Source of the DNA: Marinobacterium lutimaris
Lineage (GTDB): Bacteria > Pseudomonadota > Gammaproteobacteria > Pseudomonadales > Balneatricaceae
Assembly: GCF_900108065.1 (NCBI RefSeq)
Contig: NZ_FNVQ01000004.1
Location: 124,001-188,000, forward strand
DNA length: 64,000 bases
Direction of reading: 5' to 3'
Part shown: positions 1-64,000 of the stretch, piece by piece
Layout of the letters: the number at the start of each line of letters is the position of its first letter
Numbering within the stretch: position 1 is the first letter of the stretch
Made by a program: the position numbers and the translations under genes
Notes under the pieces: generated by a model
The model's input: the letters and a program-made list of their open reading frames with translations, nothing else
The model's database searches: none
Told to the model about the DNA's origin: nothing

Positions 1-209
1 TTGAATCGCGCCTCGGCCCGCGCGCTGCCATCGATGCTCATCCACATCCGCTGCGCCGTGTCGTAATTGGCCATCTTGAACTCTGCGTACGCCTTGAACA
101 GCTGCACCGAAGGCTGGGCAGAGTAAAAATCGTCCGGCAGCTCGTTAACATCTGTCGCCTGCGCAAAGGGAATGCAAAAAATGGCCATCAACGGCCAGCT
201 CCGCAACAT
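1..209 (-). CDS. Secreted hypothetical protein, N-terminal part (runs off the left edge)
   Basis: A minus-strand reading frame opens with ATG at 209 and stays open to the window edge, giving 69 residues. An AAGGAG ribosome binding site lies 7 nt upstream of the ATG. The first 18 residues (start MLRSWPLMAIFCIPFAQA) look like a Sec signal peptide with an AQA cleavage site. The mature part has the pattern FKAYAEFKMANYDTAQRMW, which resembles one helix pair of a TPR or Sel1-type repeat protein. The product is therefore probably periplasmic or outer-membrane associated. The rest of the protein is outside the window, so the family cannot be fixed. It is divergent from the tRNA array to its right. 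Confidence 0.6.
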   Translation of the reverse strand, partial: MLRSWPLMAIFCIPFAQATDVNELPDDFYSAQPSVQLFKAYAEFKMANYDTAQRMWMSIDGSARAEARF

Positions 210-368
210 GGCAAAACTCCTTGTTATTTTTATTTTCAGGTTGCTCAGAGCATTGAAGTCCGCAAGCTTGCAGCGGGCAATACCACCTTGGTATCCCCTG
301 CCCTGGCGAGGGTTTAAAGGAATGACTCAAGTCTATAAAAACAACCAGTTTTTTGTCGGCATTGAGTG

Positions 369-397
369 TTGACAGGCAATCAGAAAAAGAGAATAAT
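369..397 (+). promoter_or_regulatory. Promoter of the tRNA array
   Basis: A perfect TTGACA at 369-374 is followed after 17 nt by AATAAT at 392-397. A GC-rich stretch (cgcgcc) follows at the expected start site, which is typical of stringently controlled stable-RNA promoters. The first tRNA starts at 415. This is a strong sigma70-type match judged by eye. Confidence 0.7.
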
Positions 398-414
398 TCG
401 CGCCTCTAAAGCGT

Positions 415-491
415 GGCAATATAGCTCAGTTGGTTAGAGCAACGCATTCATAATGCGTGGGTCGCAGGTTCGAGTCCCGCTATTGCCACCA
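415..491 (+). tRNA. tRNA-Met(CAT), first copy
   Basis: A 77-nt cloverleaf with 7-bp acceptor GGCAATA/TATTGCC, anticodon stem ACGCA/TGCGT, loop TTCATAA (anticodon CAT) and encoded CCA. The T stem carries an A-C mismatch (GCAGG/CCCGC) like that of the E. coli elongator tRNA-Met, which favours elongator Met over the lysidine-modified Ile tRNA. The sequence is identical to the copy at 597-673. Confidence 0.93.
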
Positions 492-509
492 TTTAGAATT
501 GACAGGTGT

Positions 510-584
510 AGGGGTATCGCCAAGCGGTAAGGCAACGGGTTTTGATCCCGTCATGCGCAGGTTCGAATCCTGCTACCCCTGCCA
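510..584 (+). tRNA. tRNA-Gln(TTG)
   Basis: A 75-nt cloverleaf: acceptor AGGGGTA/TACCCCT, anticodon stem ACGGG/CCCGT, loop TTTTGAT with anticodon TTG, T loop TTCGAAT and encoded CCA. It is the second gene of the Met-Gln-Met-Gln array and shares most of its sequence with the Gln(CTG) gene at 691. Confidence 0.93.
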
Positions 585-596
585 CGTTTTGATAGT

Positions 597-673
597 GGCA
601 ATATAGCTCAGTTGGTTAGAGCAACGCATTCATAATGCGTGGGTCGCAGGTTCGAGTCCCGCTATTGCCACCA
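597..673 (+). tRNA. tRNA-Met(CAT), second copy
   Basis: Identical over all 77 nt to the tRNA-Met at 415-491, with anticodon CAT and encoded CCA. The perfect direct repeat suggests recent duplication or gene conversion within the array. Confidence 0.93.
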
Positions 674-690
674 TTGAAACACCACATTGT

Positions 691-765
691 AGGGGTATCG
701 CCAAGCGGTAAGGCACTGGATTCTGATTCCAGCATGCGCAGGTTCGAATCCTGCTACCCCTGCCA
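691..765 (+). tRNA. tRNA-Gln(CTG)
   Basis: A 75-nt cloverleaf with acceptor AGGGGTA/TACCCCT, anticodon stem CTGGA/TCCAG, loop TTCTGAT (anticodon CTG) and encoded CCA. It is the last gene of the array. No convincing intrinsic terminator follows before the next promoter at 881. Confidence 0.93.
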
Positions 766-880
766 CCTCCCGTGACACAATTCCGTTACAACCTCCCGCT
801 TTAGTCTCCGTTAAAACACCTTAGCTGTAATATCCTGCTCAACTTTAGCCTTAGCTTCTGTCCGGATATGTATTACTGCG

Positions 881-909
881 CTGACAGTCGAGTTCACTCA
901 GGCTAGTAT
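881..909 (+). promoter_or_regulatory. Probable promoter of the fimX-like gene
   Basis: CTGACA at 881-886 and TAGTAT at 904-909 are separated by exactly 17 nt. They sit 34 nt before the ATG at 944, so a leader of about 28 nt is expected. Assigned by eye only. Confidence 0.5.
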
Positions 910-943
910 GTAATTCGCATCCACCCTAACAGTCAGCCAGGTT

Positions 944-3058
944 ATGACAGCCCTATCAGAATCCAGTTACAGCATTCTCGACAAGCTTTCTTCCGGGTCC
1001 AGACAGCACCGGTCCGTTAATCTGCTCTTTGTTGGCTTTCCAAGCGAGCAAGTAGACCCTCTGCTATCCCTGGTTCGCACCGGCCGCATGGCGCCACGAG
1101 GGCGTCACGTAAATACCCGCGAGGAGCTTTCACAGGCTCTGAGCGAGCGTTCCTGGGACCTGCTGCTATGTACAGGCAACGCCAATGATCCGCATCTGCC
1201 TTACAACGTGGTCCACCAGCTTACCCAGCATGACCGAGATATCCCCGTCATCGAGCTGAGTGCGGATTCTTCCCCCGCGGCCCAGCTGCGCTCCTGGAAA
1301 GATGGTATTCAGGCACTGCTGCCCGAAAACCCCGGCGAACTGCTGCTGCACGTTATGCGCCACCTGATCAGCGAGCTGGATATCCGCCGCCGCCTGCGCC
1401 AGACCGAGGCGATGCTGGAAGTAGCCGAGCGTCATTACCACCAGCAAGTACTGAACTCGGCCGACGCCATCGGCTACCTGAACGAAGGCGGATTCGTTTT
1501 CGCCAACGACAGCCTGGTCACCCTGCTTGGGTTCGACAACGCGCGCCAGCTGGTCGGTCACTCCCTGTCGGAACTGCTGCCACCCGCGGACCAGGAACTG
1601 CTGAACGAATCGCTCTCTCGCCTGTTTGAGAAACATGAGCCGGTAGACACCACCCTGGATCTGTCGCTGCAGCGCGCCGATAACACCACAATCAGCGTCA
1701 ATGCCGAACTCCAGACCAATCGCTACGAGGGCCAGCTCTGCCTGACCCTGACGGCGAAATCGGATTATGATCTGGCACTGGCGCTGGGCCGACATGACGA
1801 AGATCCTCTCACCGGCCTCAAGAACGGGACTTTCCTGACCCAGAAGCTGGATGAAACCGCCCAGAAGGCTCTGAGTGGTGGCCACGATGCCCACCTGATC
1901 TATCTGCGCCTTAATCAGTTTCGCGATATCAACGATACCCAGGGCCAGGAAGCGGGCGAAACCCTGCTTACCGCGATTGCAGAGCGGCTGGCCAAGGCGT
2001 TTCCTGCACCACACCTGCCCTGCCGCCTGGAAGACGACAGCTTTGCCATTCTGTTCGTCCATCCCGATACCGAGGCGACCCAGAAGATCGGCCGCAAGCT
2101 GTTCCGCCAGGTTTCCGATCTACAGGTGCCTTTCGGCCAGGCCGCGCTCAACAGCTCCGCAGCGGTAGGTATAGTCACTATCAACGATAATGCACCGCCC
2201 GCCAGCGAACTGCTGAACCGCGCCCATATCGCGGTTAATTCCCTAGATGACGGCAAAGGCTGCTCGGTATATCGCAGCCAGTCCAGCCTGCATATGCATC
2301 AGGACGATGACGCCATCAAGCGGATTCTGGACGCGATCACCGATTGCCGCCTGAAGATGCTGTTCCAGCCGGTGGTCTCCCTGACCGAAGAGAGCGAAGA
2401 GCACAACTACGAAGTGCTTATCCGCATGCTGGATGAGAACAACGCCCCGCTGGTACCCAGCCTGTTCATGACCGCAGTGGAACAGAGCGACGTCATGGTG
2501 AAGATGGACCGCTGGGTAGTGGAACGCTCGCTGCAGATGCTCAAGACCGAACTCGACAAGGGTTTCCGCAACCGCCTGTTTATCAACATTGCCGGTCGTT
2601 CACTGCAGAGCAAGTCGCTGCTCGACTGGGTCGAACATGTGATCGGCGAACTGCAGATACCGCCTAACCTGGTGGTATTCCAGATCAGCGAAACCGATGC
2701 CGCCAGTAATATTGATCAGGCCCGCCGCTTCGCCGAAAGGGTCAACGCCCTGAACTGCCAGCTCTGCCTGAAACACTTTGGCAGCTCGCCCAACTCCCAC
2801 CGGGTGTTCGCCAGCATTCATGCCGACTACATCAAGCTCGATGCCGCCTATGTGCAGGACCTGGAAAGCGGGGATCTGACCATCAAGGAGATGCAGGAAC
2901 AGTTACAGCCAGTGGCCGCCGAGGGCCGGATACTGATCGCGCCGATGGTCGAAAACAACAAGATCATCAGCAAGCTGTTCCGTTGCGGTATCCAGCTGAT
3001 CCAGGGTTACTACCTGCAGCCACCGCGAGAGGCGATGGATTACGATTACTTTGAGTAA
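944..3058 (+). CDS. fimX: FimX-like REC-PAS-GGDEF-EAL c-di-GMP effector
   Basis: A 704-residue cytoplasmic protein with four domains: REC-like (about 25-140), PAS (about 165-270), GGDEF (about 285-440) and EAL (about 455-700). All three signalling domains look degenerate. The REC-like domain has WDLLLCTGN where a phospho-acceptor Asp is expected. The GGDEF motif is LEDDSF (362-367). The EAL motif is EVL (490-492), and the usual DDFG is replaced by KHFG. P. aeruginosa FimX has the same architecture, length and an EVL motif, and binds c-di-GMP without cyclase or strong phosphodiesterase activity to control type IV pilus assembly. In Pseudomonas fimX also lies beside serB, as here. I infer a c-di-GMP receptor for pilus or twitching control. 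No pilus genes are in the window. A hairpin follows the stop codon. Confidence 0.8.
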   Translation: MTALSESSYSILDKLSSGSRQHRSVNLLFVGFPSEQVDPLLSLVRTGRMAPRGRHVNTREELSQALSERSWDLLLCTGNANDPHLPYNVVHQLTQHDRDIPVIELSADSSPAAQLRSWKDGIQALLPENPGELLLHVMRHLISELDIRRRLRQTEAMLEVAERHYHQQVLNSADAIGYLNEGGFVFANDSLVTLLGFDNARQLVGHSLSELLPPADQELLNESLSRLFEKHEPVDTTLDLSLQRADNTTISVNAELQTNRYEGQLCLTLTAKSDYDLALALGRHDEDPLTGLKNGTFLTQKLDETAQKALSGGHDAHLIYLRLNQFRDINDTQGQEAGETLLTAIAERLAKAFPAPHLPCRLEDDSFAILFVHPDTEATQKIGRKLFRQVSDLQVPFGQAALNSSAAVGIVTINDNAPPASELLNRAHIAVNSLDDGKGCSVYRSQSSLHMHQDDDAIKRILDAITDCRLKMLFQPVVSLTEESEEHNYEVLIRMLDENNAPLVPSLFMTAVEQSDVMVKMDRWVVERSLQMLKTELDKGFRNRLFINIAGRSLQSKSLLDWVEHVIGELQIPPNLVVFQISETDAASNIDQARRFAERVNALNCQLCLKHFGSSPNSHRVFASIHADYIKLDAAYVQDLESGDLTIKEMQEQLQPVAAEGRILIAPMVENNKIISKLFRCGIQLIQGYYLQPPREAMDYDYFE

Positions 3059-3080
3059 TGAGGCTTTAAGTAAGCCTCAT
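3058..3080 (+). terminator. Hairpin at the end of the fimX-like gene
   Basis: Perfect 9-bp inverted repeat ATGAGGCTT / AAGCCTCAT around a 5-nt loop, starting on the last base of the stop codon. There is no T-tract, so it may be a weak terminator or an mRNA 3'-end stabilising hairpin. Confidence 0.4.
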
Positions 3081-3207
3081 ACACCAACCTGCATAGCAGC
3101 TGGCTTTGCATGAAGCTCGCTATAGGGAAGCCTGGATAGACCTACCGACTAATGCCGGGATCACCCATATCCGCTTCCTTTTCGAGGCCGGTTTCGTCTG
3201 CTGCCGA

Positions 3208-3434
3208 GCAAAGGGACTTGTACGGCTTTCGTTGCCAAGTAAGTCCCTTTGCAATCCCAAACCGCCCCTAAGTCTTGGTCGGCTGCGCCGACTACCCTGT
3301 GCTTCTCGTCTGAAAGAGCGGGACGGGCTTACTTATTCAGAATCAGTCGGCTTCGCCTCAAACAACCCGTCCCTTGTTTCTCTTTCAGCCTGCGATGCTC
3401 GGCTGCGCCAAAGGGGATCGATTATACGCTCAGA
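3208..3434 (+). repeat. Composite dispersed intergenic repeat, copy A
   Basis: The 515-bp gap between fimX and serB contains an element that recurs in inverted orientation at 23103-23303. Shared blocks in order are: a 12-bp stem with AAGGGA/TCCCTT (3208-3219 with 3241-3252), CAATCCC, CCGCCCCTA, the palindrome GTCGGCTGCGCCGAC (3278-3292), CCCTGTGCTTCTCG, CTGAAAGAGCGGGA (3310-3323), its partner CTCTTTCAG (3380-3388), then TGCGATGCTCGGCTGCGCC and AAAGGGGATCGA. The stretch between the two CTGAAAGAG arms differs between copies. No transposase or convincing gene is present. The rest of the gap, 3081-3207, shows nothing I can assign. Confidence 0.75.
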
Positions 3435-3522
3435 CAGCAATGAGACATCGAGCCCTGTTAACAATCAGGCGCAAGACAGACACGACCGATAACACCTAAA
3501 TAAGAGGTAAGGACTTCAAACT

Positions 3523-3553
3523 AAAAGGCCGGCTTGGATAGCCGGCCTTTTAT
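3523..3553 (-). terminator. Intrinsic terminator of serB
   Basis: A 12-bp stem, AAAAGGCCGGCT (3523-3534) with AGCCGGCCTTTT (3540-3551), and a 5-nt loop. It lies about 20 nt past the serB stop codon on the minus strand and ends in a T-run in that direction. Confidence 0.85.
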
Positions 3554-3573
3554 TATTTTCAGCACTACCCGAA

Positions 3574-4791
3574 TCAGAGTGCGCGGTCGCGATCGCGGAA
3601 GCCGATCAGGTAAAGAATACCGTCCAGCCCCAGGGTGGAGATGGCGTTCTTGGCGCTGCGGCGTACCAGCGGCTTGGCTCGGAACGCGATACCCAGGCCA
3701 GCGATAGAGAGCATCGGCAGGTCGTTGGCGCCATCGCCGACAGCAATGGTCTGCTCCAGGCGTACACCTTCCTTCTCGGCGATTTCACGCAGCAGTTGCG
3801 CCTTGCGCTCACCGTTGACGATCTCACCGACCACTTCACCGGTCACCTTGCCATCCTGGATATCCAGCTCGTTGGCGTGGATATAATCGAAGCCCAGCTT
3901 CTGCTGCAGGTGGCGGGCAAAGTAGGTGAAGCCACCGGAGAGAATCGCGGTTTTAAAGCCCAGCGCACGCAGGTTGGAGACCAGCTCTTCAACGCCCTCG
4001 GTCATCGGCAGCCGCTGTGCGATCTGTTCCAGAACGCTGGCATCCAGTCCCTTCAACAGGCCGACGCGGCGGCGGAAGCTCTCGTTGAAGTCGATCTCGC
4101 CACGCATGGCCGCTTCGGTAATCTCGATCACCTGGTCGCCAACACCCGCCTCTTTCGCCAGCTCGTCGATCACTTCCGCCTCGATCAACGTAGAGTCCAT
4201 ATCGAACACCACCAGGCGGCGGTTGCGACGGTAGATATCGTCCTTCTGGAAGGCAATATCCACATCCAGCTCGGAAGCGGCTTTCAGGAACGCCTCACGC
4301 AGCTCGCTCGCGTCAGCCGGCATGCCACGTACCGAGAACTCGACACAGGCGTTGGTTTTCGAATCCTGATCATCATCCAGACCAACACGGCCGGACAAAC
4401 GGCTGATATTGTCGATATTGAGGCCGTGGCAGGCGGCGATATCGGTGACCCGGGCGATATGGGTCGCGGTGATGCGGCGTGCCAGCAGCGTGATGATATG
4501 ACGGGTTTTGCCCTGGCCTTCAACCCACTCCGAGTAGGCGTCATCGCTGACCGGCTCAAAACGTGCCTGCAGGTTGAGCTCATGGGCCTTGAACAGGATA
4601 TCGCGCAGCACCGGCGAAGATTCCGCCTCCTGCGGCACCTGGATCAGCATGCCGAGCGACAGGGTGTTGTGGATAACTGCCTGGCCGATATCAAGAATAC
4701 CGATTCCGTAACGGGCCAGAATAGCCGTCATCTCAGAGGTCACACCGGGTTTATCCTCACCCGACAGGGTGAGCAGAATAATTTCGTGCAT
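3574..4791 (-). CDS. serB: Phosphoserine phosphatase SerB with N-terminal ACT-type region
   Basis: Catalyses the last step of serine biosynthesis, phosphoserine to serine. The 405-residue product starts at MHEIILLTLSG; the frame is open upstream but matches the family only from this Met. Residues 1-180 form two ACT-like regulatory modules, as in the long Pseudomonas-type SerB. Residues 190-405 form a HAD hydrolase: motif I DMDST (197-201, nucleophile D197 and acid D199), motif II ILSGG, and motif IV GDGANDLPML. It is convergent with the fimX-like gene and divergent from the DedA-PAP2 gene. The fimX-serB neighbourhood is also known in Pseudomonas. Confidence 0.93.
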   Translation of the reverse strand: MHEIILLTLSGEDKPGVTSEMTAILARYGIGILDIGQAVIHNTLSLGMLIQVPQEAESSPVLRDILFKAHELNLQARFEPVSDDAYSEWVEGQGKTRHIITLLARRITATHIARVTDIAACHGLNIDNISRLSGRVGLDDDQDSKTNACVEFSVRGMPADASELREAFLKAASELDVDIAFQKDDIYRRNRRLVVFDMDSTLIEAEVIDELAKEAGVGDQVIEITEAAMRGEIDFNESFRRRVGLLKGLDASVLEQIAQRLPMTEGVEELVSNLRALGFKTAILSGGFTYFARHLQQKLGFDYIHANELDIQDGKVTGEVVGEIVNGERKAQLLREIAEKEGVRLEQTIAVGDGANDLPMLSIAGLGIAFRAKPLVRRSAKNAISTLGLDGILYLIGFRDRDRAL

Positions 4792-4946
4792 CGCGTATAG
4801 ATCCGTCCGTCGCCGAACTCGTGAAAGTGAATGTGCGGATAGGGGCGTAAGTATACCGTTTTTCCCGCCCTCTACCGAGTCGGGCCGGGAATCCAGTATA
4901 GTTTCCCAATGAACCGCCCTATGCCCTGACACTTTGCCGAGATTCT

Positions 4947-6272
4947 GTGACCGAACAACTACTCGACCTGGCCCGCCAAAATCCGCTGCTCCTACCATTG
5001 CTGGTAGGCCTTATCTCCTTCGCCGAAAGCGTGGCGTTTATCGGTCTGGTGGTGCCGGGTGTGGCAATCCTGTTTGCCCTCAGCGCCCTCTCCGGCAGCC
5101 TGGAAGCCGCCTTGATACCACTGATCGCCGGTGGCGTGATCGGAGCGATCATCGGTGATCAGCTCAGTTTCCTGCTGGGCAGATACTTTGGCCCTTCCCT
5201 GCAGGAGCGCTGGCCGCTAAGCCGCTATCCGGAATGGCGACAGAGGGGAGAAACCTTTTTCCGCCGCCGTGGCGGCACCAGCATCGTTATCGGCCGCTTT
5301 ATCGGCCCGGTGCGGCCGCTGATCCCGTTTATCGCCGGCAGCTGCAAGATGCCGCCCGCACGCTTCACCCTGATTAACGGCTGCTCGGCCCTGGCCTGGT
5401 CGCCGGCCTACCTGCTGCCAGGATATCTCACCGGCATGGGCTTCAAACACCTGCCGCTGATCGAGGAACAGGGCACCTTTATCCTGGTAGCGATCATCAG
5501 CCTGGTGATCGGCTTTCAGCAGATCCATGTGCGCCTGCATCCCGACGCCGGGCTCTGGCACTGGCTGGCAAACCGCCGCCTCAATCCCCGCCTGACTTCG
5601 ATCCTCAGCCTGCTGCTGATCAGCAGTACTCTGTTCGGCTTTAGCATCTGGGCGCAGCTGTCCGGACGTTTTGCCGCCATCAATGAGGGGCTGTACGCGC
5701 TGCTCTACGGTATCGGTCAAAAGATCACTCCTGTTGCACAGTTCATCACCCACCTTGGCGATCCGCCCCTGCTGATAGGGCTTACCGCGCTGGCGGCACT
5801 GATCGGCTTACTGGTGTATCGCGACAGAGGCAGCCTGATACTGCTGCTGGGCGGACTCACCGCTGCGCTGAGCAACCATCTGCTGAAGGAGAGTTTTCAG
5901 GTGGCGCGTCCCGAAGCGGGACAGGCGATCCTGCAGAGCTACAGCTTCCCCAGCGGACATAGCAGCGGCGCCTGCGCTGTCTACGCCATACTGGCGATCT
6001 GGCTGCTGAGCGGGCAAAGCCATCGCACACGCCATATCGGCTATATGCTCACTGCTGGGCTGATACTGCTGATCGGCCTGTCACGAGCCCTGCTGGGCGT
6101 GCACTGGCCACTGGATATTATGGCGGGATGGCTTGAGGGGTTGATGCTGGCCGCGTTGTTCCGTCTATGGCTGCATCGCTATCCACCGGAACGGACACTG
6201 GCGTTGACCCGGACCCTGCCGCTGTTAGGGCTGCCGATCCTTGTCTACGCCAGTGTAATGACTCTTTTCTAA
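4947..6272 (+). CDS. DedA-family / PAP2 phosphatase fusion membrane protein
   Basis: A 441-residue inner-membrane protein starting with GTG. Residues 1-195 are a DedA (VTT/SNARE-associated) domain with FAE near residue 27 and the signature GRFIGPVRPLIPFIAG (116-131). DedA proteins act in lipid-carrier translocation and membrane homeostasis. Residues 220-441 are a PAP2 (type 2 phosphatidic acid phosphatase) domain with all three motifs: K314 and RP at 321-322, SFPSGHSS (333-340), and SRALLGVHWPLD (379-390). An undecaprenyl-diphosphate or phospholipid phosphatase activity coupled to carrier flipping is a reasonable inference. DedA-PAP2 fusions are known but not universal. The substrate cannot be read from sequence. 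A bidirectional terminator separates it from rnr. Confidence 0.85.
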   Translation: MTEQLLDLARQNPLLLPLLVGLISFAESVAFIGLVVPGVAILFALSALSGSLEAALIPLIAGGVIGAIIGDQLSFLLGRYFGPSLQERWPLSRYPEWRQRGETFFRRRGGTSIVIGRFIGPVRPLIPFIAGSCKMPPARFTLINGCSALAWSPAYLLPGYLTGMGFKHLPLIEEQGTFILVAIISLVIGFQQIHVRLHPDAGLWHWLANRRLNPRLTSILSLLLISSTLFGFSIWAQLSGRFAAINEGLYALLYGIGQKITPVAQFITHLGDPPLLIGLTALAALIGLLVYRDRGSLILLLGGLTAALSNHLLKESFQVARPEAGQAILQSYSFPSGHSSGACAVYAILAIWLLSGQSHRTRHIGYMLTAGLILLIGLSRALLGVHWPLDIMAGWLEGLMLAALFRLWLHRYPPERTLALTRTLPLLGLPILVYASVMTLF

Positions 6273-6347
6273 AGCCCGGATCTAAATCTCTGTTCAGAAA
6301 CCCGGGTTTAAGCCCAGGTCTATGCCCAAGATCGAATCCGCAAAAGT

Positions 6348-6370
6348 AAGCCGGGCTTTCGCCCGGCTTT
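6348..6370. terminator. Bidirectional terminator between the DedA-PAP2 gene and rnr
   Basis: Inverted repeat AAGCCGGGC / GCCCGGCTT around the loop tttc, lying between two convergent genes. Short T-rich tracts occur on both sides. The preceding 60 bp carries a second imperfect GC-rich inverted repeat (CCCGGGTTTAAGCCC). Confidence 0.7.
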
Positions 6371-6425
6371 ATCACTTCAAGATTTAGGACTTAGAACTTA
6401 AAACTTAGAACTCAGGGAATGAGCC

Positions 6426-8900
6426 TCAAGATTTACTGCGTCGAGCCCGCGGCGGGAGCTTCGGCTTGGTAGAAGCCTTGCGTTTGGCCTTACGCGGTCC
6501 CTTATCGTCAGAGACCCGCGCACGCGCCTTACCGCTACCGCCCCCTGGGCCGCGGGAATCACCGCGACCGTCATTACGACCATCGCTACGGCCATCGGGT
6601 CCGAGCTTGCCGGACGCCAGCAACTCACGCTTGCTCGGTTTTTTTGTCGGTGCAGAACCCGGCTGATCCGCAAGTTCAAAGTCGATCTTGCGCTCGTCCA
6701 GGTCGACACGCACCACCTTCACCTTCAGCGCGTCACCCAGCTTGAACACCTTGCGGGTGCGCTCGCCGACCAGGCGCTGCTTGGCGGCCTCGAAGTTGTA
6801 GTAGTCGCTCGGCAGTGCGGTGATGTGCACCAGGCCTTCAACATAGAGATCGGTCAGTTCGATAAAGGCACCAAAGCCGGTAACGGCAGAGATAACGCCC
6901 TCGAACTCTTCGCCGATCTGGCTCTGCATGTATTCGCACTTCAGCCAGGCCACCACGTCACGGGTGGCATCGTCAGCACGACGCTCTGTCATGGAGCAGT
7001 GCTCACCCAGGGCAAGCATCTTGTCCATGCCGTAGCCCACCTGGAACGCCGGGTTGGCCTTGAAGCCCTTCGGCCGCTCCACATGCTTGAGCCGCTTGTC
7101 GCTATGGATAGCTGAGCGGATCAGGCGATGCACTACCAGGTCCGGGTAGCGGCGGATCGGGGAGGTGAAGTGGGTGTAGGCATCATAAGCCAGACCGAAG
7201 TGGCCGTGGTTATCCGGGCTGTAGACCGCCTGCTGCATGGAGCGCAGCATCATGGTCTGGATGATGTGGCGGTCCGGACGGCTTTCGATGGTCTCGGACA
7301 GACGCAGATAATCCTTCGGCTCCGGCTTTTCACCGCCCGGCAGGTTAAGACCCAGCTCGCTCAGGTAGGCGCGCAGGTTTTCCAGCTTCTGCTCTTTCGG
7401 ACCTTCATGGATACGGTACAGCGCCGGCTTCTTCAGCTTGTCGAGGAAGCGCGCGGTAGCCACGTTGGCCATCAGCATGCACTCTTCGATCAGCTTGTGG
7501 GCATCGTTACGATGCACCGGAACCAGCTCTTCAATCTTGCGATCTTCGCTGAAAACGATGCGGGTTTCGGTGGTTTCGAAATCCATCGCACCGCGCTCTT
7601 CACGCGCCTGACGCAGTTTCTTGTAGAGCCCGTACAGCACTTCCAGATCCGGCACTACTGCAGCGTATTCCTTACGCCACTGCGCGCCCTCGTCGCTGTC
7701 CGGCTCCTGCAGCATGGCGCCAACCTTGGTGTAGGTCAGGCGTGCCTTGGAGTTGATCAGGCCTTCGTAGAAGGTGAAGTCCGAGAGCTTGCCGGCGCGA
7801 GTGATGTTCATCTCGCAGACCATCGCCAGACGGTCCACCTGCGGGTTCAGTGAGCAGAGGCCGTTGGAGAGCAGCTCCGGCAGCATCGGCACCACGTACT
7901 CGGGGAAGTAGACCGAGTTACCGCGATTGATCGCTTCCTGGTCCAGCGCAGAGTCCGGGCGCACGTAATAGGAGACATCTGCAATGGCGACGCGCAGGCG
8001 CCAGCCACCAAAGCGCTTCTTCTCGCAGTAAACTGCATCGTCAAAGTCGCGGGCGTCTTCGCCATCGATGGTGACAAACGGCAGATCACGCAGATCGACA
8101 CGGTTGGTCTTGTCGGACTCACGCACTTCCGGCGTCAGCTCGCCAATCTCCTGGTGAACCTGCTCCGGCCATTCGTTGGGGATATCGTGGCTGTGGATAG
8201 CCACCTGAATCTCCATGCCCGCGGCCAGATGATCGCCGAGCACTTCAATAACACGACCACGCGCCGGCTGGCGACGGGTCGGCTGCTGCATCAGTTCCAC
8301 CACGACGAGCTGACCGGTTTCGTAGCTCAAGCCTGTGGAGGGATCAGGGATAACCATCACCTGGTTGGTGATGCGCTGGTTTTCCGGCACGATGCTGCCG
8401 AAGCCGTTCTCGCCGTCAAACTTACCCACAAGCTTGCGGGTGTTGCGCTCGAGCACCTCAACGATCTTGCCTTCACGGCGACCTTTGAAGTCGACGCCGA
8501 TCTCCTGCACCAGGGCGCGGTCGCCATCGAACAGCTCGCGCATGTTGCGCGGGCTCAAAAACAGATCGTCGCCACCGGCATCGGGCTTAAGGAAGCCAAA
8601 GCCGTCACGGTGGCCGATAACACGCCCCGGAATCAGGTTCATCTTCTCGATCAGGCCGAACTCGCCCTTGCGGTTGGAGATCAGCTGACCATCGCGACAC
8701 ATGGCGATCAGACGACGGCGTACCGCCTCGATATCGTCCTCGTCACTAAGGCTAAGTTCGCGGCATAGATGGGGATGTTTGATGGGGGAGCCCCACTTGC
8801 GCAGAAATTCCAGCAGGAACTCGCGGCTCGGGACGGGATTGTCGTACTTGCTTGCCTCTTCCTGGGCGTTGGGATCTTTATCTTTCCAGTTGTTACTCAT
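6426..8900 (-). CDS. rnr: Ribonuclease R
   Basis: A 3'-5' processive exoribonuclease that degrades structured RNA and takes part in rRNA and tmRNA quality control. I chose the ATG at 8900 (MSNNWKDKDP, 824 residues) because GGAAA precedes it; a start 45 nt upstream is possible but has no support. Domains in order: N-terminal helix-turn-helix, two cold-shock domains (about 85-250), RNB catalytic domain, S1 domain, and a basic low-complexity tail. The catalytic acidic cluster DGEDARDFDD is at 279-288 (D279, D285, D287, D288). The tail contains the degenerate repeat GRSDGRNDGRGDSRG and many Lys/Arg residues. The usual neighbour rlmB is not adjacent. Confidence 0.95.
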   Translation of the reverse strand: MSNNWKDKDPNAQEEASKYDNPVPSREFLLEFLRKWGSPIKHPHLCRELSLSDEDDIEAVRRRLIAMCRDGQLISNRKGEFGLIEKMNLIPGRVIGHRDGFGFLKPDAGGDDLFLSPRNMRELFDGDRALVQEIGVDFKGRREGKIVEVLERNTRKLVGKFDGENGFGSIVPENQRITNQVMVIPDPSTGLSYETGQLVVVELMQQPTRRQPARGRVIEVLGDHLAAGMEIQVAIHSHDIPNEWPEQVHQEIGELTPEVRESDKTNRVDLRDLPFVTIDGEDARDFDDAVYCEKKRFGGWRLRVAIADVSYYVRPDSALDQEAINRGNSVYFPEYVVPMLPELLSNGLCSLNPQVDRLAMVCEMNITRAGKLSDFTFYEGLINSKARLTYTKVGAMLQEPDSDEGAQWRKEYAAVVPDLEVLYGLYKKLRQAREERGAMDFETTETRIVFSEDRKIEELVPVHRNDAHKLIEECMLMANVATARFLDKLKKPALYRIHEGPKEQKLENLRAYLSELGLNLPGGEKPEPKDYLRLSETIESRPDRHIIQTMMLRSMQQAVYSPDNHGHFGLAYDAYTHFTSPIRRYPDLVVHRLIRSAIHSDKRLKHVERPKGFKANPAFQVGYGMDKMLALGEHCSMTERRADDATRDVVAWLKCEYMQSQIGEEFEGVISAVTGFGAFIELTDLYVEGLVHITALPSDYYNFEAAKQRLVGERTRKVFKLGDALKVKVVRVDLDERKIDFELADQPGSAPTKKPSKRELLASGKLGPDGRSDGRNDGRGDSRGPGGGSGKARARVSDDKGPRKAKRKASTKPKLPPRARRSKS

Positions 8901-9023
8901 TCGTTTTCCATTTGGGCCGCCCGTTCGCGCTTCGTGCGCAATCAACTTCAGGGCGGTGTATAAATTTCATACTAGGATAGTCGGTTAAACAGCCATCGCC
9001 TACACATAGACGACGCGAAAAAC

Positions 9024-9051
9024 AAAAAAGCCGGCACAAGCCGGCTTTTTT
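9024..9051 (-). terminator. Intrinsic terminator of the sec operon
   Basis: Perfect 12-bp stem AAAAAAGCCGGC / GCCGGCTTTTTT with a 4-nt loop, just past the secF stop on the minus strand and upstream of rnr. Confidence 0.9.
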
Positions 9052-9059
9052 CCCGTGGA

Positions 9060-9986
9060 TCAGGGCATATCATCCACTTCAGTCTCTTCTTTCGGTGGCG
9101 GAATCAGGTCTTCGCGCTGCACCTTGAGCAGCAGCAACAGGTTAGCCGCCACATAAATAGAAGAGTATGTACCGATACCGATACCGGCCAGCAGCGCCAC
9201 GGCAAAGCCGAAGATGGTGGTGCCACCGAATATAGCCAGCGCCATCAACACCAGCAAGGTGGTGAACGAGGTCATCAATGTACGGCTCAGCGTCTGGCTC
9301 AGTGAGCTGTTCATCACCTCCACCGGAGTTTCGGTGCGCATGATGCGGAAGTTCTCACGGATACGGTCGTAGACCACGATCGTATCGTTAAGCGAGTAAC
9401 CGATCACCGCCAGAATCGCCGCCAGTACGGTCAGGTCGAACTCCAGCTGCAGGATCGAGAACAGGCCCAGCACGATGATTACGTCATGCACCAGTGCCAG
9501 CACCGCGCCGATAGAGAACTTCAGCTGGAAGCGGAACGCCAGGTACAGCATGATCATCGCCAGCGCCAGCAGCATGCCGAGGCCGCCCTGCTCACGCAGC
9601 TCTTCACCCACCTGGGAGCCAACAAACTCGTTGCGGCGCAGCTCCAGCGTCTGATCGGGCTCATCCGCCTGCAGACTGGCCAGAATAGTGTCGCCGAGCT
9701 TCGGATCGTGGGTTTCACCGAGACGGATCAGCACATCGGTGGCTGCACCGAAGGTCTGTACCGTGACATCGGGGTAACCCGCGTTCTCCATCGACTGACG
9801 GATCTTGCCAAGGTCCGCCGGCTGCTGGTAGCCGATCTCGACCAGGCTACCGCCGGTAAAGTCGAGACCGAACTTAAGACCATTCACCGCCAGTGATCCG
9901 ATAGAGACCAGCAGCAGGATGATCGAGAAGGCCGCCATGATCTTGCGCGGCCCCATGAAGTTATAAATTTTCTTCGTCTTGGACAT
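9060..9986 (-). CDS. secF: Protein translocase subunit SecF
   Basis: A 308-residue inner-membrane protein that works with SecD to pull exported proteins out of the SecYEG channel using the proton gradient. It begins MSKTKKIYNFMGPRK, has one TM helix near residues 15-35, a periplasmic domain (about 36-130) and five further TM helices. The typical FTGGSLVEI follows TM1, and AVIGYSLNDTIVVYDRIREN lies in the membrane part. It starts 13 nt after secD and ends at a strong terminator, so secD-secF are co-transcribed. Confidence 0.97.
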   Translation of the reverse strand: MSKTKKIYNFMGPRKIMAAFSIILLLVSIGSLAVNGLKFGLDFTGGSLVEIGYQQPADLGKIRQSMENAGYPDVTVQTFGAATDVLIRLGETHDPKLGDTILASLQADEPDQTLELRRNEFVGSQVGEELREQGGLGMLLALAMIMLYLAFRFQLKFSIGAVLALVHDVIIVLGLFSILQLEFDLTVLAAILAVIGYSLNDTIVVYDRIRENFRIMRTETPVEVMNSSLSQTLSRTLMTSFTTLLVLMALAIFGGTTIFGFAVALLAGIGIGTYSSIYVAANLLLLLKVQREDLIPPPKEETEVDDMP

Positions 9987-9999
9987 TATCCTGCTCCTC

Positions 10000-11853
10000 T
10001 CAAAGACCCAGCTTCTTCAGCGTCCGACCGCCGTAGGCCAGGTTGACCAGGGCACGGGTGACGAGAATTGCAGTAAACATGGACGTGAGGATACCGACCG
10101 ACAGGGTCACGGCGAAGCCCTTCACAGGTCCTGTACCCATGGCGAACAGGATCACCGCCGCCAGCAGCGTCGTGATGTTGGCATCGAGGATGGTGGTATG
10201 AGCCCGCGAGAAGCCTGCGTTGATCGCCGACTGTACCGGCATACCGTTTTTCAGCTCCTCTTTTATTCGCTCAAATATCAACACGTTCGCATCCACCGCC
10301 ATACCGACCGTAAGGACGATACCGGCGATACCGGGCAGCGTCAGCGTGGCCGACAGGATCGACATCACCGCCACCAGCAGCACCAGGTTCAGCGTCAGCG
10401 CCACGTTGGCCAGCAGACCGAAGACACGGTAATAGAGCAGCATGAACGCCAGTACCAGCGCGAAGCCGATCTGTACCGAGGTCACACCCATCTTGATGTT
10501 CTCGGCACCCATGCTCGGGCCCACCGTGCGCTCTTCCACGAAGTAGATCGGCGCCGCCAGGGCACCGGCACGCAGCAGCAGCGCCAGTTCAGAAGATTCC
10601 TGGGAGCTTTCAAGGCCAGTGATACGGAAGGAGTTACCCAGGGTGCTCTGGATGGTTGCCAGCGAGATAATGCCCTTCTCGGTGTACGGCACGCGCTTCT
10701 CGACGGTTTCACCATCGACACGCTGCTCCACCATGCGCGACTTGTGCTCAACGAACAGTACCGCCATGCGGCGCTGGATCGCGTTGCGGGTCACGCGGCT
10801 CATCATCTGACCGCCCTTGCCGTCCAGGGTGATATTTACCTGGGGCTGGCCGTTCTCATCGAAAGAGGCCTGGGCGTTGGCTACGTTAGAACCGGTGATA
10901 ATGATGTCACGCTCCAGCTCGGCGGTACGGCCCGGCGTGGTGCGGAACGGGTAAACCTCGGTGTTGGCGCGGCTTTCATCCGGCTTGGCTTCAAGACGGA
11001 ACTCCAGGTTCGCGGTTTTACCGATGATGCGTTTGGCCGCAGCGGCGTCCTGAATACCCGGCAGCTGCACCACAATACGGTTACGGCCCTGGCGCTGAAC
11101 CAGCGGCTCGGCGACACCCAGCTCGTTGACTCGGTTACGCAGCGTGGTGAGGTTCTGTTTCACCGCGTAGTCTTCGATCTCGCGGATCGTCTGCTCGCTC
11201 AGGTTGATGTAAACGAAGTTACCCTCTTCGGTATCGTCCGTTTCAGTCAGGAATTCCGGGAAGTTGCCACGCAGCAGGTCTTCGGCCTGATCGCGGGTTT
11301 CCGCATCGGCAAACCGAACCGACAGGCGACCATCATCCAGGTGCTCTACCTGACGGTAGCGCAGGCGCTCGTCGCGCAGCTGGCCTTTGATATCGCTAAC
11401 GTAGACATCAAGGCGCTGGCCAACGGCCTGGGCCATGTCTACTTCAAGCAGGAAGTGCACACCACCGCGCAGGTCGAGACCGAGTTTCATCGGGCCCGCA
11501 CCGATATCGGAGAGCCACTCGGGGGTGGTCGGAGCCAGGTTCAGTGCAACCACATAGTTGCCGCCCAACTCATCGGCGATCATATCCTTGGCGCGCAGCT
11601 GGGCGTCGCCATCGGCAAAGCGGATCAGGCCGGTGCCATCGTTAAGTTCAGCCGCTTTGTAGGCTACCCCGGCCTTCTCCAGATCCTGTTCGAGTCGGGA
11701 CATCAGCGCCGAATCAACCGTGTAAGCTTCACGGGTGCCCGATACCTGGACGGCGTAATCTTCGGGGTAAAGGTTGGGTGCAGCGTAGATACCGGCGATG
11801 ACCAGTACAAGCAGTATCAGGAGATTTTTCCAGAGTGGATAGCGGTTGAGCAT
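10000..11853 (-). CDS. secD: Protein translocase subunit SecD
   Basis: A 617-residue inner-membrane partner of SecF in the Sec accessory complex. It starts MLNRYPLWKNLLILLVLV (TM1), followed by the long P1 periplasmic head (about 30-430) containing GLDLRGGVHFLLEVD, and five C-terminal TM helices with GMAVDANVLIFERIKEEL. Length matches the gammaproteobacterial family. The gene lies between yajC and secF, but the interval to yajC contains a terminator-like hairpin, so its expression may be partly uncoupled from queA-tgt-yajC. Confidence 0.97.
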   Translation of the reverse strand: MLNRYPLWKNLLILLVLVIAGIYAAPNLYPEDYAVQVSGTREAYTVDSALMSRLEQDLEKAGVAYKAAELNDGTGLIRFADGDAQLRAKDMIADELGGNYVVALNLAPTTPEWLSDIGAGPMKLGLDLRGGVHFLLEVDMAQAVGQRLDVYVSDIKGQLRDERLRYRQVEHLDDGRLSVRFADAETRDQAEDLLRGNFPEFLTETDDTEEGNFVYINLSEQTIREIEDYAVKQNLTTLRNRVNELGVAEPLVQRQGRNRIVVQLPGIQDAAAAKRIIGKTANLEFRLEAKPDESRANTEVYPFRTTPGRTAELERDIIITGSNVANAQASFDENGQPQVNITLDGKGGQMMSRVTRNAIQRRMAVLFVEHKSRMVEQRVDGETVEKRVPYTEKGIISLATIQSTLGNSFRITGLESSQESSELALLLRAGALAAPIYFVEERTVGPSMGAENIKMGVTSVQIGFALVLAFMLLYYRVFGLLANVALTLNLVLLVAVMSILSATLTLPGIAGIVLTVGMAVDANVLIFERIKEELKNGMPVQSAINAGFSRAHTTILDANITTLLAAVILFAMGTGPVKGFAVTLSVGILTSMFTAILVTRALVNLAYGGRTLKKLGL

Positions 11854-11879
11854 CGTGCTCCGTCCTCAGCAAAAACAAA

Positions 11880-11905
11880 AGCGCCACTGGCTAGGCAGTG
11901 GCGCT
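11880..11905 (-). terminator. Intra-operon terminator or attenuator between yajC and secD
   Basis: Perfect 10-bp stem AGCGCCACTG / CAGTGGCGCT with a 6-nt loop. In the minus-strand direction it is followed by TTTTGTTTTTG. It has every hallmark of an intrinsic terminator yet lies inside a conserved operon, 27 nt before the secD start. Confidence 0.75.
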
Positions 11906-11920
11906 ATCGGCGCGGTTCGA

Positions 11921-12256
11921 TCAGATACCCTTGATCGTACCTTTCGGCAGTTCCGCAGCCACGTGGGCTTTCTGGAACTTCATTTCGGTGCCTTCAGCGA
12001 CTTCCAGCACGACGTAGTCGTCGTTCAGACGGGTTACTTTGCCGATGATGCCGCCGGCGGTGATCACTTCATCACCCTTGGACAGTCCCGCGATCAGGTT
12101 TTTGTGCTCTTTAGAGCGCTTGGCCTGGGGGCGCCACATGAAGAAGTAGAAAATCAGACCGAAACCAACCAGGAAGATGATGTTAAACAGACCCGAGTCC
12201 ATTTGACCTGCGGGTGCGCCTTCAGCGGCCTGGGCGGTAGCGATAAGGAAGCTCAT
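11921..12256 (-). CDS. yajC: Preprotein translocase subunit YajC
   Basis: A 111-residue single-pass inner-membrane protein associated with SecDF. An N-terminal Ala/Gly-rich segment is followed by a TM helix (FNIIFLVGFGLIFYFFMW) and then a charged cytoplasmic domain with the family signature RPQAKRSKEHKNLI and GDEVITAGGIIGKV. Position between tgt and secD is the conserved gammaproteobacterial order. Confidence 0.96.
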   Translation of the reverse strand: MSFLIATAQAAEGAPAGQMDSGLFNIIFLVGFGLIFYFFMWRPQAKRSKEHKNLIAGLSKGDEVITAGGIIGKVTRLNDDYVVLEVAEGTEMKFQKAHVAAELPKGTIKGI

Positions 12257-12314
12257 TAAAGCGTTCTCCTGAGACTTGATTAGAAATCTTTATGTGGGGT
12301 TACGGGTACGTTTT

Positions 12315-14503
<2,189 letters not shown>

Positions 14504-14584
14504 CAGGAAGAAGGAATCACTATTCAAAGGGGCGCGAATTTTACCAGATTAGTCAGCTTTTTAGCACTCCCTGACCTGAGTGGA

Positions 14585-14612
14585 TTGACCCGGCCCGCCA
14601 ACTGCATATAAT
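14585..14612 (+). promoter_or_regulatory. Promoter of tRNA-Leu
   Basis: TTGACC at 14585-14590 and a perfect TATAAT at 14607-14612 with a 16-nt spacer, followed by a GC-rich stretch (ggcggcc). Mature tRNA starts 49 nt downstream. Confidence 0.7.
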
Positions 14613-14661
14613 GGCGGCCTTCCACATCGCTGACGCCCAACCCTGCGGCAACAGCAACAGT

Positions 14662-14748
14662 GCCGGTGTGGTGAAATTGGTATACACAGGGGATTCAAAA
14701 TCCCCCGCCTTTACGGGCGTGTCGGTTCGAGTCCGACCACCGGCACCA
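14662..14748 (+). tRNA. tRNA-Leu(CAA)
   Basis: An 87-nt class II tRNA with a long variable arm (CCGCCTTTACGGGCG region), acceptor GCCGGTG/CACCGGC, anticodon stem GGGGA/TCCCC, loop TTCAAAA with anticodon CAA, and encoded CCA. An AT-rich segment with an orphan nuclease gene begins right after it. I looked for a second copy of the tRNA 3' end downstream and did not find one. Confidence 0.94.
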
Positions 14749-15006
14749 CTTTAGAAACAATCGCTCAAATCGCTTTCTTCCGTCTGCCAAAGACAATTCT
14801 TCGTGGATTGGTCACAATTTAGCCCAGCTGACTCTCAGAATACATGCGTATCATACGGACAGTAATGGCGATAAAACCTACTCCTCGACCATATTGACTC
14901 TAATAACTTGCAGAATACCCACTCCTAAACCAATCTCTAATACTGTGCGCGCATGTGCCTCAGGTATCGCTGTTACGCGCTATAGGAGTCAGGAATCAAG
15001 AAGCAC

Positions 15007-16092
15007 ATGGAGTATCACATGGAGATTGGTAGCGCCCTTGCGTCCCTAGCAAGAAAGATAGAAGAGCGTGGAAGCATCATCGAGACCGAAGAGGCGACGA
15101 AAAATGCTTTTGTGATGCCTTTTCTAAACAATGTATTAGGTTACGACGTTTTCGACCCATCGGAAGTAATTCCAGAATTTACAGCAGATACGGGGACCAA
15201 GAAGGGAGAAAAAGTCGACTACGCCATTCTGAAAGATAGCGATGTTCAAGTTCTTATAGAATGTAAGAAGTTTGGAGAACAGCTATCCATAAAGCACGCA
15301 TCGCAACTCTATCGATATTTCTCAGTAACTAATGCCCGCATAGCAATCCTTACCAACGGTGTTATCTATCAGTTTTTTACCGATTTAGATGCCCCAAACA
15401 AAATGGATGAAAAGCCTTTTCTTGAATTAAATCTTGCTGATATTGATGATCATGTAGTCCCCGAAGTAGCAAAGCTTACTAAAGAAGATTTCGACGTAGC
15501 TTCGGTAATAAATGCTGCGGGCGAACTCAAATACGTCAGCCAAATCAAAAAAGTGATAGCTACTCAACTCACATCTCCAGATGATGAATTTATTCGCTTT
15601 TTTGCATCAAAAGTCTACGAAGGTGCAATCACTCAGAAAGTAAGGGATCAGTTCGCTACTCTCACCACGAAAGCGTTCAAACAATATTTGAATGATCGTA
15701 TTAATGACCGCCTTAAGTCTGCGCTAGCTAACTCCCCCGAAGTTTTGCGTGAACGCGAGTCTATTGAGGAAGAACAAGATCGTGTAGAGGAAGAACACAG
15801 CGATATTGTCACTACGATGGAAGAGTTGGAGGGATATAACATCGTTCGTGCAATACTTTGTCAATCAGTAGGGGTAGATCGTATTAGCCAGCGAGACACA
15901 AAAAGCTATTTTGGCGTACTGCTTGATGATAATAACCGAAAGCCAATCTGCAGATTGCACTTTAACCGCACTCAGAAATACATAGGATTATTTGACGATG
16001 CAAAAAAAGAAACTCGTGAACCGATAGAGCGGGTCGAGGACATTTTTACTTTTGCAGATAAGCTTAAAGAAACTGTCAGCTACTACGATTAA
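15007..16092 (+). CDS. Orphan restriction-endonuclease-like protein (HsdR N-terminal type PD-(D/E)xK nuclease)
   Basis: 361 residues from the ATG at 15007. A second ATG at 15019 has GGAG 6 nt before it and may be the true start. The N-terminal third has the type I restriction HsdR N-domain pattern: E28/E29 in TEEATKNAFVMPFL, then PEFTADTGTKKGEKVDYAI (D71) and VLIECKK (E85, K87), a complete D-ExK nuclease core. The middle is helical and includes the acidic coiled-coil-like segment REREEIEEEQDRVEEE-type around 250-262. The C-terminus (about 285-361) could be a small alpha/beta substrate or DNA-binding module. No HsdM, HsdS or helicase is nearby. Codon use is clearly more AT-rich than in flanking genes, which suggests horizontal acquisition. 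A defence role is inference. Confidence 0.7.
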   Translation: MEYHMEIGSALASLARKIEERGSIIETEEATKNAFVMPFLNNVLGYDVFDPSEVIPEFTADTGTKKGEKVDYAILKDSDVQVLIECKKFGEQLSIKHASQLYRYFSVTNARIAILTNGVIYQFFTDLDAPNKMDEKPFLELNLADIDDHVVPEVAKLTKEDFDVASVINAAGELKYVSQIKKVIATQLTSPDDEFIRFFASKVYEGAITQKVRDQFATLTTKAFKQYLNDRINDRLKSALANSPEVLRERESIEEEQDRVEEEHSDIVTTMEELEGYNIVRAILCQSVGVDRISQRDTKSYFGVLLDDNNRKPICRLHFNRTQKYIGLFDDAKKETREPIERVEDIFTFADKLKETVSYYD

Positions 16093-16096
16093 AAAC

Positions 16097-16128
16097 GATT
16101 GAGGGAGGGCGGAAACCCTCCCTCAATC
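16097..16128. terminator. Strong hairpin after the orphan nuclease gene
   Basis: Perfect 13-bp stem GATTGAGGGAGGG / CCCTCCCTCAATC with a 6-nt loop, 4 nt past the stop codon. The T-tract (CGTTTTTAATCG) is on the minus-strand side, so it may also stop minus-strand transcription from the 16.5-16.8 kb gene. The remaining gap, 16129-16460, holds nothing I can assign. Confidence 0.65.
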
Positions 16129-16460
16129 ATAGATGAATTGGCGATCTAACAGAGTTATGAATCAGCGGCAGCTACCCTTAGTTTACTTGCCATTGTCTTT
16201 AGCGATTAGCGCACGTACGTTCCCCCTCTCTAAGCAGCGGTTTAATTTCGGCGGAAATAACATAGGGGCATAGCAGGTAACGGGGGAGAATCGTTATGTG
16301 CACTCTATCCTCATTCTTCGTCTTCGTGTCGGAGTCGGAGTTAAGATTACTTACAGTGCCTGATAATGCGCCTTAGACGCTGCAAGCCAGTTTTTTCCGG
16401 TAGCGCCCCCTGTCTTCCGATCAGAAATGATTTTCTAGCCTGAAACAAAACTACCTGCCC

Positions 16461-16772
16461 CTAACGCCCCTGCAGTTTCTCAGCAGCGAGATCCCTGGAG
16501 ACTTTGACGGGCAGATCGGTGATACGGCGGCCGTTTGGGTTGCTGGATGCGAAACGATGGCTGTGGTCGAGGCGTCGACGCTTATCGTAATTGGTGCGGC
16601 GATCGATGATCGAAGTGCGGCGCTCTACGCCTGCGTAAAGAGCAAACACGTGGGTTTTCCACCACTCTTCGGCGTTGAGGAAGGTACTGAAAAAGTCACT
16701 TCGCGGGCTGCCATTTTTATCCTGCCAAAAGTACACAATGCGGCCGCCCACGAGGTCTTTGACCAGATACAT
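16461..16772 (-). CDS. Conserved-looking hypothetical protein
   Basis: A 103-residue product that I do not recognise. It starts MYLVKDLVGGRIVYFWQDK, has an aromatic N-terminal half (YFWQDKNGSPRSDFFSTF, EEWWKTHVF) and a very basic C-terminal half with paired arginines (ERRTSIIDRRT, DKRRRLDHSHR, NPNGRRITDLP). No signal peptide or TM helix is visible. The ERR-DRR pattern resembles short Pseudomonas-group proteins of unknown function. GTGAG sits about 7 nt upstream of the ATG. The opposite strand also carries an open frame (16557-16883), but the minus frame has the more protein-like composition. Coding status is likely, function unknown. Confidence 0.5.
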   Translation of the reverse strand: MYLVKDLVGGRIVYFWQDKNGSPRSDFFSTFLNAEEWWKTHVFALYAGVERRTSIIDRRTNYDKRRRLDHSHRFASSNPNGRRITDLPVKVSRDLAAEKLQGR

Positions 16773-16918
16773 AGAGAGCTCACCCGGGGTCTTGTCTGGT
16801 GCGAACTAAGGTTACTCCCTGGGCTTCTGCCCAACCCTATTCCGTATGACGTATCAAATGCGAAAACCTCCTTATATCTTTAGTAAAGATTCCGACAGTT
16901 GGCAACAATGGCCCCCAC

Positions 16919-17803
16919 CTACTCCACCCCTTGATGCTCCTCGATCAGCAGCTTCACAAAGGCTTCTGACGCCGGTGTCAGCGGGTAGTCCGCATTGGTT
17001 ACAGCGAAGTGGTTGACGTTGTACTCCGGCGTATCGGGTATCTGTTCAAGCGGGAACACCGAGCTGAGCATGGCGGAGTACTGTTCCGGCAGGATGCCGG
17101 CAAAGAGCCCTGTGGATATCAGTGTGGCGACGGACTCCATGCCGCTGACGACCGGGCCGACCTTGAAACCGTAGTTGGCGATGGCATCTTCGACGAAGGG
17201 GTGTTTCTCCCTGAAGACCAGGGACATCTCCGACACCTCGCAGTTATCCTGCGGGCTGTAACAGATAAAATGTTTTTCACCGAATAACTTGGTGTAGTTA
17301 AACGATTTTATCTCCTGCCCCGGGTGGATCCCCTTGATAATAATATCCAGCCGTCGCGTTCTTAATGACTCCACCAGCTCATGAGTGGTCAGCGTATAAA
17401 GGCTGAACTCTACCTCTGGCGCCTCCTTTTTTAACCGGGTCAGCGCCTGGGATATTTTCGCTGAGGGGTTTCCCAGCAGGTTATCGGTGATCCCGATACG
17501 CAGCTTGCCGGAGATCACCCCGCGCATCGCATCCAGCTGCGGCACGATGCGGTCCAGCGCATCCAGCGCTTCTTTTGCGTATTTCAGCGCGGTCTTCCCC
17601 GCCTCTGTCAGCTCGAATCCCTGGGGCCCGCGGGAGCAGAGCGTCACCCCCAAATTTTCTTCTACCTCTTTGATTTGTCTGCTTATTGTTGCCTTGGTCA
17701 TATGCAGACGGCCCTCGGCTGCGGCGAAGCCTCCGGCCTCAGCAGCCGCACAGAAAGTGTGCAAAAACCTAAGGTCTCGCTCTGTGATGGTGCGCTTATT
17801 CAT
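16919..17803 (-). CDS. LysR-family transcriptional regulator of the ureohydrolase/ABC locus
   Basis: A 295-residue LysR regulator; I take the ATG at 17803 (MNKRTITERDLRFLHTF). The winged helix-turn-helix occupies about residues 10-68, with FAAAEGRLHMTKATISRQIKEVEENL as recognition region written here in parts: AAEGRLHMTK then ATISRQIKEVE. Residues 90-295 form the periplasmic-binding-like effector domain. It is divergent from the first ureohydrolase with 118 bp between the starts, the usual arrangement for a LysR controlling its neighbour. The likely ligand is a guanidino compound or its product, by context only. Confidence 0.85.
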   Translation of the reverse strand: MNKRTITERDLRFLHTFCAAAEAGGFAAAEGRLHMTKATISRQIKEVEENLGVTLCSRGPQGFELTEAGKTALKYAKEALDALDRIVPQLDAMRGVISGKLRIGITDNLLGNPSAKISQALTRLKKEAPEVEFSLYTLTTHELVESLRTRRLDIIIKGIHPGQEIKSFNYTKLFGEKHFICYSPQDNCEVSEMSLVFREKHPFVEDAIANYGFKVGPVVSGMESVATLISTGLFAGILPEQYSAMLSSVFPLEQIPDTPEYNVNHFAVTNADYPLTPASEAFVKLLIEEHQGVE

Positions 17804-17921
17804 TGGTTTCAATTCTCGTAACCTTGGTCTCGAAAAAAGAGTATTTTTTGCCCAGCTAAAGGTCAATAGACTGCCATCACTCAGTAATTTTGATGCGTTA
17901 TTTAAATAGAGAAATTGGATT

Positions 17922-18887
17922 ATGTCTAAACCGCTTACTCAAGCACCGAAGACCTCTCACAAGTCACTTTTATTCTCCGAGGTCGATCTGGACCTGGATA
18001 ATTTTCGCGCAGACATTGCCGTTCTTGGTATGCCTTATGGCGCCGCTTATACACCCGGTGATTACAACAACGATCAGACCAATGCGCCCACCGCTATTCG
18101 CCAGGCGTCTGACCGTGTAATCCGTAGCCCCGAGCGTTACGACTACGATATTGGCGGCCCGCTGCTGCAGGGACGCACCGATATTCGCTTCGTTGACTGC
18201 GGCGATGTGCCCGCTGATCTGAATGACCCGCGTGCGCACTATGCCCGTGCCGAAGAAGCGACCCGCAAGATTCTGAAAGGCGGCGCCATGCCGATCATCC
18301 TCGGCGGCGACCACGGTATCACCAACCCGATCCTCAAGGCTTATGACGACCAGGGTCCGCTGACCATCGTCCATATCGATGCTCACCTGGACTGGCGTGA
18401 CGAGGTCAATGGCGTTACCGACGGTCTTTCCAGCCCGATGCGCCGCGCCTCTGAGCTGCCCTACGTGAAAGACATGTACCAGATCGGTATGCGTGCCTCC
18501 GGCAGCGCCCGTCCGGAAGATGTTGAAGCCGCTGCGGCCTGGGGTTCCAAGGTCTACACCGCTTACGAACTGCACGACCGCGGCATGGACGCGATCCTCG
18601 ATGAGATCCCCGATGGCGGTAACTACTACATCACCATTGATGCCGACGGCCTCGACCCCACCTGCATGCCCGCTGTTGCTGGCCCTGCACCGGGTGGCGT
18701 GACCTTCCTGCAGGCTCGCAAGCTGATCCACGGCCTGGTGGGCAAGGGCAAGGTTGTAGGCATGGATATCGTCGAAATTCAGCCGGAAAAAGATTTCAAC
18801 AAACACTCCTGCATGAATGCCGGCCGACTCATTCTTAACCTGATCGGAGCTTCTATCCGCGCGGGTTATTTCGATAAAAACCGCTGA
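17922..18887 (+). CDS. Ureohydrolase (agmatinase/guanidino-acid hydrolase family), first copy
   Basis: A 321-residue binuclear manganese hydrolase of the arginase/agmatinase superfamily that splits a guanidino group to urea and an amine. The metal ligands are all present: H131 in GGDHG (128-132), D153, H155 and D157 in DAHLDW, and D240 and D242 in ITIDADGLDPT. The substrate loop DWRDEVNGVTDGLSSPMRR and the segment MPAVAGPAPGG differ from classical SpeB. Agmatinase, guanidinobutyrase or guanidinopropionase are all possible. First gene of a five-gene plus-strand run with an amino-acid-type ABC importer 10 nt downstream. Nickel-chaperone genes that accompany guanidine hydrolase are absent. Confidence 0.85.
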   Translation: MSKPLTQAPKTSHKSLLFSEVDLDLDNFRADIAVLGMPYGAAYTPGDYNNDQTNAPTAIRQASDRVIRSPERYDYDIGGPLLQGRTDIRFVDCGDVPADLNDPRAHYARAEEATRKILKGGAMPIILGGDHGITNPILKAYDDQGPLTIVHIDAHLDWRDEVNGVTDGLSSPMRRASELPYVKDMYQIGMRASGSARPEDVEAAAAWGSKVYTAYELHDRGMDAILDEIPDGGNYYITIDADGLDPTCMPAVAGPAPGGVTFLQARKLIHGLVGKGKVVGMDIVEIQPEKDFNKHSCMNAGRLILNLIGASIRAGYFDKNR

Positions 18888-18897
18888 GGATTAAACG

Positions 18898-19629
18898 ATG
18901 AAGAAAGCAGTTAGAAGCATACTGGCGTCTCTTACGGTGATCTGCCTGCCGGTAATGGCAAGCGAAACCGTGAATGTCGCGATTGATCCGACTTTCCCGC
19001 CGATGGAGTTTCTCGTCGCCGGCGAGCGTGCCGGCTTCGATATAGATTTCGCTGAAGAATTGCAGAAGCGTGCTGACCTGTCGTTCGCATACACCGACAT
19101 GGACTTCAAGGCGATGGTGCCCTCGGTCGTTTCCGGCCGCCAGGACATGATTCTTTCTGCTATCTACATCACCGACGAGCGCGCCAAGGTGGTGGACTTT
19201 ACCAACTCTTACTTCGCCGCCGGCCTGGTCATTCTGGTCCGCAGCGATGAAGAGCGCATCAAGTCCGCCGCCGACCTGGATGGCAAGCGTGTCGCCGTGC
19301 AGGTAGGCAACAAGGCGGTCAACCTGCTCAAGACCGACTACCCGGCCGTCAACCGCCTGGAGATGGAAAAGAACAACCAGCTGTTTGACGCCCTGGAAAG
19401 CGGTCGTGCCGATGCGGTTGTGATCGGTCGCCCGGCGGCGATGCTGTTCGCCAAAACCACCGGTATCGGCAAGGTACTGCCGGAGCCGCTGACCGACGAG
19501 AACTACGGTATTGCCGTGAGTAAACGTAAACCGGAACTGCGCGAAGCACTGAATACCGCAATCGCCGATATGAAGGCTGACGGCACCATGACCAAGCTTG
19601 TCGACAAGTGGTTCGGTACTCAGGAGTAA
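18898..19629 (+). CDS. ABC transporter periplasmic substrate-binding protein (polar amino acid type)
   Basis: 243 residues. A Sec signal peptide (MKKAVRSILASLTVICLPVMA) precedes a family-3 solute-binding fold: IDPTFPPMEF, FDIDFAEEL, LSAIYITDERAKVVDFT and GRADAVVIGRPAAMLF. This family binds amino acids and related cations such as arginine, ornithine and opines. The gene lies 10 nt after the first ureohydrolase and 3 nt before the permease. The ligand is probably the guanidino compound degraded by the flanking enzymes (inference). Confidence 0.9.
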   Translation: MKKAVRSILASLTVICLPVMASETVNVAIDPTFPPMEFLVAGERAGFDIDFAEELQKRADLSFAYTDMDFKAMVPSVVSGRQDMILSAIYITDERAKVVDFTNSYFAAGLVILVRSDEERIKSAADLDGKRVAVQVGNKAVNLLKTDYPAVNRLEMEKNNQLFDALESGRADAVVIGRPAAMLFAKTTGIGKVLPEPLTDENYGIAVSKRKPELREALNTAIADMKADGTMTKLVDKWFGTQE

Positions 19630-19632
19630 TTA

Positions 19633-20300
19633 ATGGTACAGCTCGATTTTTCTCCAGTATTCGCTAACTGGTCCGATCTTTTCCACGGCGCACTGGTCAC
19701 CATTGAGGTAACCCTGTGTGCACTGCTGGTCAGTTGTGTACTGGGAACCTTAATCGGGCTGTCCCGGCTCGATTCAAAGAAGCCGGTACGTTACTTCGCC
19801 GGTAACACCTATGTTGTTCTGATCCGGGGCACGCCGCTGCTGGTACAGCTGTTTATCCTGTACTTCGGCCTGCCCTACTTCAACATTCTGCTGCCGGCCT
19901 TTGTCTGCGGCGTGATCGGCATGGGGTGTTACTCCGCAGCCTACGTCTCTGAAATTGTCCGCGGTTCTATCCGCTCTGTGGACAAGGGTCAGATGGAAGC
20001 TGCACGCTCAATGGGGATGTCATCCGCGCAGGCGATGCGGATGATTATTCTCCCCCAGGCACTGGTTCGAATGGTGCCGCCCTTGGGCAATGAATTTATC
20101 GCGCTGACGAAAAACTCGGCGCTGGTATCCCTGGTCACCATCAACGACGTCATGCATGAAGGGCAGAAAATCATCAGCGTTTCCTACGCCTCACTGGAGG
20201 TGTATATCGCGATCGCGGCGATTTACCTGGTGCTGACCAGCGTCTCCATGACCTTGCTGAACCGCCTTGAAAACAAACTGCGTTCCGGAGGTATGGTGCA

Positions 20301-20304
<4 letters not shown>
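19633..20304 (+). CDS. ABC transporter permease (HisM/GlnP type)
   Basis: A 223-residue inner-membrane protein with about five TM helices and the EAA loop in the form [21 protein letters not shown], typical of polar amino acid permeases. One permease only, so the channel is probably a homodimer. Its 3' end overlaps the ATPase gene by 4 nt (ATGA), which indicates translational coupling. Confidence 0.93.
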
Positions 20305-21050
<746 letters not shown>

Positions 21051-21128
21051 CGCGCACCCCGGTCGCTGGGCATCCGCTCACCGGCCTCCCCTGTTCAAAC
21101 CAATCAAGCCAGGCCCCTGGAGAAAAGC

Positions 21129-22076
21129 ATGAGTTACGATATGCGCGGTCACGAGCGGACCAATCGCGCGTTTGTGGGCGTGCCCACGTTTTTGCGCTCC
21201 AACTATGTGAATAACGTGGAGAGCATCGAAGCCGAAATGGCGGTCTTTGGCGTGCCGATGGATGAAGGCTCCCCCTACATGCCGGGGATGCGTTTTGCGC
21301 CGCGCAGCATCCGCGAGCACTCCATGCGTTTTTCTCCCACCGGCTTTTACGATATCGAACGTGATATCCACTTTCTGAAGGACGAGATCCTGTCCGGCAA
21401 GATCGTCGATGTGGGCGATGTGGACGTCACCCCGACCAATGTCGAAAAAAGCAGCGAGAACGTGACCCAGCTGGTACGCAGCCTGCGCGACAAGGGCGTG
21501 ATCCCGGTGGGCATCGGCGGCGACCACTCAGTCAGCTACCCAATTTTGCGCGGCTTTGACGAGCCGATCCATGTGATCCAGTTCGATGCACACCTGGATT
21601 ACACGCCGCTGTCGCCGCACCTGAAGTACACCAACGGCCAGCCTTTCCGCCATATCTCTGGCCTTGAAAACGTAAAAAGCATCACCCAGGTCGGCATCCG
21701 CAGCCTGCGCGTGCGGCCCATCGAATTTTCGGACGCCAACCGCGATGGCAGCAATATCGTCACCATGAGCCGCTTCCACGAGCTGACGCCCCAGGGCGTG
21801 GCCGAGCTGCTGCCCGCCGGTGAAAAGTGCTACGTCAGTATCGATATCGATGCCCTGGACCTGTCGCTGATCCCTGGCTGCGTCTCCGCCGAGCCCAACG
21901 GGTTGCTCTACGACGAACTGCGCGACTCACTGATTGCGCTGGCCGAGCGCATGGAGATCGTCGGCTTCGATCTGGTGGAGGTCTGCCCGCCGCTGGACGT
22001 AGGCACCGGCGTTACCTCATACCTGGCTGCGCACACCATGGTTGAGTTTATCGGCCATATTTTCCATTCACGCTAA
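21129..22076 (+). CDS. Ureohydrolase family protein, second divergent copy
   Basis: 315 residues, same superfamily as the gene at 17922 but only distantly similar. The metal-binding residues are kept: H133 in GGDHS (130-134), D153, H155 and D157 in DAHLDY, D239 and D241 in SIDIDALDLS. The usual DP after the third motif is DL here (residues 244-245), and the following loop is SLIPGCVSAEPNGL instead of the canonical APGTGTPEPGG. The substrate may therefore differ from that of the first enzyme. A ribosome binding site (GGAG) precedes the ATG. An 8-bp hairpin follows the gene. Confidence 0.82.
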   Translation: MSYDMRGHERTNRAFVGVPTFLRSNYVNNVESIEAEMAVFGVPMDEGSPYMPGMRFAPRSIREHSMRFSPTGFYDIERDIHFLKDEILSGKIVDVGDVDVTPTNVEKSSENVTQLVRSLRDKGVIPVGIGGDHSVSYPILRGFDEPIHVIQFDAHLDYTPLSPHLKYTNGQPFRHISGLENVKSITQVGIRSLRVRPIEFSDANRDGSNIVTMSRFHELTPQGVAELLPAGEKCYVSIDIDALDLSLIPGCVSAEPNGLLYDELRDSLIALAERMEIVGFDLVEVCPPLDVGTGVTSYLAAHTMVEFIGHIFHSR

Positions 22077-22086
22077 GGCTCTTTCT

Positions 22087-22119
22087 GACCAGCAGCACGC
22101 CCCTGCCGGGTTGCTGGTC
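22087..22119 (+). terminator. Hairpin after the second ureohydrolase gene
   Basis: Inverted repeat GACCAGCA / TGCTGGTC with a 17-nt GC-rich interior. No T-run follows, so termination is uncertain; it marks the likely end of the locus. Confidence 0.35.
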
Positions 22120-22300
22120 GCTCCGTGCGCGAGTGCGGGCTGAAGCTCTGCGCCCGCGGCTCACCACGCCAATCCTGTCGCAATTTTCGGATATTGGGTA
22201 TTCGCGGAATATCACGTACCATCCTCCCCCTTTCCGTTATGGATCAACAATTTACTAAGGCAGGACGCCATGTATCCGTTTTTGGCAGTAAGGACAGGCT

Positions 22301-22978
22301 GTGCGCCGTACGCTTTTGCTTTCTCTGCTGGTCAGCCTGCCGCTGACCGCACTGGCCGACAGGCCCGCTTCGTTTTATTCCGCGAAAAAAGTACTCAATG
22401 AAAAGATATACACAGGCAATCAGGTCAGCTTTTACTGTGGCTGCAGCTATGGCGAAGCCCCTGTTCCCGGCAAGCCGGATAGAACCCGCCTGACTCCCGA
22501 TGCCAGCAGCTGCGGGCTGAAGCCGCGTAAGAACGCCAACCGTGCCGGCCGAATTGAGTGGGAACACGTGGTGCCGGCCTGGGAGTTTGGCCATCAACTG
22601 CAATGCTGGCAGCAGGGCGGGCGCAAGGCGTGCAAGAAAGACCCGCAGTTCAAGGCGATGGAATCGGACATGATGAACCTGGTGCCCGCAGTGGGCGAGC
22701 TGAACGGCGATCGCAGCAACTTCCGCTACGGCATGATCGGCGGCGAAGCCGGCGCCTACGGCCGCTGCGACTTCAAGGTGGACTTCAAACAGCGCGTGGC
22801 GGAACCACGGCCAGAGGTACGCGGCGATATCGCACGCACCTACTTCTATATGGAGAAGACCTACGGCCTGAAAATCAGCCGCAAGCAGCGCCAGCTGTTT
22901 GAAGCCTGGGATAAACAAGACCCGGTGGATGCCTGGGAACAGGAGCGGGCGCGGCGGATTGCCGATGCAAGTCGCTGA
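22301..22978 (+). CDS. endA: Endonuclease I (secreted DNA endonuclease)
   Basis: A 225-residue periplasmic or extracellular nuclease. It starts with GTG preceded by AAGGACA. A signal peptide (MRRTLLLSLLVSLPLTALA) is followed by the family motifs KKVLNEKIY, YCGCSY, EWEHVVPAWEFG (catalytic His region) and MMNLVPAVGELNGDRSNF. Several Cys (YCGC, SCGL, QCW, AC, RCD) fit the disulfide-bonded EndA/Vvn group. It degrades extracellular or incoming double-stranded DNA; roles in nutrition or in limiting transformation are known for the family. Monocistronic, with a terminator after it. Confidence 0.93.
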   Translation: MRRTLLLSLLVSLPLTALADRPASFYSAKKVLNEKIYTGNQVSFYCGCSYGEAPVPGKPDRTRLTPDASSCGLKPRKNANRAGRIEWEHVVPAWEFGHQLQCWQQGGRKACKKDPQFKAMESDMMNLVPAVGELNGDRSNFRYGMIGGEAGAYGRCDFKVDFKQRVAEPRPEVRGDIARTYFYMEKTYGLKISRKQRQLFEAWDKQDPVDAWEQERARRIADASR

Positions 22979-23026
22979 TTCATCCCAACAGCTCAGACAC
23001 TCTGTGGATAATTAAATTCGGCATAC

Positions 23027-23063
23027 AAAAAGCCCGTGCTCCGGAAAGAGCGCTGGCTTTTTA
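23027..23063 (+). terminator. Terminator of endA
   Basis: Imperfect stem AAAAAGCC..GCTC / GAGC..GGCTTTTT with an internal 3-nt mismatch and a 6-nt loop, ending in TTTTTATT, about 50 nt past the endA stop. Confidence 0.75.
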
Positions 23064-23102
23064 TTATCAAACATCCACTGCTTAGAAGGCTTTCCATAGG
23101 CA

Positions 23103-23303
23103 TCTGAGCGCAGCACTCGATCCCCTTTGGCGCAGCCGAGCATCGCAGACTGAAAGAGAAATAAGGGATCGACTGTCTGAGTCGCGAAGCGGCGAGTTTG
23201 AGATCCCGCTCTTTCAGGCGAGAAGCACAGGGAAGTCGGCGCAGCCGACCAAGCCGTAGGGGCGGCTAGGGATTGTTAAGGGATTTTCCGCAAAATCCCT
23301 TAA
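23103..23303 (-). repeat. Composite dispersed intergenic repeat, copy B
   Basis: Inverted relative to copy A at 3208-3434. It has the same ordered blocks: AAAGGGGATCGA, the CGATGCTCGGCTGCGCC block, CTGAAAGAG arms, CCCTGTGCTTCTCG, the palindrome GTCGGCGCAGCCGAC at 23235-23249, and a 12-bp stem TTAAGGGATTTT / AAAATCCCTTAA (23276-23287 with 23292-23303). Stem sequences differ between copies while pairing is kept. The remaining part of the 442-bp gap, 23304-23420, has only a short 7-bp inverted repeat (ATGCAGC/GCTGCAT). Confidence 0.75.
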
Positions 23304-23420
23304 CTCGCCAGCAGGCGAAAACTGCGCCAGAATAATGCAGCCGCTTGAGACACCAGCTGCATCGTTCCACTGAACCACAGAGACACTACAAAGGCATGTT
23401 CCGAAGCCTAGGCGTGCCGG

Positions 23421-24818
23421 TTAGCTGCGACGCTTACGACGCAGCACAAACCCAAGCAGCAACAGCACAACGATAACCGCGCCGGCAGCCATGCCGATAC
23501 GAGCCTGCTGTACCAGCGGTGACTTCTCACCACCGGCGCGGATCACGGCGACCTGCTCCGGAGTGACCTCGGCAGAGGCAAGCCCATAGCTGTCCATCAG
23601 GTAGTTGGACAGTGTGGCGATCTGCTCATCGCTCAGCGAATTCAGCGCGTTGGGCTGATCGCCGAACGGCGGCATGAAGACGTTGCCGCCCGCTTCCGTC
23701 TCGCGGTGCACACCGTAGATGATCGCCGCGATCAGGTTGGAGGTGTTCTCCTCGCCGGTCACCGAGTTGTTGAACATGCTCGGGTAGTAACCGTCTGCCG
23801 TACCCTGGCCGTTGTAGCCGTGGCAAGCGGCGCAGTTGCCGGAGTAGATCCGTGCACCTTCCGCCTCGGTCTCGGCATCGAACGCCTTACCGCGGAACTG
23901 GGCCAGCTGGTTGCCGGCTTCGCCCTGGTTGAAACGATTCTCGGAAGCATTGTTGATCGCCGGAACGCTCATCACGTATTCAGCAATGGCGTTGAGGTCT
24001 TCATCGGTCAGATGCTGGAAGCTGTTGGTAACCGCTTCCGCCATGCTGCCCGCTGCCTGAGCCTTGCCTTCGATACGACCGGTTTTCAGGTATTCGACCA
24101 GCTCAGCCTTGCTCCAGCTGCCGATACCGCTGACGTCGTCCGGGGTGATGTTCGGCGCGTACCAGGGGCCTACCTGGGCACCGGCCAGGTTCTGGTCGCC
24201 CAGCTCCTGCATCATGAAGCCGCGCGGCGTGTGGCAGGTGCTGCAGTGGGTCGGGCCTTCCGCCAGGTAGCGACCGCGATTCCATTCAGCAGACTTACTC
24301 GGGTCATCTTCATGGGGCTTGTTGTCGTGGAACAGGGTGTTCCAGATCGCCATGGAGAAGCGCAGGTTCATCGGGAACGGCAGCACCGTCTCGCTGGTCG
24401 GGTTATCCACCGGCTCTACACCGTGCATAAAGTAGCTGTAGAGAGCGTGGATATCTTCATCGGTCAGTTTGGCGTAGGCGGTGTAAGGCATCGCCGGGTA
24501 CAGGCGGGAACCGTCCGCAGCCACGCCGTTACGCAGGGCGTTGGCGAACTGCTCTTCGCTGTAGTTACCGATACCGAACTGTTTCGACGGCGTGATGTTG
24601 GTGGCAAAGATCTCGCCCACCGGCGAATGGATCGCCTTGCCGCCGGCAAACGGCTTACCGCCGTGTTCCTGGGTGTGGCAGGCGGTACAGTCGGAGGCCT
24701 CCGCCAGGTATTCACCCTTGGCGATCACTGCCGGATCATCGGATGCCGCCGCCATCGCCAGCGGCGACAGCAGTACGGAGGCACCAAAAATCAGAGACGC
24801 TGTGAGTTTCTTCATCAT
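23421..24818 (-). CDS. Triheme cytochrome c subunit of a membrane sugar/alcohol dehydrogenase
   Basis: 465 residues. Signal peptide (about 1-24), three c-type heme sites CTACH (44-48), CSTCH (192-196) and CAACH (329-333), and a C-terminal membrane anchor (about 440-458) ending RRKRRS. This is the plan of cytochrome subunits of gluconate, sorbitol, fructose and alcohol dehydrogenases, which pass electrons from the FAD subunit to ubiquinone. Its ATG overlaps the stop region of the GMC gene at position 24818, so the genes are coupled. Third gene of the small-large-cytochrome operon. Confidence 0.9.
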   Translation of the reverse strand: MMKKLTASLIFGASVLLSPLAMAAASDDPAVIAKGEYLAEASDCTACHTQEHGGKPFAGGKAIHSPVGEIFATNITPSKQFGIGNYSEEQFANALRNGVAADGSRLYPAMPYTAYAKLTDEDIHALYSYFMHGVEPVDNPTSETVLPFPMNLRFSMAIWNTLFHDNKPHEDDPSKSAEWNRGRYLAEGPTHCSTCHTPRGFMMQELGDQNLAGAQVGPWYAPNITPDDVSGIGSWSKAELVEYLKTGRIEGKAQAAGSMAEAVTNSFQHLTDEDLNAIAEYVMSVPAINNASENRFNQGEAGNQLAQFRGKAFDAETEAEGARIYSGNCAACHGYNGQGTADGYYPSMFNNSVTGEENTSNLIAAIIYGVHRETEAGGNVFMPPFGDQPNALNSLSDEQIATLSNYLMDSYGLASAEVTPEQVAVIRAGGEKSPLVQQARIGMAAGAVIVVLLLLGFVLRRKRRS

Positions 24819-26467
24819 TACGCCCCCGCCTTCATCTGCTGCACGATCGCTTCGGCCGCGCGGAACGCCAGCGCCACCATGGTGATGGTGCTGTTACCGG
24901 TAGCGGTACTCGGCATGGCGCCACCGCCCGGCAGGTAAAGGTTTGCGTGATCGTGGGAGCGGCAGACATCATCAACCACGGAGTTGCTGCTGTCTGTACC
25001 CATGATGGTGCCGCCCATGATGTGCTTGCTGGGACGGAAACCGGCGGTCGTCGGCGCTTCGAGTACACCCATCGCCTCGGCGATGCGCTGGATCATCGGG
25101 CCGGAGAACTCCTCGGCACTGCGGCGCACGTAGTCGCCCACATCGTAATGCACCGACGGTTTCGGCAGGCCCAACCAGTCTTTCTTGTCAGAAAGGGTCA
25201 GGCGGTTGTTCGGATCCGGCAGGATCTCATGCGCCGCCACGATCATGCCGGAGGTACCGGTGTTGTGACGCAGCTGCTCGTCTAGCGCCTTGCCCACCAG
25301 GCCCTGCTGCAGGGTATCGAAGGTGACGAAACGGTTCTGGGCAAAGTTGTTGAAACGGAAGTACGCCGCCGCATGGCGGGCACGATAGTCACCCTGGGAG
25401 GTTTCCATGATGCCGCTGTTGACCACGGGGCCGACACCGGTCCAGTACGGCTCCTTGAGCTTGATTTTGTACGCCAGCTGGGGGTGATCCATCATGTTGC
25501 GACCCACCTGGTCGGAGCTGTTGGCCAGACCGTTCGGGTTGCGATCGTCGGCGGACATCAGCAGCAGCTTCGGTGTTTCGATACCGTTGCAGGCGAGCAC
25601 GAAGGTCTTGCCGGTAACACGGTGCGACTGCTTGTCCGGGTCCAGGTAGTTAACGGCTTCGACCTGATTCTGGGCGTTGGTTTCTACCTTGTAGACCACG
25701 GCGTTGTGCAGGATCTTCGCGCCCTTGGCTTCGAGACGTCCCAGCGCGGTGGCGGCGTCGTACTTGGCGCCGACCGGGCAGACCGGTACGCAGTTGTTGC
25801 TGCCACAGCAGGCCGGACGGTTGTCGTAGGAGGTGCCGCTGTTACGGGCCTGGGCCACATGTACGTTACGCAGACCGAGTTTGTCGCGCACCACGTCGGT
25901 GAACTTGCGCTCGCCTGGGCTGAACGGCAGTTCCGGCATCGGATATGGCGCTGAACGGGCCACACCCTGGGGCCACTGCTCGGCTTCATCGCTGGGGCCG
26001 CAGATACCGAGTTTGTACTCGGCTTTGACGTAGTAGGGTTCCAGCTCTTCGTACGGGAAGGGCCAGTCGCGGCCGACACCGAAGTTGGAGTTCAGACGCA
26101 TATCTTCCGGCGTCAGACGCCAGCTGGTGCCGGCCCAGTGCCAGGTGGAGCCACCGGCGTAACGCACGTAGCTCTGCAGATAACCGATGCCGTTGGGGCC
26201 GGACACCTGCAGGTAGTCATCACCCGGGCGGCCCGAGTTGGGTTCCGGGTGCGGCGCCCAGGGCTTGGAGGGGTAGCTGGCAATCGCGTTGCCCTTGTTA
26301 CCCAGCGGCAGGTTACGGTAGTTCTCAACAATCTCAGCGCGGCTGACGCGCGGGCCAGCTTCCAGCATGACCACGGAAAGACCGGCATCCAGCAGCTGCT
26401 CGGCTACAACAGCGGCAACAACGCCAGTACCGACGATGACGACATCGGAATTCGAAGGTAGGGACAT
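24818..26467 (-). CDS. GMC-family FAD dehydrogenase, catalytic subunit with Fe-S motif
   Basis: 549 residues. N-terminal FAD-binding fold VVIVGTGVVAAVVAEQL (9-25) with a LEAG end to the second strand. A Cys cluster CCGSNNCVPVC (220-230: C220, C221, C226, C230) matches the 3Fe-4S site of fructose, sorbitol and gluconate dehydrogenases. The C-terminal GMC motif includes GGAMPSTATGNSTITMVAL. It oxidises a sugar, polyol or sugar acid in the periplasm and passes electrons to the adjacent cytochrome. It has no signal peptide and is probably exported with the TAT small subunit. The exact substrate cannot be told. GAGAG precedes the ATG. Confidence 0.88.
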   Translation of the reverse strand: MSLPSNSDVVIVGTGVVAAVVAEQLLDAGLSVVMLEAGPRVSRAEIVENYRNLPLGNKGNAIASYPSKPWAPHPEPNSGRPGDDYLQVSGPNGIGYLQSYVRYAGGSTWHWAGTSWRLTPEDMRLNSNFGVGRDWPFPYEELEPYYVKAEYKLGICGPSDEAEQWPQGVARSAPYPMPELPFSPGERKFTDVVRDKLGLRNVHVAQARNSGTSYDNRPACCGSNNCVPVCPVGAKYDAATALGRLEAKGAKILHNAVVYKVETNAQNQVEAVNYLDPDKQSHRVTGKTFVLACNGIETPKLLLMSADDRNPNGLANSSDQVGRNMMDHPQLAYKIKLKEPYWTGVGPVVNSGIMETSQGDYRARHAAAYFRFNNFAQNRFVTFDTLQQGLVGKALDEQLRHNTGTSGMIVAAHEILPDPNNRLTLSDKKDWLGLPKPSVHYDVGDYVRRSAEEFSGPMIQRIAEAMGVLEAPTTAGFRPSKHIMGGTIMGTDSSNSVVDDVCRSHDHANLYLPGGGAMPSTATGNSTITMVALAFRAAEAIVQQMKAGA

Positions 26468-26486
26468 ATTTGCTCTCAGATACGGC

Positions 26487-27026
26487 TTAGAAGTCGCGCA
26501 GCGGCAGCACGGGAACGTTCGGGCGGTCGGCCCATTCGTTAGGACCGGTCAGACCGTAGGACGGAATGGTGATGACGTCCGCGGTGTTCTGGAATGTCAG
26601 AGCCTGCGCAAAGGCGAAGGATTCGGCGGTTTTGCTGGTGTTCAGACAGCCCGCATACCAGCCGAAGATGATCTGGTAGGCCAGATCCTGGAGTTCGCCC
26701 TCGGTAATCGCCGGGAAGAAGTCTTCAACGATCTTGGCGTTTTCAGCCTGTGCGATCTTCAGCACCGCCGCAACCTGGCTATCTAGCTGGGCGTTTTCCT
26801 GCTGCAGCAACTGCCACATACGCTGGCCGACGCCTTCGTCGAGCTGATGGTTCACCAGCAGGCGGGAGAGTTCCATAAAGGGGGCGACACCCGGCTCGGC
26901 TGCCAGCGCTGCACTGACCGGCAGCTGTACACCCAGCAGGCCGCCCGCGCCCAGGGCGGCTCCGGCCATCAGGAGTTTACGTCGGGACAGGCTTTGCAGC
27001 TCCCGCTCGTTATTGTTTCGGCTCAT
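26487..27026 (-). CDS. TAT-exported small subunit of the sugar/polyol dehydrogenase
   Basis: 179 residues from the ATG at 27026. A twin-arginine signal SRRKLLMAGAALGAGGLLG begins near residue 14, followed by an AALAAEP cleavage region. The mature part (MELSRLLVNHQLDEGVGQRM, then EDFFPAITEGELQDLAYQI and WYAGCLNT) fits the FAD-SLDH / gluconate 2-dehydrogenase small-subunit family. This subunit typically escorts the folded flavoprotein through the TAT system. It is the promoter-proximal gene of the operon, 19 nt before the GMC gene. Confidence 0.85.
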   Translation of the reverse strand: MSRNNNERELQSLSRRKLLMAGAALGAGGLLGVQLPVSAALAAEPGVAPFMELSRLLVNHQLDEGVGQRMWQLLQQENAQLDSQVAAVLKIAQAENAKIVEDFFPAITEGELQDLAYQIIFGWYAGCLNTSKTAESFAFAQALTFQNTADVITIPSYGLTGPNEWADRPNVPVLPLRDF

Positions 27027-27420
27027 AGAAGACTTATCCACGGTTCTTGTTGGATAGCGGACCTGAGATAAACAGCGACAATTCACATTGATACAGGTCA
27101 GGACTAAGTATGAATTTTACACAACACTTACATATTTAGTCGAATATTCATCTATATCAAAGATGGTTTTACACTCCGATCATCGGTTCAGAATCCCACC
27201 GATACGTTGGAAACGCGCGTAAATACCGCCATCAGCCGAGACGCCAGTTTGCCTGCTAACGCGATTGCATAGCTGAGAAAGAAAGTTGCGTGACAGCTGC
27301 CTACGACAGCCTGCATAAAAGGCGGTGCCAAAGAGAACAGCGAATTCAGGTGGCTCATAACCGGCGTGGGACTCAGACTTGGCCTGACCCCACACCAGTT
27401 ACGCCCGGATCAGCGAAAAC
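27027..27420. other. Intergenic region between the dehydrogenase operon and the GGDEF-EAL gene
   Basis: About 390 bp. The part next to the dehydrogenase operon (27090-27180) is AT-rich and probably holds its promoter, but I could not pick a convincing -35/-10 pair. A 71-codon open frame at 27180-27395 (minus) has unremarkable composition and no clear ribosome binding site; I do not call it. Confidence 0.4.
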
Positions 27421-28938
27421 TCAGATGGAGTTCCGCTGAGAATGGAAGAACAGCTTGAGTGCGTCGATCTGCATCGGCCTGGCGAAAAAGTAGCCCTGCC
27501 CCTGAGGGCAGCTTTGCGCCAGCAGCGCCTGCTCCTGCTCGGCGGTTTCTATCCCTTCCGCCACCACCTGTATGCCCAACTCACGCGCCATCAGAATGGT
27601 GGTGCGGACGATCGCCAGATCATCCTTGTTGCCCGGCAGTTCATCGATAAAGCTGCGGTCGATCTTCAGCTCATGGATAGGCAGCTGCTTCAATTTCAGC
27701 AGCGATGAAAAGCCGGTGCCAAAATCATCGATGGAGAAACGCGCGCCCTGGGCGCAGAGCCGCTGCATCATCTGCAGGCAGGCGTCCACATTTTCCATGG
27801 CGGCGGTTTCGGTGATCTCAAAGGTCAGCCAGGGCATGTACTCGGCGTAGGGTTCAAGCATCTCCTCCAGTCGGGCACAGCTCAGCTCACTGCCAACCAG
27901 CTTTTCCGAGATATTGATCGATAGCCGGCCGACGCCATGCTCACCCAGCAAATCGTGGGAAGTCAGCAGTGCAATGGAGCGGCTGATTACCTGCTCGGTG
28001 ATCGGCAGAATGGTGCCGTTGTTTTCCGACACCGGAATAAAGTCCTCCGGCGACACCAGCCCGCGCTCCGGATGGTGCCAGCGTACCAGCGCCTCGACAC
28101 CGGTCAGTGTATGGCTGCGCAGATCGTACTGCGGCTGGAACATGACGTGGAACTGGTCGATGTCTGAACTGACCGCCACATCCAGTTCCTGCGCCAGCTG
28201 CTGCAACCAGAGCTGGCGTTTATAGAGCGAATGATGAAAACGGCAGACTCCGCCCTTTTCCCGCTTCGCCCTCAGCAGTGCTGCATCGGCAAAGCGCAGC
28301 AGCTCATCCAGGTTATCGGAATCATCCGGTGAGACGGCAACACCGATACTGGCGGAGAGGCGATGGTGCTCACTGCCGGGAGCCTCCAGCTCATCCGCCA
28401 CCAGCTCGCCGAGGCGCCGCGCCAGCACCTCACCCTGATCGGGCTCTGACATGCTGGCCAAAACCACAAACTTGTCTCCACCAAAGTGGTACAGACCGGA
28501 TTCGTCTGGAAGGTTAGCTTTCAATAACCGGGCGGCCTCGCCAATCAGCCGATCTCCCCCGCAGTATCCTGAAACGTCGTTAACCGCCTGAAAGTTGTCC
28601 AGGTCGATCAGTAAAAGGCCGACAAGACGCGAATCCTTGGCTGCCTGCTCAAGATATTCGGAAGCTTCCTCGTCAAATGCCTGACGGATCGGCAGTTGGG
28701 AAAGATGGTTTACACGTGACAGTGAAGAGACATGATTGACCTGCCTCTTCACCAGCAGATAGAGGAACAGAGCTGTGGCGCCCACATATAGCCATCCTTT
28801 CAGCATTTGCCAGGTGGCCTGCCGCTCGGGATCCGGCACCAAGATGGCCAGCCCGCGGTCAGAGAACAGAATCCACAGCACACCTATCAGCACATAGATC
28901 AACGAGATCTTAAGTGCCGAGCGCACAGATAGTTTCAT
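27421..28938 (-). CDS. Membrane-bound GGDEF-EAL protein, probable c-di-GMP phosphodiesterase
   Basis: 505 residues. Two TM helices at about 8-26 and 46-64 flank a short loop with the pattern YVLIGVLWILFSDRGL. The GGDEF domain (about 75-235) has GGDKF at 153-157: Lys replaces the catalytic Glu, so cyclase activity is unlikely, though GTP binding may remain. The EAL domain (about 250-500) looks intact: EAL (282-284), SINIS, FEITE, DDFGTGF, LKIDRSF and VAEGIET. I infer a c-di-GMP phosphodiesterase with a regulatory GGDEF domain. Monocistronic. Confidence 0.9.
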   Translation of the reverse strand: MKLSVRSALKISLIYVLIGVLWILFSDRGLAILVPDPERQATWQMLKGWLYVGATALFLYLLVKRQVNHVSSLSRVNHLSQLPIRQAFDEEASEYLEQAAKDSRLVGLLLIDLDNFQAVNDVSGYCGGDRLIGEAARLLKANLPDESGLYHFGGDKFVVLASMSEPDQGEVLARRLGELVADELEAPGSEHHRLSASIGVAVSPDDSDNLDELLRFADAALLRAKREKGGVCRFHHSLYKRQLWLQQLAQELDVAVSSDIDQFHVMFQPQYDLRSHTLTGVEALVRWHHPERGLVSPEDFIPVSENNGTILPITEQVISRSIALLTSHDLLGEHGVGRLSINISEKLVGSELSCARLEEMLEPYAEYMPWLTFEITETAAMENVDACLQMMQRLCAQGARFSIDDFGTGFSSLLKLKQLPIHELKIDRSFIDELPGNKDDLAIVRTTILMARELGIQVVAEGIETAEQEQALLAQSCPQGQGYFFARPMQIDALKLFFHSQRNSI

Positions 28939-29207
28939 TATTTGTTTAAATTCCAGCAGCGGCCCGGCACCCGAAGCGCCAACAAAAGCCGTCTTTATAT
29001 ATGTAGCCAGGTTGAACCCTGCTTCAACGCCATGCCCGTGACGTCGATGCAGACTATTTGTAACATTTCGCCCTGACGATTTGCATCAACAGAAAGACCC
29101 TTCCTTTGATGAGTTTTAACGTGTCGCGGATTTTATACCCATTTCCGCAAAACAATCATTATTCTTCAGCATTTAGGCACTTAGCGTGCTGAACACTGGG
29201 GTTTCAG

Positions 29208-29252
29208 CCCAAAATCAGTCACTGAAGCGCCGCGTACGACACCTGATTTGGG
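29208..29252. repeat. Inverted repeat upstream of the 85-residue hypothetical gene
   Basis: CCCAAAATCAG (29208-29218) and CTGATTTGGG (29243-29252) form a near-perfect inverted repeat around 24 nt. It is in the 383-bp gap 28939-29321, about 70 nt before the next start codon. It could be a terminator of an unseen transcript or a regulatory leader hairpin. Nothing else was identified in this gap. Confidence 0.45.
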
Positions 29253-29321
29253 CCGTTTTAGCGAAGCTGATACCCTGCAACAACTCTATCCGCAACATCT
29301 ATCCTTCCTGAGGACACTGCA

Positions 29322-29579
29322 ATGCAGATCGACCGTTTTCCAGCGCTGCCCGCTTTTCTGCTTGAGCAGCTAACTCCCTTTAACCAGGCAGCGTTGCCGG
29401 ACTGGGCACTGCTCTACGACGCTAACGAAGCACTGCGCGCCGCTCACCCTGAAAGCGTGTTCAGCACCGCGCCCTATCTCTATATCGACCTGAGAGGCCA
29501 AACCTGTGGCCTTATTTTTCGTGAACAGGCCACGGATGAGCTGTTTTACGTTTATCGCGAGGCCGAAGGCAGCCACTGA
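29322..29579 (+). CDS. Small hypothetical protein
   Basis: 85 residues, not recognised. It starts MQIDRFPALPAFLLEQL, is acidic, has no TM helix or signal peptide, and ends with a beta-rich part (YLYIDLRGQTCGLIF, DELFYVYRE). The AGGA ribosome binding site 8 nt upstream of the ATG and GC-rich third positions support real coding. It precedes the TonB receptor operon by 220 bp but has its own spacing, so it is probably a separate unit. Confidence 0.6.
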   Translation: MQIDRFPALPAFLLEQLTPFNQAALPDWALLYDANEALRAAHPESVFSTAPYLYIDLRGQTCGLIFREQATDELFYVYREAEGSH

Positions 29580-29716
29580 CACACATTGATCTCCTTCCGG
29601 GCCGGGAATCGCTCACGAAACCGGTCCTGCGCAGCGTTATTCCTGTCTGGATGCTCGACCCAACGTCACCCTTTTGAGACTTTATTTCAATCTGATTAGT
29701 TGATGACCATCTGCGC

Positions 29717-29725
29717 TGGTATAAT
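29717..29725 (+). promoter_or_regulatory. Extended -10 promoter of the TonB/sensor operon
   Basis: TGG TATAAT (TATAAT at 29720-29725) is an extended -10 element; a -35 is poorly conserved (TAGTTG, 17 nt upstream). The leader downstream contains the inverted repeat GCATGCT / AGCGTGC at 29739-29760. The first coding sequence starts at 29801. Confidence 0.5.
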
Positions 29726-29800
29726 CGCCGCGCTTTGTGCATGCTGATCAATAAGCGTGCAATCTACTGGCTTGGTCGCTGGCAGTTAAGGGAAACTGCA

Positions 29801-29893
29801 ATGCTTGGATGGATTCTTGAAAACAATGGTTTCATCATCGAAGCCATCATTTTGGGCGCCATCGTTGTCTATGTCGGCCTCAAAATAAAATAA
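29801..29893 (+). CDS. 30-residue single-TM membrane peptide
   Basis: A short open frame: ATG at 29801, TAA at 29891-29893, with AAGGGA about 8 nt upstream. The peptide begins MLGWILENNGFIIEA and continues IILGAIVVYVGLKIK. One hydrophobic helix spans about residues 12-27, with a Lys-Ile-Lys end that should face the cytoplasm. It starts 24 nt before the first TonB receptor gene and shares its promoter. I know no family for it. It may be a small regulatory or complex-stabilising membrane protein, or a translated leader. The good ribosome binding site and the clear TM character argue against chance. Confidence 0.55.
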   Translation: MLGWILENNGFIIEAIILGAIVVYVGLKIK

Positions 29894-29917
29894 CCACGCA
29901 GCCGCCTGAACCGGTCG

Positions 29918-32071
29918 ATGAACATGCAGTCTCCAGGTATCACCCAAACACTGCTGATGAGTCTCGCACTCTTTGCCAGCGCCGCCGAGGCCTCTGATGA
30001 TCGGCTGCTGAGCGAAGCGGACTTCTTCGTCGATATTCCGGAAGTCACCTCCGCCACGCGGATGCCGCAGAAACTGTCGGAAGCCCCCGCATCGATGACC
30101 GTCATCGACCGCGAGGTTATCGAAGCATCCGGCTTTCAGACGATTCCCGACCTGATGCGTCTGGTGCCCGGCTTCCAGACCTATACGCTGAACAGCGACA
30201 CCCCTGCGACCTCTTATCACGGTGCCGCCGGCGAATACCCGAACCAGCTCGAAGTGATGATCGACGGGCGGTCCGTCTATCTGCCGCTGCTCTCCACCGT
30301 ACGCTGGGAAACGCTGGGTATATCCATACATGATGTAGAACGGATCGAAGTGGTCAGGGGCTCCAACGTCCCAACCCAGGGCTCCAACGCATTCCTGGGC
30401 TCGATCAATATCGTCACCCGTGAGCCCACCGCCACCAGCGGCCTGGACCTGACCACCCTGTACGGCAGCGATAACACCCGCAACGGCCATCTCAGCTTTG
30501 CCGACAGTAACGGTCTGATCAGCTATCGCATCAGCGCCAATCATGAACAGAGCGACGGCAACGATCACTACAGTAACTTTTATACCGGTGACTGGTTTGC
30601 CGAAGACGGCAGCGACGGCAAGTGGCAGGATGAACAAAGCCGTAACTACCTGAACCTGAGTACCACCTGGACCCCGGACCTGGTCAACAGTCTCTGGTTT
30701 CAGGCCGGCATCGACCGTGGCACCAGCCGCATGGGCGCACTGGACACCGAAGATGCGCACTTTGCCGACAGGGACCACGAAAGTGCCTTTGCCAGCGCCC
30801 GCTACAACCATCTTTATTCCGATACCGGTATGGTGCAGCTGAAGGCATCGCTGAACCGCCTTTCGCTTGAGACCCCAAAGGCCAACGCGGCCGAGGTTTT
30901 GACCGAGCTGGGCGTGCCAGGGCCCGCCAACTGCACCGCATCAGGGCTATCCGCATCCGCGCGCTCAATCTGTACGGCAAGGCTCCAGGCCGCACAGTCT
31001 CTGATCGATCTTAACGATTACCACCTGGTGGAAGAGAACGGCAAAACCCACACCGGCGATATTGAGCTGCAGATCAGTGACAAGCGGGAAAATCTCGCCG
31101 TTGCCGGCGGCATCGGTTACCGGCATATGGCCGCAAAGAGCGCTGTACTGCTGCAGAATGGCCAGGTCCACGAAGACCGCTCGCGCCTGTTTGCCAACGC
31201 CGATTGGGACTTCACCCCGCGCTGGCAGCTCAGCAGCGGCGTCATGTACGAATACAGCAGCGAAGCCAGCGAAGCGTTTTCCTATCGTAACGCGCTGATC
31301 TTTACGCCACGCCAGGGCAGCAGCCTGCGGCTGGGGTATTCCAGCAGCGAGCGCCTGCCTTCGCTGCTGGAGCGCTACGGCGAAGCCACGCTTTACCTGG
31401 GTGGCGATGAGTACGACCATATCCGTACCCCTACTCCGGATCTGGAACCTGAAGAGATATCCAGTTGGGAGCTGGGCTACTATCAGACCCTGCCGGGGCA
31501 GCGCAGCTATCTGGATCTGCGCATTTTCCGCGAAGAGCTGAACAACGTCGTCGACAGCTTCCTGCTCTATGCCGATGAAGAGGACGGTCGGGTGTTTACC
31601 TCCCGCAATACGGCCAGCTGGATCAACGAAGGCGCCGAGGCACAGCTGCGTTTTGAGCTGACTCCGCAGGTCTGGACATTACTTTCCTACGCCTACATCA
31701 ATACCAAGCACAGCAACTGGCGTACCGGCGAAGATAAAGTCTATGAGGGCAAGCGCTTCTTTAACGTTTCAAGCAACATCTCTCCGGAGCACACCGCCTC
31801 ACTGATGCTGAACTGGTCACCCGATCCAACGCTGGATCTGACCCTGTCGCACTATTACATGAGTGGCGTGCGCTGGATCGACTCCGTCGAACTGCCCGGA
31901 TACAACCGTACCGACCTGCGCGTGGCAAAACGCTGGCAGGTCAGCCGGGAAACCGAGCTGGAAGCCGCTGTTATCATGCAGAACGCCTTTGAGCCGGATT
32001 ACCAGGATTTTTATGAATTGAATGAGTTTGATCGCCGCACTTTCCTGCAATTCAGCATAAGGCACGATTGA
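29918..32071 (+). CDS. TonB-dependent outer-membrane receptor, first paralogue
   Basis: 717 residues. Signal peptide to about residue 25 (LALFASAAEA). The plug domain (about 45-170) has APASMTVIDREVIEASG, PDLMRLVPGFQTY and VERIEVVRGSN, the standard plug signature. The remaining 540 residues form a 22-strand barrel and end with an aromatic-rich strand (RRTFLQFSIRHD). A barrel loop carries two Cys about 15 residues apart (NCTASG and SICTAR), likely a disulfide. Energised by TonB-ExbBD, it imports a siderophore, metal complex or other large ligand; the ligand is unknown. It is followed 33 nt later by a paralogue. Confidence 0.9.
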   Translation: MNMQSPGITQTLLMSLALFASAAEASDDRLLSEADFFVDIPEVTSATRMPQKLSEAPASMTVIDREVIEASGFQTIPDLMRLVPGFQTYTLNSDTPATSYHGAAGEYPNQLEVMIDGRSVYLPLLSTVRWETLGISIHDVERIEVVRGSNVPTQGSNAFLGSINIVTREPTATSGLDLTTLYGSDNTRNGHLSFADSNGLISYRISANHEQSDGNDHYSNFYTGDWFAEDGSDGKWQDEQSRNYLNLSTTWTPDLVNSLWFQAGIDRGTSRMGALDTEDAHFADRDHESAFASARYNHLYSDTGMVQLKASLNRLSLETPKANAAEVLTELGVPGPANCTASGLSASARSICTARLQAAQSLIDLNDYHLVEENGKTHTGDIELQISDKRENLAVAGGIGYRHMAAKSAVLLQNGQVHEDRSRLFANADWDFTPRWQLSSGVMYEYSSEASEAFSYRNALIFTPRQGSSLRLGYSSSERLPSLLERYGEATLYLGGDEYDHIRTPTPDLEPEEISSWELGYYQTLPGQRSYLDLRIFREELNNVVDSFLLYADEEDGRVFTSRNTASWINEGAEAQLRFELTPQVWTLLSYAYINTKHSNWRTGEDKVYEGKRFFNVSSNISPEHTASLMLNWSPDPTLDLTLSHYYMSGVRWIDSVELPGYNRTDLRVAKRWQVSRETELEAAVIMQNAFEPDYQDFYELNEFDRRTFLQFSIRHD

Positions 32072-32104
32072 CCCGTTTTCCGCGTCAAGGATGATTCCCG
32101 ATCG

Positions 32105-34111
32105 ATGAAGTACCCTTTACCTCTAGCCCTGGCTTTAGCACTGTTCTCTCCGCTGCTATATGCGGATGAGTGCCGGTATCTGGTGGATATCCCGCAGGTA
32201 ACGGCTGTTTCCGGCAGCAGCCAGGGTATCAACGATGCCCCCGCATCGGTCACCATTCTGACCCGTGAAATCATCGATGCTTCGGGTGCGCGCACCATTC
32301 CTGAACTGCTGCAGCTGGTGCCCGGTTTCCAGAGCTACCGTGTGGACTCGCATAAATGGGGCGTGACCTACCACGGCATGGCGGACGACCTGCCCAACCG
32401 GCTGCTGTTCCAGGTGGATGGCCGTTCGGTATATCTGCCGCTGCTGTCCAGCGTAGACTGGTCTTCGCTGGGGCTGAGCCTGGACGATATCGACAGAATC
32501 GAGGTGGTGCGCGGCTCCAACGCAGCGACCCAGGGCTCCAACGCCTTCAATGGCTCGGTCAATATCATCACCCGCTCTGCACTGAAGGAGCAGGGCTTCC
32601 GCGCCAGCACCGAACTGGGTAACCGCGGCGCACGGAAACAGACGTTCAGCGCCAGCGACCGCTTCGGCTCCACCCACTTCCGTGTGTCTGCCGGCTATCA
32701 GGAGGATGACGGCAGCCAGGACTCGAACGACGGCTTTCGCGACCGCTACCTGAACCTGCAGCTGGTGCAGCCGCTCAACCTGCGCGACACGCTCACCTTC
32801 CGAGCCGGCGTCGACCAGGGATATATCATCAGCAGCACCGACTACACCCACGCCCGTGGACGCTACAGTGACAAGCGGGAGCACAAATCCCACCACCTGG
32901 CGCTGGATTATGAACACATCTACTCCGCCACCGGTACGCTGACCCTTTCCGCCTGGGAACAGTCGGTGGACCTGGAAACACCTACCGCGACCGATGAGCA
33001 ACTCGAGCGCTTTTTCGGGCCGGCGCTTTCCGGCGTAGATCTGGACGCTTTTCGCAGTGCCAACAGCGGCCTGCGGCCGGTAGCCGAACATGGCGATAGC
33101 CTGATCCGGGATCTGTCACTGCGGGTATCCGACAAGTTCGGTCCGGTGTCGGTCAGCTCCAGCCTTGGCTGGCGTGGTCTGTCCGAGAAAAGTGATCTGC
33201 TGCTGTACGATGGCAAGGTGAGCGAAGACCAGTGGCGGGCACAGTCAGCCCTGGAGTGGCGGGTGTCGCCGCACTGGACGCTGAACGGCGGCGCCCTGGT
33301 CGAGGCCTCCGACGAAAACAACGCCCTGTCTCTGCGTCAGTCGGTCAACTTCAAGCCAGACGAGCAGTCGGTGATCCGCCTCGGCTGGTCCCGCAGTGAG
33401 CGACTGCCCTCTATTCTGGAAACCAACCAGAACTCCAGTTTCTACCTGCCGGGCAGGGATGCTTATCTGGTGGACTATAAACAGTACGAATCGCTGGAGC
33501 CCGAGCTGAACCAGACCTGGGAGCTGGGCTACCACCGCCGCCTGGGGAGCAGCGACTTCATCGATCTGAGGCTGTTCCGGGAAAAAGTCAGCAACGCCAT
33601 ATACGGCACTGTCTATACCCTGTCCGAATCCGAGCGGGAGAGAGACTCGGTTATCAACAACAAGGTAACCGCCAGGGCCAACGGAGCGGGCTGGGTGACC
33701 AGCGGCATCGAGACGCAGGTCAAACTGCAACTAACACCTGATATCTACTCTCTGGCCAGTTACAGCTACGCCAGGAGCAGTGAGGAAACCGGTCTTCCGA
33801 CCTATATAGACACACCAGTACCTGAACATACGCTTTCGCTGTTGCTAAACTGGAGTCTGAGTGAAAATATGGAAGCCAGCGTTAATCACAGGTATCTTAG
33901 TGGCGTAGAATGGCTACAGAACGACAGGACGTTCACTGCTAGTCAGCATCAGACCAACCTCAGATTAGCCTATCGCTGGCCGCAAGTTGACTCTGGGCTC
34001 GAAACTGCTCTACTGATACAGGGCCTCGGCGATTCGCAGTGGCACGAGTTTTCGCAGGATAACAGTTACCATCGTGGCGTTTTCCTGCAGTTGAATCTTA
34101 CTTACCCATGA
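32105..34111 (+). CDS. TonB-dependent outer-membrane receptor, second paralogue
   Basis: 668 residues, clearly paralogous to the preceding gene: both have VDIPxVT, APASVTILTREIIDASG, LVPGFQSY, the block DGRSVYLPLLS and IEVVRGSN followed by TQGSNAF. Signal peptide to about residue 20. Barrel of about 500 residues ending FLQLNLTYP. The barrel loops differ from the first receptor, suggesting different ligands or a heteromeric division of labour. AAGGA precedes the ATG. The stop overlaps the next start as ATGA, so the binding protein is translationally coupled to this receptor. The last 400 bp are somewhat more AT-rich than the rest. Confidence 0.9.
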   Translation: MKYPLPLALALALFSPLLYADECRYLVDIPQVTAVSGSSQGINDAPASVTILTREIIDASGARTIPELLQLVPGFQSYRVDSHKWGVTYHGMADDLPNRLLFQVDGRSVYLPLLSSVDWSSLGLSLDDIDRIEVVRGSNAATQGSNAFNGSVNIITRSALKEQGFRASTELGNRGARKQTFSASDRFGSTHFRVSAGYQEDDGSQDSNDGFRDRYLNLQLVQPLNLRDTLTFRAGVDQGYIISSTDYTHARGRYSDKREHKSHHLALDYEHIYSATGTLTLSAWEQSVDLETPTATDEQLERFFGPALSGVDLDAFRSANSGLRPVAEHGDSLIRDLSLRVSDKFGPVSVSSSLGWRGLSEKSDLLLYDGKVSEDQWRAQSALEWRVSPHWTLNGGALVEASDENNALSLRQSVNFKPDEQSVIRLGWSRSERLPSILETNQNSSFYLPGRDAYLVDYKQYESLEPELNQTWELGYHRRLGSSDFIDLRLFREKVSNAIYGTVYTLSESERERDSVINNKVTARANGAGWVTSGIETQVKLQLTPDIYSLASYSYARSSEETGLPTYIDTPVPEHTLSLLLNWSLSENMEASVNHRYLSGVEWLQNDRTFTASQHQTNLRLAYRWPQVDSGLETALLIQGLGDSQWHEFSQDNSYHRGVFLQLNLTYP

Positions 34112-35052
34112 ACGGTACACCGGCAAGGATGGCGCGTGTGAGACCCTGGCTGCAAACAACATTGTTGTGGCTGCTTCTGTTAATGCCAGTGATGGCGAAG
34201 GCAGAATCCCCATTCGTTTTATTAAGCGATTCCGATGGCAGCTACAGCGAAATGCTCAAGGCGCTGACGGAGCACCACAACGGACTACTGGAGTCTGAGG
34301 TCCTGTCAGTACAGGCGCCTTCAGGCCACCCTTTTACTTTGGCAGTAGGCTCCCGGGCCTGCGAGGCTACGATCGCCGGTATCGATTCCGATGACTACGC
34401 CCTGTGCGTATTTCTGCCCTCGCAGACCTTTGCCGATCTGACCACCGGCCCCAAGGGGCAAGGGCTGCTTGCAGATAAACGCCTGAGTGCGATTTATCTG
34501 GATCAGCCACTGACACGACAGATGCTACTGGCCAAGATGCTCAAGCCGAGAATGCAAACCATCGGTACGGTACTGGGCCCCGGCAGTGACCGGCAGGCCT
34601 CATACTTTGCAGCTGCTGCCAGCTCCCTGGGGCTGACGCCGCTGATCGGCCGCCTGCAGGACAGCGAAAACCCGGTGCGCGAGCTGACCCCGATCATCGA
34701 GCAGAGCGATGTCTTTCTGCCGCTGCCCGACAGCTCGGTGTTCAACCGTGCCTCCGCCAAGTGGATTTTGTACCTGACGCTGAGAAACCGTATCCCGCTG
34801 ATCGGTTTCTCCGCGAGTTACGCCTACGCCGGCGCCGTGGTTTCGGTTCATTCGAATGTAGAACAGATTGCAAAACAGGCGATGGAGATCGTCAACCACA
34901 GAGGCATCAAGGATCCGCTGCCCGCACCGGCCTACCCGGATGACTTCAGTATCACCATCAACGAAACGGCAGCACGGAACCTTGGCCTGGCCCTGGCGCC
35001 CAGTGATGCCCTGATGATCGAACTGAAACGTCGCGACCGGGTCGGCCAGTGA
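34108..35052 (+). CDS. Periplasmic ABC-type substrate-binding protein without ABC partners
   Basis: 314 residues. A signal peptide (hydrophobic LLWLLLLMPVMAKA, cut near residue 32) precedes a two-lobed binding-protein fold of the ABC_sub_bind (YtrF/tryptophan-type) group: LSAIYLDQPLTRQ, the segment TIGTVLGPGSDRQ, FLPLPDSSVFNRASAKWIL and IPLIGFSASYAYAGAVVSV. No permease or ATPase is encoded nearby. It overlaps the second TonB receptor and lies 10 nt before the hybrid histidine kinase. A sensing role as a periplasmic partner of the kinase, like LuxP-LuxQ or TorT-TorS, is a good hypothesis. Confidence 0.8.
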   Translation: MNGTPARMARVRPWLQTTLLWLLLLMPVMAKAESPFVLLSDSDGSYSEMLKALTEHHNGLLESEVLSVQAPSGHPFTLAVGSRACEATIAGIDSDDYALCVFLPSQTFADLTTGPKGQGLLADKRLSAIYLDQPLTRQMLLAKMLKPRMQTIGTVLGPGSDRQASYFAAAASSLGLTPLIGRLQDSENPVRELTPIIEQSDVFLPLPDSSVFNRASAKWILYLTLRNRIPLIGFSASYAYAGAVVSVHSNVEQIAKQAMEIVNHRGIKDPLPAPAYPDDFSITINETAARNLGLALAPSDALMIELKRRDRVGQ

Positions 35053-35062
35053 GGCGGAGGCG

Positions 35063-37717
35063 ATGAGGCGCCGCTCACTGAGCATCCGCTACCGGGTGAT
35101 GGCACTCACCCTGCTTCCGATGACACTTCTGGCCCTGGTACTGGGCGGCTATTTCACCCTGACCCGCGTGGCAGAAACCCGCGCCAACCTGCTTGAGCAG
35201 GGCCAGGCCACGGCCCGATTGATCGCTTCCGCCTCCGAATTCGGTGTCCTCAGCGGCAACCGCCAACTGCTGCGCAGCCTCAGCAGCGGCCCAGTCCGGG
35301 CCGAAGAAGTGACCGATATTCTGTTCTACGACGCTGACTTCCGCCTGCTGTTCCGCAGTGGTGAGTTCGATGTCGAGGTCGCCCGCGATCAAAAGGAACC
35401 CCGTCTCTACCAGGGCACCTGGCACTTTGTTGCGCCGATTACCGCCCGCACCCTGCCGTTACAGGACAATCCTGAACTGCTCTCCATCGATGACGGCAGT
35501 GAAACACTCGGCTGGGTCGCGGTACTGATCTCCGCCCAGCCCACGCTGGCCCAAGAGCGCGCGATACTGATGCGTGGCGCAGGGCTGACGCTGATCTGCC
35601 TGGTTATCGCCCTGGCGCTGGCCAACCGCTTTGGCCGCCGCATCACCTACCCGGTGCTGGGCCTGACCCGGCTGATCGAACGCCTGCAGCGCGGTGAGCT
35701 TAACGCCCGCGCCGACACCAGCTACACCGGCGAGCTGCAAACCCTCGCCACCGGTATCAACCGCCTGGCGACGCGGGTACAGGAATCCAACCTGCAGTTC
35801 GAATTCCGTGTCGACAGCGCCACCCGGCGTCTGACCCAGACCCTGCGTCACCTGGAACGCCGTAATCGGGAACTGCAGCAGGAGCGCCAGCGCGCCGACG
35901 ACGCCAACCGCGCCAAGGATGAGTTCCTGGCCCGCATGAGCCATGAGCTGCGTACTCCGCTGACCTCGGTTATCGGCTTCACCGAACTGCTGGAAAGCAC
36001 CCGTCTGGACCGCCAGCAGAAGCAGTACCTGCAGATTGTCAGCCGCACCTCCGAGCTGCTGCTGACCATCATCGATGACATCCTCGATTTCTCACGCCTG
36101 GAATCCAACGCCATCGAGATCGAAGCGCTGGAATTCGACCTGACACAGCGCCTGTTTGACGTGCTCGAGGCCCAGTCACCGGTGGCGGCCCGCAAAGGGC
36201 TGGAACTGACCGCCAGCCTGCCGCCGGATCTGCCACGCCGGGTTATCGGCGATCCCACCCGACTCAGCCAGATACTCAACAACCTGCTCGGCAATGCGGT
36301 GAAGTTCACCGAGCGTGGCGAGGTGGAGCTTCAGGTCAGGATCAGCCGGCTGCCCGGCGACAATCCGCGCCTGCTGATCTGCGTGCGCGATACCGGTATC
36401 GGCATCGCCGCCTCCCGCATCGGCCACCTGTTCAGCGCCTTCACCCAGGGCGATAGCTCCATCAGCCGGCGCTTTGGTGGCTCGGGCCTGGGTCTTGTGA
36501 TTGCACAGCGCCTTACCGAACTGATGGGCGGAAAAATCCACCTCGACAGCGTCGAGGGCCAGGGCACCCGCGTGCATCTGGATCTGCCACTGCGCTATGC
36601 ATCGGTTGAAGGTGGCATTCACTGCTTTGAGAACCAGCCGGAGATGCCGCTGCTGCTGTATGAGCCGCACGCCGGCAGCCGCGCCATGCTGTTACAGCAA
36701 CTGCAGATTCTGCCGATTCCCGTTATCCCTATCCGCCATCTGGAGGAGATGCGTGACTACTGCCAGGATAACGCCAGTTGCACGATGGTGGTCGGCGTCA
36801 GCCCACTGGAAGCGGGCACGCGCCATGTGCAGCAGCTGTGCGACAGGATTCGTGCTCATACCAGCGCACCGCTGATCTTCCTGATTCCCGGGCGCGGCGC
36901 GATTCATCTGCATGCCGACTCTCTCAAGGTGCTGTCGAAGCCCCCACGCTGGCGGGAGCTGCTCGGTGCCGTGGGGCTGGCGGTGGACGAAAGCCACAGC
37001 CGCTCCAACCCTGCCCTGGAGACACAGCTGCCCTATCCGCTTGAGATCCTGGTGGCCGAAGACAATGAGTTTAACCGCCTGCTGATCCATCGCCTGCTGG
37101 AGGGCCTGGGTGCGCGGGTTACCGAGGTTGGCTCAGGCCAGGAGGTGCTCGATTACCTGGACAGTTCCGGCGAACCGGATCTGATCCTGATGGATGTACA
37201 CATGCCGGGCATGGACGGTATCGAGGCGACCCGTCGGGTGCGTCTGCGCTCGAAAACGCTGCCGATCTTCGCCCTGACCGCCAACGTGGTGCCCCACGAG
37301 CACCTGGCACTGGAGGCGGCAGGCATCAATGGCCTTATGCTGAAGCCGATCAACGTACCGGAGCTGCTGCGCGCGCTGATAGGGCTGTGCGAAGAAAAGA
37401 CCGGCCTGTCTCACGATACGCCTGCGGCAACACCGGAATTGACCAATTCGCTGACCAACCTTACCTCGCCGGACAGCCTGCAGCAGGAGGTACGCCGCCT
37501 GGCCCAGGAGATCATGCGCTCGGTCTGGGAGAAAGACCGCAATCAGGTTCGCGCCTACGCCCACCAGTTGATCGGCGTCGCCGGGCTTTACGATATGCCG
37601 GTACTGGAGAGCTGCACCTCCGAACTTCAGCAGGCCGCGCAGGAAGGCGATATGCGAGCGCTCTGGGAAACCAGTTCAAGGCTGAAGCGCGTAGCGGATC
37701 AGGAACAGCTGGAATAA
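35063..37717 (+). CDS. BarA-like hybrid sensor histidine kinase with receiver and Hpt domains
   Basis: 884 residues. TM1 (about 12-33), a periplasmic domain of about 130 residues, TM2 (about 172-190) and HAMP (190-245). A coiled coil leads to HisKA with H294 in MSHELRTPL. The HATPase (about 395-512) has NLLGNAVKF, DTGIGI and GGSGLGL. A degenerate receiver-like region (about 525-640) lacks the Asp. A full receiver (660-775) has AEDNE and DVHMPGMDG with D711, and the C-terminal Hpt has H834 in AYAHQLIG. This is the BarA/GacS plan. No response regulator is encoded nearby, so the phosphate must go to an unlinked one. Last gene of the TonB/binding-protein operon; REP elements follow. Confidence 0.92.
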   Translation: MRRRSLSIRYRVMALTLLPMTLLALVLGGYFTLTRVAETRANLLEQGQATARLIASASEFGVLSGNRQLLRSLSSGPVRAEEVTDILFYDADFRLLFRSGEFDVEVARDQKEPRLYQGTWHFVAPITARTLPLQDNPELLSIDDGSETLGWVAVLISAQPTLAQERAILMRGAGLTLICLVIALALANRFGRRITYPVLGLTRLIERLQRGELNARADTSYTGELQTLATGINRLATRVQESNLQFEFRVDSATRRLTQTLRHLERRNRELQQERQRADDANRAKDEFLARMSHELRTPLTSVIGFTELLESTRLDRQQKQYLQIVSRTSELLLTIIDDILDFSRLESNAIEIEALEFDLTQRLFDVLEAQSPVAARKGLELTASLPPDLPRRVIGDPTRLSQILNNLLGNAVKFTERGEVELQVRISRLPGDNPRLLICVRDTGIGIAASRIGHLFSAFTQGDSSISRRFGGSGLGLVIAQRLTELMGGKIHLDSVEGQGTRVHLDLPLRYASVEGGIHCFENQPEMPLLLYEPHAGSRAMLLQQLQILPIPVIPIRHLEEMRDYCQDNASCTMVVGVSPLEAGTRHVQQLCDRIRAHTSAPLIFLIPGRGAIHLHADSLKVLSKPPRWRELLGAVGLAVDESHSRSNPALETQLPYPLEILVAEDNEFNRLLIHRLLEGLGARVTEVGSGQEVLDYLDSSGEPDLILMDVHMPGMDGIEATRRVRLRSKTLPIFALTANVVPHEHLALEAAGINGLMLKPINVPELLRALIGLCEEKTGLSHDTPAATPELTNSLTNLTSPDSLQQEVRRLAQEIMRSVWEKDRNQVRAYAHQLIGVAGLYDMPVLESCTSELQQAAQEGDMRALWETSSRLKRVADQEQLE

Positions 37718-37721
37718 TTAC

Positions 37722-37860
37722 AGGTAGGAGACACGCTACGTGTCGATTGAACCCTGAGCCGCGGTTAGTTCAAACTCCGGGGGATGATCGCGGCGGGGCG
37801 CCGCTCCTACTGGAAATCTGCCCGGTAGGAGGCGCGCCTCGCGCCGATTGATGCCTGCAC
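37722..37860. repeat. REP element cluster (three copies)
   Basis: Three GTAGGAG elements: GGTAGGAG with stem GACACG/CGTGTC (37723-37760), an inverted copy ending GCTCCTAC (37783-37810) with stem GCGGCG/CGCCGC, and GGTAGGAG with stem GGCGCG/CGCGCC (37824-37860). Each stem has a different sequence but pairs fully and is followed by CGAT. This is the form of Pseudomonas-group REP elements. They fill the gap between the kinase gene and the convergent gene at 37898. Confidence 0.8.
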
Positions 37861-37897
37861 GAGGGTGATTCAAAACCGGTAAGATCAACGCAGTAGA

Positions 37898-38275
37898 TCA
37901 AAACTCCCGCGTAAACGGGGACTCTCGGATAATTCGCTCCAGCTCATCAAGCACCCGCTTGATCCGCTCACGCCCTGCCCGGTCGTACAGATAACCGTCC
38001 ATGCCCCCAGAGGCGGCAGGCTCGCCATCAAGCCCTTCGTGAATACTGATGCAGCGGCGGCGCAACTGCTCGAGCTCAGCATCATGGATAATCGGCATCC
38101 CCAGGAACATATCCCAGGCTTCCACCGAGGTGGTGCGGTTCATCACGCCGGCGAGGATATCTCGGATCTCCTCGCGGCTGGGTCTGTAGGCTGGCGCGCG
38201 GCCAAAACTGAGAAAGCACACCAGCACCAGCAGGATAACCAGCGTCAGTACGAAAATCAGGACGAATTCGCCCAT
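37898..38275 (-). CDS. Small membrane-anchored hypothetical protein
   Basis: 125 residues. One N-terminal TM helix (FVLIFVLTLVILLVLVCFL) followed by a cytoplasmic helical domain with RPSREEIRDILAGVMNRT, WDMFLGMPIIHDAELEQLR and ERIKRVLDELERIIRE. I do not recognise a characterised family. The start overlaps the stop of the DUF2489 gene by one base (TAATG), so the two are one translational unit, and both have an N-terminal anchor with a cytoplasmic helical domain. Confidence 0.75.
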   Translation of the reverse strand: MGEFVLIFVLTLVILLVLVCFLSFGRAPAYRPSREEIRDILAGVMNRTTSVEAWDMFLGMPIIHDAELEQLRRRCISIHEGLDGEPAASGGMDGYLYDRAGRERIKRVLDELERIIRESPFTREF

Positions 38276-38757
38276 TACTGCATCTGCTCAAGCGGGTAAC
38301 GCTGCAGCTCAGTCATCGCCGTGCGTACCTGCTCGCCATGCTCCTTCTCCAGCTGCGCCATCTGCTTCTGGTACTCCCGCTTTTCTGCGCGACTCAGCGC
38401 TTTCCAGTCCTCCAGGAACGGAATGTGCTCGGTGGCCCGGTAGACCCGCTCAATCACGGCGAAGTTTTCGTGCTGGTGCAGATGCGGCGCCAGGTTATCC
38501 AGCATCACTTTGACGCGGATACAGCCCTCGGTCATGGTCATTTTCTCGTCGTTCAGCACAGCAGAGGCGATGATACGGATACTGTCGATCAGATAGCGGC
38601 GCTGCTCCTGGGCCTGCTGTTCATATTCGCGGGTCTGCCGCTCCTGCTGTTCGCGCAGCTCGCGAGCCGACTTGAGCTGGCGGTAGATAAGGCTACTCAG
38701 CAACACAATGGCGACCAGGCCGATGGCGATCAGCGTATAGGTCAAACTAGGACTCAT
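38275..38757 (-). CDS. DUF2489 family membrane-anchored protein
   Basis: 160 residues. N-terminal TM helix (about 6-26), then a Glu/Gln/Arg-rich coiled coil (KSARELREQQERQTREYEQQ, about 29-53), then a helical domain with YLIDSIRIIASAVLNDEKM and TEGCIRVKVMLDNLAPHL. This pattern fits DUF2489, a family of unknown function in Pseudomonas and marine gammaproteobacteria. It is coupled to the gene at 37898. Three 13-bp tandem repeats lie immediately upstream of its start. Confidence 0.8.
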   Translation of the reverse strand: MSPSLTYTLIAIGLVAIVLLSSLIYRQLKSARELREQQERQTREYEQQAQEQRRYLIDSIRIIASAVLNDEKMTMTEGCIRVKVMLDNLAPHLHQHENFAVIERVYRATEHIPFLEDWKALSRAEKREYQKQMAQLEKEHGEQVRTAMTELQRYPLEQMQ

Positions 38758-38771
38758 CAGAACTCTCTTTA

Positions 38772-38810
38772 GGTTGTGGCTTGTGGTTGTGGCTTGTGGT
38801 TATGGCTTTC
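38772..38810 (+). repeat. Three 13-bp tandem repeats upstream of the DUF2489 gene
   Basis: GGTTGTGGCTTGT at 38772-38784, an identical copy at 38785-38797, and a diverged copy GGTTATGGCTTTC at 38798-38810. The array begins 15 nt upstream of the DUF2489 ATG, in its 5' leader or promoter. Confidence 0.8.
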
Positions 38811-38916
38811 GGCTTCAGTTTAAAGCTTTGTAATGAACGGCTTCGGGCGTATACGAAAAGCCCGAGCTAAGTGTTCAACTATTAAGCGTATTATAGCGGC
38901 AGGGGGTGCTGAGGAT

Positions 38917-38948
38917 AACCCAGCCGCCCCGGTCGGGACGGCTGGGTT
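38917..38948 (-). terminator. Hairpin downstream of tsdA
   Basis: A 10-bp inverted repeat AACCCAGCCG / CGGCTGGGTT with a GC-rich 12-nt interior, 34 nt past the tsdA stop on the minus strand. There is no T-run, so efficiency is uncertain. Confidence 0.5.
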
Positions 38949-38953
38949 AGAGC

Positions 38954-38992
38954 GCTTACTCGAAGGGCTTACTTGAAGGGCTTAGTCGAAAG
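38954..38992. repeat. Three 13-bp tandem repeats across the tsdA stop codon
   Basis: Units GCTTACTCGAAGG, GCTTACTTGAAGG and GCTTAGTCGAAAG lie head to tail. The innermost unit includes the last codons and stop of tsdA; the other two lie just outside it. Confidence 0.75.
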
Positions 38993-39956
38993 TGCGCGGA
39001 CGCAGCACATCCGGTTTCAGGAACGGCTTGTCGCCGGAGTTGTCATGCTGACCCAAGATCTGGCCATTAAACTCGGTGCCGTAGCGGGTCCACTTGTGGA
39101 AGTTGTTGTACTTCTCACGGGTTTCTTTCGCATCTCCGGTATAGCGCGGGTCCTGTGGGCGCTCGTGGCTGTTGACGAACATCGCCACATCCCAGGCCTG
39201 CTGATCGCTCAGTGAGCCCGGTTTACCCAGAGGCATATTGTTCTTGATGAACGAAGCCGCGGTGAAAACACGGGTCATACCGGCGCCCCAGTTATAGGAG
39301 TTATCCCCCCAGAGCGGCGGGAACACCACCTTGCCATCCACATGCTGGCCCTGGCCGTCAGCGCCGTGACAGACCGCACAGTTATCCGCATAAACCTGGG
39401 CACCACGCTCGTAATCGGCGGGCTGCTCCGGCTCACGCCCCAGATGGCTGAAACCACGGCCACCGATATTGGTTTCATACACCTGGGCGCCCTTGGCCAG
39501 CCACTGATGATAAGCCACCAGCGCCAGCATATCGTCGCTGCCGTACTCCGGCGGCTTACCGTTCATGGAGAAGGAGAAACAGCCGGCGATGCGCTCTTCC
39601 AGCGAGTTCACATGCTGGTTTTTGCCACGGAAGTCCGGCAGCGTGGTCGCCGCCGGCCACACCGGCCCGGACCAGTTCATACGGCCCTCGCCCATATGGC
39701 AGCTCTTGCAGTTCATATCGTTGAAAACGTATTCACCGCGCTTCTGCTGGGTATTCATGAACAGATCACGCCCCTTCAGGATCACCTCTTTAAGCTGAGG
39801 CTTGATCGACTCATCGTTCATCAGATCATCAACGGTGGGGGCCTGGTGCACGTACTGCCCCTCCTTGAACGCAGGCAGTTGCACCGGCACGGAGTTCTCC
39901 GCCATCAGCGGCAGAGAAACGGCGCCCAGCAGCGCGAATGCGATCAGCTTGTTCAT
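38982..39956 (-). CDS. tsdA: Thiosulfate dehydrogenase (diheme cytochrome c TsdA)
   Basis: 324 residues with a signal peptide (about 1-19). Two heme c sites, CKSCH (83-87) and CAVCH (193-197). Cys126 in EERIAGCFSFSMNGK (121-135 region) matches the unusual Cys axial ligand of the active-site heme in TsdA enzymes. TsdA oxidises thiosulfate to tetrathionate in the periplasm; some members run as tetrathionate reductases. The start overlaps the stop of the c4-type gene (tsdB-like), the known redox partner. The Cys ligand and partner make this call fairly firm; reaction direction is not readable. Confidence 0.85.
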   Translation of the reverse strand: MNKLIAFALLGAVSLPLMAENSVPVQLPAFKEGQYVHQAPTVDDLMNDESIKPQLKEVILKGRDLFMNTQQKRGEYVFNDMNCKSCHMGEGRMNWSGPVWPAATTLPDFRGKNQHVNSLEERIAGCFSFSMNGKPPEYGSDDMLALVAYHQWLAKGAQVYETNIGGRGFSHLGREPEQPADYERGAQVYADNCAVCHGADGQGQHVDGKVVFPPLWGDNSYNWGAGMTRVFTAASFIKNNMPLGKPGSLSDQQAWDVAMFVNSHERPQDPRYTGDAKETREKYNNFHKWTRYGTEFNGQILGQHDNSGDKPFLKPDVLRPRTFD

Positions 39957-40609
39957 TGGCCTGCCCCCTTGATTGACTGGTGAGACAGATAGGCAGCCAC
40001 CGCCTCGATCTGCTGTGGATTCAGACGCCCGGCGATCGCCAGCATCAGTTGGTTCTCATCGTTACTGCGGGCGCCGCTCTGCCAGGCTTGCAGTTGCTTG
40101 CGCAGGTAACCGGCATGCTGTCCGGCCAGGGCCGGGAAGGTCGAACCCACACCCTGGCTGTCGGGGCCGTGGCAGCTTTCGCAGGGCGCAATGTAATTAT
40201 CCCAATCGCCCTGTTTCACCAGCTTTTCACCCAGCGCCAGCACGCTGTCGTCAGCGGCTGCCGGGGTAGGCTGTGCCGACTGGCCCTGGTAGTAAGCCGC
40301 CACATCATCGATCTGCTGATCGCTGAGATTGGCCGCGTTTGGCAGCATAATCGGATCAGTACGGCGACCATCACGGTAGTCCCGCAACTGACGCGCCAGA
40401 TAGCCGGCGTCAAGCCCCGCCAAGCGCGGAAAGCCGGCCGCATCATTACCGGCGCCATCCACTCCGTGACAGGCCAGACAGGGTGCCCCGCCCTTGCCAT
40501 CGCCCTGCATCACCAATTGCTGACCGGCTGCGGGATCGCCCTCGGCCCAGGCAACCCCAAGCGTCAGCATCATCGCAGCCAGGCCCAACCCAGCCTGGAA
40601 TCTTCTCAT
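39953..40609 (-). CDS. tsdB: Diheme cytochrome c4-type electron acceptor (TsdB-like)
   Basis: 218 residues: signal peptide (about 1-22), then two similar cytochrome domains with CLACH (44-48) and CESCH (143-147) and Met ligands likely in PIMLPNAANLS and LMLAIAGRLN. This is the cytochrome c4 fold. TsdB, the electron acceptor of TsdA, is of this type and is encoded next to or fused with tsdA in several bacteria. The 4-nt overlap with tsdA supports a shared function. A general c4 role with cytochrome oxidase is an alternative. Confidence 0.82.
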   Translation of the reverse strand: MRRFQAGLGLAAMMLTLGVAWAEGDPAAGQQLVMQGDGKGGAPCLACHGVDGAGNDAAGFPRLAGLDAGYLARQLRDYRDGRRTDPIMLPNAANLSDQQIDDVAAYYQGQSAQPTPAAADDSVLALGEKLVKQGDWDNYIAPCESCHGPDSQGVGSTFPALAGQHAGYLRKQLQAWQSGARSNDENQLMLAIAGRLNPQQIEAVAAYLSHQSIKGAGQ

Positions 40610-40704
40610 TGTTTTGCTCCCATTAGCGTCCGTTTCACCTCTATCCAGCGAAAACCAGCAAGAAGGTGTTGTCGTCCCGATAGATCATAGACCCTATTCG
40701 ACCC

Positions 40705-40716
40705 ATATTTAAATAT
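40705..40716. promoter_or_regulatory. AT-rich palindrome in the tsdBA-SulP divergent region
   Basis: The perfect 12-bp palindrome ATATTTAAATAT lies in an AT-rich stretch (about 40700-40765) about 100 bp upstream of tsdB. The 363-bp gap 40610-40972 separates divergent operons, so this is a plausible operator or promoter core. No regulator gene is adjacent. The part from 40790 to 40972 is GC-richer and open in frame with the transporter, but shows nothing definite. Confidence 0.4.
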
Positions 40717-40972
40717 ATCTAATATAGATCTTTCTAATTTAAACTCTGATTTAACTGCTAATTCTAGAACGCCACAGACTCCCGCCGTGATCCCTCTACC
40801 TGTCTGTGCTAATATTGCCGGCTGTTTTTACCCTACCCTGAGCCGCAATTGTTGCTGCCTGCTGTCTGTTTCAGCTGGCATAAAACGCTTTGCTGCCCGC
40901 CGGCAGGACAGCTGTCCTGCGGTAACTATCCAATATTTCATTCATCCGTCTGAACTAAGAATCGGGACTCTC

Positions 40973-42463
40973 ATGATTGCAACGCTAAAGTCGGGCTGGT
41001 CTCTTCAGAATTTACGCGGCGATGTCCTCGCCGGGCTTGTCGTGGCACTGGCCCTGATTCCGGAAGCGATCGCCTTCTCCATCATCGCCGGGGTTGATCC
41101 CAAGGTGGGTCTGTACGCCTCCTTCTGTATCGCCGTGGTCACGGCGTTCTTCGGCGGTCGTCCGGGGATGATCTCCGCCGCCACCGGCGCCATGGCGCTG
41201 TTGATGGTGACGCTGGTGAAGGAGCACGGGCTGGAATACCTGATGGCAGCCACTCTGCTGACCGGTGTGTTCCAGATTATCGCCGGCTTCCTGAAATTGG
41301 GATCGCTGATGCGTTTCGTCTCGCGCTCGGTGGTCACCGGCTTCGTTAACGCCCTGGCGATCCTGATCTTTATGGCGCAGCTGCCGGAGCTGACCGATGT
41401 GACCTGGCATGTCTACGCCATGACTGCAGCGGGACTCGGCATCATCTACCTCTTCCCCTACGTGCCGAAGCTGGGGAAACTGATCCCCTCGCCGCTGGTG
41501 TGCATTCTGCTGCTCACCGCCGTATCCATGGCGCTGGGGCTGAATATCAACACCGTTGGCGATATGGGTGAACTGCCCGATGCGCTGCCGGTCTTCCTCT
41601 GGCCCGACGTGCCGCTGAACCTGGAAACCCTGTGGATCATCCTGCCCTACTCCCTGCCGCTGGCAGTGGTGGGCCTGCTTGAGTCCCTGATGACCGCCAC
41701 CATCGTCGATGACCTGACCGACACATCCAGCGACAAAAACCGCGAGTGCAAAGGCCAGGGTACTGCCAACATCGTATCGGGCCTGTTTGGCGGTATGGCC
41801 GGTTGCGCCATGATCGGCCAGTCCGTGATCAACGTGAAGTCCGGCGGCCGCACCCGTATCTCCACGCTGATCGCTGGTGTCGTTCTGCTGATCCTGGTGG
41901 TGTTCCTGGATAAATGGGTTTCCCAGATCCCCATGGCCGCTCTGGTGGCGGTGATGATCATGGTGTCCATCGGTACCTTCAGCTGGGAATCGATCATCAA
42001 TCTTAAGAAGCATCCGCTCTCTACCAACCTGGTGATGCTGGTCACCGTGGCGATCGTTGTAGCGACCCACAACCTGGCCCTGGGTGTATTCGCCGGTGTG
42101 CTGCTGGCGGCGCTGTTCTTCGCCAACAAGATCGGTCAGTACCTCTATATCGACAGCGAACTGAGCGAAAACCAGCAGGAGCGCCGCTACCAGGTGGTGG
42201 GCCAGGTGTTCTTCAGCTCCTCTGAGAAGTTCACCGCTGCGTTCGACTTCAAGGAAGATATCGACCGGATCGTGATTGATCTGAGTCATGCGCATTTCTG
42301 GGATATCACGGCAGTATCCGCACTCGACAAGGTGGTCATCAAGTTCCGCCGCGAAGGCGCAGAGGTCGAGGTGATCGGTCTGAACGAAGCCAGCGCAACC
42401 ATCGTCGACCGTTTTGCCGTACACGATAAGCCGGAAGCGGTTGACCAGTTGATGGGCCACTGA
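40973..42463 (+). CDS. SulP-family anion transporter with STAS domain
   Basis: 496 residues from the ATG at 40973 ([21 protein letters not shown]). The frame is open 62 codons further upstream, but that part lacks transporter character. It has about 12 TM helices with [20 protein letters not shown] near the start, the family segment [16 protein letters not shown], and a C-terminal STAS domain (about 390-496) with [21 protein letters not shown]. SulP proteins move sulfate, bicarbonate or other anions. Divergence from tsdBA suggests sulfur-oxyanion handling; bicarbonate uptake is the main alternative. A universal stress protein gene follows 48 nt later. Confidence 0.9.
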
Positions 42464-42511
42464 TATTCCTGAAAGAAAAAACCCAAAGGACCTGACAAGG
42501 ACCTAAGAGGA

Positions 42512-43360
42512 GTGCCCATGAGTCGAGTGATCGCCTGTATCGATGGTGTTGGCGAACGCGCCAGCGGCATCTGTGACGCCGCGAGCTGGGCCAGCCTGAG
42601 ACTGGACGCCCCGCTCAAACTGTTGCATGTGCTGGACCGCAGCCAGTACCCCACGGAGACCAACCTGACCGGCTCCATCGGTCTGGGTTCACGCGAAGCG
42701 CTGCTGGAAGAGCTGGCAGACCTGGACGAAAAGCGCGGCAAACTGGCCCGTGAACAGGGCCGTCTGATGCTCGACGCCGCCAGGGATCACGCCGTTGCCG
42801 ATGGCATCGCCGAGCCCGAGGTGCTGCAGCGTCACGGTGACCTGGTGGAAACCCTACAGGAACTGGAGTCGGACACCCGCTTGCTGGTGTTCGGTCGCGG
42901 CGGCAGTGCCGGTGAAACCCTGGGCCGCAACGTGGAAGCGGTAATCCGCGCCCTGCACCGCCCGATGCTGTTGCTGCCGGATGACTTCAAGGCACCGGAG
43001 CGTTTCCTGATCGCCTACGACGGCAGCCCCACCTCCCGCAAGGCGGTGGATATGGTGGCGCAGAGTCCGCTGTTCACCGGTATCCCCTGTGACCTGCTGA
43101 TGATCGCCCCCTCCACCAACGACGTGAAGCTGGAACTGAAGCAGGCGCAAGAGAAGCTGACTCAGGCGGGCTTCGATGTCACTGCCGAAATCCTCGCCGG
43201 CGATGTGGAGCAGACCCTGCTTAACGAGGTAGTGATGCGCCGCGCCGATATGCTGGTGATGGGCGCTTACGGCCACTCCCGCATCCGCCAGATGCTGGTG
43301 GGCAGCACCACCAGCAACCTGATCCGCCAGACCCGCGTTCCTTTGCTTCTGCTACGCTAA
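42512..43360 (+). CDS. Tandem-domain universal stress protein
   Basis: 282 residues, two Usp domains. The first (1-150) is divergent. The second (about 165-282) has [17 protein letters not shown] and the nucleotide-binding signature [19 protein letters not shown], indicating ATP binding. AGAGGAG precedes the ATG. SulP-Usp pairs are common in marine gammaproteobacteria, and a regulatory link to the transporter is inferred. A clear terminator follows. Confidence 0.88.
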
Positions 43361-43376
43361 GCAGCGCCGCAAACAG

Positions 43377-43406
43377 AAAAGCAGCCAAACGGCTGCTTTT
43401 TCTTTG
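43377..43406. terminator. Terminator between the Usp gene and the acetyltransferase gene
   Basis: Perfect 10-bp stem AAAAGCAGCC / GGCTGCTTTT with loop aaac, followed by TCTTT. It lies between convergent genes and has A-rich and T-rich flanks for use in both directions. Confidence 0.9.
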
Positions 43407-43432
43407 GTAGCTATCAGGCAGAACAAACAGCC

Positions 43433-43939
43433 TCACTCAATTGCAGTCTGCTCCTCCTTGTAAACCCTGAGCCCCCGCGCCTGGTAATTCCTCAATGCAT
43501 TGGGATGATCAAAGGTGCAGGTGTGCACCCATACCCGATCCGTGCCCGCCCAGTCCCAGGCGGACTGAATGGCATGACTGAGCAGCGGCCCACCAAATCC
43601 TTTGGCAATAAATCCCGGCGCCAGGCCAAAATAGCGGATCTCCGCATTCACCCCATCCGGCCGGAACAGCTCGTAATAGCCGGCAATACTGCCGCGGTAA
43701 TAGGCCACCCAGGTGCGATGCTGCTCGTGTTCCACCTGGGCTTTCCACTGCGCGTCACTCCAGCTGTCCAGGTCGCCCCACTCCCATTCACTGCCAACCA
43801 GCGAATATAAGAATCGGTTGAACTGGTACTGCGGCTCTTCGCTCTCGACAACATTCAGGCTGCCAGGCAAAGGCTTGGCGTTCAGCTCAGTCTGCGCCGT
43901 CATTTCCAGGTAATAGGTGGTGTAAAAACCGCTACTCAT
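43433..43939 (-). CDS. GNAT-family N-acetyltransferase
   Basis: 168 residues from the ATG at 43939 (MSSGFYTTYYLEM), preceded by AGGGAGGA. The acetyl-CoA region is IRYFGLAPGFIAKGFGGPLLSHAIQSA, seen here as YFGLAPGF then KGFGGPLLSHA; the QxxGxG/A loop is degenerate (IAKGFG). The C-terminus has HPNALRNYQARGLRVYKEE, typical of GNAT. The N-terminal segment (YYLEMTAQTEL, then YQFNRFLYSLVGSEWEW) resembles a group of Pseudomonas and marine acetyltransferases of unknown substrate. Confidence 0.82.
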   Translation of the reverse strand: MSSGFYTTYYLEMTAQTELNAKPLPGSLNVVESEEPQYQFNRFLYSLVGSEWEWGDLDSWSDAQWKAQVEHEQHRTWVAYYRGSIAGYYELFRPDGVNAEIRYFGLAPGFIAKGFGGPLLSHAIQSAWDWAGTDRVWVHTCTFDHPNALRNYQARGLRVYKEEQTAIE

Positions 43940-44021
43940 TAATCCTCCCTTATCCGCACAGATCGGTCGCTGATCCCTGCTGCTTTTCATCCTGATTATT
44001 CAATCGACTCTCTCAACCGAC

Positions 44022-46067
44022 TCAATGCTCGAGTATCCGCTCCCGTAGCGCGCTGGCTCTATGCACCCGCGTAGCAACCGCTTCGTAGAGGCGCGCGCGC
44101 GAGGGCAGTACCAGCGTAAAGCAGTCACTGGCGCGGGTAATCCCTGTGTAGATCAGCTCCCGGGTCAGCACCGGGTTCGGTCCCGGCGGCAGCACCATGG
44201 CGGTGTGGGCAAACTCCGATCCCTGGGATTTATGCACCGTCATCGCGAACACCGTTTCCACATTCTGCAGCCGGCTCGGCAGCACCCATTTAAGGCCGCC
44301 ATCGGGCAGCGGGAATACCACTCTCAGCACCTTCCCGCCCTCACCATCGGGCACCGCCAGACAGATACCGATATCACCGTTCATCAGCCCCAGCGAATAG
44401 TCGTTGCGGGTCAGAATCACCGGTCGTCCCTCATACCAGAGGGTATCAGGCACAATCAGCCCGGCACCAGCCAGGGCCTGTTCGATGGACTCGTTCTGAC
44501 CTTCAACACCCCAGGGGCCCTTGCGCAGGGCGCAGAGGATGCGGAACTGGCTGAACGCCTCCAGCACCTCTTTGCCCCAACGCTCCCAGGCAGGATCGGT
44601 CAGTTCTCCGGCGTTCGGTTTGCTGGCGTGCAGCTGCTCAAGATAAGCACGATACCCGGGCGCACCGCGCCTGCGGCCCAGCACGCCGCCATCCAGCAAC
44701 AGCGGTTTAAGCAGGCGCTGCTGATCGCCGCCCGGCTCCAGCAGCGCAAGCTCTGCCGAGCCGCCCAGCAGAATTGACTCCACCGCTGTCGAGTCGCCCT
44801 CGTTGACCGCCCGCGCCAGCCGTCCTATACCGCTGTCAGCGCCAAACCGGTGGCTGTGCCTGAGCATCACGATCTGCTGCGCCAGCGGCTGCTCTCCAGC
44901 TTCCCCTTCGCTTTGCTGCCACTGGCCAAGGCCAGGGCATCCTGCGGCAACCGCCCATTCCAGCGTGCCTTTGCTGTAACCGCCCTGCTGCGCCTGCTGG
45001 CAGAGATCCCCCAGCACGGCGCCGGCTTCCACCGACGCCAGCTGATCCTTGTCACCCAGCAATATCAGCCGCGCCTGTGCTGGCAGTGCCTGCAGCAGCG
45101 AGTGCATCATTTCCAGGTCGATCATCGAGGCTTCATCGACGACCACAAGATCGGCGTGCAGCGGATTACCGGCATGGTGACGGAACCGGCGGCTGTCGGG
45201 CCTTGAGCCCAGCAGACGATGCAGGGTACTCACCTCGGTGGGCACGTCCTCGCCCATGCCATCCGTCAGGGAGTTAACCGCACGGCTGATCGACTCGGTC
45301 AGTCGCGCCGCAGCCTTGCCGGTGGGTGCCGCCAGGCGGATTCGCAGGGTTCTCCCCTCATCACGCGCCTGGGTTTGCAGCAGCGCCAGCAATCGCACGA
45401 CAGTGGTGGTTTTACCGGTGCCGGGGCCGCCGGTGATGATGCCGAAACGGCCTCGGGCGCCGAGGGCGCAGGCCAGACGCTGCCAGTCCATCGTTTCGGG
45501 ATCGCTGCCCGGGAACAGCAGATCGAGCTTTTCCGCCAGCCCGGAAGGTGCAGTCTCTCCTGTGAGCAGCAGCCGCTGGCGGATAAAATCAGCCACGGCG
45601 ATCTCGTAGTGCCACTGCCGCCGCAGGTAGAGTCTTGAAGGCCTGCCCTGATGCAGCACCAAGGGTGAGTTACCGGCCCCCTGCTGCACCAGCGCCGAAC
45701 CACTCAAGCTCTCGAGCCAGGCGTTTAACGTCAGTCCGCCAAGCAACTCACTGGGCCGGTCCGGCAACTGTTCGCCATAGGCACCTTCCGGCGGCAGCGA
45801 CAGCGCCGCATCGGGGTCGCTCAGCGTGGCATCCAGATCCAGGCAGATATGGCCACGACCGAGCTGATGACTACAGAACACCGCCGCCAGAATCAGCTCC
45901 GCCGGAGCGGCTTTATCCAATTCAGCCAGCATCCGCGCCAGCGCCAGGTCCAGGCCACGAATCCAGCCCTGGCTGTGCCAGCGCTCCAGCACCTCCCAGA
46001 GGCGTGCGCCGCTAAGATCCGCCTCTACCGTAAACAGATCATCCTGCAGCCCTTCAATCTTATCCAC
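44022..46067 (-). CDS. recD: Exodeoxyribonuclease V alpha subunit (RecD helicase)
   Basis: 681 residues from a GTG at 46067. GAGGAG lies 7 nt upstream, and the start overlaps the recB end by 8 nt; an ATG at 46121 inside recB lacks a ribosome binding site. RecD is the fast 5'-3' helicase of RecBCD. Visible motifs: Walker A GGPGTGKTTT (about 213-222), the segment LAAPTGKAAARL (motif Ia), VDEASMIDLEMMH (Walker B), LGDKDQLASVEAGAVLGDL, and the C-terminal TVHKSQGSEF and YTGITRA. A fairly long interior insertion around 500-540 is not unusual. Confidence 0.95.
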   Translation of the reverse strand: MDKIEGLQDDLFTVEADLSGARLWEVLERWHSQGWIRGLDLALARMLAELDKAAPAELILAAVFCSHQLGRGHICLDLDATLSDPDAALSLPPEGAYGEQLPDRPSELLGGLTLNAWLESLSGSALVQQGAGNSPLVLHQGRPSRLYLRRQWHYEIAVADFIRQRLLLTGETAPSGLAEKLDLLFPGSDPETMDWQRLACALGARGRFGIITGGPGTGKTTTVVRLLALLQTQARDEGRTLRIRLAAPTGKAAARLTESISRAVNSLTDGMGEDVPTEVSTLHRLLGSRPDSRRFRHHAGNPLHADLVVVDEASMIDLEMMHSLLQALPAQARLILLGDKDQLASVEAGAVLGDLCQQAQQGGYSKGTLEWAVAAGCPGLGQWQQSEGEAGEQPLAQQIVMLRHSHRFGADSGIGRLARAVNEGDSTAVESILLGGSAELALLEPGGDQQRLLKPLLLDGGVLGRRRGAPGYRAYLEQLHASKPNAGELTDPAWERWGKEVLEAFSQFRILCALRKGPWGVEGQNESIEQALAGAGLIVPDTLWYEGRPVILTRNDYSLGLMNGDIGICLAVPDGEGGKVLRVVFPLPDGGLKWVLPSRLQNVETVFAMTVHKSQGSEFAHTAMVLPPGPNPVLTRELIYTGITRASDCFTLVLPSRARLYEAVATRVHRASALRERILEH

Positions 46068-49000
46068 AGGCCTGCTCCTCAGATTCGCTGTTAATGGGCG
46101 TTTTTCCGGCAAAGAGATCATCCAGCTCCAGGATCAGCTCCACCGGCGGGCGATCCACAAAGGCACCGTGGTGCGTGGGTTCCTCAATTCCACGCAGGAA
46201 CAGGTAGAGCGAGCCGCCCACATACTGCTGATAGCCCGCTGCCGGGTCCGCCGCATAATCGGGCAGGCGGGACTTCAACAGCCGGTGCAGCGCCAGGGTA
46301 TAGAGCACGTACTGCAGATCGTAACGCTTGTGCAGTATCGCCTCGCGCATGGCGCTTTCGGTGTAGGCACTGCTATCGGTGCCGAGCCAGTTGGATTTGT
46401 AGTCCGCCACCCAATAACGTCCTTCGTGCTCAAACAGCAGGTCGATAAAGCCCTTGAGCATGCCGTTGAGCTGGCCCCACTCCAGTTCCGGTCGCGGCTC
46501 GCCGGGCAGCACCCATTTGCGCACCCGCCGATCCAGCTCACTCACGTCCAGCGCGGCGCTGGAGAACCAGAACTCCATCTCCGCCTTGGCGGTTTCCAGC
46601 CCGGCCAGTCTTACGCTCTCGCCATCACCCAGTGGCAGCGGCGTATCCAGCAGACGCACCAGCCAGTCATCGAGCAGCTCGCGCCAGCCCTCCCAGTCGC
46701 GTCGCTGACAGCGCGGTTCCAGGAAGCCGGCCCGCAGTGGTTCGTCCACCACCACCCGGTCAAAACCCTCATCGGCGGCCCACTCCAGCATGCCGTGCAA
46801 AAAGGTACCCGCCGCCGGACCTTTCCAGAAGCGGTGGATATCGGGATTGCCCTCGATCAGCGGCAGGCCCGGCGTTTCATCCCGGGTTTCCAGCACGTTG
46901 TCGTCATCCGCCGTCTCCGCGGCCTCATTGGTAGCCGGCTGATCCGACTCCAGTTGCCCCTTGAGACGGGCGATGGCGGAATAACTGGCGATCCACCAGC
47001 GTTCGGTGTCCGGTTCGCGACTCACCCGCTCGGCGGGTCTGAGCTCATTGCGCTCGGCAGCCACCGGCAGACGTGCATCCTCTGCGGCCGGCAGCGGTTC
47101 CAGCGCCAGTACTTCTGCAGTGCAAAGCGCGGTAAAGGCGGTTTCGATGCTTGCCTCACTACCTGAAAGCAGCTGTCCCAGGGCGCTTTTGCCCACATCC
47201 TTCAGCTCTGCCAGGCCGATCCAGCAGGCGTGTACCGGACGGGTCAGCGCCACGTAGAGCAATCGCAGATCCTCCTGCAGACGCTCCTGGTCTGCCCTTT
47301 TCTGCGCGTCCTTGTCATCCTTATCCAGTTCGATGGCGGTACCGCCGGCTTCATCGTGGTAGAGATAGCTGCCGTTACGCGCACTGACAGGACGGCAATC
47401 GCTGATAAAGGGCAGGAACACCAGCGGATACTCCAGCCCCTTGGATTTGTGGATGGTGATCACCTGCACCCGGTCCGCATCGCTTTCCAGGCGCAGCACC
47501 CGCTCTTCGGCATCGCCCTGACGCTCTACCAGCTGCTCCGCCAGCCAGCGCACCAGCGCCAGCTCACCATCAAGCTGCTGGCTAGCCTGCTGCAGAATCT
47601 CGCCCAGGTGCAGCAGGTTAGTCAGTACCCGCTCACCCTCGGTGCTTTGCAGCAGCCGCGCCGGCAGTTCGAAAGCATCCAGCCAGCGGCGGATCAGCGC
47701 CAGCACGCCATGACGGCGCCAGTGATCGCGCAGGCTGCGGAACAGCTCGACCCGCTGCTCCCAAAGCAGCTCGTCGCGGTTGAGTCGCTCCAGTTCCACC
47801 AGCGCCAGCCCCAGGGTCTGACTCGCCAGCGCCTCATGGATCAGCCCCGGCTGTTCCGGTTCCGCGCAGGCCTTGAGCCAGCGCCAGAGATCTTGGGATT
47901 CCTGGCTATCGAACACCGATTCCCGGTCCGACAGGTAAACGCTGCGCACATCGCGTTTTTCCAACGCCTGGCGGATCAACTGCGCCTCGCTGCCGGTGCG
48001 CACCAGGATCGCGATATCGCCGGGCCGCAGCGGCTTCAGCGTTGCATCAGGCAGCCTGAAACCGGCTTGCCCCTGCTGGGACAGATTCAGCAAACGGCAG
48101 ATCTGGCTGGCGGTGGTATTGGCCATAGCCGCGCGAAACTCCGGCTTAGTAGCGGCCTCGTCAGCCCCCAGGTGCCAGGCGGTTAACGCCGATACAGGTT
48201 CACCTTCCAGCTCCAATCGCTCCTTGCGGCCGTTCGCCTCTACCGGCATAAACGGCAGCGGGTTGTCCTCGCCGCTGCCGAACTGGAAGGCCCCGGCGGA
48301 CTGGCTGTCTTCCGCTTCTTCAAACAGGGTATTCACCGCCGCCACCATCGACTCGGAGGAGCGGAAGTTGGTGCCCAGCGTATAGAGCGCGCCGGCACAA
48401 TCGCGGCGCGCCTTGAGATAGGTGTGGATATCGGCGCCGCGGAAGGCGTAGATCGCCTGCTTGGGATCGCCGATCATCAGCAGCGCACTGCGCTCGGGAT
48501 CGGCGTCAGCATAGATCCGGCGGAAGCTCTGGTACTGCGTCGGGTCCGTATCCTGAAACTCGTCGATCAGCGCCACCGGGTACTGCTGTACGATCTGCCG
48601 CGCGAGGCGCGGGCCTGCATCCTCGTCCGCCAGGGCGCCAGCCAAGCGAGTCAGCAGATCATCAAAGCCCAGGGTCGCTACGCGGCGCTTGTTCTGCTCT
48701 ACCCGAGCAGCGACCCAACGTGCCGCATGAACACGTACCGGGTTGAGGTCCGGGCTGGTTTCCAGATGATCCGCCAGCTGCTGCAGCGCATCGAACACCT
48801 CATGCTGCGGCGTGCCATCGGGCTGGAATTTCTTGTTGGTCTTGCTGCGCAGCTTTTCACTGCCAAAGTTCGCCAGCAGCTTGGCGTCGCCCTCATCGCC
48901 CTGGCTCCACTCCAGCATGCTCTGGAACTGCTCCGGCAGTTTCTCCGCCTTATAGACCTGTTTGCTCAGCGCGCCCTTTTCCACAGCCGCGAATATCAGG

Positions 49001-49779
49001 CCTTCTACCGTTTCGCAATCACGGCACCAGAGGTTACGGGCAAAGGCCTGCAGGCTTTCGCGCCGCTCCTCCCAGCCCACCAGCACGCTGGCGAAATCCG
49101 TGGGGGATACCGGCGCCGGCAGCGGTTCGCCCGCCTGGTAGAGGGTGGCGTCGCTGTTTTTTAGCAGCGGACGGATCGTCTCAGCCAATTTGTCGGGCTG
49201 ATCCGCCAACCTCTTCAATGACCGGGCTGCCGCCTCCGGCAGTGGATAAAAATAGGTTCGCCAGTAGTCGCGCACCGCCTCGGCAACGATCTCGCTGTCA
49301 TCCCCTTCCAGCTCCTGATCGAACAGGCTGCCGCTATCGAAGGCGTGCTGGGTCAGCATGCGCTGGCTCCAGCCGTGAATGGTGTAGATCGCCGCCTCAT
49401 CCATCCACTGCGCCGCCTGGTCCAGCTGATGTGCCGCGGCCGCTCTGGCCGCGTCATCGGCATAAGCGGGATCGTTTAGCAGTGAGGTCAGAAAGGGATC
49501 GCGCGGCTCCTGTTGTGCGCGGAAAACCCGTGCGCCCTCCGAAAGCCGATCACGGATACGCTCACGCAGCTCACGGGTGGCAGCGTTGGTGAAGGTCACC
49601 ACCAGGATTTCCGGCGGCAGCAATGCTCGCGGGTGAGCCGAATCCTTTCCGTGCCCAAGAACGAGACGCAGGTAAAGCGCGGCGATGGTGTAGGTTTTGC
49701 CGGTACCGGCGCTGGCCTCGATCAGACGACGCCCATGCAGCGGAAACGCCAGCGGATCCAGTTGAATCATATCGCTCAT
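46060..49779 (-). CDS. recB: Exodeoxyribonuclease V beta subunit (RecB helicase-nuclease)
   Basis: 1239 residues. A UvrD-like 3'-5' helicase with Walker A EASAGTGKTY (21-30), VTFTNAATRELRERIRDRL, LIDEFQDTDPTQY (Walker B), GDPKQAIYAFRGAD and the motif VQVITIHKSKGLEYPLVF. The C-terminal nuclease domain has LNGMLKGFIDLLFEH and VADYKSNWLG, giving the catalytic D..DYK set. It forms RecBCD with the flanking genes and repairs double-strand breaks and degrades linear DNA. The ATG overlaps the recC stop as ATGA; recD overlaps its 3' end. Confidence 0.97.
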   Translation of the reverse strand: MSDMIQLDPLAFPLHGRRLIEASAGTGKTYTIAALYLRLVLGHGKDSAHPRALLPPEILVVTFTNAATRELRERIRDRLSEGARVFRAQQEPRDPFLTSLLNDPAYADDAARAAAAHQLDQAAQWMDEAAIYTIHGWSQRMLTQHAFDSGSLFDQELEGDDSEIVAEAVRDYWRTYFYPLPEAAARSLKRLADQPDKLAETIRPLLKNSDATLYQAGEPLPAPVSPTDFASVLVGWEERRESLQAFARNLWCRDCETVEGLIFAAVEKGALSKQVYKAEKLPEQFQSMLEWSQGDEGDAKLLANFGSEKLRSKTNKKFQPDGTPQHEVFDALQQLADHLETSPDLNPVRVHAARWVAARVEQNKRRVATLGFDDLLTRLAGALADEDAGPRLARQIVQQYPVALIDEFQDTDPTQYQSFRRIYADADPERSALLMIGDPKQAIYAFRGADIHTYLKARRDCAGALYTLGTNFRSSESMVAAVNTLFEEAEDSQSAGAFQFGSGEDNPLPFMPVEANGRKERLELEGEPVSALTAWHLGADEAATKPEFRAAMANTTASQICRLLNLSQQGQAGFRLPDATLKPLRPGDIAILVRTGSEAQLIRQALEKRDVRSVYLSDRESVFDSQESQDLWRWLKACAEPEQPGLIHEALASQTLGLALVELERLNRDELLWEQRVELFRSLRDHWRRHGVLALIRRWLDAFELPARLLQSTEGERVLTNLLHLGEILQQASQQLDGELALVRWLAEQLVERQGDAEERVLRLESDADRVQVITIHKSKGLEYPLVFLPFISDCRPVSARNGSYLYHDEAGGTAIELDKDDKDAQKRADQERLQEDLRLLYVALTRPVHACWIGLAELKDVGKSALGQLLSGSEASIETAFTALCTAEVLALEPLPAAEDARLPVAAERNELRPAERVSREPDTERWWIASYSAIARLKGQLESDQPATNEAAETADDDNVLETRDETPGLPLIEGNPDIHRFWKGPAAGTFLHGMLEWAADEGFDRVVVDEPLRAGFLEPRCQRRDWEGWRELLDDWLVRLLDTPLPLGDGESVRLAGLETAKAEMEFWFSSAALDVSELDRRVRKWVLPGEPRPELEWGQLNGMLKGFIDLLFEHEGRYWVADYKSNWLGTDSSAYTESAMREAILHKRYDLQYVLYTLALHRLLKSRLPDYAADPAAGYQQYVGGSLYLFLRGIEEPTHHGAFVDRPPVELILELDDLFAGKTPINSESEEQACG

Positions 49780-52700
49780 TCACTCTCTCCTGTCCCTCGG
49801 GCCTGGGCATGCTGCAGCAGCGGCGCGTACAGCGCTTTGGCCCAGGCTTCCAGTCCCTCTTCCAACCCCGGGTCAGCAAGCTGTTCAAACTCGGGCCAAG
49901 CGCGGGCCAGGGCCGGATCCTGCTGCACCTCACCGGCGAACTGACCTGTGCCGAGATAGGCGCGAGCCGCCGCTCCAATAGCCTTCTCCGGTGGTTCGGT
50001 GAGCAGCGCCAGCCCCGTTTTACACGCCAGCGGCGGCGGCGCCTGCATCGCCTGGGCCCAGCAGCTCACCATCTGTTCCAGAATCTCTTGTGCACTTTTC
50101 GGTGCCAGCGGCTCGATCAATACACTGGTATCCGGGCCCACCAGCCAGCTGCGCAGGTCATAGCCCTGGGCACAGCCGCACAGATGCTCTACCCAGAGCC
50201 GCAGCAGGCGGTGCCAGCGCGGACCGTTTTTGCTAGCCACCGCCTGGGGCGAGGTACGGATCAGCGCATAAGCGCCGTCACGCACGGAGACACCACTGAG
50301 CCAGTCTTCTATAGGGATTTCACTGCCGTTGAGCTGCATTTTCAAATCGATCTCCAGCGCTCCCTCCAGCGGCTGCCATTCGGCTAGCGGCTCCAGGTGG
50401 CGCAGGGTTGAACGCACCGGGCTTAGGATCGGCTGCAGCGCCAGCGGGCCATATTCACCCAACGGCAGACGCCCGGCGCGGCGCCAGCGCTCCAGCTCCT
50501 CTTCCACTATCCGCGAGGGCTCAGCAGATCCATGGGCCAGATCGATCAGCTCCTGACCCAGCTGGAACTGCTCCAGGTTGTCAAAGGCAAAGGGTTCATG
50601 CTCCGCCTGCTGTACCGCCGGCTGCTGGAAATAGACGTTCAGGCGCTCGTTAAAGAAAGCCCGCACCGGGTAACGCAGGAAACGCCCCAGCCGCTGCAGG
50701 GTCAGCGCGCCCTCCGGCAATCCGGCGGGCAGATCCTGCTCGCTATCACCACCGACGCTGTCGTGGATCTCGCGCCACTCCTGGGCATAGGTAAACAGGC
50801 GCGGTTCGGCCTGGCCGGAGCCATCGAAATAGCGGGTACTGAACGGCTGCAGCGGATGCTCCAGCGTCAGTTGCTGCGCCACATCCTCTTCGCTTTCAAT
50901 ATCCTTCCAGCCCTGATTCAGATGGTCGCGCAGCTGCGCCACCAGCACCGATGGCGGCTGTGGCTGGTTATCGCGGATACTGCGACCGACCCAGCTGATA
51001 TAGAGCTGCTCGCGGGCGGAGAGCATCGCCTCGAGGAACAGGTAGCGGTCGTCTTCGCGGCGGGAACGGTCGCCGGGGCGGTACTGGCCCGCCATCAGGT
51101 CGAAATCCTGGGGCGGCTTGATACGCGGGTAATCGCCATCGTTCATGCCGAGCAGAAACACCTGGCGGAACGGAATGGCACGCATCGGCATCAGCGTGGA
51201 GAAGGTCAGTCGACCGGCCATAAAGCGCGCCGACAGGCTGCCCTGGTCGATGCCGCCCAGCCAGGCCTCCCGCGCCAGCGTCAGCGGCAGGGCCGCCGTC
51301 AGCTCGGCATCGATACAGCCCTGAGTCCAGCTCTGCAGCTCGCTGACCAGCCGCTCATTCAGCAGCAGATCAGCATCATCCTGCGGTGCAAAGAAGCGAT
51401 CCAGCAGCCAGTTCAGCTGCTCTCGCCAGCCCAGTGCATCCTGGGGCGCGGTGAGTCGATGCAGCAGCTCGCGCAGATCATCCAGCAGCAGCGCAAGCGA
51501 TCCGGCCAGAGCCGCTTCCAGGCCCGCCACCTCGTCATAGGGTTCGATATCGGCAAAGGCTTCGCCATCGCCGATGGCGTAACCAAGCAGCATGCGGCGC
51601 ATGCCGAACAGCCAGGCGTTCTGCTCCAGCCCCTGGGGCAGTTCCAGGCCGGCGCGGTGATCCGCATCCAGCCCCCAGCGGATACCGGCGCCGTCGATCC
51701 AGCGCTGCAGCGTGGGAATATCCGCCGGCGTCAGGCCGTAGCGCTGCTGCAGCGCCGGCACCTCCAGCAGATCCAGCAGTTCACTGGCGCCAAGGCGCAG
51801 CTCCGGCAGGCGCAGCAGCTGCTCCAGCGCCACCAGCAACGGCACCTGGCCACGACTGGACTGGTCCGCCAGGCTGTAGGGAATAAAGCGAGGATCATCC
51901 TTGGGCAGGCGGCCAAACACCGCCTCGATATGGGGCTGATAGATACCGATATCCGGCACCATAACGATCATATCCCGGGGTTTCAGGGTCGGATCTTCAT
52001 CGAGGCGTTTCAGGATCTGATCCTGCAGTACCTCCACCTCACGCTGAGCACTGTGCGCCAGATGAAACACCAGCGAATCGTCACCGGCGAACCATTCGCG
52101 CGGCGCCTTTTCTACCGGATTGAGTTCGAGAATATCCTGCTGCAGCTGCTGCAACAGCGGCAGTGAGGCGATATCAGGGTCCGGTTCATCAAACAGGTCG
52201 ATACGGCTGTCGTTAAACCAGTGGCGGTAACGCTCGCTCTGATCGAACTCATCCAGCAGGCGAATATAGTCGCGTCCCTGTTTACCCCAGGCCGCCAACA
52301 GCGGCGGCGCATGCAGGTGCATCTGCTCGCTGGAGAGCTCCGCAGGCACCCCCTCACGGCGCTGCTGACGTTTATGTTCGGCACGTAGCAGCTCCTTGCC
52401 TTCGATGATATCGGCCCAGTAGAAACGGCAGGGGTTAAGCACCGCCACCATCACCTGGATCTGCCCCGATAGCGCGGCCAGCGCCTCGATCATCTGCTGC
52501 GGCAGCGCCGAGATACCAAACACCATCAACCGCGGCGGCAGCGACCGGGGACGAGACTGCAACTGCTTGCAAGCCTCAAGAAAGCGCTGATGCAGGTCGG
52601 CGCGGGAGCTATCCACTTCGGCCTGCAGGTCGGCACGGATCGCACGCCAGAGCCTGGGCTGCCAGCGCTGATCCTCATCCAGCAGGCGAGGCTCGCCGCC

Positions 52701-53216
52701 ATCCGGCATGCGCAGCTGGTCCAGCCCTTCGGCCCAGTCCGCCAGCCAGTCGGCACGGTAAACCTGGTACTGGTCGAACAGATCCGCCAGATGCTCCGCC
52801 AGCTGGTAAGCCTTGCGTTCGCCGGGGTCCGACTCCAGGTACTGCGCGAGCGAGGCAAACTCGGGCGTTTTCAGCAGATCGGGCAGCAGCCTCAGCAGGC
52901 GCCAGCGCAGCTGGGGTTTGTCATAAGGGGATTGGGGCGGCACCGCCTCTTTGCCAAGCACCGCACGGTAGGCGCGCCAGAGAAAAGCCGAGGGCAGTTC
53001 CACCTGAAGCCCGGCAGCGATGCCGCAACCGCCCTCGCTGACCGGCGCCGCCAGCGCCAGGCGCAGCCACTGGGCGATACCGTTGCTCTGCACCAGGATC
53101 TGTTCGTCCACCAGGGGTGGCAGGGGGTTGTCGCGCATCCAGCGCACCAGCAGGTCACGCAGGGTCTCGAGGCGGTTAGCGTGGATGATCGCCAGACCGG
53201 TAGACAGCTCGGACAT
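49776..53216 (-). CDS. recC: Exodeoxyribonuclease V gamma subunit (RecC)
   Basis: 1146 residues. RecC holds the complex together and recognises Chi. It opens with LAIIHANRLETLRDLL and ILVQSNGIAQWLRLAL, the RecC signature at this position in the family (compare YHSNRLDVL and VQSTGMAQWL of E. coli). It has the degenerate helicase and nuclease folds expected of RecC, with DMIVMVPDIGIYQPHIEAVF and QVFLLGMNDGDYPR. First gene of recC-recB-recD; no ptrA between recC and recB, as in Pseudomonas. Confidence 0.96.
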   Translation of the reverse strand: MSELSTGLAIIHANRLETLRDLLVRWMRDNPLPPLVDEQILVQSNGIAQWLRLALAAPVSEGGCGIAAGLQVELPSAFLWRAYRAVLGKEAVPPQSPYDKPQLRWRLLRLLPDLLKTPEFASLAQYLESDPGERKAYQLAEHLADLFDQYQVYRADWLADWAEGLDQLRMPDGGEPRLLDEDQRWQPRLWRAIRADLQAEVDSSRADLHQRFLEACKQLQSRPRSLPPRLMVFGISALPQQMIEALAALSGQIQVMVAVLNPCRFYWADIIEGKELLRAEHKRQQRREGVPAELSSEQMHLHAPPLLAAWGKQGRDYIRLLDEFDQSERYRHWFNDSRIDLFDEPDPDIASLPLLQQLQQDILELNPVEKAPREWFAGDDSLVFHLAHSAQREVEVLQDQILKRLDEDPTLKPRDMIVMVPDIGIYQPHIEAVFGRLPKDDPRFIPYSLADQSSRGQVPLLVALEQLLRLPELRLGASELLDLLEVPALQQRYGLTPADIPTLQRWIDGAGIRWGLDADHRAGLELPQGLEQNAWLFGMRRMLLGYAIGDGEAFADIEPYDEVAGLEAALAGSLALLLDDLRELLHRLTAPQDALGWREQLNWLLDRFFAPQDDADLLLNERLVSELQSWTQGCIDAELTAALPLTLAREAWLGGIDQGSLSARFMAGRLTFSTLMPMRAIPFRQVFLLGMNDGDYPRIKPPQDFDLMAGQYRPGDRSRREDDRYLFLEAMLSAREQLYISWVGRSIRDNQPQPPSVLVAQLRDHLNQGWKDIESEEDVAQQLTLEHPLQPFSTRYFDGSGQAEPRLFTYAQEWREIHDSVGGDSEQDLPAGLPEGALTLQRLGRFLRYPVRAFFNERLNVYFQQPAVQQAEHEPFAFDNLEQFQLGQELIDLAHGSAEPSRIVEEELERWRRAGRLPLGEYGPLALQPILSPVRSTLRHLEPLAEWQPLEGALEIDLKMQLNGSEIPIEDWLSGVSVRDGAYALIRTSPQAVASKNGPRWHRLLRLWVEHLCGCAQGYDLRSWLVGPDTSVLIEPLAPKSAQEILEQMVSCWAQAMQAPPPLACKTGLALLTEPPEKAIGAAARAYLGTGQFAGEVQQDPALARAWPEFEQLADPGLEEGLEAWAKALYAPLLQHAQARGTGESE

Positions 53217-53287
53217 AGTTAATCTCGGGTCGCGGGGCAGAAAGGATCAAGTCTGCAACAGGGGTCGATAGCGGGGCAAGGGAGAGA

Positions 53288-53328
53288 CAAAAGAGAAGCC
53301 GACAAAAATCCTGTCAGCTTCTCTTTTG
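53288..53328. terminator. Terminator between fabI and recC
   Basis: A 12-bp stem CAAAAGAGAAGC / GCTTCTCTTTTG extended inward by GACA/TGTC across one mismatch, with A-rich and T-rich edges. It lies past the fabI stop and upstream of recC, both on the minus strand. Confidence 0.85.
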
Positions 53329-53390
53329 CTAAGTGTGTAAATACTGTTTGTTTGGTTTATACCGGAGCACACGCCTGCGGCGATAGCCGT

Positions 53391-54158
53391 TTATCCGATC
53401 AGATGACGGCCGGCATCGACAAAGATCCGGTTACCGGTCTGGGTTTTCGCCAGATCGCTGATCAGAAACGCCGCCAGTGAGCCCACCTCATCGGGGGTAC
53501 CCAGGCGTTTCAGCGGCGATTTGCTGGTGGCGTCATCCATCAGCTCATCGAAGTGATCGATTCCGCTGGCCGCACGGGTCGGCATGGGACCCGGCGAGAT
53601 GGAGTGTACGCGGATCTGCTGCTCTCCCAGCTCCGACGCCAGATAGCGCGCGCAGCTGTCCAGCGCCGCCTTGATCGGCCCCATCAGGTTGTAGTGATCC
53701 ACCACTTTTTCAGCACCTTCGTAGCTCATGGTCAGCAACGTACCGCCTTCCGGCATCAGTCGCTGCGACTGGTTCGCCATGCGTACAAAGGAGTGGCAGG
53801 AGATATCCATCGCCTTGCAGAAGCCGTCGCCACTGCTGTCCACCAGGCGTCCATGCAGCTCATCCAGCGGCGACCAGGCGATGGAGTGCACGGCAAAATC
53901 GATATTGCCCCAGTGCTTTTCCATCTCGTGGAATACCGATTCAAGCTCCCCTTCTACGGATACATCACAGGGCAGCAGCATCTTCGCGCCCAGCTCATCC
54001 GCCAGCGGCTGCACGTAGGGCCTGGCCTTTTCATTCAGATAGGTAATACAGAGCTCGGCCCCCAGGGCAGAGAGCACCTTGGCACATCCATACGCGATAC
54101 TGTGACGGTTGGCTATTCCCAGGATCAGTCCACGTTTTCCTTCCAGACTCAGGCTCAT
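53391..54158 (-). CDS. fabI: Enoyl-[acyl-carrier-protein] reductase (NADH) FabI
   Basis: 255 residues from the ATG at 54158 (MSLSLEGKRGLILGIAN), with AGGAG 7 nt upstream. Catalyses the last reduction of each fatty-acid elongation cycle. The short-chain-dehydrogenase nucleotide motif GIANRHSIAYGCA (14-26) and the FabI catalytic set Y146, Y156 and K163 (MSYEGAE and YNLMGPIK) are present at the same numbers as in E. coli. Position 95 region WSPLDELHG is variable among FabI proteins. Monocistronic with its own terminator. Confidence 0.95.
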   Translation of the reverse strand: MSLSLEGKRGLILGIANRHSIAYGCAKVLSALGAELCITYLNEKARPYVQPLADELGAKMLLPCDVSVEGELESVFHEMEKHWGNIDFAVHSIAWSPLDELHGRLVDSSGDGFCKAMDISCHSFVRMANQSQRLMPEGGTLLTMSYEGAEKVVDHYNLMGPIKAALDSCARYLASELGEQQIRVHSISPGPMPTRAASGIDHFDELMDDATSKSPLKRLGTPDEVGSLAAFLISDLAKTQTGNRIFVDAGRHLIG

Positions 54159-54320
54159 GCGCAGTCTCCTCTGCATCCAGTTGAGTTGATCAAAATGGCT
54201 ACAACATTTTATTGCAGTGCAGCATAAACTGATCTGAATGACTAGAAAAAGTTACGCACAGGCGAACCGGCCGCACCACAGTGCAGCCAGTTTAAAGAGA
54301 AAAAATGACAGTTCGGCGGA

Positions 54321-54770
54321 TCAGGCGATACAGCCGGCGGCGCTCAGCTCATGCACCACCACCGTGGTGTAATGAATATTGTCGTGCAGCGGACAGCGGG
54401 CACAGACCTCATCCAGAAACGCCTGCTTGGCCTCGTCACTGAGGTCGGCGTCAATCTCGGCGGCGATCTGGATAGACTGGAAGCCGACGCGGTCATCGGT
54501 GGGCTTACCCAGCAGCCCCGCGGAGTTCAGATCACCCTCTACGACCACCTGCATGCCGCGCAGATCGATCTTCTGCTGGCCTGCGGCAATGCGCGCGATG
54601 GAAGCCACGCAGCCCGCCAGGGAGAACAGAAACAGCTCCAGCGGAGTCGGTCCAAGATCAGTACCACCGGGCTTGGGTTGATCGATAACTAGGTTGTGCC
54701 CGCGGATCTGGGCGTGAACAGCATAGTCGCTGCCCATCTCGGCATTGATGGAGATCCTTTTGATGGCCAT
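54321..54770 (-). CDS. OsmC/Ohr family protein
   Basis: 149 residues from the ATG at 54770; AAGGAG lies 8 nt upstream of it, whereas the GTG 9 nt earlier is too close to that site. The fold pattern matches OsmC: TDLGPTPLELFLFSLAGCVAS with the first conserved Cys, and the second near CARCPLHDNIHYTT. These two Cys form the peroxidatic pair in OsmC/Ohr hydroperoxide reductases. This YhfA-like branch is less studied, so peroxide reduction is probable but not certain. Confidence 0.85.
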   Translation of the reverse strand: MAIKRISINAEMGSDYAVHAQIRGHNLVIDQPKPGGTDLGPTPLELFLFSLAGCVASIARIAAGQQKIDLRGMQVVVEGDLNSAGLLGKPTDDRVGFQSIQIAAEIDADLSDEAKQAFLDEVCARCPLHDNIHYTTVVVHELSAAGCIA

Positions 54771-54921
54771 GACCTGCACTCCTTTTAATTAGGCGTAACT
54801 AATATATAGTGCAAGCGCAGCATCCACAACGATGTTCATGGAAGATTCACGGCAATAACCGGGCAAAAGACCCGAATATTGATCCAGGGCGGTATCGGCT
54901 GGGTAGCTGCAATTTTTACCA

Positions 54922-55010
54922 GGTAGGAGGCACGCCCTCGTGCCGATTCAATCCTGCACAGCGGCTATTTTAAACATCGGCGGTTGATCGCGACGGCACG
55001 TCACTTCTAC
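54922..55010. repeat. REP element pair (two inverted copies)
   Basis: GGTAGGAGGCACG with stem GGCACG/CGTGCC and CGATTCAATCCTGCA (54922-54959), then an inverted, more diverged copy ending CACTTCTAC (54986-55010). The first matches the copy at 37824 closely, including the flanking TGCAC. They occupy most of the 292-bp gap between the OsmC-like gene and lipA. Confidence 0.75.
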
Positions 55011-55021
55011 ACAAAACCAAT

Positions 55022-55046
55022 AAAAAACGCGCCGTTGGGCGCGTTT
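55022..55046 (-). terminator. Terminator of the mrdA-to-lipA operon
   Basis: Perfect 9-bp stem AAACGCGCC / GGCGCGTTT with a 4-nt loop; on the minus strand it is followed by TTTTTTATT. It lies about 25 nt past the lipA stop. Confidence 0.9.
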
Positions 55047-55071
55047 CAGATTGGCTAAAGAGGTGGCTGGA

Positions 55072-56049
55072 TCAACCTACCTTCTCGCCCTTGGCCTGCA
55101 GATCGGCGTGGTATGAGGAGCGCACCAGCGGGCCGCTGGCCACGTGGGAGAAGCCCAGCTCACGCGCGACACGTTCGAATTCTGCGAACTCGTCCGGAGT
55201 GACGAAACGATCCACCGGCAGGTGATCGCGGCTCGGCTGCAGGTACTGGCCGATGGTCACCATATCCACGTTGTGAGCACGCAGATCCTTGAGCACTTCA
55301 ACGATCTCTTCGTTGGTCTCGCCAACGCCGACCATCAGACCGGACTTGGTGCGGATCTCGGGACGCAGCGCCTTGAAGCCCTTGAGCAGTTCCAGCGACC
55401 AGGCGTAATCGGCACCCGGACGAACCTGGCGATACAGGCGCGGCACGGTTTCCAGGTTGTGGTTGAACACGTCCGGCGGGGTCTGGCTGAGGATCTCCAG
55501 CGCGATATCCATGCGGCCACGGAAGTCCGGCACCAGGGTTTCGATCTGGATCGAGGCACTGCGCTCACGGGTTTCGCGGATACAGTTGGCAAAGTGCTGG
55601 GCACCACCGTCACGCAGGTCATCGCGGTCTACCGAGGTGATAACCACGTACTTCAGCCCCATATCGGTGATCGCTTCGGCCAGCTCGCGCGGCTCGTCTT
55701 CGGCCAGCGCGTTCGGACGGCCGTGGGCCACGTCGCAGAACGGGCAGCGACGGGTGCAGATATCACCCATGATCATGAAGGTGGCGGTACCGTGGCTGAA
55801 ACACTCACCCAGGTTGGGGCAGCTTGCTTCTTCGCAGACCGAAGCCAGCTTGTGCTCGCGCAGTTTCGCCTTGATGCGTTTGACTTCCGTATTGGAGCCC
55901 ATGCGCACACGCAGCCATTCGGGCTTACGCGGCATAGCGTCCTTTTCGGTCGGGATCACCTTGACCGGGATACGTGACACCTTATCAGCGCCACGCAGCT
56001 TCACCCCGCGCTCTACGCGGTGGGTGGTTTTTTCCTGGGAGTCTGACAT
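55072..56049 (-). CDS. lipA: Lipoyl synthase
   Basis: A 325-residue radical SAM enzyme inserting two sulfurs into the octanoyl group on lipoyl domains. The auxiliary 4Fe-4S cluster is [12 protein letters not shown] (C72, C77, C83), and the radical SAM cluster is CTRRCPFC (C98, C102, C105). The C-terminal SSYHADLQ includes the conserved RSSYHA serine. It follows lipB by 4 nt and is the last gene of the operon. Confidence 0.97.
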
Positions 56050-56053
56050 AAAA

Positions 56054-56707
56054 CTATTGGTCCCAACTGGTTGTTCGAGTAACAGAAGTATACCCGATCT
56101 TTTCTATCAAGTAATTGAGCAGGCGCTCAGGTACCGAGGCAAGATCCGCTTCCGGCGCCAGCTGACTCAGCTGTGTCATCGCCAGACCGGCGTAACCGCA
56201 GGGGTTGATACGCAGGAAGGGTTCTAGCTCCATGTTCAGGTTTAGCGCCAGGCCATGGAAGGTAGCACCACGGCGCACACGCAGCCCGAGGGAGCTGATC
56301 TTGGCGCCGTCGACGTACACGCCCGGTGCATCGGGCTTGGGATAAGCATCGATACCGAAGTCGGCGAGCACGCTGACCACCGCATTCTCCATCAGGCTGA
56401 CGGTATCGCGCACGCCGATGCTGCGCCGACGAAGGTCGATCATCAGGTAGGCGATCAACTGCCCGGGGCCGTGGTAGGTTACCTGGCCGCCGCGATCCAC
56501 CTGCACCACCGGGATATCACCGGGGTTGAGCAGGTGCTCAGCCTTGCCGGCCTGCCCCTGGGTAAATACAGGCTCGTGTTCCAGCAGCCAGATCTCATCG
56601 ACGGTCTCGGCATCGCGCTGGTCGGTGAACGCCTGCATCCGGTGCCAGGTCGGCTCGTAGGGCTGCAGCCCGAGCTCACGGACGATCAGCTTATCGGAAG
56701 CCGCCAT
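56054..56707 (-). CDS. lipB: Octanoyl-[acyl-carrier-protein]:protein octanoyltransferase
   Basis: 217 residues. Transfers octanoate from acyl carrier protein to lipoyl domains, the step before LipA. Motifs: [20 protein letters not shown] (72-91), K136 in GAKISSLG, and the catalytic C170 in INPCGYAGL. Starts within the ybeD stop (TGATG overlap). Confidence 0.97.
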
Positions 56708-56982
56708 CAGAGAACGGTCTGCACACGGCCGGATGCCATCAGATCCTCGTGCAGACGTTTGAGCTGGTCTTCGCCGGTAGCGGTGATGCTAAGGCGCACG
56801 GAGAGGTATTTACCGGTGCGGCTTTCCGCCAGGGTCACCTGGCTGATATCCAGGTCGGGCGCGTGAATCTGCACAGTCTCGATAACGAAACCGCGAAAGT
56901 CGTTTTCATTATGGCCCACGACCTTGATCGGGTAATCCTCGCAGGGAAACTCAATCTTGGGGGCTTCGGGTGTATCACTCAT
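56707..56982 (-). CDS. ybeD: YbeD/DUF493 family protein
   Basis: 91 residues, a small ferredoxin-like fold protein of the DUF493 family: [17 protein letters not shown], the segment [21 protein letters not shown] and [15 protein letters not shown]. Its place between dacA and lipB is conserved in gammaproteobacteria; an effect on lipoate metabolism has been suggested, but the function is not established. Overlaps both neighbours by one base or so. Confidence 0.93.
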
Positions 56983-57845
56983 TACTCTTCTCCGGTCATC
57001 AACCGGTGGTGAAACTGGCTGAAAAGCTCAAACATCCTGCGCCAGAGCGGGCCTTTTTCGCCATCTCCGACCGTCTTTCCATCCACACTCAGCACCGGGA
57101 CTACGGCTCGGGTCGAACTGGAGATCCACACCTCGTCCGCCTCGAGCAGATTTTCATAGCTCAGATCGGTTTCCTGATAGGGAATACCCGCTTCACGCGC
57201 CAGTTCAAGAACCAGCCCACGGGTGGTGCCGCCAAGGATTTCCGATCCGAGTTTCGGGGTATAAAGCACCCCGCTTTTGACAATAAACAGGTTGGAGGAG
57301 CCACCCTCCGTCATGACGCCGTCCCTGATCATCAGGGCTTCGGCAGCGCCTGCTTCCCGCGCCTGCTGCAGCACCAGGATGTTGGGCAGCAGGCCGTTGG
57401 CCTTGATATCGCAACGATGCCAGCGCAGATCCGCCGTCACTATCACCGCGATGCCGCTCACCCCATCGGGTCCGTCGGCGTAGATATCGCGAATAGGGTT
57501 ACAGCAGGCAAACACCGTGGGCTGCATACTGGCGTCGTAGACCGGTGTACGCCGGCCCGCGTCGCCGCGAGTCACCTGTAGATAGACCGACAGGTTACCT
57601 CCACCATTACGCGCCACCAGCTCATTGAGCACCACCGGCAAATCGGTCGACAGTGGAATTCGTAACGCCGCCAGGCTGTGCTCCAGGCGTTTCAGGTGAG
57701 GCTCAAGTCCGAAGGCGACACCCCGGTAAAAGGGGATCACCTCGTAGACACTGTCACCAAAGAGAAAGCCCCGGTCAAAGACCGAGACTTTCGCATCCTG
57801 CGCCGCTATGAAGGCGCCGTCGAGATAGACAATATCGGAACTCAT
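56982..57845 (-). CDS. dat: D-amino acid aminotransferase family protein
   Basis: A 287-residue fold-type IV PLP enzyme (D-alanine aminotransferase / branched-chain aminotransferase / ADC lyase superfamily). The PLP lysine is K148 in CDIKANGLLPNIL, and MTEGGSSNLFIV and GTTRGLVLELA bind the cofactor phosphate. The motif pattern resembles Dat, which makes D-alanine and D-glutamate for peptidoglycan. The position between dacA and ybeD inside a cell-wall operon supports this. ADC lyase is less likely. Confidence 0.85.
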   Translation of the reverse strand: MSSDIVYLDGAFIAAQDAKVSVFDRGFLFGDSVYEVIPFYRGVAFGLEPHLKRLEHSLAALRIPLSTDLPVVLNELVARNGGGNLSVYLQVTRGDAGRRTPVYDASMQPTVFACCNPIRDIYADGPDGVSGIAVIVTADLRWHRCDIKANGLLPNILVLQQAREAGAAEALMIRDGVMTEGGSSNLFIVKSGVLYTPKLGSEILGGTTRGLVLELAREAGIPYQETDLSYENLLEADEVWISSSTRAVVPVLSVDGKTVGDGEKGPLWRRMFELFSQFHHRLMTGEE

Positions 57846-57901
57846 CGAGAGTCTCCGTTGCGACCGTCAGCCCATATTGTAAAGCCTGGCCGCGCTGCTG
57901 C

Positions 57902-59083
57902 CTACTTGAACAGGTTGGTGAAGAACAGCACGATCTCGTCCCAGATCTTCTTGAAGAAGCCACCTTCGGGTACTGCTTCAAGCGCCACCAGCGGTACCGA
58001 CTTCACGGTTTCGCCACCCAGGGTGACAACCACCTGCCCCAGAGTCTGGCCCGCTTCGATCGGTGCCTTGATGACGCTGTTCATATCCAGGCTGGCTTCC
58101 AGCTGATCATCCTGGCCACGCGGAATGGTGACCGCCAGATCTTCGCTCAGACCCAGACGTACCTGGTCACTCGCACCGCCCCAGACCCGCGCCTGATTCA
58201 GTACCTGGTTGGCTTCATACAGCTGACGGGTACGGTAGAAGCGGAACGCATAGGAGAGCAGTTTCTGCGATTCCTGGGCGCGCGCTTCATCGCTGTTGGT
58301 GCCCAGCACCACGGTGATCAGACGCATACCATCGCGCTTGGCCGATGCCACCAGGCAGTAACCCGCCTCGTCGGTGTGGCCAGTCTTGATGCCATCAACG
58401 CTGTCGTCACGCCAGAGCAGACGGTTGCGGTTGGGCTGGCGGATCTTGTTGTAGGTGAAGTACTTCTCGGAGTAGATCTCGTAATGCTCCGGGAAGCGGT
58501 TGATCAGCGCCCGGCCGATCAGCGCCAAATCGTGCGGAGAGGAGTAGTGATCCTCGTGCGGCAGGCCGGTGGCGTTCATGAAATGGGTGTTTTTCAGGCC
58601 CAGCATTTCGGCGTGCTGGTTCATCAGATCGGCGAAAGCGCTCTCGCTGCCGGCGATATATTCGGCCAGCGCCACGGAGGCATCGTTACCAGACTGGATC
58701 ACCACGCCCTTGAGCAGATCACCGAGACGCACCTGGGTTCCTTCACGCACAAACATGCGCGAACCTTCGGTACGCCAGGCTTTTTCACTGATCGGCACCA
58801 GGTCATCTTCAGAGATATTCCCTTGCGACATTTCGTATTCGACGATGTAACTGGTCATCATCTTGGTCAGGCTTGCCGGTGCAAAACGCTGGTCGGCGTT
58901 CTGAGACAGCAGCACTTCGCCGGTGTCGCCATCCATCACCAGGTAAGCGGTACCTGCAATCTGCGGCGGCGCCGGCACCATGGTGCTGGCCGCCTGCACA
59001 TTCAGCGTAACCAGGGTGAACAGGAAGGCCGATAACAGTGCAAGGGGGGATCGAAAGAGTCTCTGCAACATGGTTTTCTTCAT
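57902..59083 (-). CDS. dacA: D-alanyl-D-alanine carboxypeptidase (PBP5/6 type)
   Basis: 393 residues from the ATG at 59083 (MKKTMLQRLF); the upstream TTG is unlikely. It trims the terminal D-Ala from peptidoglycan pentapeptides. Signal peptide to about residue 31. Active-site motifs SLTK (71-74), SGN (131-133) and KTG (233-235) are intact. The C-terminal domain ends in an amphipathic helix (FFKKIWDEIVLFFTNLFK) that anchors the enzyme to the outer face of the inner membrane. Confidence 0.96.
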   Translation of the reverse strand: MKKTMLQRLFRSPLALLSAFLFTLVTLNVQAASTMVPAPPQIAGTAYLVMDGDTGEVLLSQNADQRFAPASLTKMMTSYIVEYEMSQGNISEDDLVPISEKAWRTEGSRMFVREGTQVRLGDLLKGVVIQSGNDASVALAEYIAGSESAFADLMNQHAEMLGLKNTHFMNATGLPHEDHYSSPHDLALIGRALINRFPEHYEIYSEKYFTYNKIRQPNRNRLLWRDDSVDGIKTGHTDEAGYCLVASAKRDGMRLITVVLGTNSDEARAQESQKLLSYAFRFYRTRQLYEANQVLNQARVWGGASDQVRLGLSEDLAVTIPRGQDDQLEASLDMNSVIKAPIEAGQTLGQVVVTLGGETVKSVPLVALEAVPEGGFFKKIWDEIVLFFTNLFK

Positions 59084-59160
59084 CGGGTAGTTTGAAATCA
59101 ACGACAGATGGACCGATGGAACGACGATTCGTTCCCCGGTCGGCGAATCAAGGATGGTGC

Positions 59161-60093
59161 TCAGGGATAGTCTACCAAGATCGGTGACGAATGACCTGCC
59201 GCCTGTACCCTGGATATTAAATCACCGGGGATCACATCCGAAGATAGCGGCCCAATCAACACCCTGTAGAGCGAACGTCCGTCACGCTCGACGCTGCGCA
59301 CCTGCACCTGGCTGCCTGCGGCGGCAGCCACCAGTTTGTCCTGCACTTTGCGCGCTGCGGCATCGGTGGAAAACGCGCCCACCTGCAGGTAACGCCCCTC
59401 CGCCGAGACAGGCGTGGGAAGCGCTGCGGTTTTCTGTGTTGCGACTTTTTCGGTTGCAGCTTTTGTCGCAGCCAGCTGCGCACCTGCCGGCTTAGCGGTC
59501 ATATTCTCGCTCTCGGGCAGAATGTTTTTACTGTTCCAGGCCACGGGATCTATCGCTTCCACCTCAACACGTGCAGTACCGTGGTTGAGCATCCCCAGCT
59601 TGGCCGCCGCCGCATAGGACAGGTCGATCAGCCGGTTATCGTGGAACGGCCCACGGTCGTTGACACGTACAATCACCTGGCGCCGGTTGGAAAGGTTGGT
59701 TACACGCACATAACTGGGCAGCGGCAGGGATTTATGCGCGGCCGACATTTTGTACATGTCATACACCTCACCGTTGGAGGTCAGGTGGCCGTGGAATTTT
59801 TCACCATACCAGGAAGCCGTGCCCTGCCGGCTGTACCCCGCGGCAGACGGCATGATGTGATACTTCTTGCCCAGCACCTCGTAGGGGCTCTTGTTGCCGC
59901 CCCGACTTTGCGGCTCGATCCGGGGAACGGCGTCCGGCACGTTTGAGACATCCGCTGGCGCATCGGGGTAACGATCATGCGTCATGGAGTAACGGCCGGC
60001 GTTGGGGTTATCACTACCACCGCCACCACCCGTCGATGAACAGCCCGCCAAGCCCACCAGGGCAAACAACAGCAGAAGTCCCAGTCGCGCCAT
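59161..60093 (-). CDS. rlpA: RlpA lipoprotein, septal ring lytic transglycosylase
   Basis: 310 residues. Lipobox LAGC with the lipidated Cys at residue 18, followed by a Gly-rich linker. The double-psi barrel domain has GTASWYGEKFHGHLTSNGE and VNDRGPFHDNRLIDLSYAAA; these include the conserved catalytic Asp and His of RlpA. A linker rich in Ala/Thr/Lys leads to a C-terminal SPOR domain (about 228-310, YLQVGAFSTDAAA) that binds denuded glycans at the septum. In P. aeruginosa RlpA is a lytic transglycosylase on naked glycan. 14 nt after mltB. Confidence 0.95.
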   Translation of the reverse strand: MARLGLLLLFALVGLAGCSSTGGGGGSDNPNAGRYSMTHDRYPDAPADVSNVPDAVPRIEPQSRGGNKSPYEVLGKKYHIMPSAAGYSRQGTASWYGEKFHGHLTSNGEVYDMYKMSAAHKSLPLPSYVRVTNLSNRRQVIVRVNDRGPFHDNRLIDLSYAAAAKLGMLNHGTARVEVEAIDPVAWNSKNILPESENMTAKPAGAQLAATKAATEKVATQKTAALPTPVSAEGRYLQVGAFSTDAAARKVQDKLVAAAAGSQVQVRSVERDGRSLYRVLIGPLSSDVIPGDLISRVQAAGHSSPILVDYP

Positions 60094-60107
60094 CAAACCT
60101 ACCTCGT

Positions 60108-61112
60108 TTAACCGTTCTTCCTGGCCTCGGCGATCGCCTGGCTCAGTTCATAGACAGCCATGCCATAAAGGCGACTGTGGTTATAGCGGGTGATCACGTA
60201 AAAGTTATGTAGACCAAACCAGTAGTGATCACCATCTTCCATTTCCAGGCGCATCAGCGTCGCAGGCTGCGCCATATCCAGACCTTTGTGGGTACGGATA
60301 TTACGTTCGCTCCACTGCGCCAGAGAAACCTCCGGCTTCAGATCGGCATTGATCCACTCAGGATCGGCCGGCGAACCCATCACCACATTGGCGCGTACCG
60401 GCTGACCGGCTTTCCAGCCATGCTCGGCAAAATAGTTGGCGACACTGCCGATGGCGTCCACCGGGTTGGACCAGATATTACGATGGCCATCGCCATCGAA
60501 GTCGATGGCGTAGTGGCGGAAGCTCGACGGAATAAACTGGCCATAGCCCATGGCGCCGGCGTAGGAACCTTTCAATGTGCCCGGCTCGATAGACTCTTCC
60601 CGGGTCATGCGCAGGTAGTCTTCAAGCTGACCGAGGAAAAACTCGCCGCGACGCGGATAATCAAAGCCCAGGGTCGCGAGCGCATCGAGTACCCGGTAGT
60701 TGCCCATTATCCGGCCGTAGTGGGTTTCTACACCGATGATAGCGACGATAATTTCTGCCGGCACACCGTATTCCGCCTCGGCACGAGCCAGGGTTTCCTC
60801 ATGCTCCTGCCAGAATTTCACGCCCCGTTCGATCCGCTTGGGCTGAATGAATATGTTGCGATATTCACCCCAGGTCAGGCGCTTTTCCGCCGGACGCGAC
60901 ATCGCCTCCAGGATCGACTCCTGCTTCTTGGCATCACCCAGCACCGAACGCAGGTAATCGCGTTCAAACCCTTCCGCCTCCAGGGTTTCATACAGTGCCT
61001 TGGCCTCCGGCCGGTCGGCATAATCCTCCGAAGCAGCCTGGACCGCCAGCGGCAATGTCAGCCCGAGGAGGGTGGCACCGAGCGCTATTCCTGAACGTAG
61101 TGCTTGTTTCAT
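60108..61112 (-). CDS. mltB: Membrane-bound/periplasmic lytic transglycosylase B family protein
   Basis: 334 residues from the ATG at 61112, with AAGGAG 8 nt upstream. Cleaves glycan strands, forming 1,6-anhydro ends. The catalytic Glu is E129 in IIGVETHYGR, with SYAGAMGYGQFIPSSF and FDGDGHRNIW downstream. The signal sequence (ending PLAVQAA) has no lipobox Cys, so unlike E. coli MltB this protein should be soluble in the periplasm. A 130-bp palindromic element lies just upstream. Confidence 0.95.
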   Translation of the reverse strand: MKQALRSGIALGATLLGLTLPLAVQAASEDYADRPEAKALYETLEAEGFERDYLRSVLGDAKKQESILEAMSRPAEKRLTWGEYRNIFIQPKRIERGVKFWQEHEETLARAEAEYGVPAEIIVAIIGVETHYGRIMGNYRVLDALATLGFDYPRRGEFFLGQLEDYLRMTREESIEPGTLKGSYAGAMGYGQFIPSSFRHYAIDFDGDGHRNIWSNPVDAIGSVANYFAEHGWKAGQPVRANVVMGSPADPEWINADLKPEVSLAQWSERNIRTHKGLDMAQPATLMRLEMEDGDHYWFGLHNFYVITRYNHSRLYGMAVYELSQAIAEARKNG

Positions 61113-61131
61113 CCTAATCTCCTTAGCAGGA

Positions 61132-61261
61132 TGTTGAAAAACTATCTGCGTTGCCGAATGCGGCGTTAAAAACAGGCTCAAAATGCTCATTTAGTTCACT
61201 AAACTCCGCTTTTTCGCTTGTTTTTGCCTTGCCTCGGCTGCCTCGAAAACGATTTTCAACA
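61132..61261. repeat. 130-bp near-palindromic element upstream of mltB
   Basis: Ends TGTTGAAAA (61132) and TTTTCAACA (61261) are inverted repeats; the middle is TTTAGT-tc-ACTAAA. The arms contain imperfectly matching blocks (TTAAAAACAGGC against CTTGTTTTTGCC; AAAATGCTCA against CCGCTTTTTCG). It fills the rodA-mltB gap and ends about 3 nt before the mltB ribosome binding region. Similar TGTTGAAAA-bounded palindromes are scattered in Pseudomonas-group genomes, which I recall as general knowledge rather than from a search. Confidence 0.75.
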
Positions 61262-61268
61262 CCCTTAT

Positions 61269-62411
61269 TTAGCGAACCAGCATCTGCTTGTGGGTGTGGA
61301 TCGACATCAGAATGCCAAATCCTGCCATCAGCGTCACGATCGATGTGCCGCCGTAGCTCACCATCGGAAGCGGCACCCCCACAACCGGCAGAATGCCGCT
61401 GACCATACCGATATTGACGAACACGTAGACGAAGAAGGTTAACGTGATACTGCCAGCCAGCAGACGGGAGAAACTGTCTCCGGCCTGCACCGCAATTACC
61501 AACCCTCGACCGATGATCAGCAGATACAGCGACAAGAGTACGATCACGCCAGTCATGCCCAGTTCCTCACCGATTACCGCGATGATGAAATCGGTATGGG
61601 ATTCGGGCAGAAAATCGAGCTGGGACTGGGTGCCGTGGAGCCAGCCCTTGCCGGAAAGACCGCCGGAACCGATGGCGGTCTTGGACTGGATGATATTCCA
61701 GCCGGCGCCCAGCGGATCGCTCTCGGGATCAAGGAAAGTGAGTACTCGCTGACGCTGATACTCTTTCATGACCATCCACAGACCGGGCAAAGCCGCACCG
61801 GCCAGACCCAGGGCCAGGAAGATCCAGCGCCAGTAAACGCCGGAAAAAAGGATGACGAAGATACCGGATGCGGCGATCAGCAGCGAAGTACCCAGGTCAG
61901 GCTGCTTCATGATAAGCACCGTCGGTACGCCGATCAGCGCCAGGGCGCCAAACAATCTCAGCATCGTCGGCGGCAGGCTCTGCCGCGCCAGGAAGCCGGC
62001 CACCACGATCGGCAGCACCAGTTTCATGATCTCGGCGGGCTGAAAGCGGAATCCCGCCACCTCGATCCAGCGCTGTGCGCCCTTGGCGCCGACACCAAAG
62101 AGCAGCACCCCCACCAACAGGCCCACGCCTACTACATAGGCCCAGGAGCCCAACCTTTCGAAGGTGCGCGGCCTCAGCTGCGCCAGCACAAACATGACAA
62201 AAAAGCCCGCGGCCATACGTACCGCCTGACGCTCCACATATCCCAGGTCACGCTCGGATGCGCTGTAAAGTACAAACAGGCCAAAACCGCACAGCGACAA
62301 AAGCATCAGCAGCAGCCAGGCATCCAGATGGGTGTAACTCCACAGACCGGTGGGCCGGCTCAGGTGCGCCGAGCTGTCTGAGAGGGTGCGCTGAAAATCG
62401 CGCTGACTCAT
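61269..62411 (-). CDS. rodA: Rod-shape peptidoglycan glycosyltransferase RodA
   Basis: A 380-residue SEDS-family inner-membrane glycosyltransferase with about ten TM helices that polymerises lipid II for cell elongation with PBP2. Motifs include YVERQAVRMAAGFFVMF, MKQPDLGTSLL, LPESHTDFIIAVIGEELG, and the C-terminal GVPLPMVSYGGTSIVTLMAG, the SEDS signature (in two parts here: PLPMVSYGGTS then IVTLMAGFG). It overlaps mrdA by 4 nt (ATGA). Confidence 0.97.
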   Translation of the reverse strand: MSQRDFQRTLSDSSAHLSRPTGLWSYTHLDAWLLLMLLSLCGFGLFVLYSASERDLGYVERQAVRMAAGFFVMFVLAQLRPRTFERLGSWAYVVGVGLLVGVLLFGVGAKGAQRWIEVAGFRFQPAEIMKLVLPIVVAGFLARQSLPPTMLRLFGALALIGVPTVLIMKQPDLGTSLLIAASGIFVILFSGVYWRWIFLALGLAGAALPGLWMVMKEYQRQRVLTFLDPESDPLGAGWNIIQSKTAIGSGGLSGKGWLHGTQSQLDFLPESHTDFIIAVIGEELGMTGVIVLLSLYLLIIGRGLVIAVQAGDSFSRLLAGSITLTFFVYVFVNIGMVSGILPVVGVPLPMVSYGGTSIVTLMAGFGILMSIHTHKQMLVR

Positions 62412-64000
62412 TTATCCACCTCCAGATCGTTAACGTAGTCGTCGGTCAGCCAGGCATCCATCACCTCGCGGGCGATGGGGGCCGCGGTACTGGAACCGCC
62501 ACCACCGTTCTCAACCACTACCGCCACGGCAATTTTCGGATCATCGACCGGTGCAAAGGCGACAAACAGAGCGTGGTCCAGATGACGCTCCGCCAGCTCC
62601 TCAGGGTTATATCTCGCGTCCTGGGCGATACCAACCACCTGGGCGGTACCTGTCTTGCCCGCCATGGTGTACTCGGCGCCGGCCGCCGCACGGCGCGCCG
62701 TACCGTAACTGCTGTGCATAACATCGACCATGCCCTGGATCACCGGTTTCCAGAACTCGGGATGATTCAGTTTTACATCGTCAGGCAGCGGGTTTTCCGA
62801 CTCGATCTCCGGCATGCTGGTGGTGCCGTCACTGTTGATAACGCCACGAATGGTATGTGGTCGCACCCACTTGCCGCGGTTCGCCAGCACCGCCGTGGCG
62901 GTGGCCAGCTGCAGCGGCGTGGCCAGCATGAAGCCCTGACCGATACTCAGGTTGAGGGAGTCACCGGGATACCAGGGCTGCTTGTAGCGTCCCTGTTTCC
63001 AGTCCTTGGTCGGCAGCAGAGCATCGTCCGCCTCCGGCAGATCCAGGCTGGTCACCTGGCCAAAGCCAAAACGCCCCAGGTAATCGGACATGTTATCGAT
63101 GCCGGTCTTGTAGCCCGCATCGTAAAACCAGACGTCACAGGACTGTGCCAGCGCCAGATTCAGATCGACCTTGCCATGGCCCCAGCGTTTCCAATCGCGG
63201 TATTTTCGACCGCCCTTGGTGAGCTGATAAAAACCCGGATCCCAGACCGTATGGTCGATGGACACCGAACCGCTGTCGATGGCGGAAAGTGCCGTAAAGG
63301 GTTTCAGCGTTGAGCCCGGCGGATAGCGGCCGCGGATCGCCCGGTTGTAGAGCGGCAGATCCTTGGAGTCGCGCAGTTCCGCGTAATCTTTGGTGGAGAT
63401 ACCGGTAACGAAGAGGTTGGGGTCGTAGGCGGGCTCACTCACCAGCGCCAGGATCTCGCCGTTACGCGGATCGATCGCCACGATGGAGGCGCGCCGCCCC
63501 TCGATCAGCTGCTCGGAGAACTTCTGCAGTTTGAGATCAAGGCTCAGTTGAATATTCCGCCCCGGCACCGGATCCTGGCTTTCCAATACGCGAAGCACGC
63601 GGCCACGGGCATTGGTTTCCACCTTCTGGAATCCCACCTGGCCGTGCAGCAGCGACTCGTAGAAGCGTTCGATACCGAGTTTGCCGATGTAGTGCGTAGC
63701 CGCGTAGTTTTCCGGATCCAGCCGCTGCAACTCACGCTCATTGATGCGGCCCACATAACCCAGGGCATGCACCATTGAATCGCCGTAGGGGTAATAACGC
63801 ACCAGGTCCGCTTCCACCTGAACGCCAGGCAGGCGCTGGTAGTTCACAGAGATTTCAGCGATCTCTTTCTCGGTGAGGCTGAACTTCAGCGGCACCGAGG
63901 TAAACGGTCGCCGACGCTGATTGAGGCGCTTTTTGAAGCGTTCGATATCGTTGGGTTCGAGATCGATGATCTGACCGATACGGGCGATGGTCGCATCCAG
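62408..64000 (-). CDS. mrdA: Penicillin-binding protein 2 (N-terminus beyond the right edge)
   Basis: The frame is open to the window edge, 531 codons visible. The segment before residue VPLKFSL also reads as coding (LDATIARIGQIIDLEPNDIE), so no start is in the window. Transpeptidase motifs are intact: STLK (in YPPGSTLKPF), SCD as the SxN/D motif, and KTG in MAGKTGTAQV. It cross-links peptidoglycan during elongation with RodA. First visible gene of the operon running to lipA. Confidence 0.96.
   Translation of the reverse strand: MDATIARIGQIIDLEPNDIERFKKRLNQRRRPFTSVPLKFSLTEKEIAEISVNYQRLPGVQVEADLVRYYPYGDSMVHALGYVGRINERELQRLDPENYAATHYIGKLGIERFYESLLHGQVGFQKVETNARGRVLRVLESQDPVPGRNIQLSLDLKLQKFSEQLIEGRRASIVAIDPRNGEILALVSEPAYDPNLFVTGISTKDYAELRDSKDLPLYNRAIRGRYPPGSTLKPFTALSAIDSGSVSIDHTVWDPGFYQLTKGGRKYRDWKRWGHGKVDLNLALAQSCDVWFYDAGYKTGIDNMSDYLGRFGFGQVTSLDLPEADDALLPTKDWKQGRYKQPWYPGDSLNLSIGQGFMLATPLQLATATAVLANRGKWVRPHTIRGVINSDGTTSMPEIESENPLPDDVKLNHPEFWKPVIQGMVDVMHSSYGTARRAAAGAEYTMAGKTGTAQVVGIAQDARYNPEELAERHLDHALFVAFAPVDDPKIAVAVVVENGGGGSSTAAPIAREVMDAWLTDDYVNDLEVDK

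Follow-up and report, generated by a model that had tools for sequence, protein, structure and literature searches.

The window, a 64,000-nucleotide stretch of Marinobacterium lutimaris DNA, carries a 30-codon gene, two TonB-dependent receptors (TBDRs), an orphan periplasmic substrate-binding protein (SBP) of the PF04392 type, and a hybrid sensor histidine kinase of the GacS/BarA superfamily, arranged in tandem and all on the forward strand. The small gene (29801..29893, +) encodes a microprotein of 30 aa (MLGWILENNGFIIEAIILGAIVVYVGLKIK), and its end lies 24 nt ahead of TBDR1 (717 aa; 29918..32071, +), which is separated by a 33-nt gap from TBDR2 (668 aa; 32105..34111, +). The SBP gene (314 aa; 34108..35052, +) overlaps that of TBDR2 by 4 nt, and a 10-nt gap precedes the kinase gene (884 aa; 35063..37717, +). 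The ORF coordinates thus bear out the reading frames and the receptor-receptor-SBP-kinase spacings (33 nt, overlap, 10 nt) of a preliminary description of this DNA, which had spoken of a five-gene operon and named four genes in its reasoning; the small ORF at 29801, a genuine and conserved coding gene, is presumably the fifth. Its statements that no ABC permease or ATPase and no regulator are encoded here also held in Pfam scans, with no permease or ATPase among the ten ORFs flanking the operon and no separate regulator among the five operon proteins.

Pfam matched both the plug and the beta-barrel of TBDR1. In TBDR2, only the plug was matched at E 0.1, and the barrel reached 76 bits in a six-frame search; TBDR2 is a diverged duplicate of TBDR1, with 36% identity to it. 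Neither receptor had a Pfam match to the FecA-type N-terminal signalling (STN) domain at E 0.1. The SBP itself scores barely over the PF04392 (ABC_sub_bind) cut-off, with 26.0 against 25.9 bits (25.6 bits in six-frame translation, 26.1 counting neighbours), and is the single PF04392 protein in the genome. Its AlphaFold2 model (mean pLDDT 92.8) has the predicted fold of a type-I binding protein, with 3lkv, 3lft, and 6hni/6hnj as the best PDB matches in a structure search and the complex of LuxP with the LuxQ domain (2hj9) at rank 20. In the second half of the protein, D208, Y238, A241, G242, and A243 are invariant in both alignments. The nearest structures are reported to bind Phe, Trp, or Tyr (PMC6816091). 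An aromatic amino acid was considered as the ligand from the fold, but the N-lobe motif differs from that of the aromatic-amino-acid binders in an alignment compared by eye, and we claim no ligand.

The SBP is present in 82 of the 369 genomes of the class, and the same gene order, which the preliminary description had proposed to look for in other genomes, recurs widely. We give counts apart for two sets, the G loci and the named loci, since these overlap in genomes (for example, L072 is G003). With SBPs of at least 60 bits and both flanks complete, 71 of 100 G loci have TBDR-SBP-kinase and 3 of 100 have TBDR-SBP-GGDEF; among the named loci whose flanks are both complete, 40 of 41 retain the TBDR-SBP-kinase order, which places the arrangement beyond chance. 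In 100 of 110 loci, the gene immediately after the SBP encodes a signalling protein (94 kinases and 6 proteins with a GGDEF motif), and the SBP-kinase gap has a median of -4 nt, falling between -30 and 20 nt in 78 of 94 cases. At L285 and L287, the kinase gene lies upstream of the SBP. Of the 102 loci whose upstream flank is complete, 20 showed no TBDR; among the G loci (upstream flank complete, SBP of at least 60 bits), 6 of 102 have at least two receptors, as have 3 of 42 named loci. No same-strand ABC ATPase was detected within 4 kb of 113 SBPs of at least 60 bits in a scan for ATPase motifs (Walker A together with LSGGQ/E); one ATPase-like ORF lies within 4 kb on the opposite strand. A homologue sitting with its own ABC transporter, the arrangement that the preliminary description had named as speaking against it, occurs only at L324, L327, and L330, all remote and below 45 bits to the SBP family profile. 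At L329, also a low SBP scorer, an ABC ATPase lies upstream and a kinase downstream.

The microprotein, a single-pass membrane protein as predicted from its sequence, has no match in Pfam or NCBIfam. It is found in 19 of 24 genomes carrying the family-type unit (and is absent from the other 5) and in none of 33 others, with one copy per genome. Across 31 aligned rows, W4, N9, G10, F11, E14, A15, and G26 are invariant, and differences per codon position are 0.33/0.14/0.58, position 2 diverging least. The small ORF could instead be a leader peptide that controls receptor translation rather than a working protein, as would suit the first gene of the unit, ending 24 nt ahead of the receptor start, but this reading is doubtful given the constraint at the protein level, with seven invariant residues over 31 sequences and the lowest divergence at position 2, and given that no Rfam element was matched within 29000-38500. 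A riboswitch at the operon was set aside on the same Rfam result.

The kinase has the order TM-sCache_4-TM-HAMP-HisKA-HATPase-REC-Hpt, with Pfam matches to sCache_4, HAMP, HisKA, HATPase_c, Response_reg, and Hpt (the last at 25.4 bits against a cut-off of 24.6), and so both the receiver and the Hpt domain noted in the preliminary description are present. The receiver spans residues 662-772 (37046..37378, +), the Hpt domain residues 806-877 (37478..37693, +), and the periplasmic sCache_4 sensor residues 35-164 (35165..35554, +). This sensor matches the GacS detector domain 5o7j at E 2.8e-11 in a profile comparison, from which we take the two to be homologous, and a model of the kinase N-terminus (pLDDT 76.9) has structural matches among Cache/PAS-like sensors, including WalK and CitA. 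The operon kinase is the only sCache_4 protein in the genome, which suggested that it might be GacS itself. This is unlikely on the evidence of the locus, the missing GacA, and the tree, and the kinase is probably a relative of GacS and not GacS. On the curated BarA model it scores 523 bits against a cut-off of 890, which may be tuned to enterobacteria, and the gac-locus neighbours cysM, rlmD, relA, pdxJ, and recO had no match in the stretches compared around the operon (L071) or around the family loci L039-L061. In two kinase trees, its clade stands apart from canonical GacS (values 98/98 and 100/97), with deep branches poorly settled. The clade in the second tree (100/97) also holds L313, L296, and L062; because L313 is a long-branched kinase of the gac locus, the tree alone cannot separate the operon kinase from GacS.

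The preliminary description had proposed to look for phosphotransfer to GacA/UvrY-type regulators, and such a partner is not supported. No candidate exceeds the curated GacA/UvrY cut-off in any of 36 family genomes (at most 42 candidates scored per genome, so that one of lower rank may have escaped), and among all 72 candidates scored in the genome of the window the best reaches 161 bits against a cut-off of 280, the three best UvrY-like regulators lying at 133-161 bits. We therefore rejected GacA/UvrY as the partner. At 13 G loci, a NarL-type regulator (by profile) is encoded upstream in the same orientation, and Pfam confirmed REC plus GerE in all eight regulators scanned (L062, L064, L066, L242, L266, L271, L296, and L302). 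The most likely partner is a NarL/FixJ-type regulator other than GacA, encoded elsewhere.

Across the relatives, the SBP and the sensor domain stay constant under varied outputs. An sCache_4-type sensor is common to 137 of 146 SBP-adjacent proteins in a first profile pass and to 140 of 146 after iteration; this set combines the overlapping G and named loci and includes the training rows of the 35-row profile (the window plus 34 named loci), with L100 read in the wrong frame and the upstream kinases of L285 and L287 left out. All four GGDEF-EAL variants scanned (L255, L260, L268, and L274) carry sCache_4 over the Pfam cut-off, and three of these four loci have a TBDR. The GGDEF proteins after weaker SBPs at L318 and L323 had no match to the sensor profile at E 0.001. 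Judging from these sequences, the SBP-linked sensors have kept their input and swapped their output, and the sharing of the sensor may come partly from common GacS-type descent, not from SBP docking. In a co-evolution test on distance matrices of 99 pairs, SBP distances followed those of the kinase catalytic core (partial r 0.53) more closely than those of the sensor domain (partial r 0.19), which is short and saturated; the set takes in at most 18 of 45 named loci (the rest were removed as duplicating G genomes) and effectors of at least 250 bits to the kinase profile. The test does not support docking of the SBP on the sensor domain and leans against it. The proposal of the preliminary description that the SBP serves the kinase as a ligand sensor, as LuxP does LuxQ, is thus supported by comparison only, through the linkage of SBP, TBDR, and sensor, the LuxP-type fold, and the constant sensor with varied outputs, and did not gain from the co-evolution test.

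The SBP is also found beside gacS-locus genes, in 42 genomes, followed by a kinase in 38 and with a TBDR in 30. Of 37 SBP-linked sensors at the gacS locus, 5 have His at the position of GacS His97, vs 8 of 11 GacS proteins without an SBP, a count that leaves out L206, which has an SBP gene upstream. In the family of the window, the equivalent residue is Arg in 24 of 24 members, so the Cache domain may still have a pocket that binds a ligand directly.

Taken together, we propose that the unit probably admits a scarce external molecule through an outer-membrane receptor, after which the SBP catches it and the sensor kinase is informed. As a one-way sensing unit, to which we give a probability of roughly 0.7, the TBDR or TBDRs would bring a scarce ligand through the outer membrane for the SBP to bind in the periplasm. 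In its loaded (or empty) form, the SBP would then dock on the sCache_4 domain and alter kinase activity, and phosphate would pass along His-Asp-His (HisKA, receiver, Hpt) to the distant response regulator. The membrane microprotein would probably be an accessory of the receptor-kinase assembly. A linked ABC permease and ATPase are absent (by Pfam in the flanks of the operon and by ATPase motif in the relatives), which suggests that the ligand would be a signal instead of a nutrient, or a signal first and a nutrient later.

Alternatively, the Cache pocket of the kinase might itself sense a small ligand, with the TBDR and SBP scavenging for an unlinked permease and co-location reflecting co-regulation. 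GacS/BarA are thought to sense a small ligand in this way, and the homology of sCache_4 to the GacS detector domain, the Arg kept in all 24 family members, and the SBP distances that track the kinase core over the sensor domain all fit. BarA is also reported to respond to acetate and formate via an sCache_4-type domain (PMC8639471). We nevertheless consider this explanation unlikely, given that no same-strand ABC ATPase, as judged by motif, accompanies any of the 113 family SBPs, that the operon SBP is the only PF04392 protein of its genome, that the SBP stays with sensor proteins of varied output, and that SBP-linked sensors at the gac locus do not conserve the His97 position. That the SBP is a fixed adaptor without small-molecule binding, linking the kinase to the occupancy of the receptor or the state of TonB in the manner of other periplasmic kinase accessories, would agree with its differing N-lobe motif and with accessory-driven kinase activation as reported for QseG-QseE (PMC12691602), but is very improbable, since the five invariant residues are as expected for a ligand cleft and some units have no TBDR.

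Extending the sensing unit to the gacS locus, a tentative reading that we hold at somewhat below even odds is that the TBDR-SBP pair is the ancestral input of the GacS family, the GacS signal being a TonB-imported, SBP-bound molecule and the Marinobacterium unit a side branch. GacS, at its old locus and with GacA, would then lie downstream of an orphan SBP, usually with a TBDR, in many gammaproteobacterial families. Lineages such as E. coli, without the pair beside the kinase, would read ligands by the Cache pocket alone, and the Marinobacterium branch would have kept the input, gained the 30-aa membrane subunit, and switched regulator. The GacS signal is a long-standing question. Should the SBP act as receptor for these kinases, that question would become a direct experiment, in which ordinary binding assays would lead to the ligand. 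The review 'The Evanescent GacS Signal' (PMC7695008) does not contain the terms TonB, solute, synteny, or cysM.

SBP-kinase pairs are already known. Among titles and abstract openings of open-access papers, we found none that is TonB-fed, none with a dedicated membrane microprotein, and none located at gacS. The closest solved structures to the SBP are those of the PF04392 proteins TrpX, CD0873, and VC_1101 (3lft, 6hni, and 3lkv), from which it differs in having no linked transporter and in its N-lobe motif, as compared by eye; CD0873 reportedly belongs to an ABC import system (PMC6816091). The operon also resembles LuxPQ- and TorTS-type systems in that the SBP gene adjoins the kinase, has no ABC transporter of its own, and encodes a binding-protein fold, as modeled. 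In NspS-MbaA of V. cholerae, an SBP is the input of a membrane c-di-GMP protein, an arrangement mirrored by the SBP-GGDEF-EAL variants among the relatives; to our knowledge, NspS is an SBP of another family and no TonB receptor is involved. TorT-TorS likewise combines an SBP with a hybrid kinase, and the TorS model matches the kinase region at 325 bits, below its cut-off of 676.5; the TorS sensor domain is helical, and we know of no TonB receptor in that system. LuxP-LuxQ shares with the operon a type-I SBP beside a hybrid kinase, and we know of no ABC transporter, TonB receptor, or microprotein there. The LuxQ sensor is a tandem PAS, whereas the operon kinase has a single sCache_4 and its SBP is of the PF04392 type. 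With a sensor that is GacS-like by sequence and not of the LuxQ or TorS fold, the kinase may work like these proteins while standing outside their families. It resembles GacS/BarA-GacA/UvrY in having the same domain order and a homologous detector domain, and SBP-linked kinases, most with a TBDR, occupy the gacS locus in other families; the differences are its 523 vs 890 bits, its place outside the GacS tree group, and a family without GacA over the cut-off. The unit is shared by many related bacteria, and the related sets at the gacS site could make the question of what GacS senses testable.

The operon comprises five tandem plus-strand genes: a 30-codon ORF (29801-29893), two TonB-dependent receptors (TBDR1, 29918-32071, after a 24-nt gap, and TBDR2, 32105-34111, after 33 nt), a PF04392-type periplasmic binding protein (SBP, 34108-35052, overlapping TBDR2 by 4 nt), and an sCache_4 hybrid histidine kinase (35063-37717, 10 nt after the SBP). 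The domain content given for these proteins in the preliminary description agrees with our Pfam scan, and in the whole 5.57-Mb genome the operon SBP is the single PF04392 match and the operon kinase the single sCache_4 match. The scanned flanking ORFs are unrelated to the operon, both upstream (a GGDEF-EAL protein, a sorbitol-dehydrogenase-like subunit, a GMC oxidoreductase, cytochrome c) and downstream (a 125-aa ORF, DUF2489, cytochromes c, a sulfate permease, a Usp protein). The 125-aa ORF (37898-38275, minus strand, no Pfam match) adjoins the DUF2489 gene (38275-38757, minus strand). In many loci of f1, the family of the window's genome, the kinase is immediately followed by convergent ORFs of comparable length (about 122-127 and 155-183 aa), and the two are perhaps a conserved pair.

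When the operon was sought in other genomes, the order TBDR-SBP-kinase recurred. Of 57 genomes, counting that of the window, 30 have the SBP, and 24 of the 36 f1 genomes, which include genomes named Marinobacterium, Neptuniibacter, and Pontibacterium, have it together with an sCache_4 kinase; a TBDR lies directly upstream in 23 of these 24, the exception being genome G014. Of the named relatives that carry the unit, Marinobacterium mangrovicola is the closest (locus L072, SBP identity 84%). Scanning the named genomes yielded 45 loci, and 40 of the 41 with both flanks complete carry TBDR-SBP-kinase. Class-wide, a profile from 21 SBPs (with no more than six candidates per genome scored) found SBP relatives in 82 of 369 genomes. 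We read 123 loci in coded genomes (90 class loci, the window's own excluded, and 33 loci of relatives), counted apart from the overlapping named set; 113 reach our family threshold of at least 60 bits and ten fall below it. Among the 113, a TBDR is found in 82 of the 102 with a complete upstream flank, and directly downstream of the SBP, in the 110 with a complete flank, are 94 kinases and six proteins with a GGDEF motif only. With both sides complete (n = 100), 71 loci are TBDR-SBP-kinase and three TBDR-SBP-GGDEF. A scan for ATPases (Walker A plus LSGGQ/E motif) found no same-strand ABC ATPase within 4 kb in any of the 113, and one ATPase-like ORF on the opposite strand.

The loci below 60 bits are more varied. 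Three (L324, L327, L330) have ABC operons by the ATPase motif, and in L329 the SBP lies between an upstream ABC ATPase and a downstream kinase. Four others (L068, L322, L325, L326) have SBP-GGDEF pairs and are possibly another pairing of an SBP with c-di-GMP; the sCache_4 profile found no match in three control-set GGDEF proteins from this group, and in L068 an EAL domain was also confirmed in the GGDEF protein right after the SBP. Elsewhere, genome G031 holds two different units, one with an sCache hybrid kinase and one of the order regulator-TBDR-SBP-short kinase (L059 and L066). In L070 (7105-12706, minus strand), a related module may be on a mobile element, because its SBP-kinase pair lies two ORFs past a TraI-like relaxase/helicase gene (PF07514). 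Genome G017 has a lone operon-type kinase (L196, 5572-8304, minus strand) with neither TBDR nor SBP adjoining and an ORF-poor gap of ~1.5 kb upstream; tblastn with proteins of three relatives and the window found no TBDR or SBP remnants.

The strongest argument that the SBP and the sensor domain may form one input module is that the sensor domain is shared among proteins with different outputs. A periplasmic-domain profile trained on 34 named loci plus the window (threshold E 0.001) matches 137 of 146 SBP-adjacent proteins in the two overlapping sets, and 140 after iteration, including short kinases (L064, L066, L302) and four sCache_4-HAMP-PAS-GGDEF-EAL proteins (L255, L260, L268, L274), each over the Pfam sCache_4 cut-off and three of them with a TBDR at the locus. 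Outside the training set, hybrid kinases (n = 62) score a median of 55.9 bits (minimum 22.2), GGDEF proteins (n = 6) 45.6 (minimum 2.4), and short kinases (n = 6) 25.4 (minimum 5.0). The 54 control kinase/cyclase entries divide into 24 that match, all of them either GacS-type or SBP-linked or else the lone kinase of G017, and 30 that do not, among them GacS-type L204 and L205 (each entered twice). Common descent could explain part of this sharing, and in a distance-matrix (co-evolution) test of SBP against kinase the sensor domain did not stand out. Joint inheritance of SBP and kinase would suit the trees: the window kinase groups with unit kinases whose records bear the titles Porticoccaceae or Cellvibrionales and is separate from canonical GacS (support 98/98 in one tree, 100/97 in a 91-kinase tree, where three kinases on long branches, L062, L296, and the gac-locus L313, also join), and the SBP tree groups f1 with the Porticoccaceae group (support 84, quick method).

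As the partner regulator, the preliminary description had suggested GacA/UvrY, which our searches do not support: it is over the cut-off in none of the 36 f1 genomes (best 215 bits; five genomes reach 200 bits), and in 12 of the 21 non-f1 genomes of the order. Thirteen loci of the coded genomes have, on the SBP's strand and no more than 5.5 kb upstream of it, a gene for a NarL-type regulator, and all eight such regulators scanned have REC and GerE domains by Pfam. Given that no f1 GacA is over the cut-off and that these genes lie beside other units, the partner of the window kinase is probably a NarL-type protein encoded away from the operon.

The 30-codon ORF encodes a microprotein without match in Pfam and NCBIfam scans. 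In most f1 operons, the TBDR is preceded by a small ORF that shows the pattern W-I-x(3)-N-G-F-I-x-E-A ... Y-x-G; seven residues are invariant in a 31-row alignment, and over 32 distinct sequences the differences at codon positions 1, 2, and 3 amount to 0.33, 0.14, and 0.58, with about 0.75 in unaligned upstream DNA for comparison. Searching the 57 whole genomes found exactly one copy in 19, all among the 24 with an f1-type unit, vs. none of the 33 others (Fisher p 7e-11, relatedness ignored), some of which hold remoter units (e.g., G017, G041, G045, G051, G054). It is absent from five genomes with an f1-type unit (G014, G016, G019, G028, G029) and was not found in the fetched non-f1 loci. Its single hydrophobic stretch, which contains a conserved Glu, and its basic tail suggest a putative small membrane subunit. 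A TAGAAT/TAAAAT-like box stands ~10 bases 5' of its start codon in L047, L048, L081, L083, L085, L093, and L112, which would suit a nearly leaderless mRNA. At 29720 in the window, reading by eye found a TATAAT preceded by TGG that is absent from the promoter scan.

Among known systems, GacS has the same architecture as the window kinase, whose periplasmic domain is a homologue of 5o7j, the detector domain of GacS (E 2.8e-11). The window operon lies away from the gac locus. In 42 genomes of the class, the SBP is close to genes that flank canonical gacS (Pfam-identified divergent cysM-, rlmD-, or relA-like on one side, pdxJ- or recO-like on the other; in E. coli, barA adjoins rlmD). Flanks were seen on both sides in 21 and on a single side in 21, and some of the latter may not be the true gac locus because only one flank was seen; L296 was assigned by relA alone. 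These units have a TBDR in 30 of 42, a kinase directly downstream of the SBP in 38, and both in 29, while in L285 the kinase is upstream. In the 40 such genomes searched, GacA is over the curated cut-off in 24, at least 250 bits in 33, and at least 200 bits in 38, and 27 have exactly one sCache_4-profile sensor. In the 91-kinase tree, which does not place E. coli BarA or the deep branches, the canonical GacS group includes SBP-linked gac-locus kinases L251, L303, and L307 (support 89/96). His97 of GacS is reported as essential, likewise Thr98 in BarA (PMC8639471); our alignment puts Thr at the His97 position in BarA. His occurs there in 8 of 11 SBP-less GacS vs. 5 of 37 SBP-linked gac-locus sensors (p 0.0004, relatedness ignored), and since f1 kinases have Arg in 24 of 24, the window's family may retain a pocket. 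A link between the SBP unit and GacS is a lead rather than proof.

The SBP itself was modeled confidently (pLDDT 92.8), with D208, Y238, A241, G242, and A243 invariant in its second half. The PDB structures that match it best are 3lkv, 3lft, and CD0873, in which Phe, Trp, and Tyr are bound (PMC6816091), and its N-lobe motif is, by eye in the alignment, unlike that of aromatic-amino-acid binders. The TBDR-SBP-kinase unit did not appear in the titles and abstract openings of the open-access literature searched. The preliminary description likened the operon to LuxPQ; LuxP with LuxQ ranks 20th among the structural matches, and many SBP-activated kinases are reported to have the sbp gene as a neighbor (PMC11113362).
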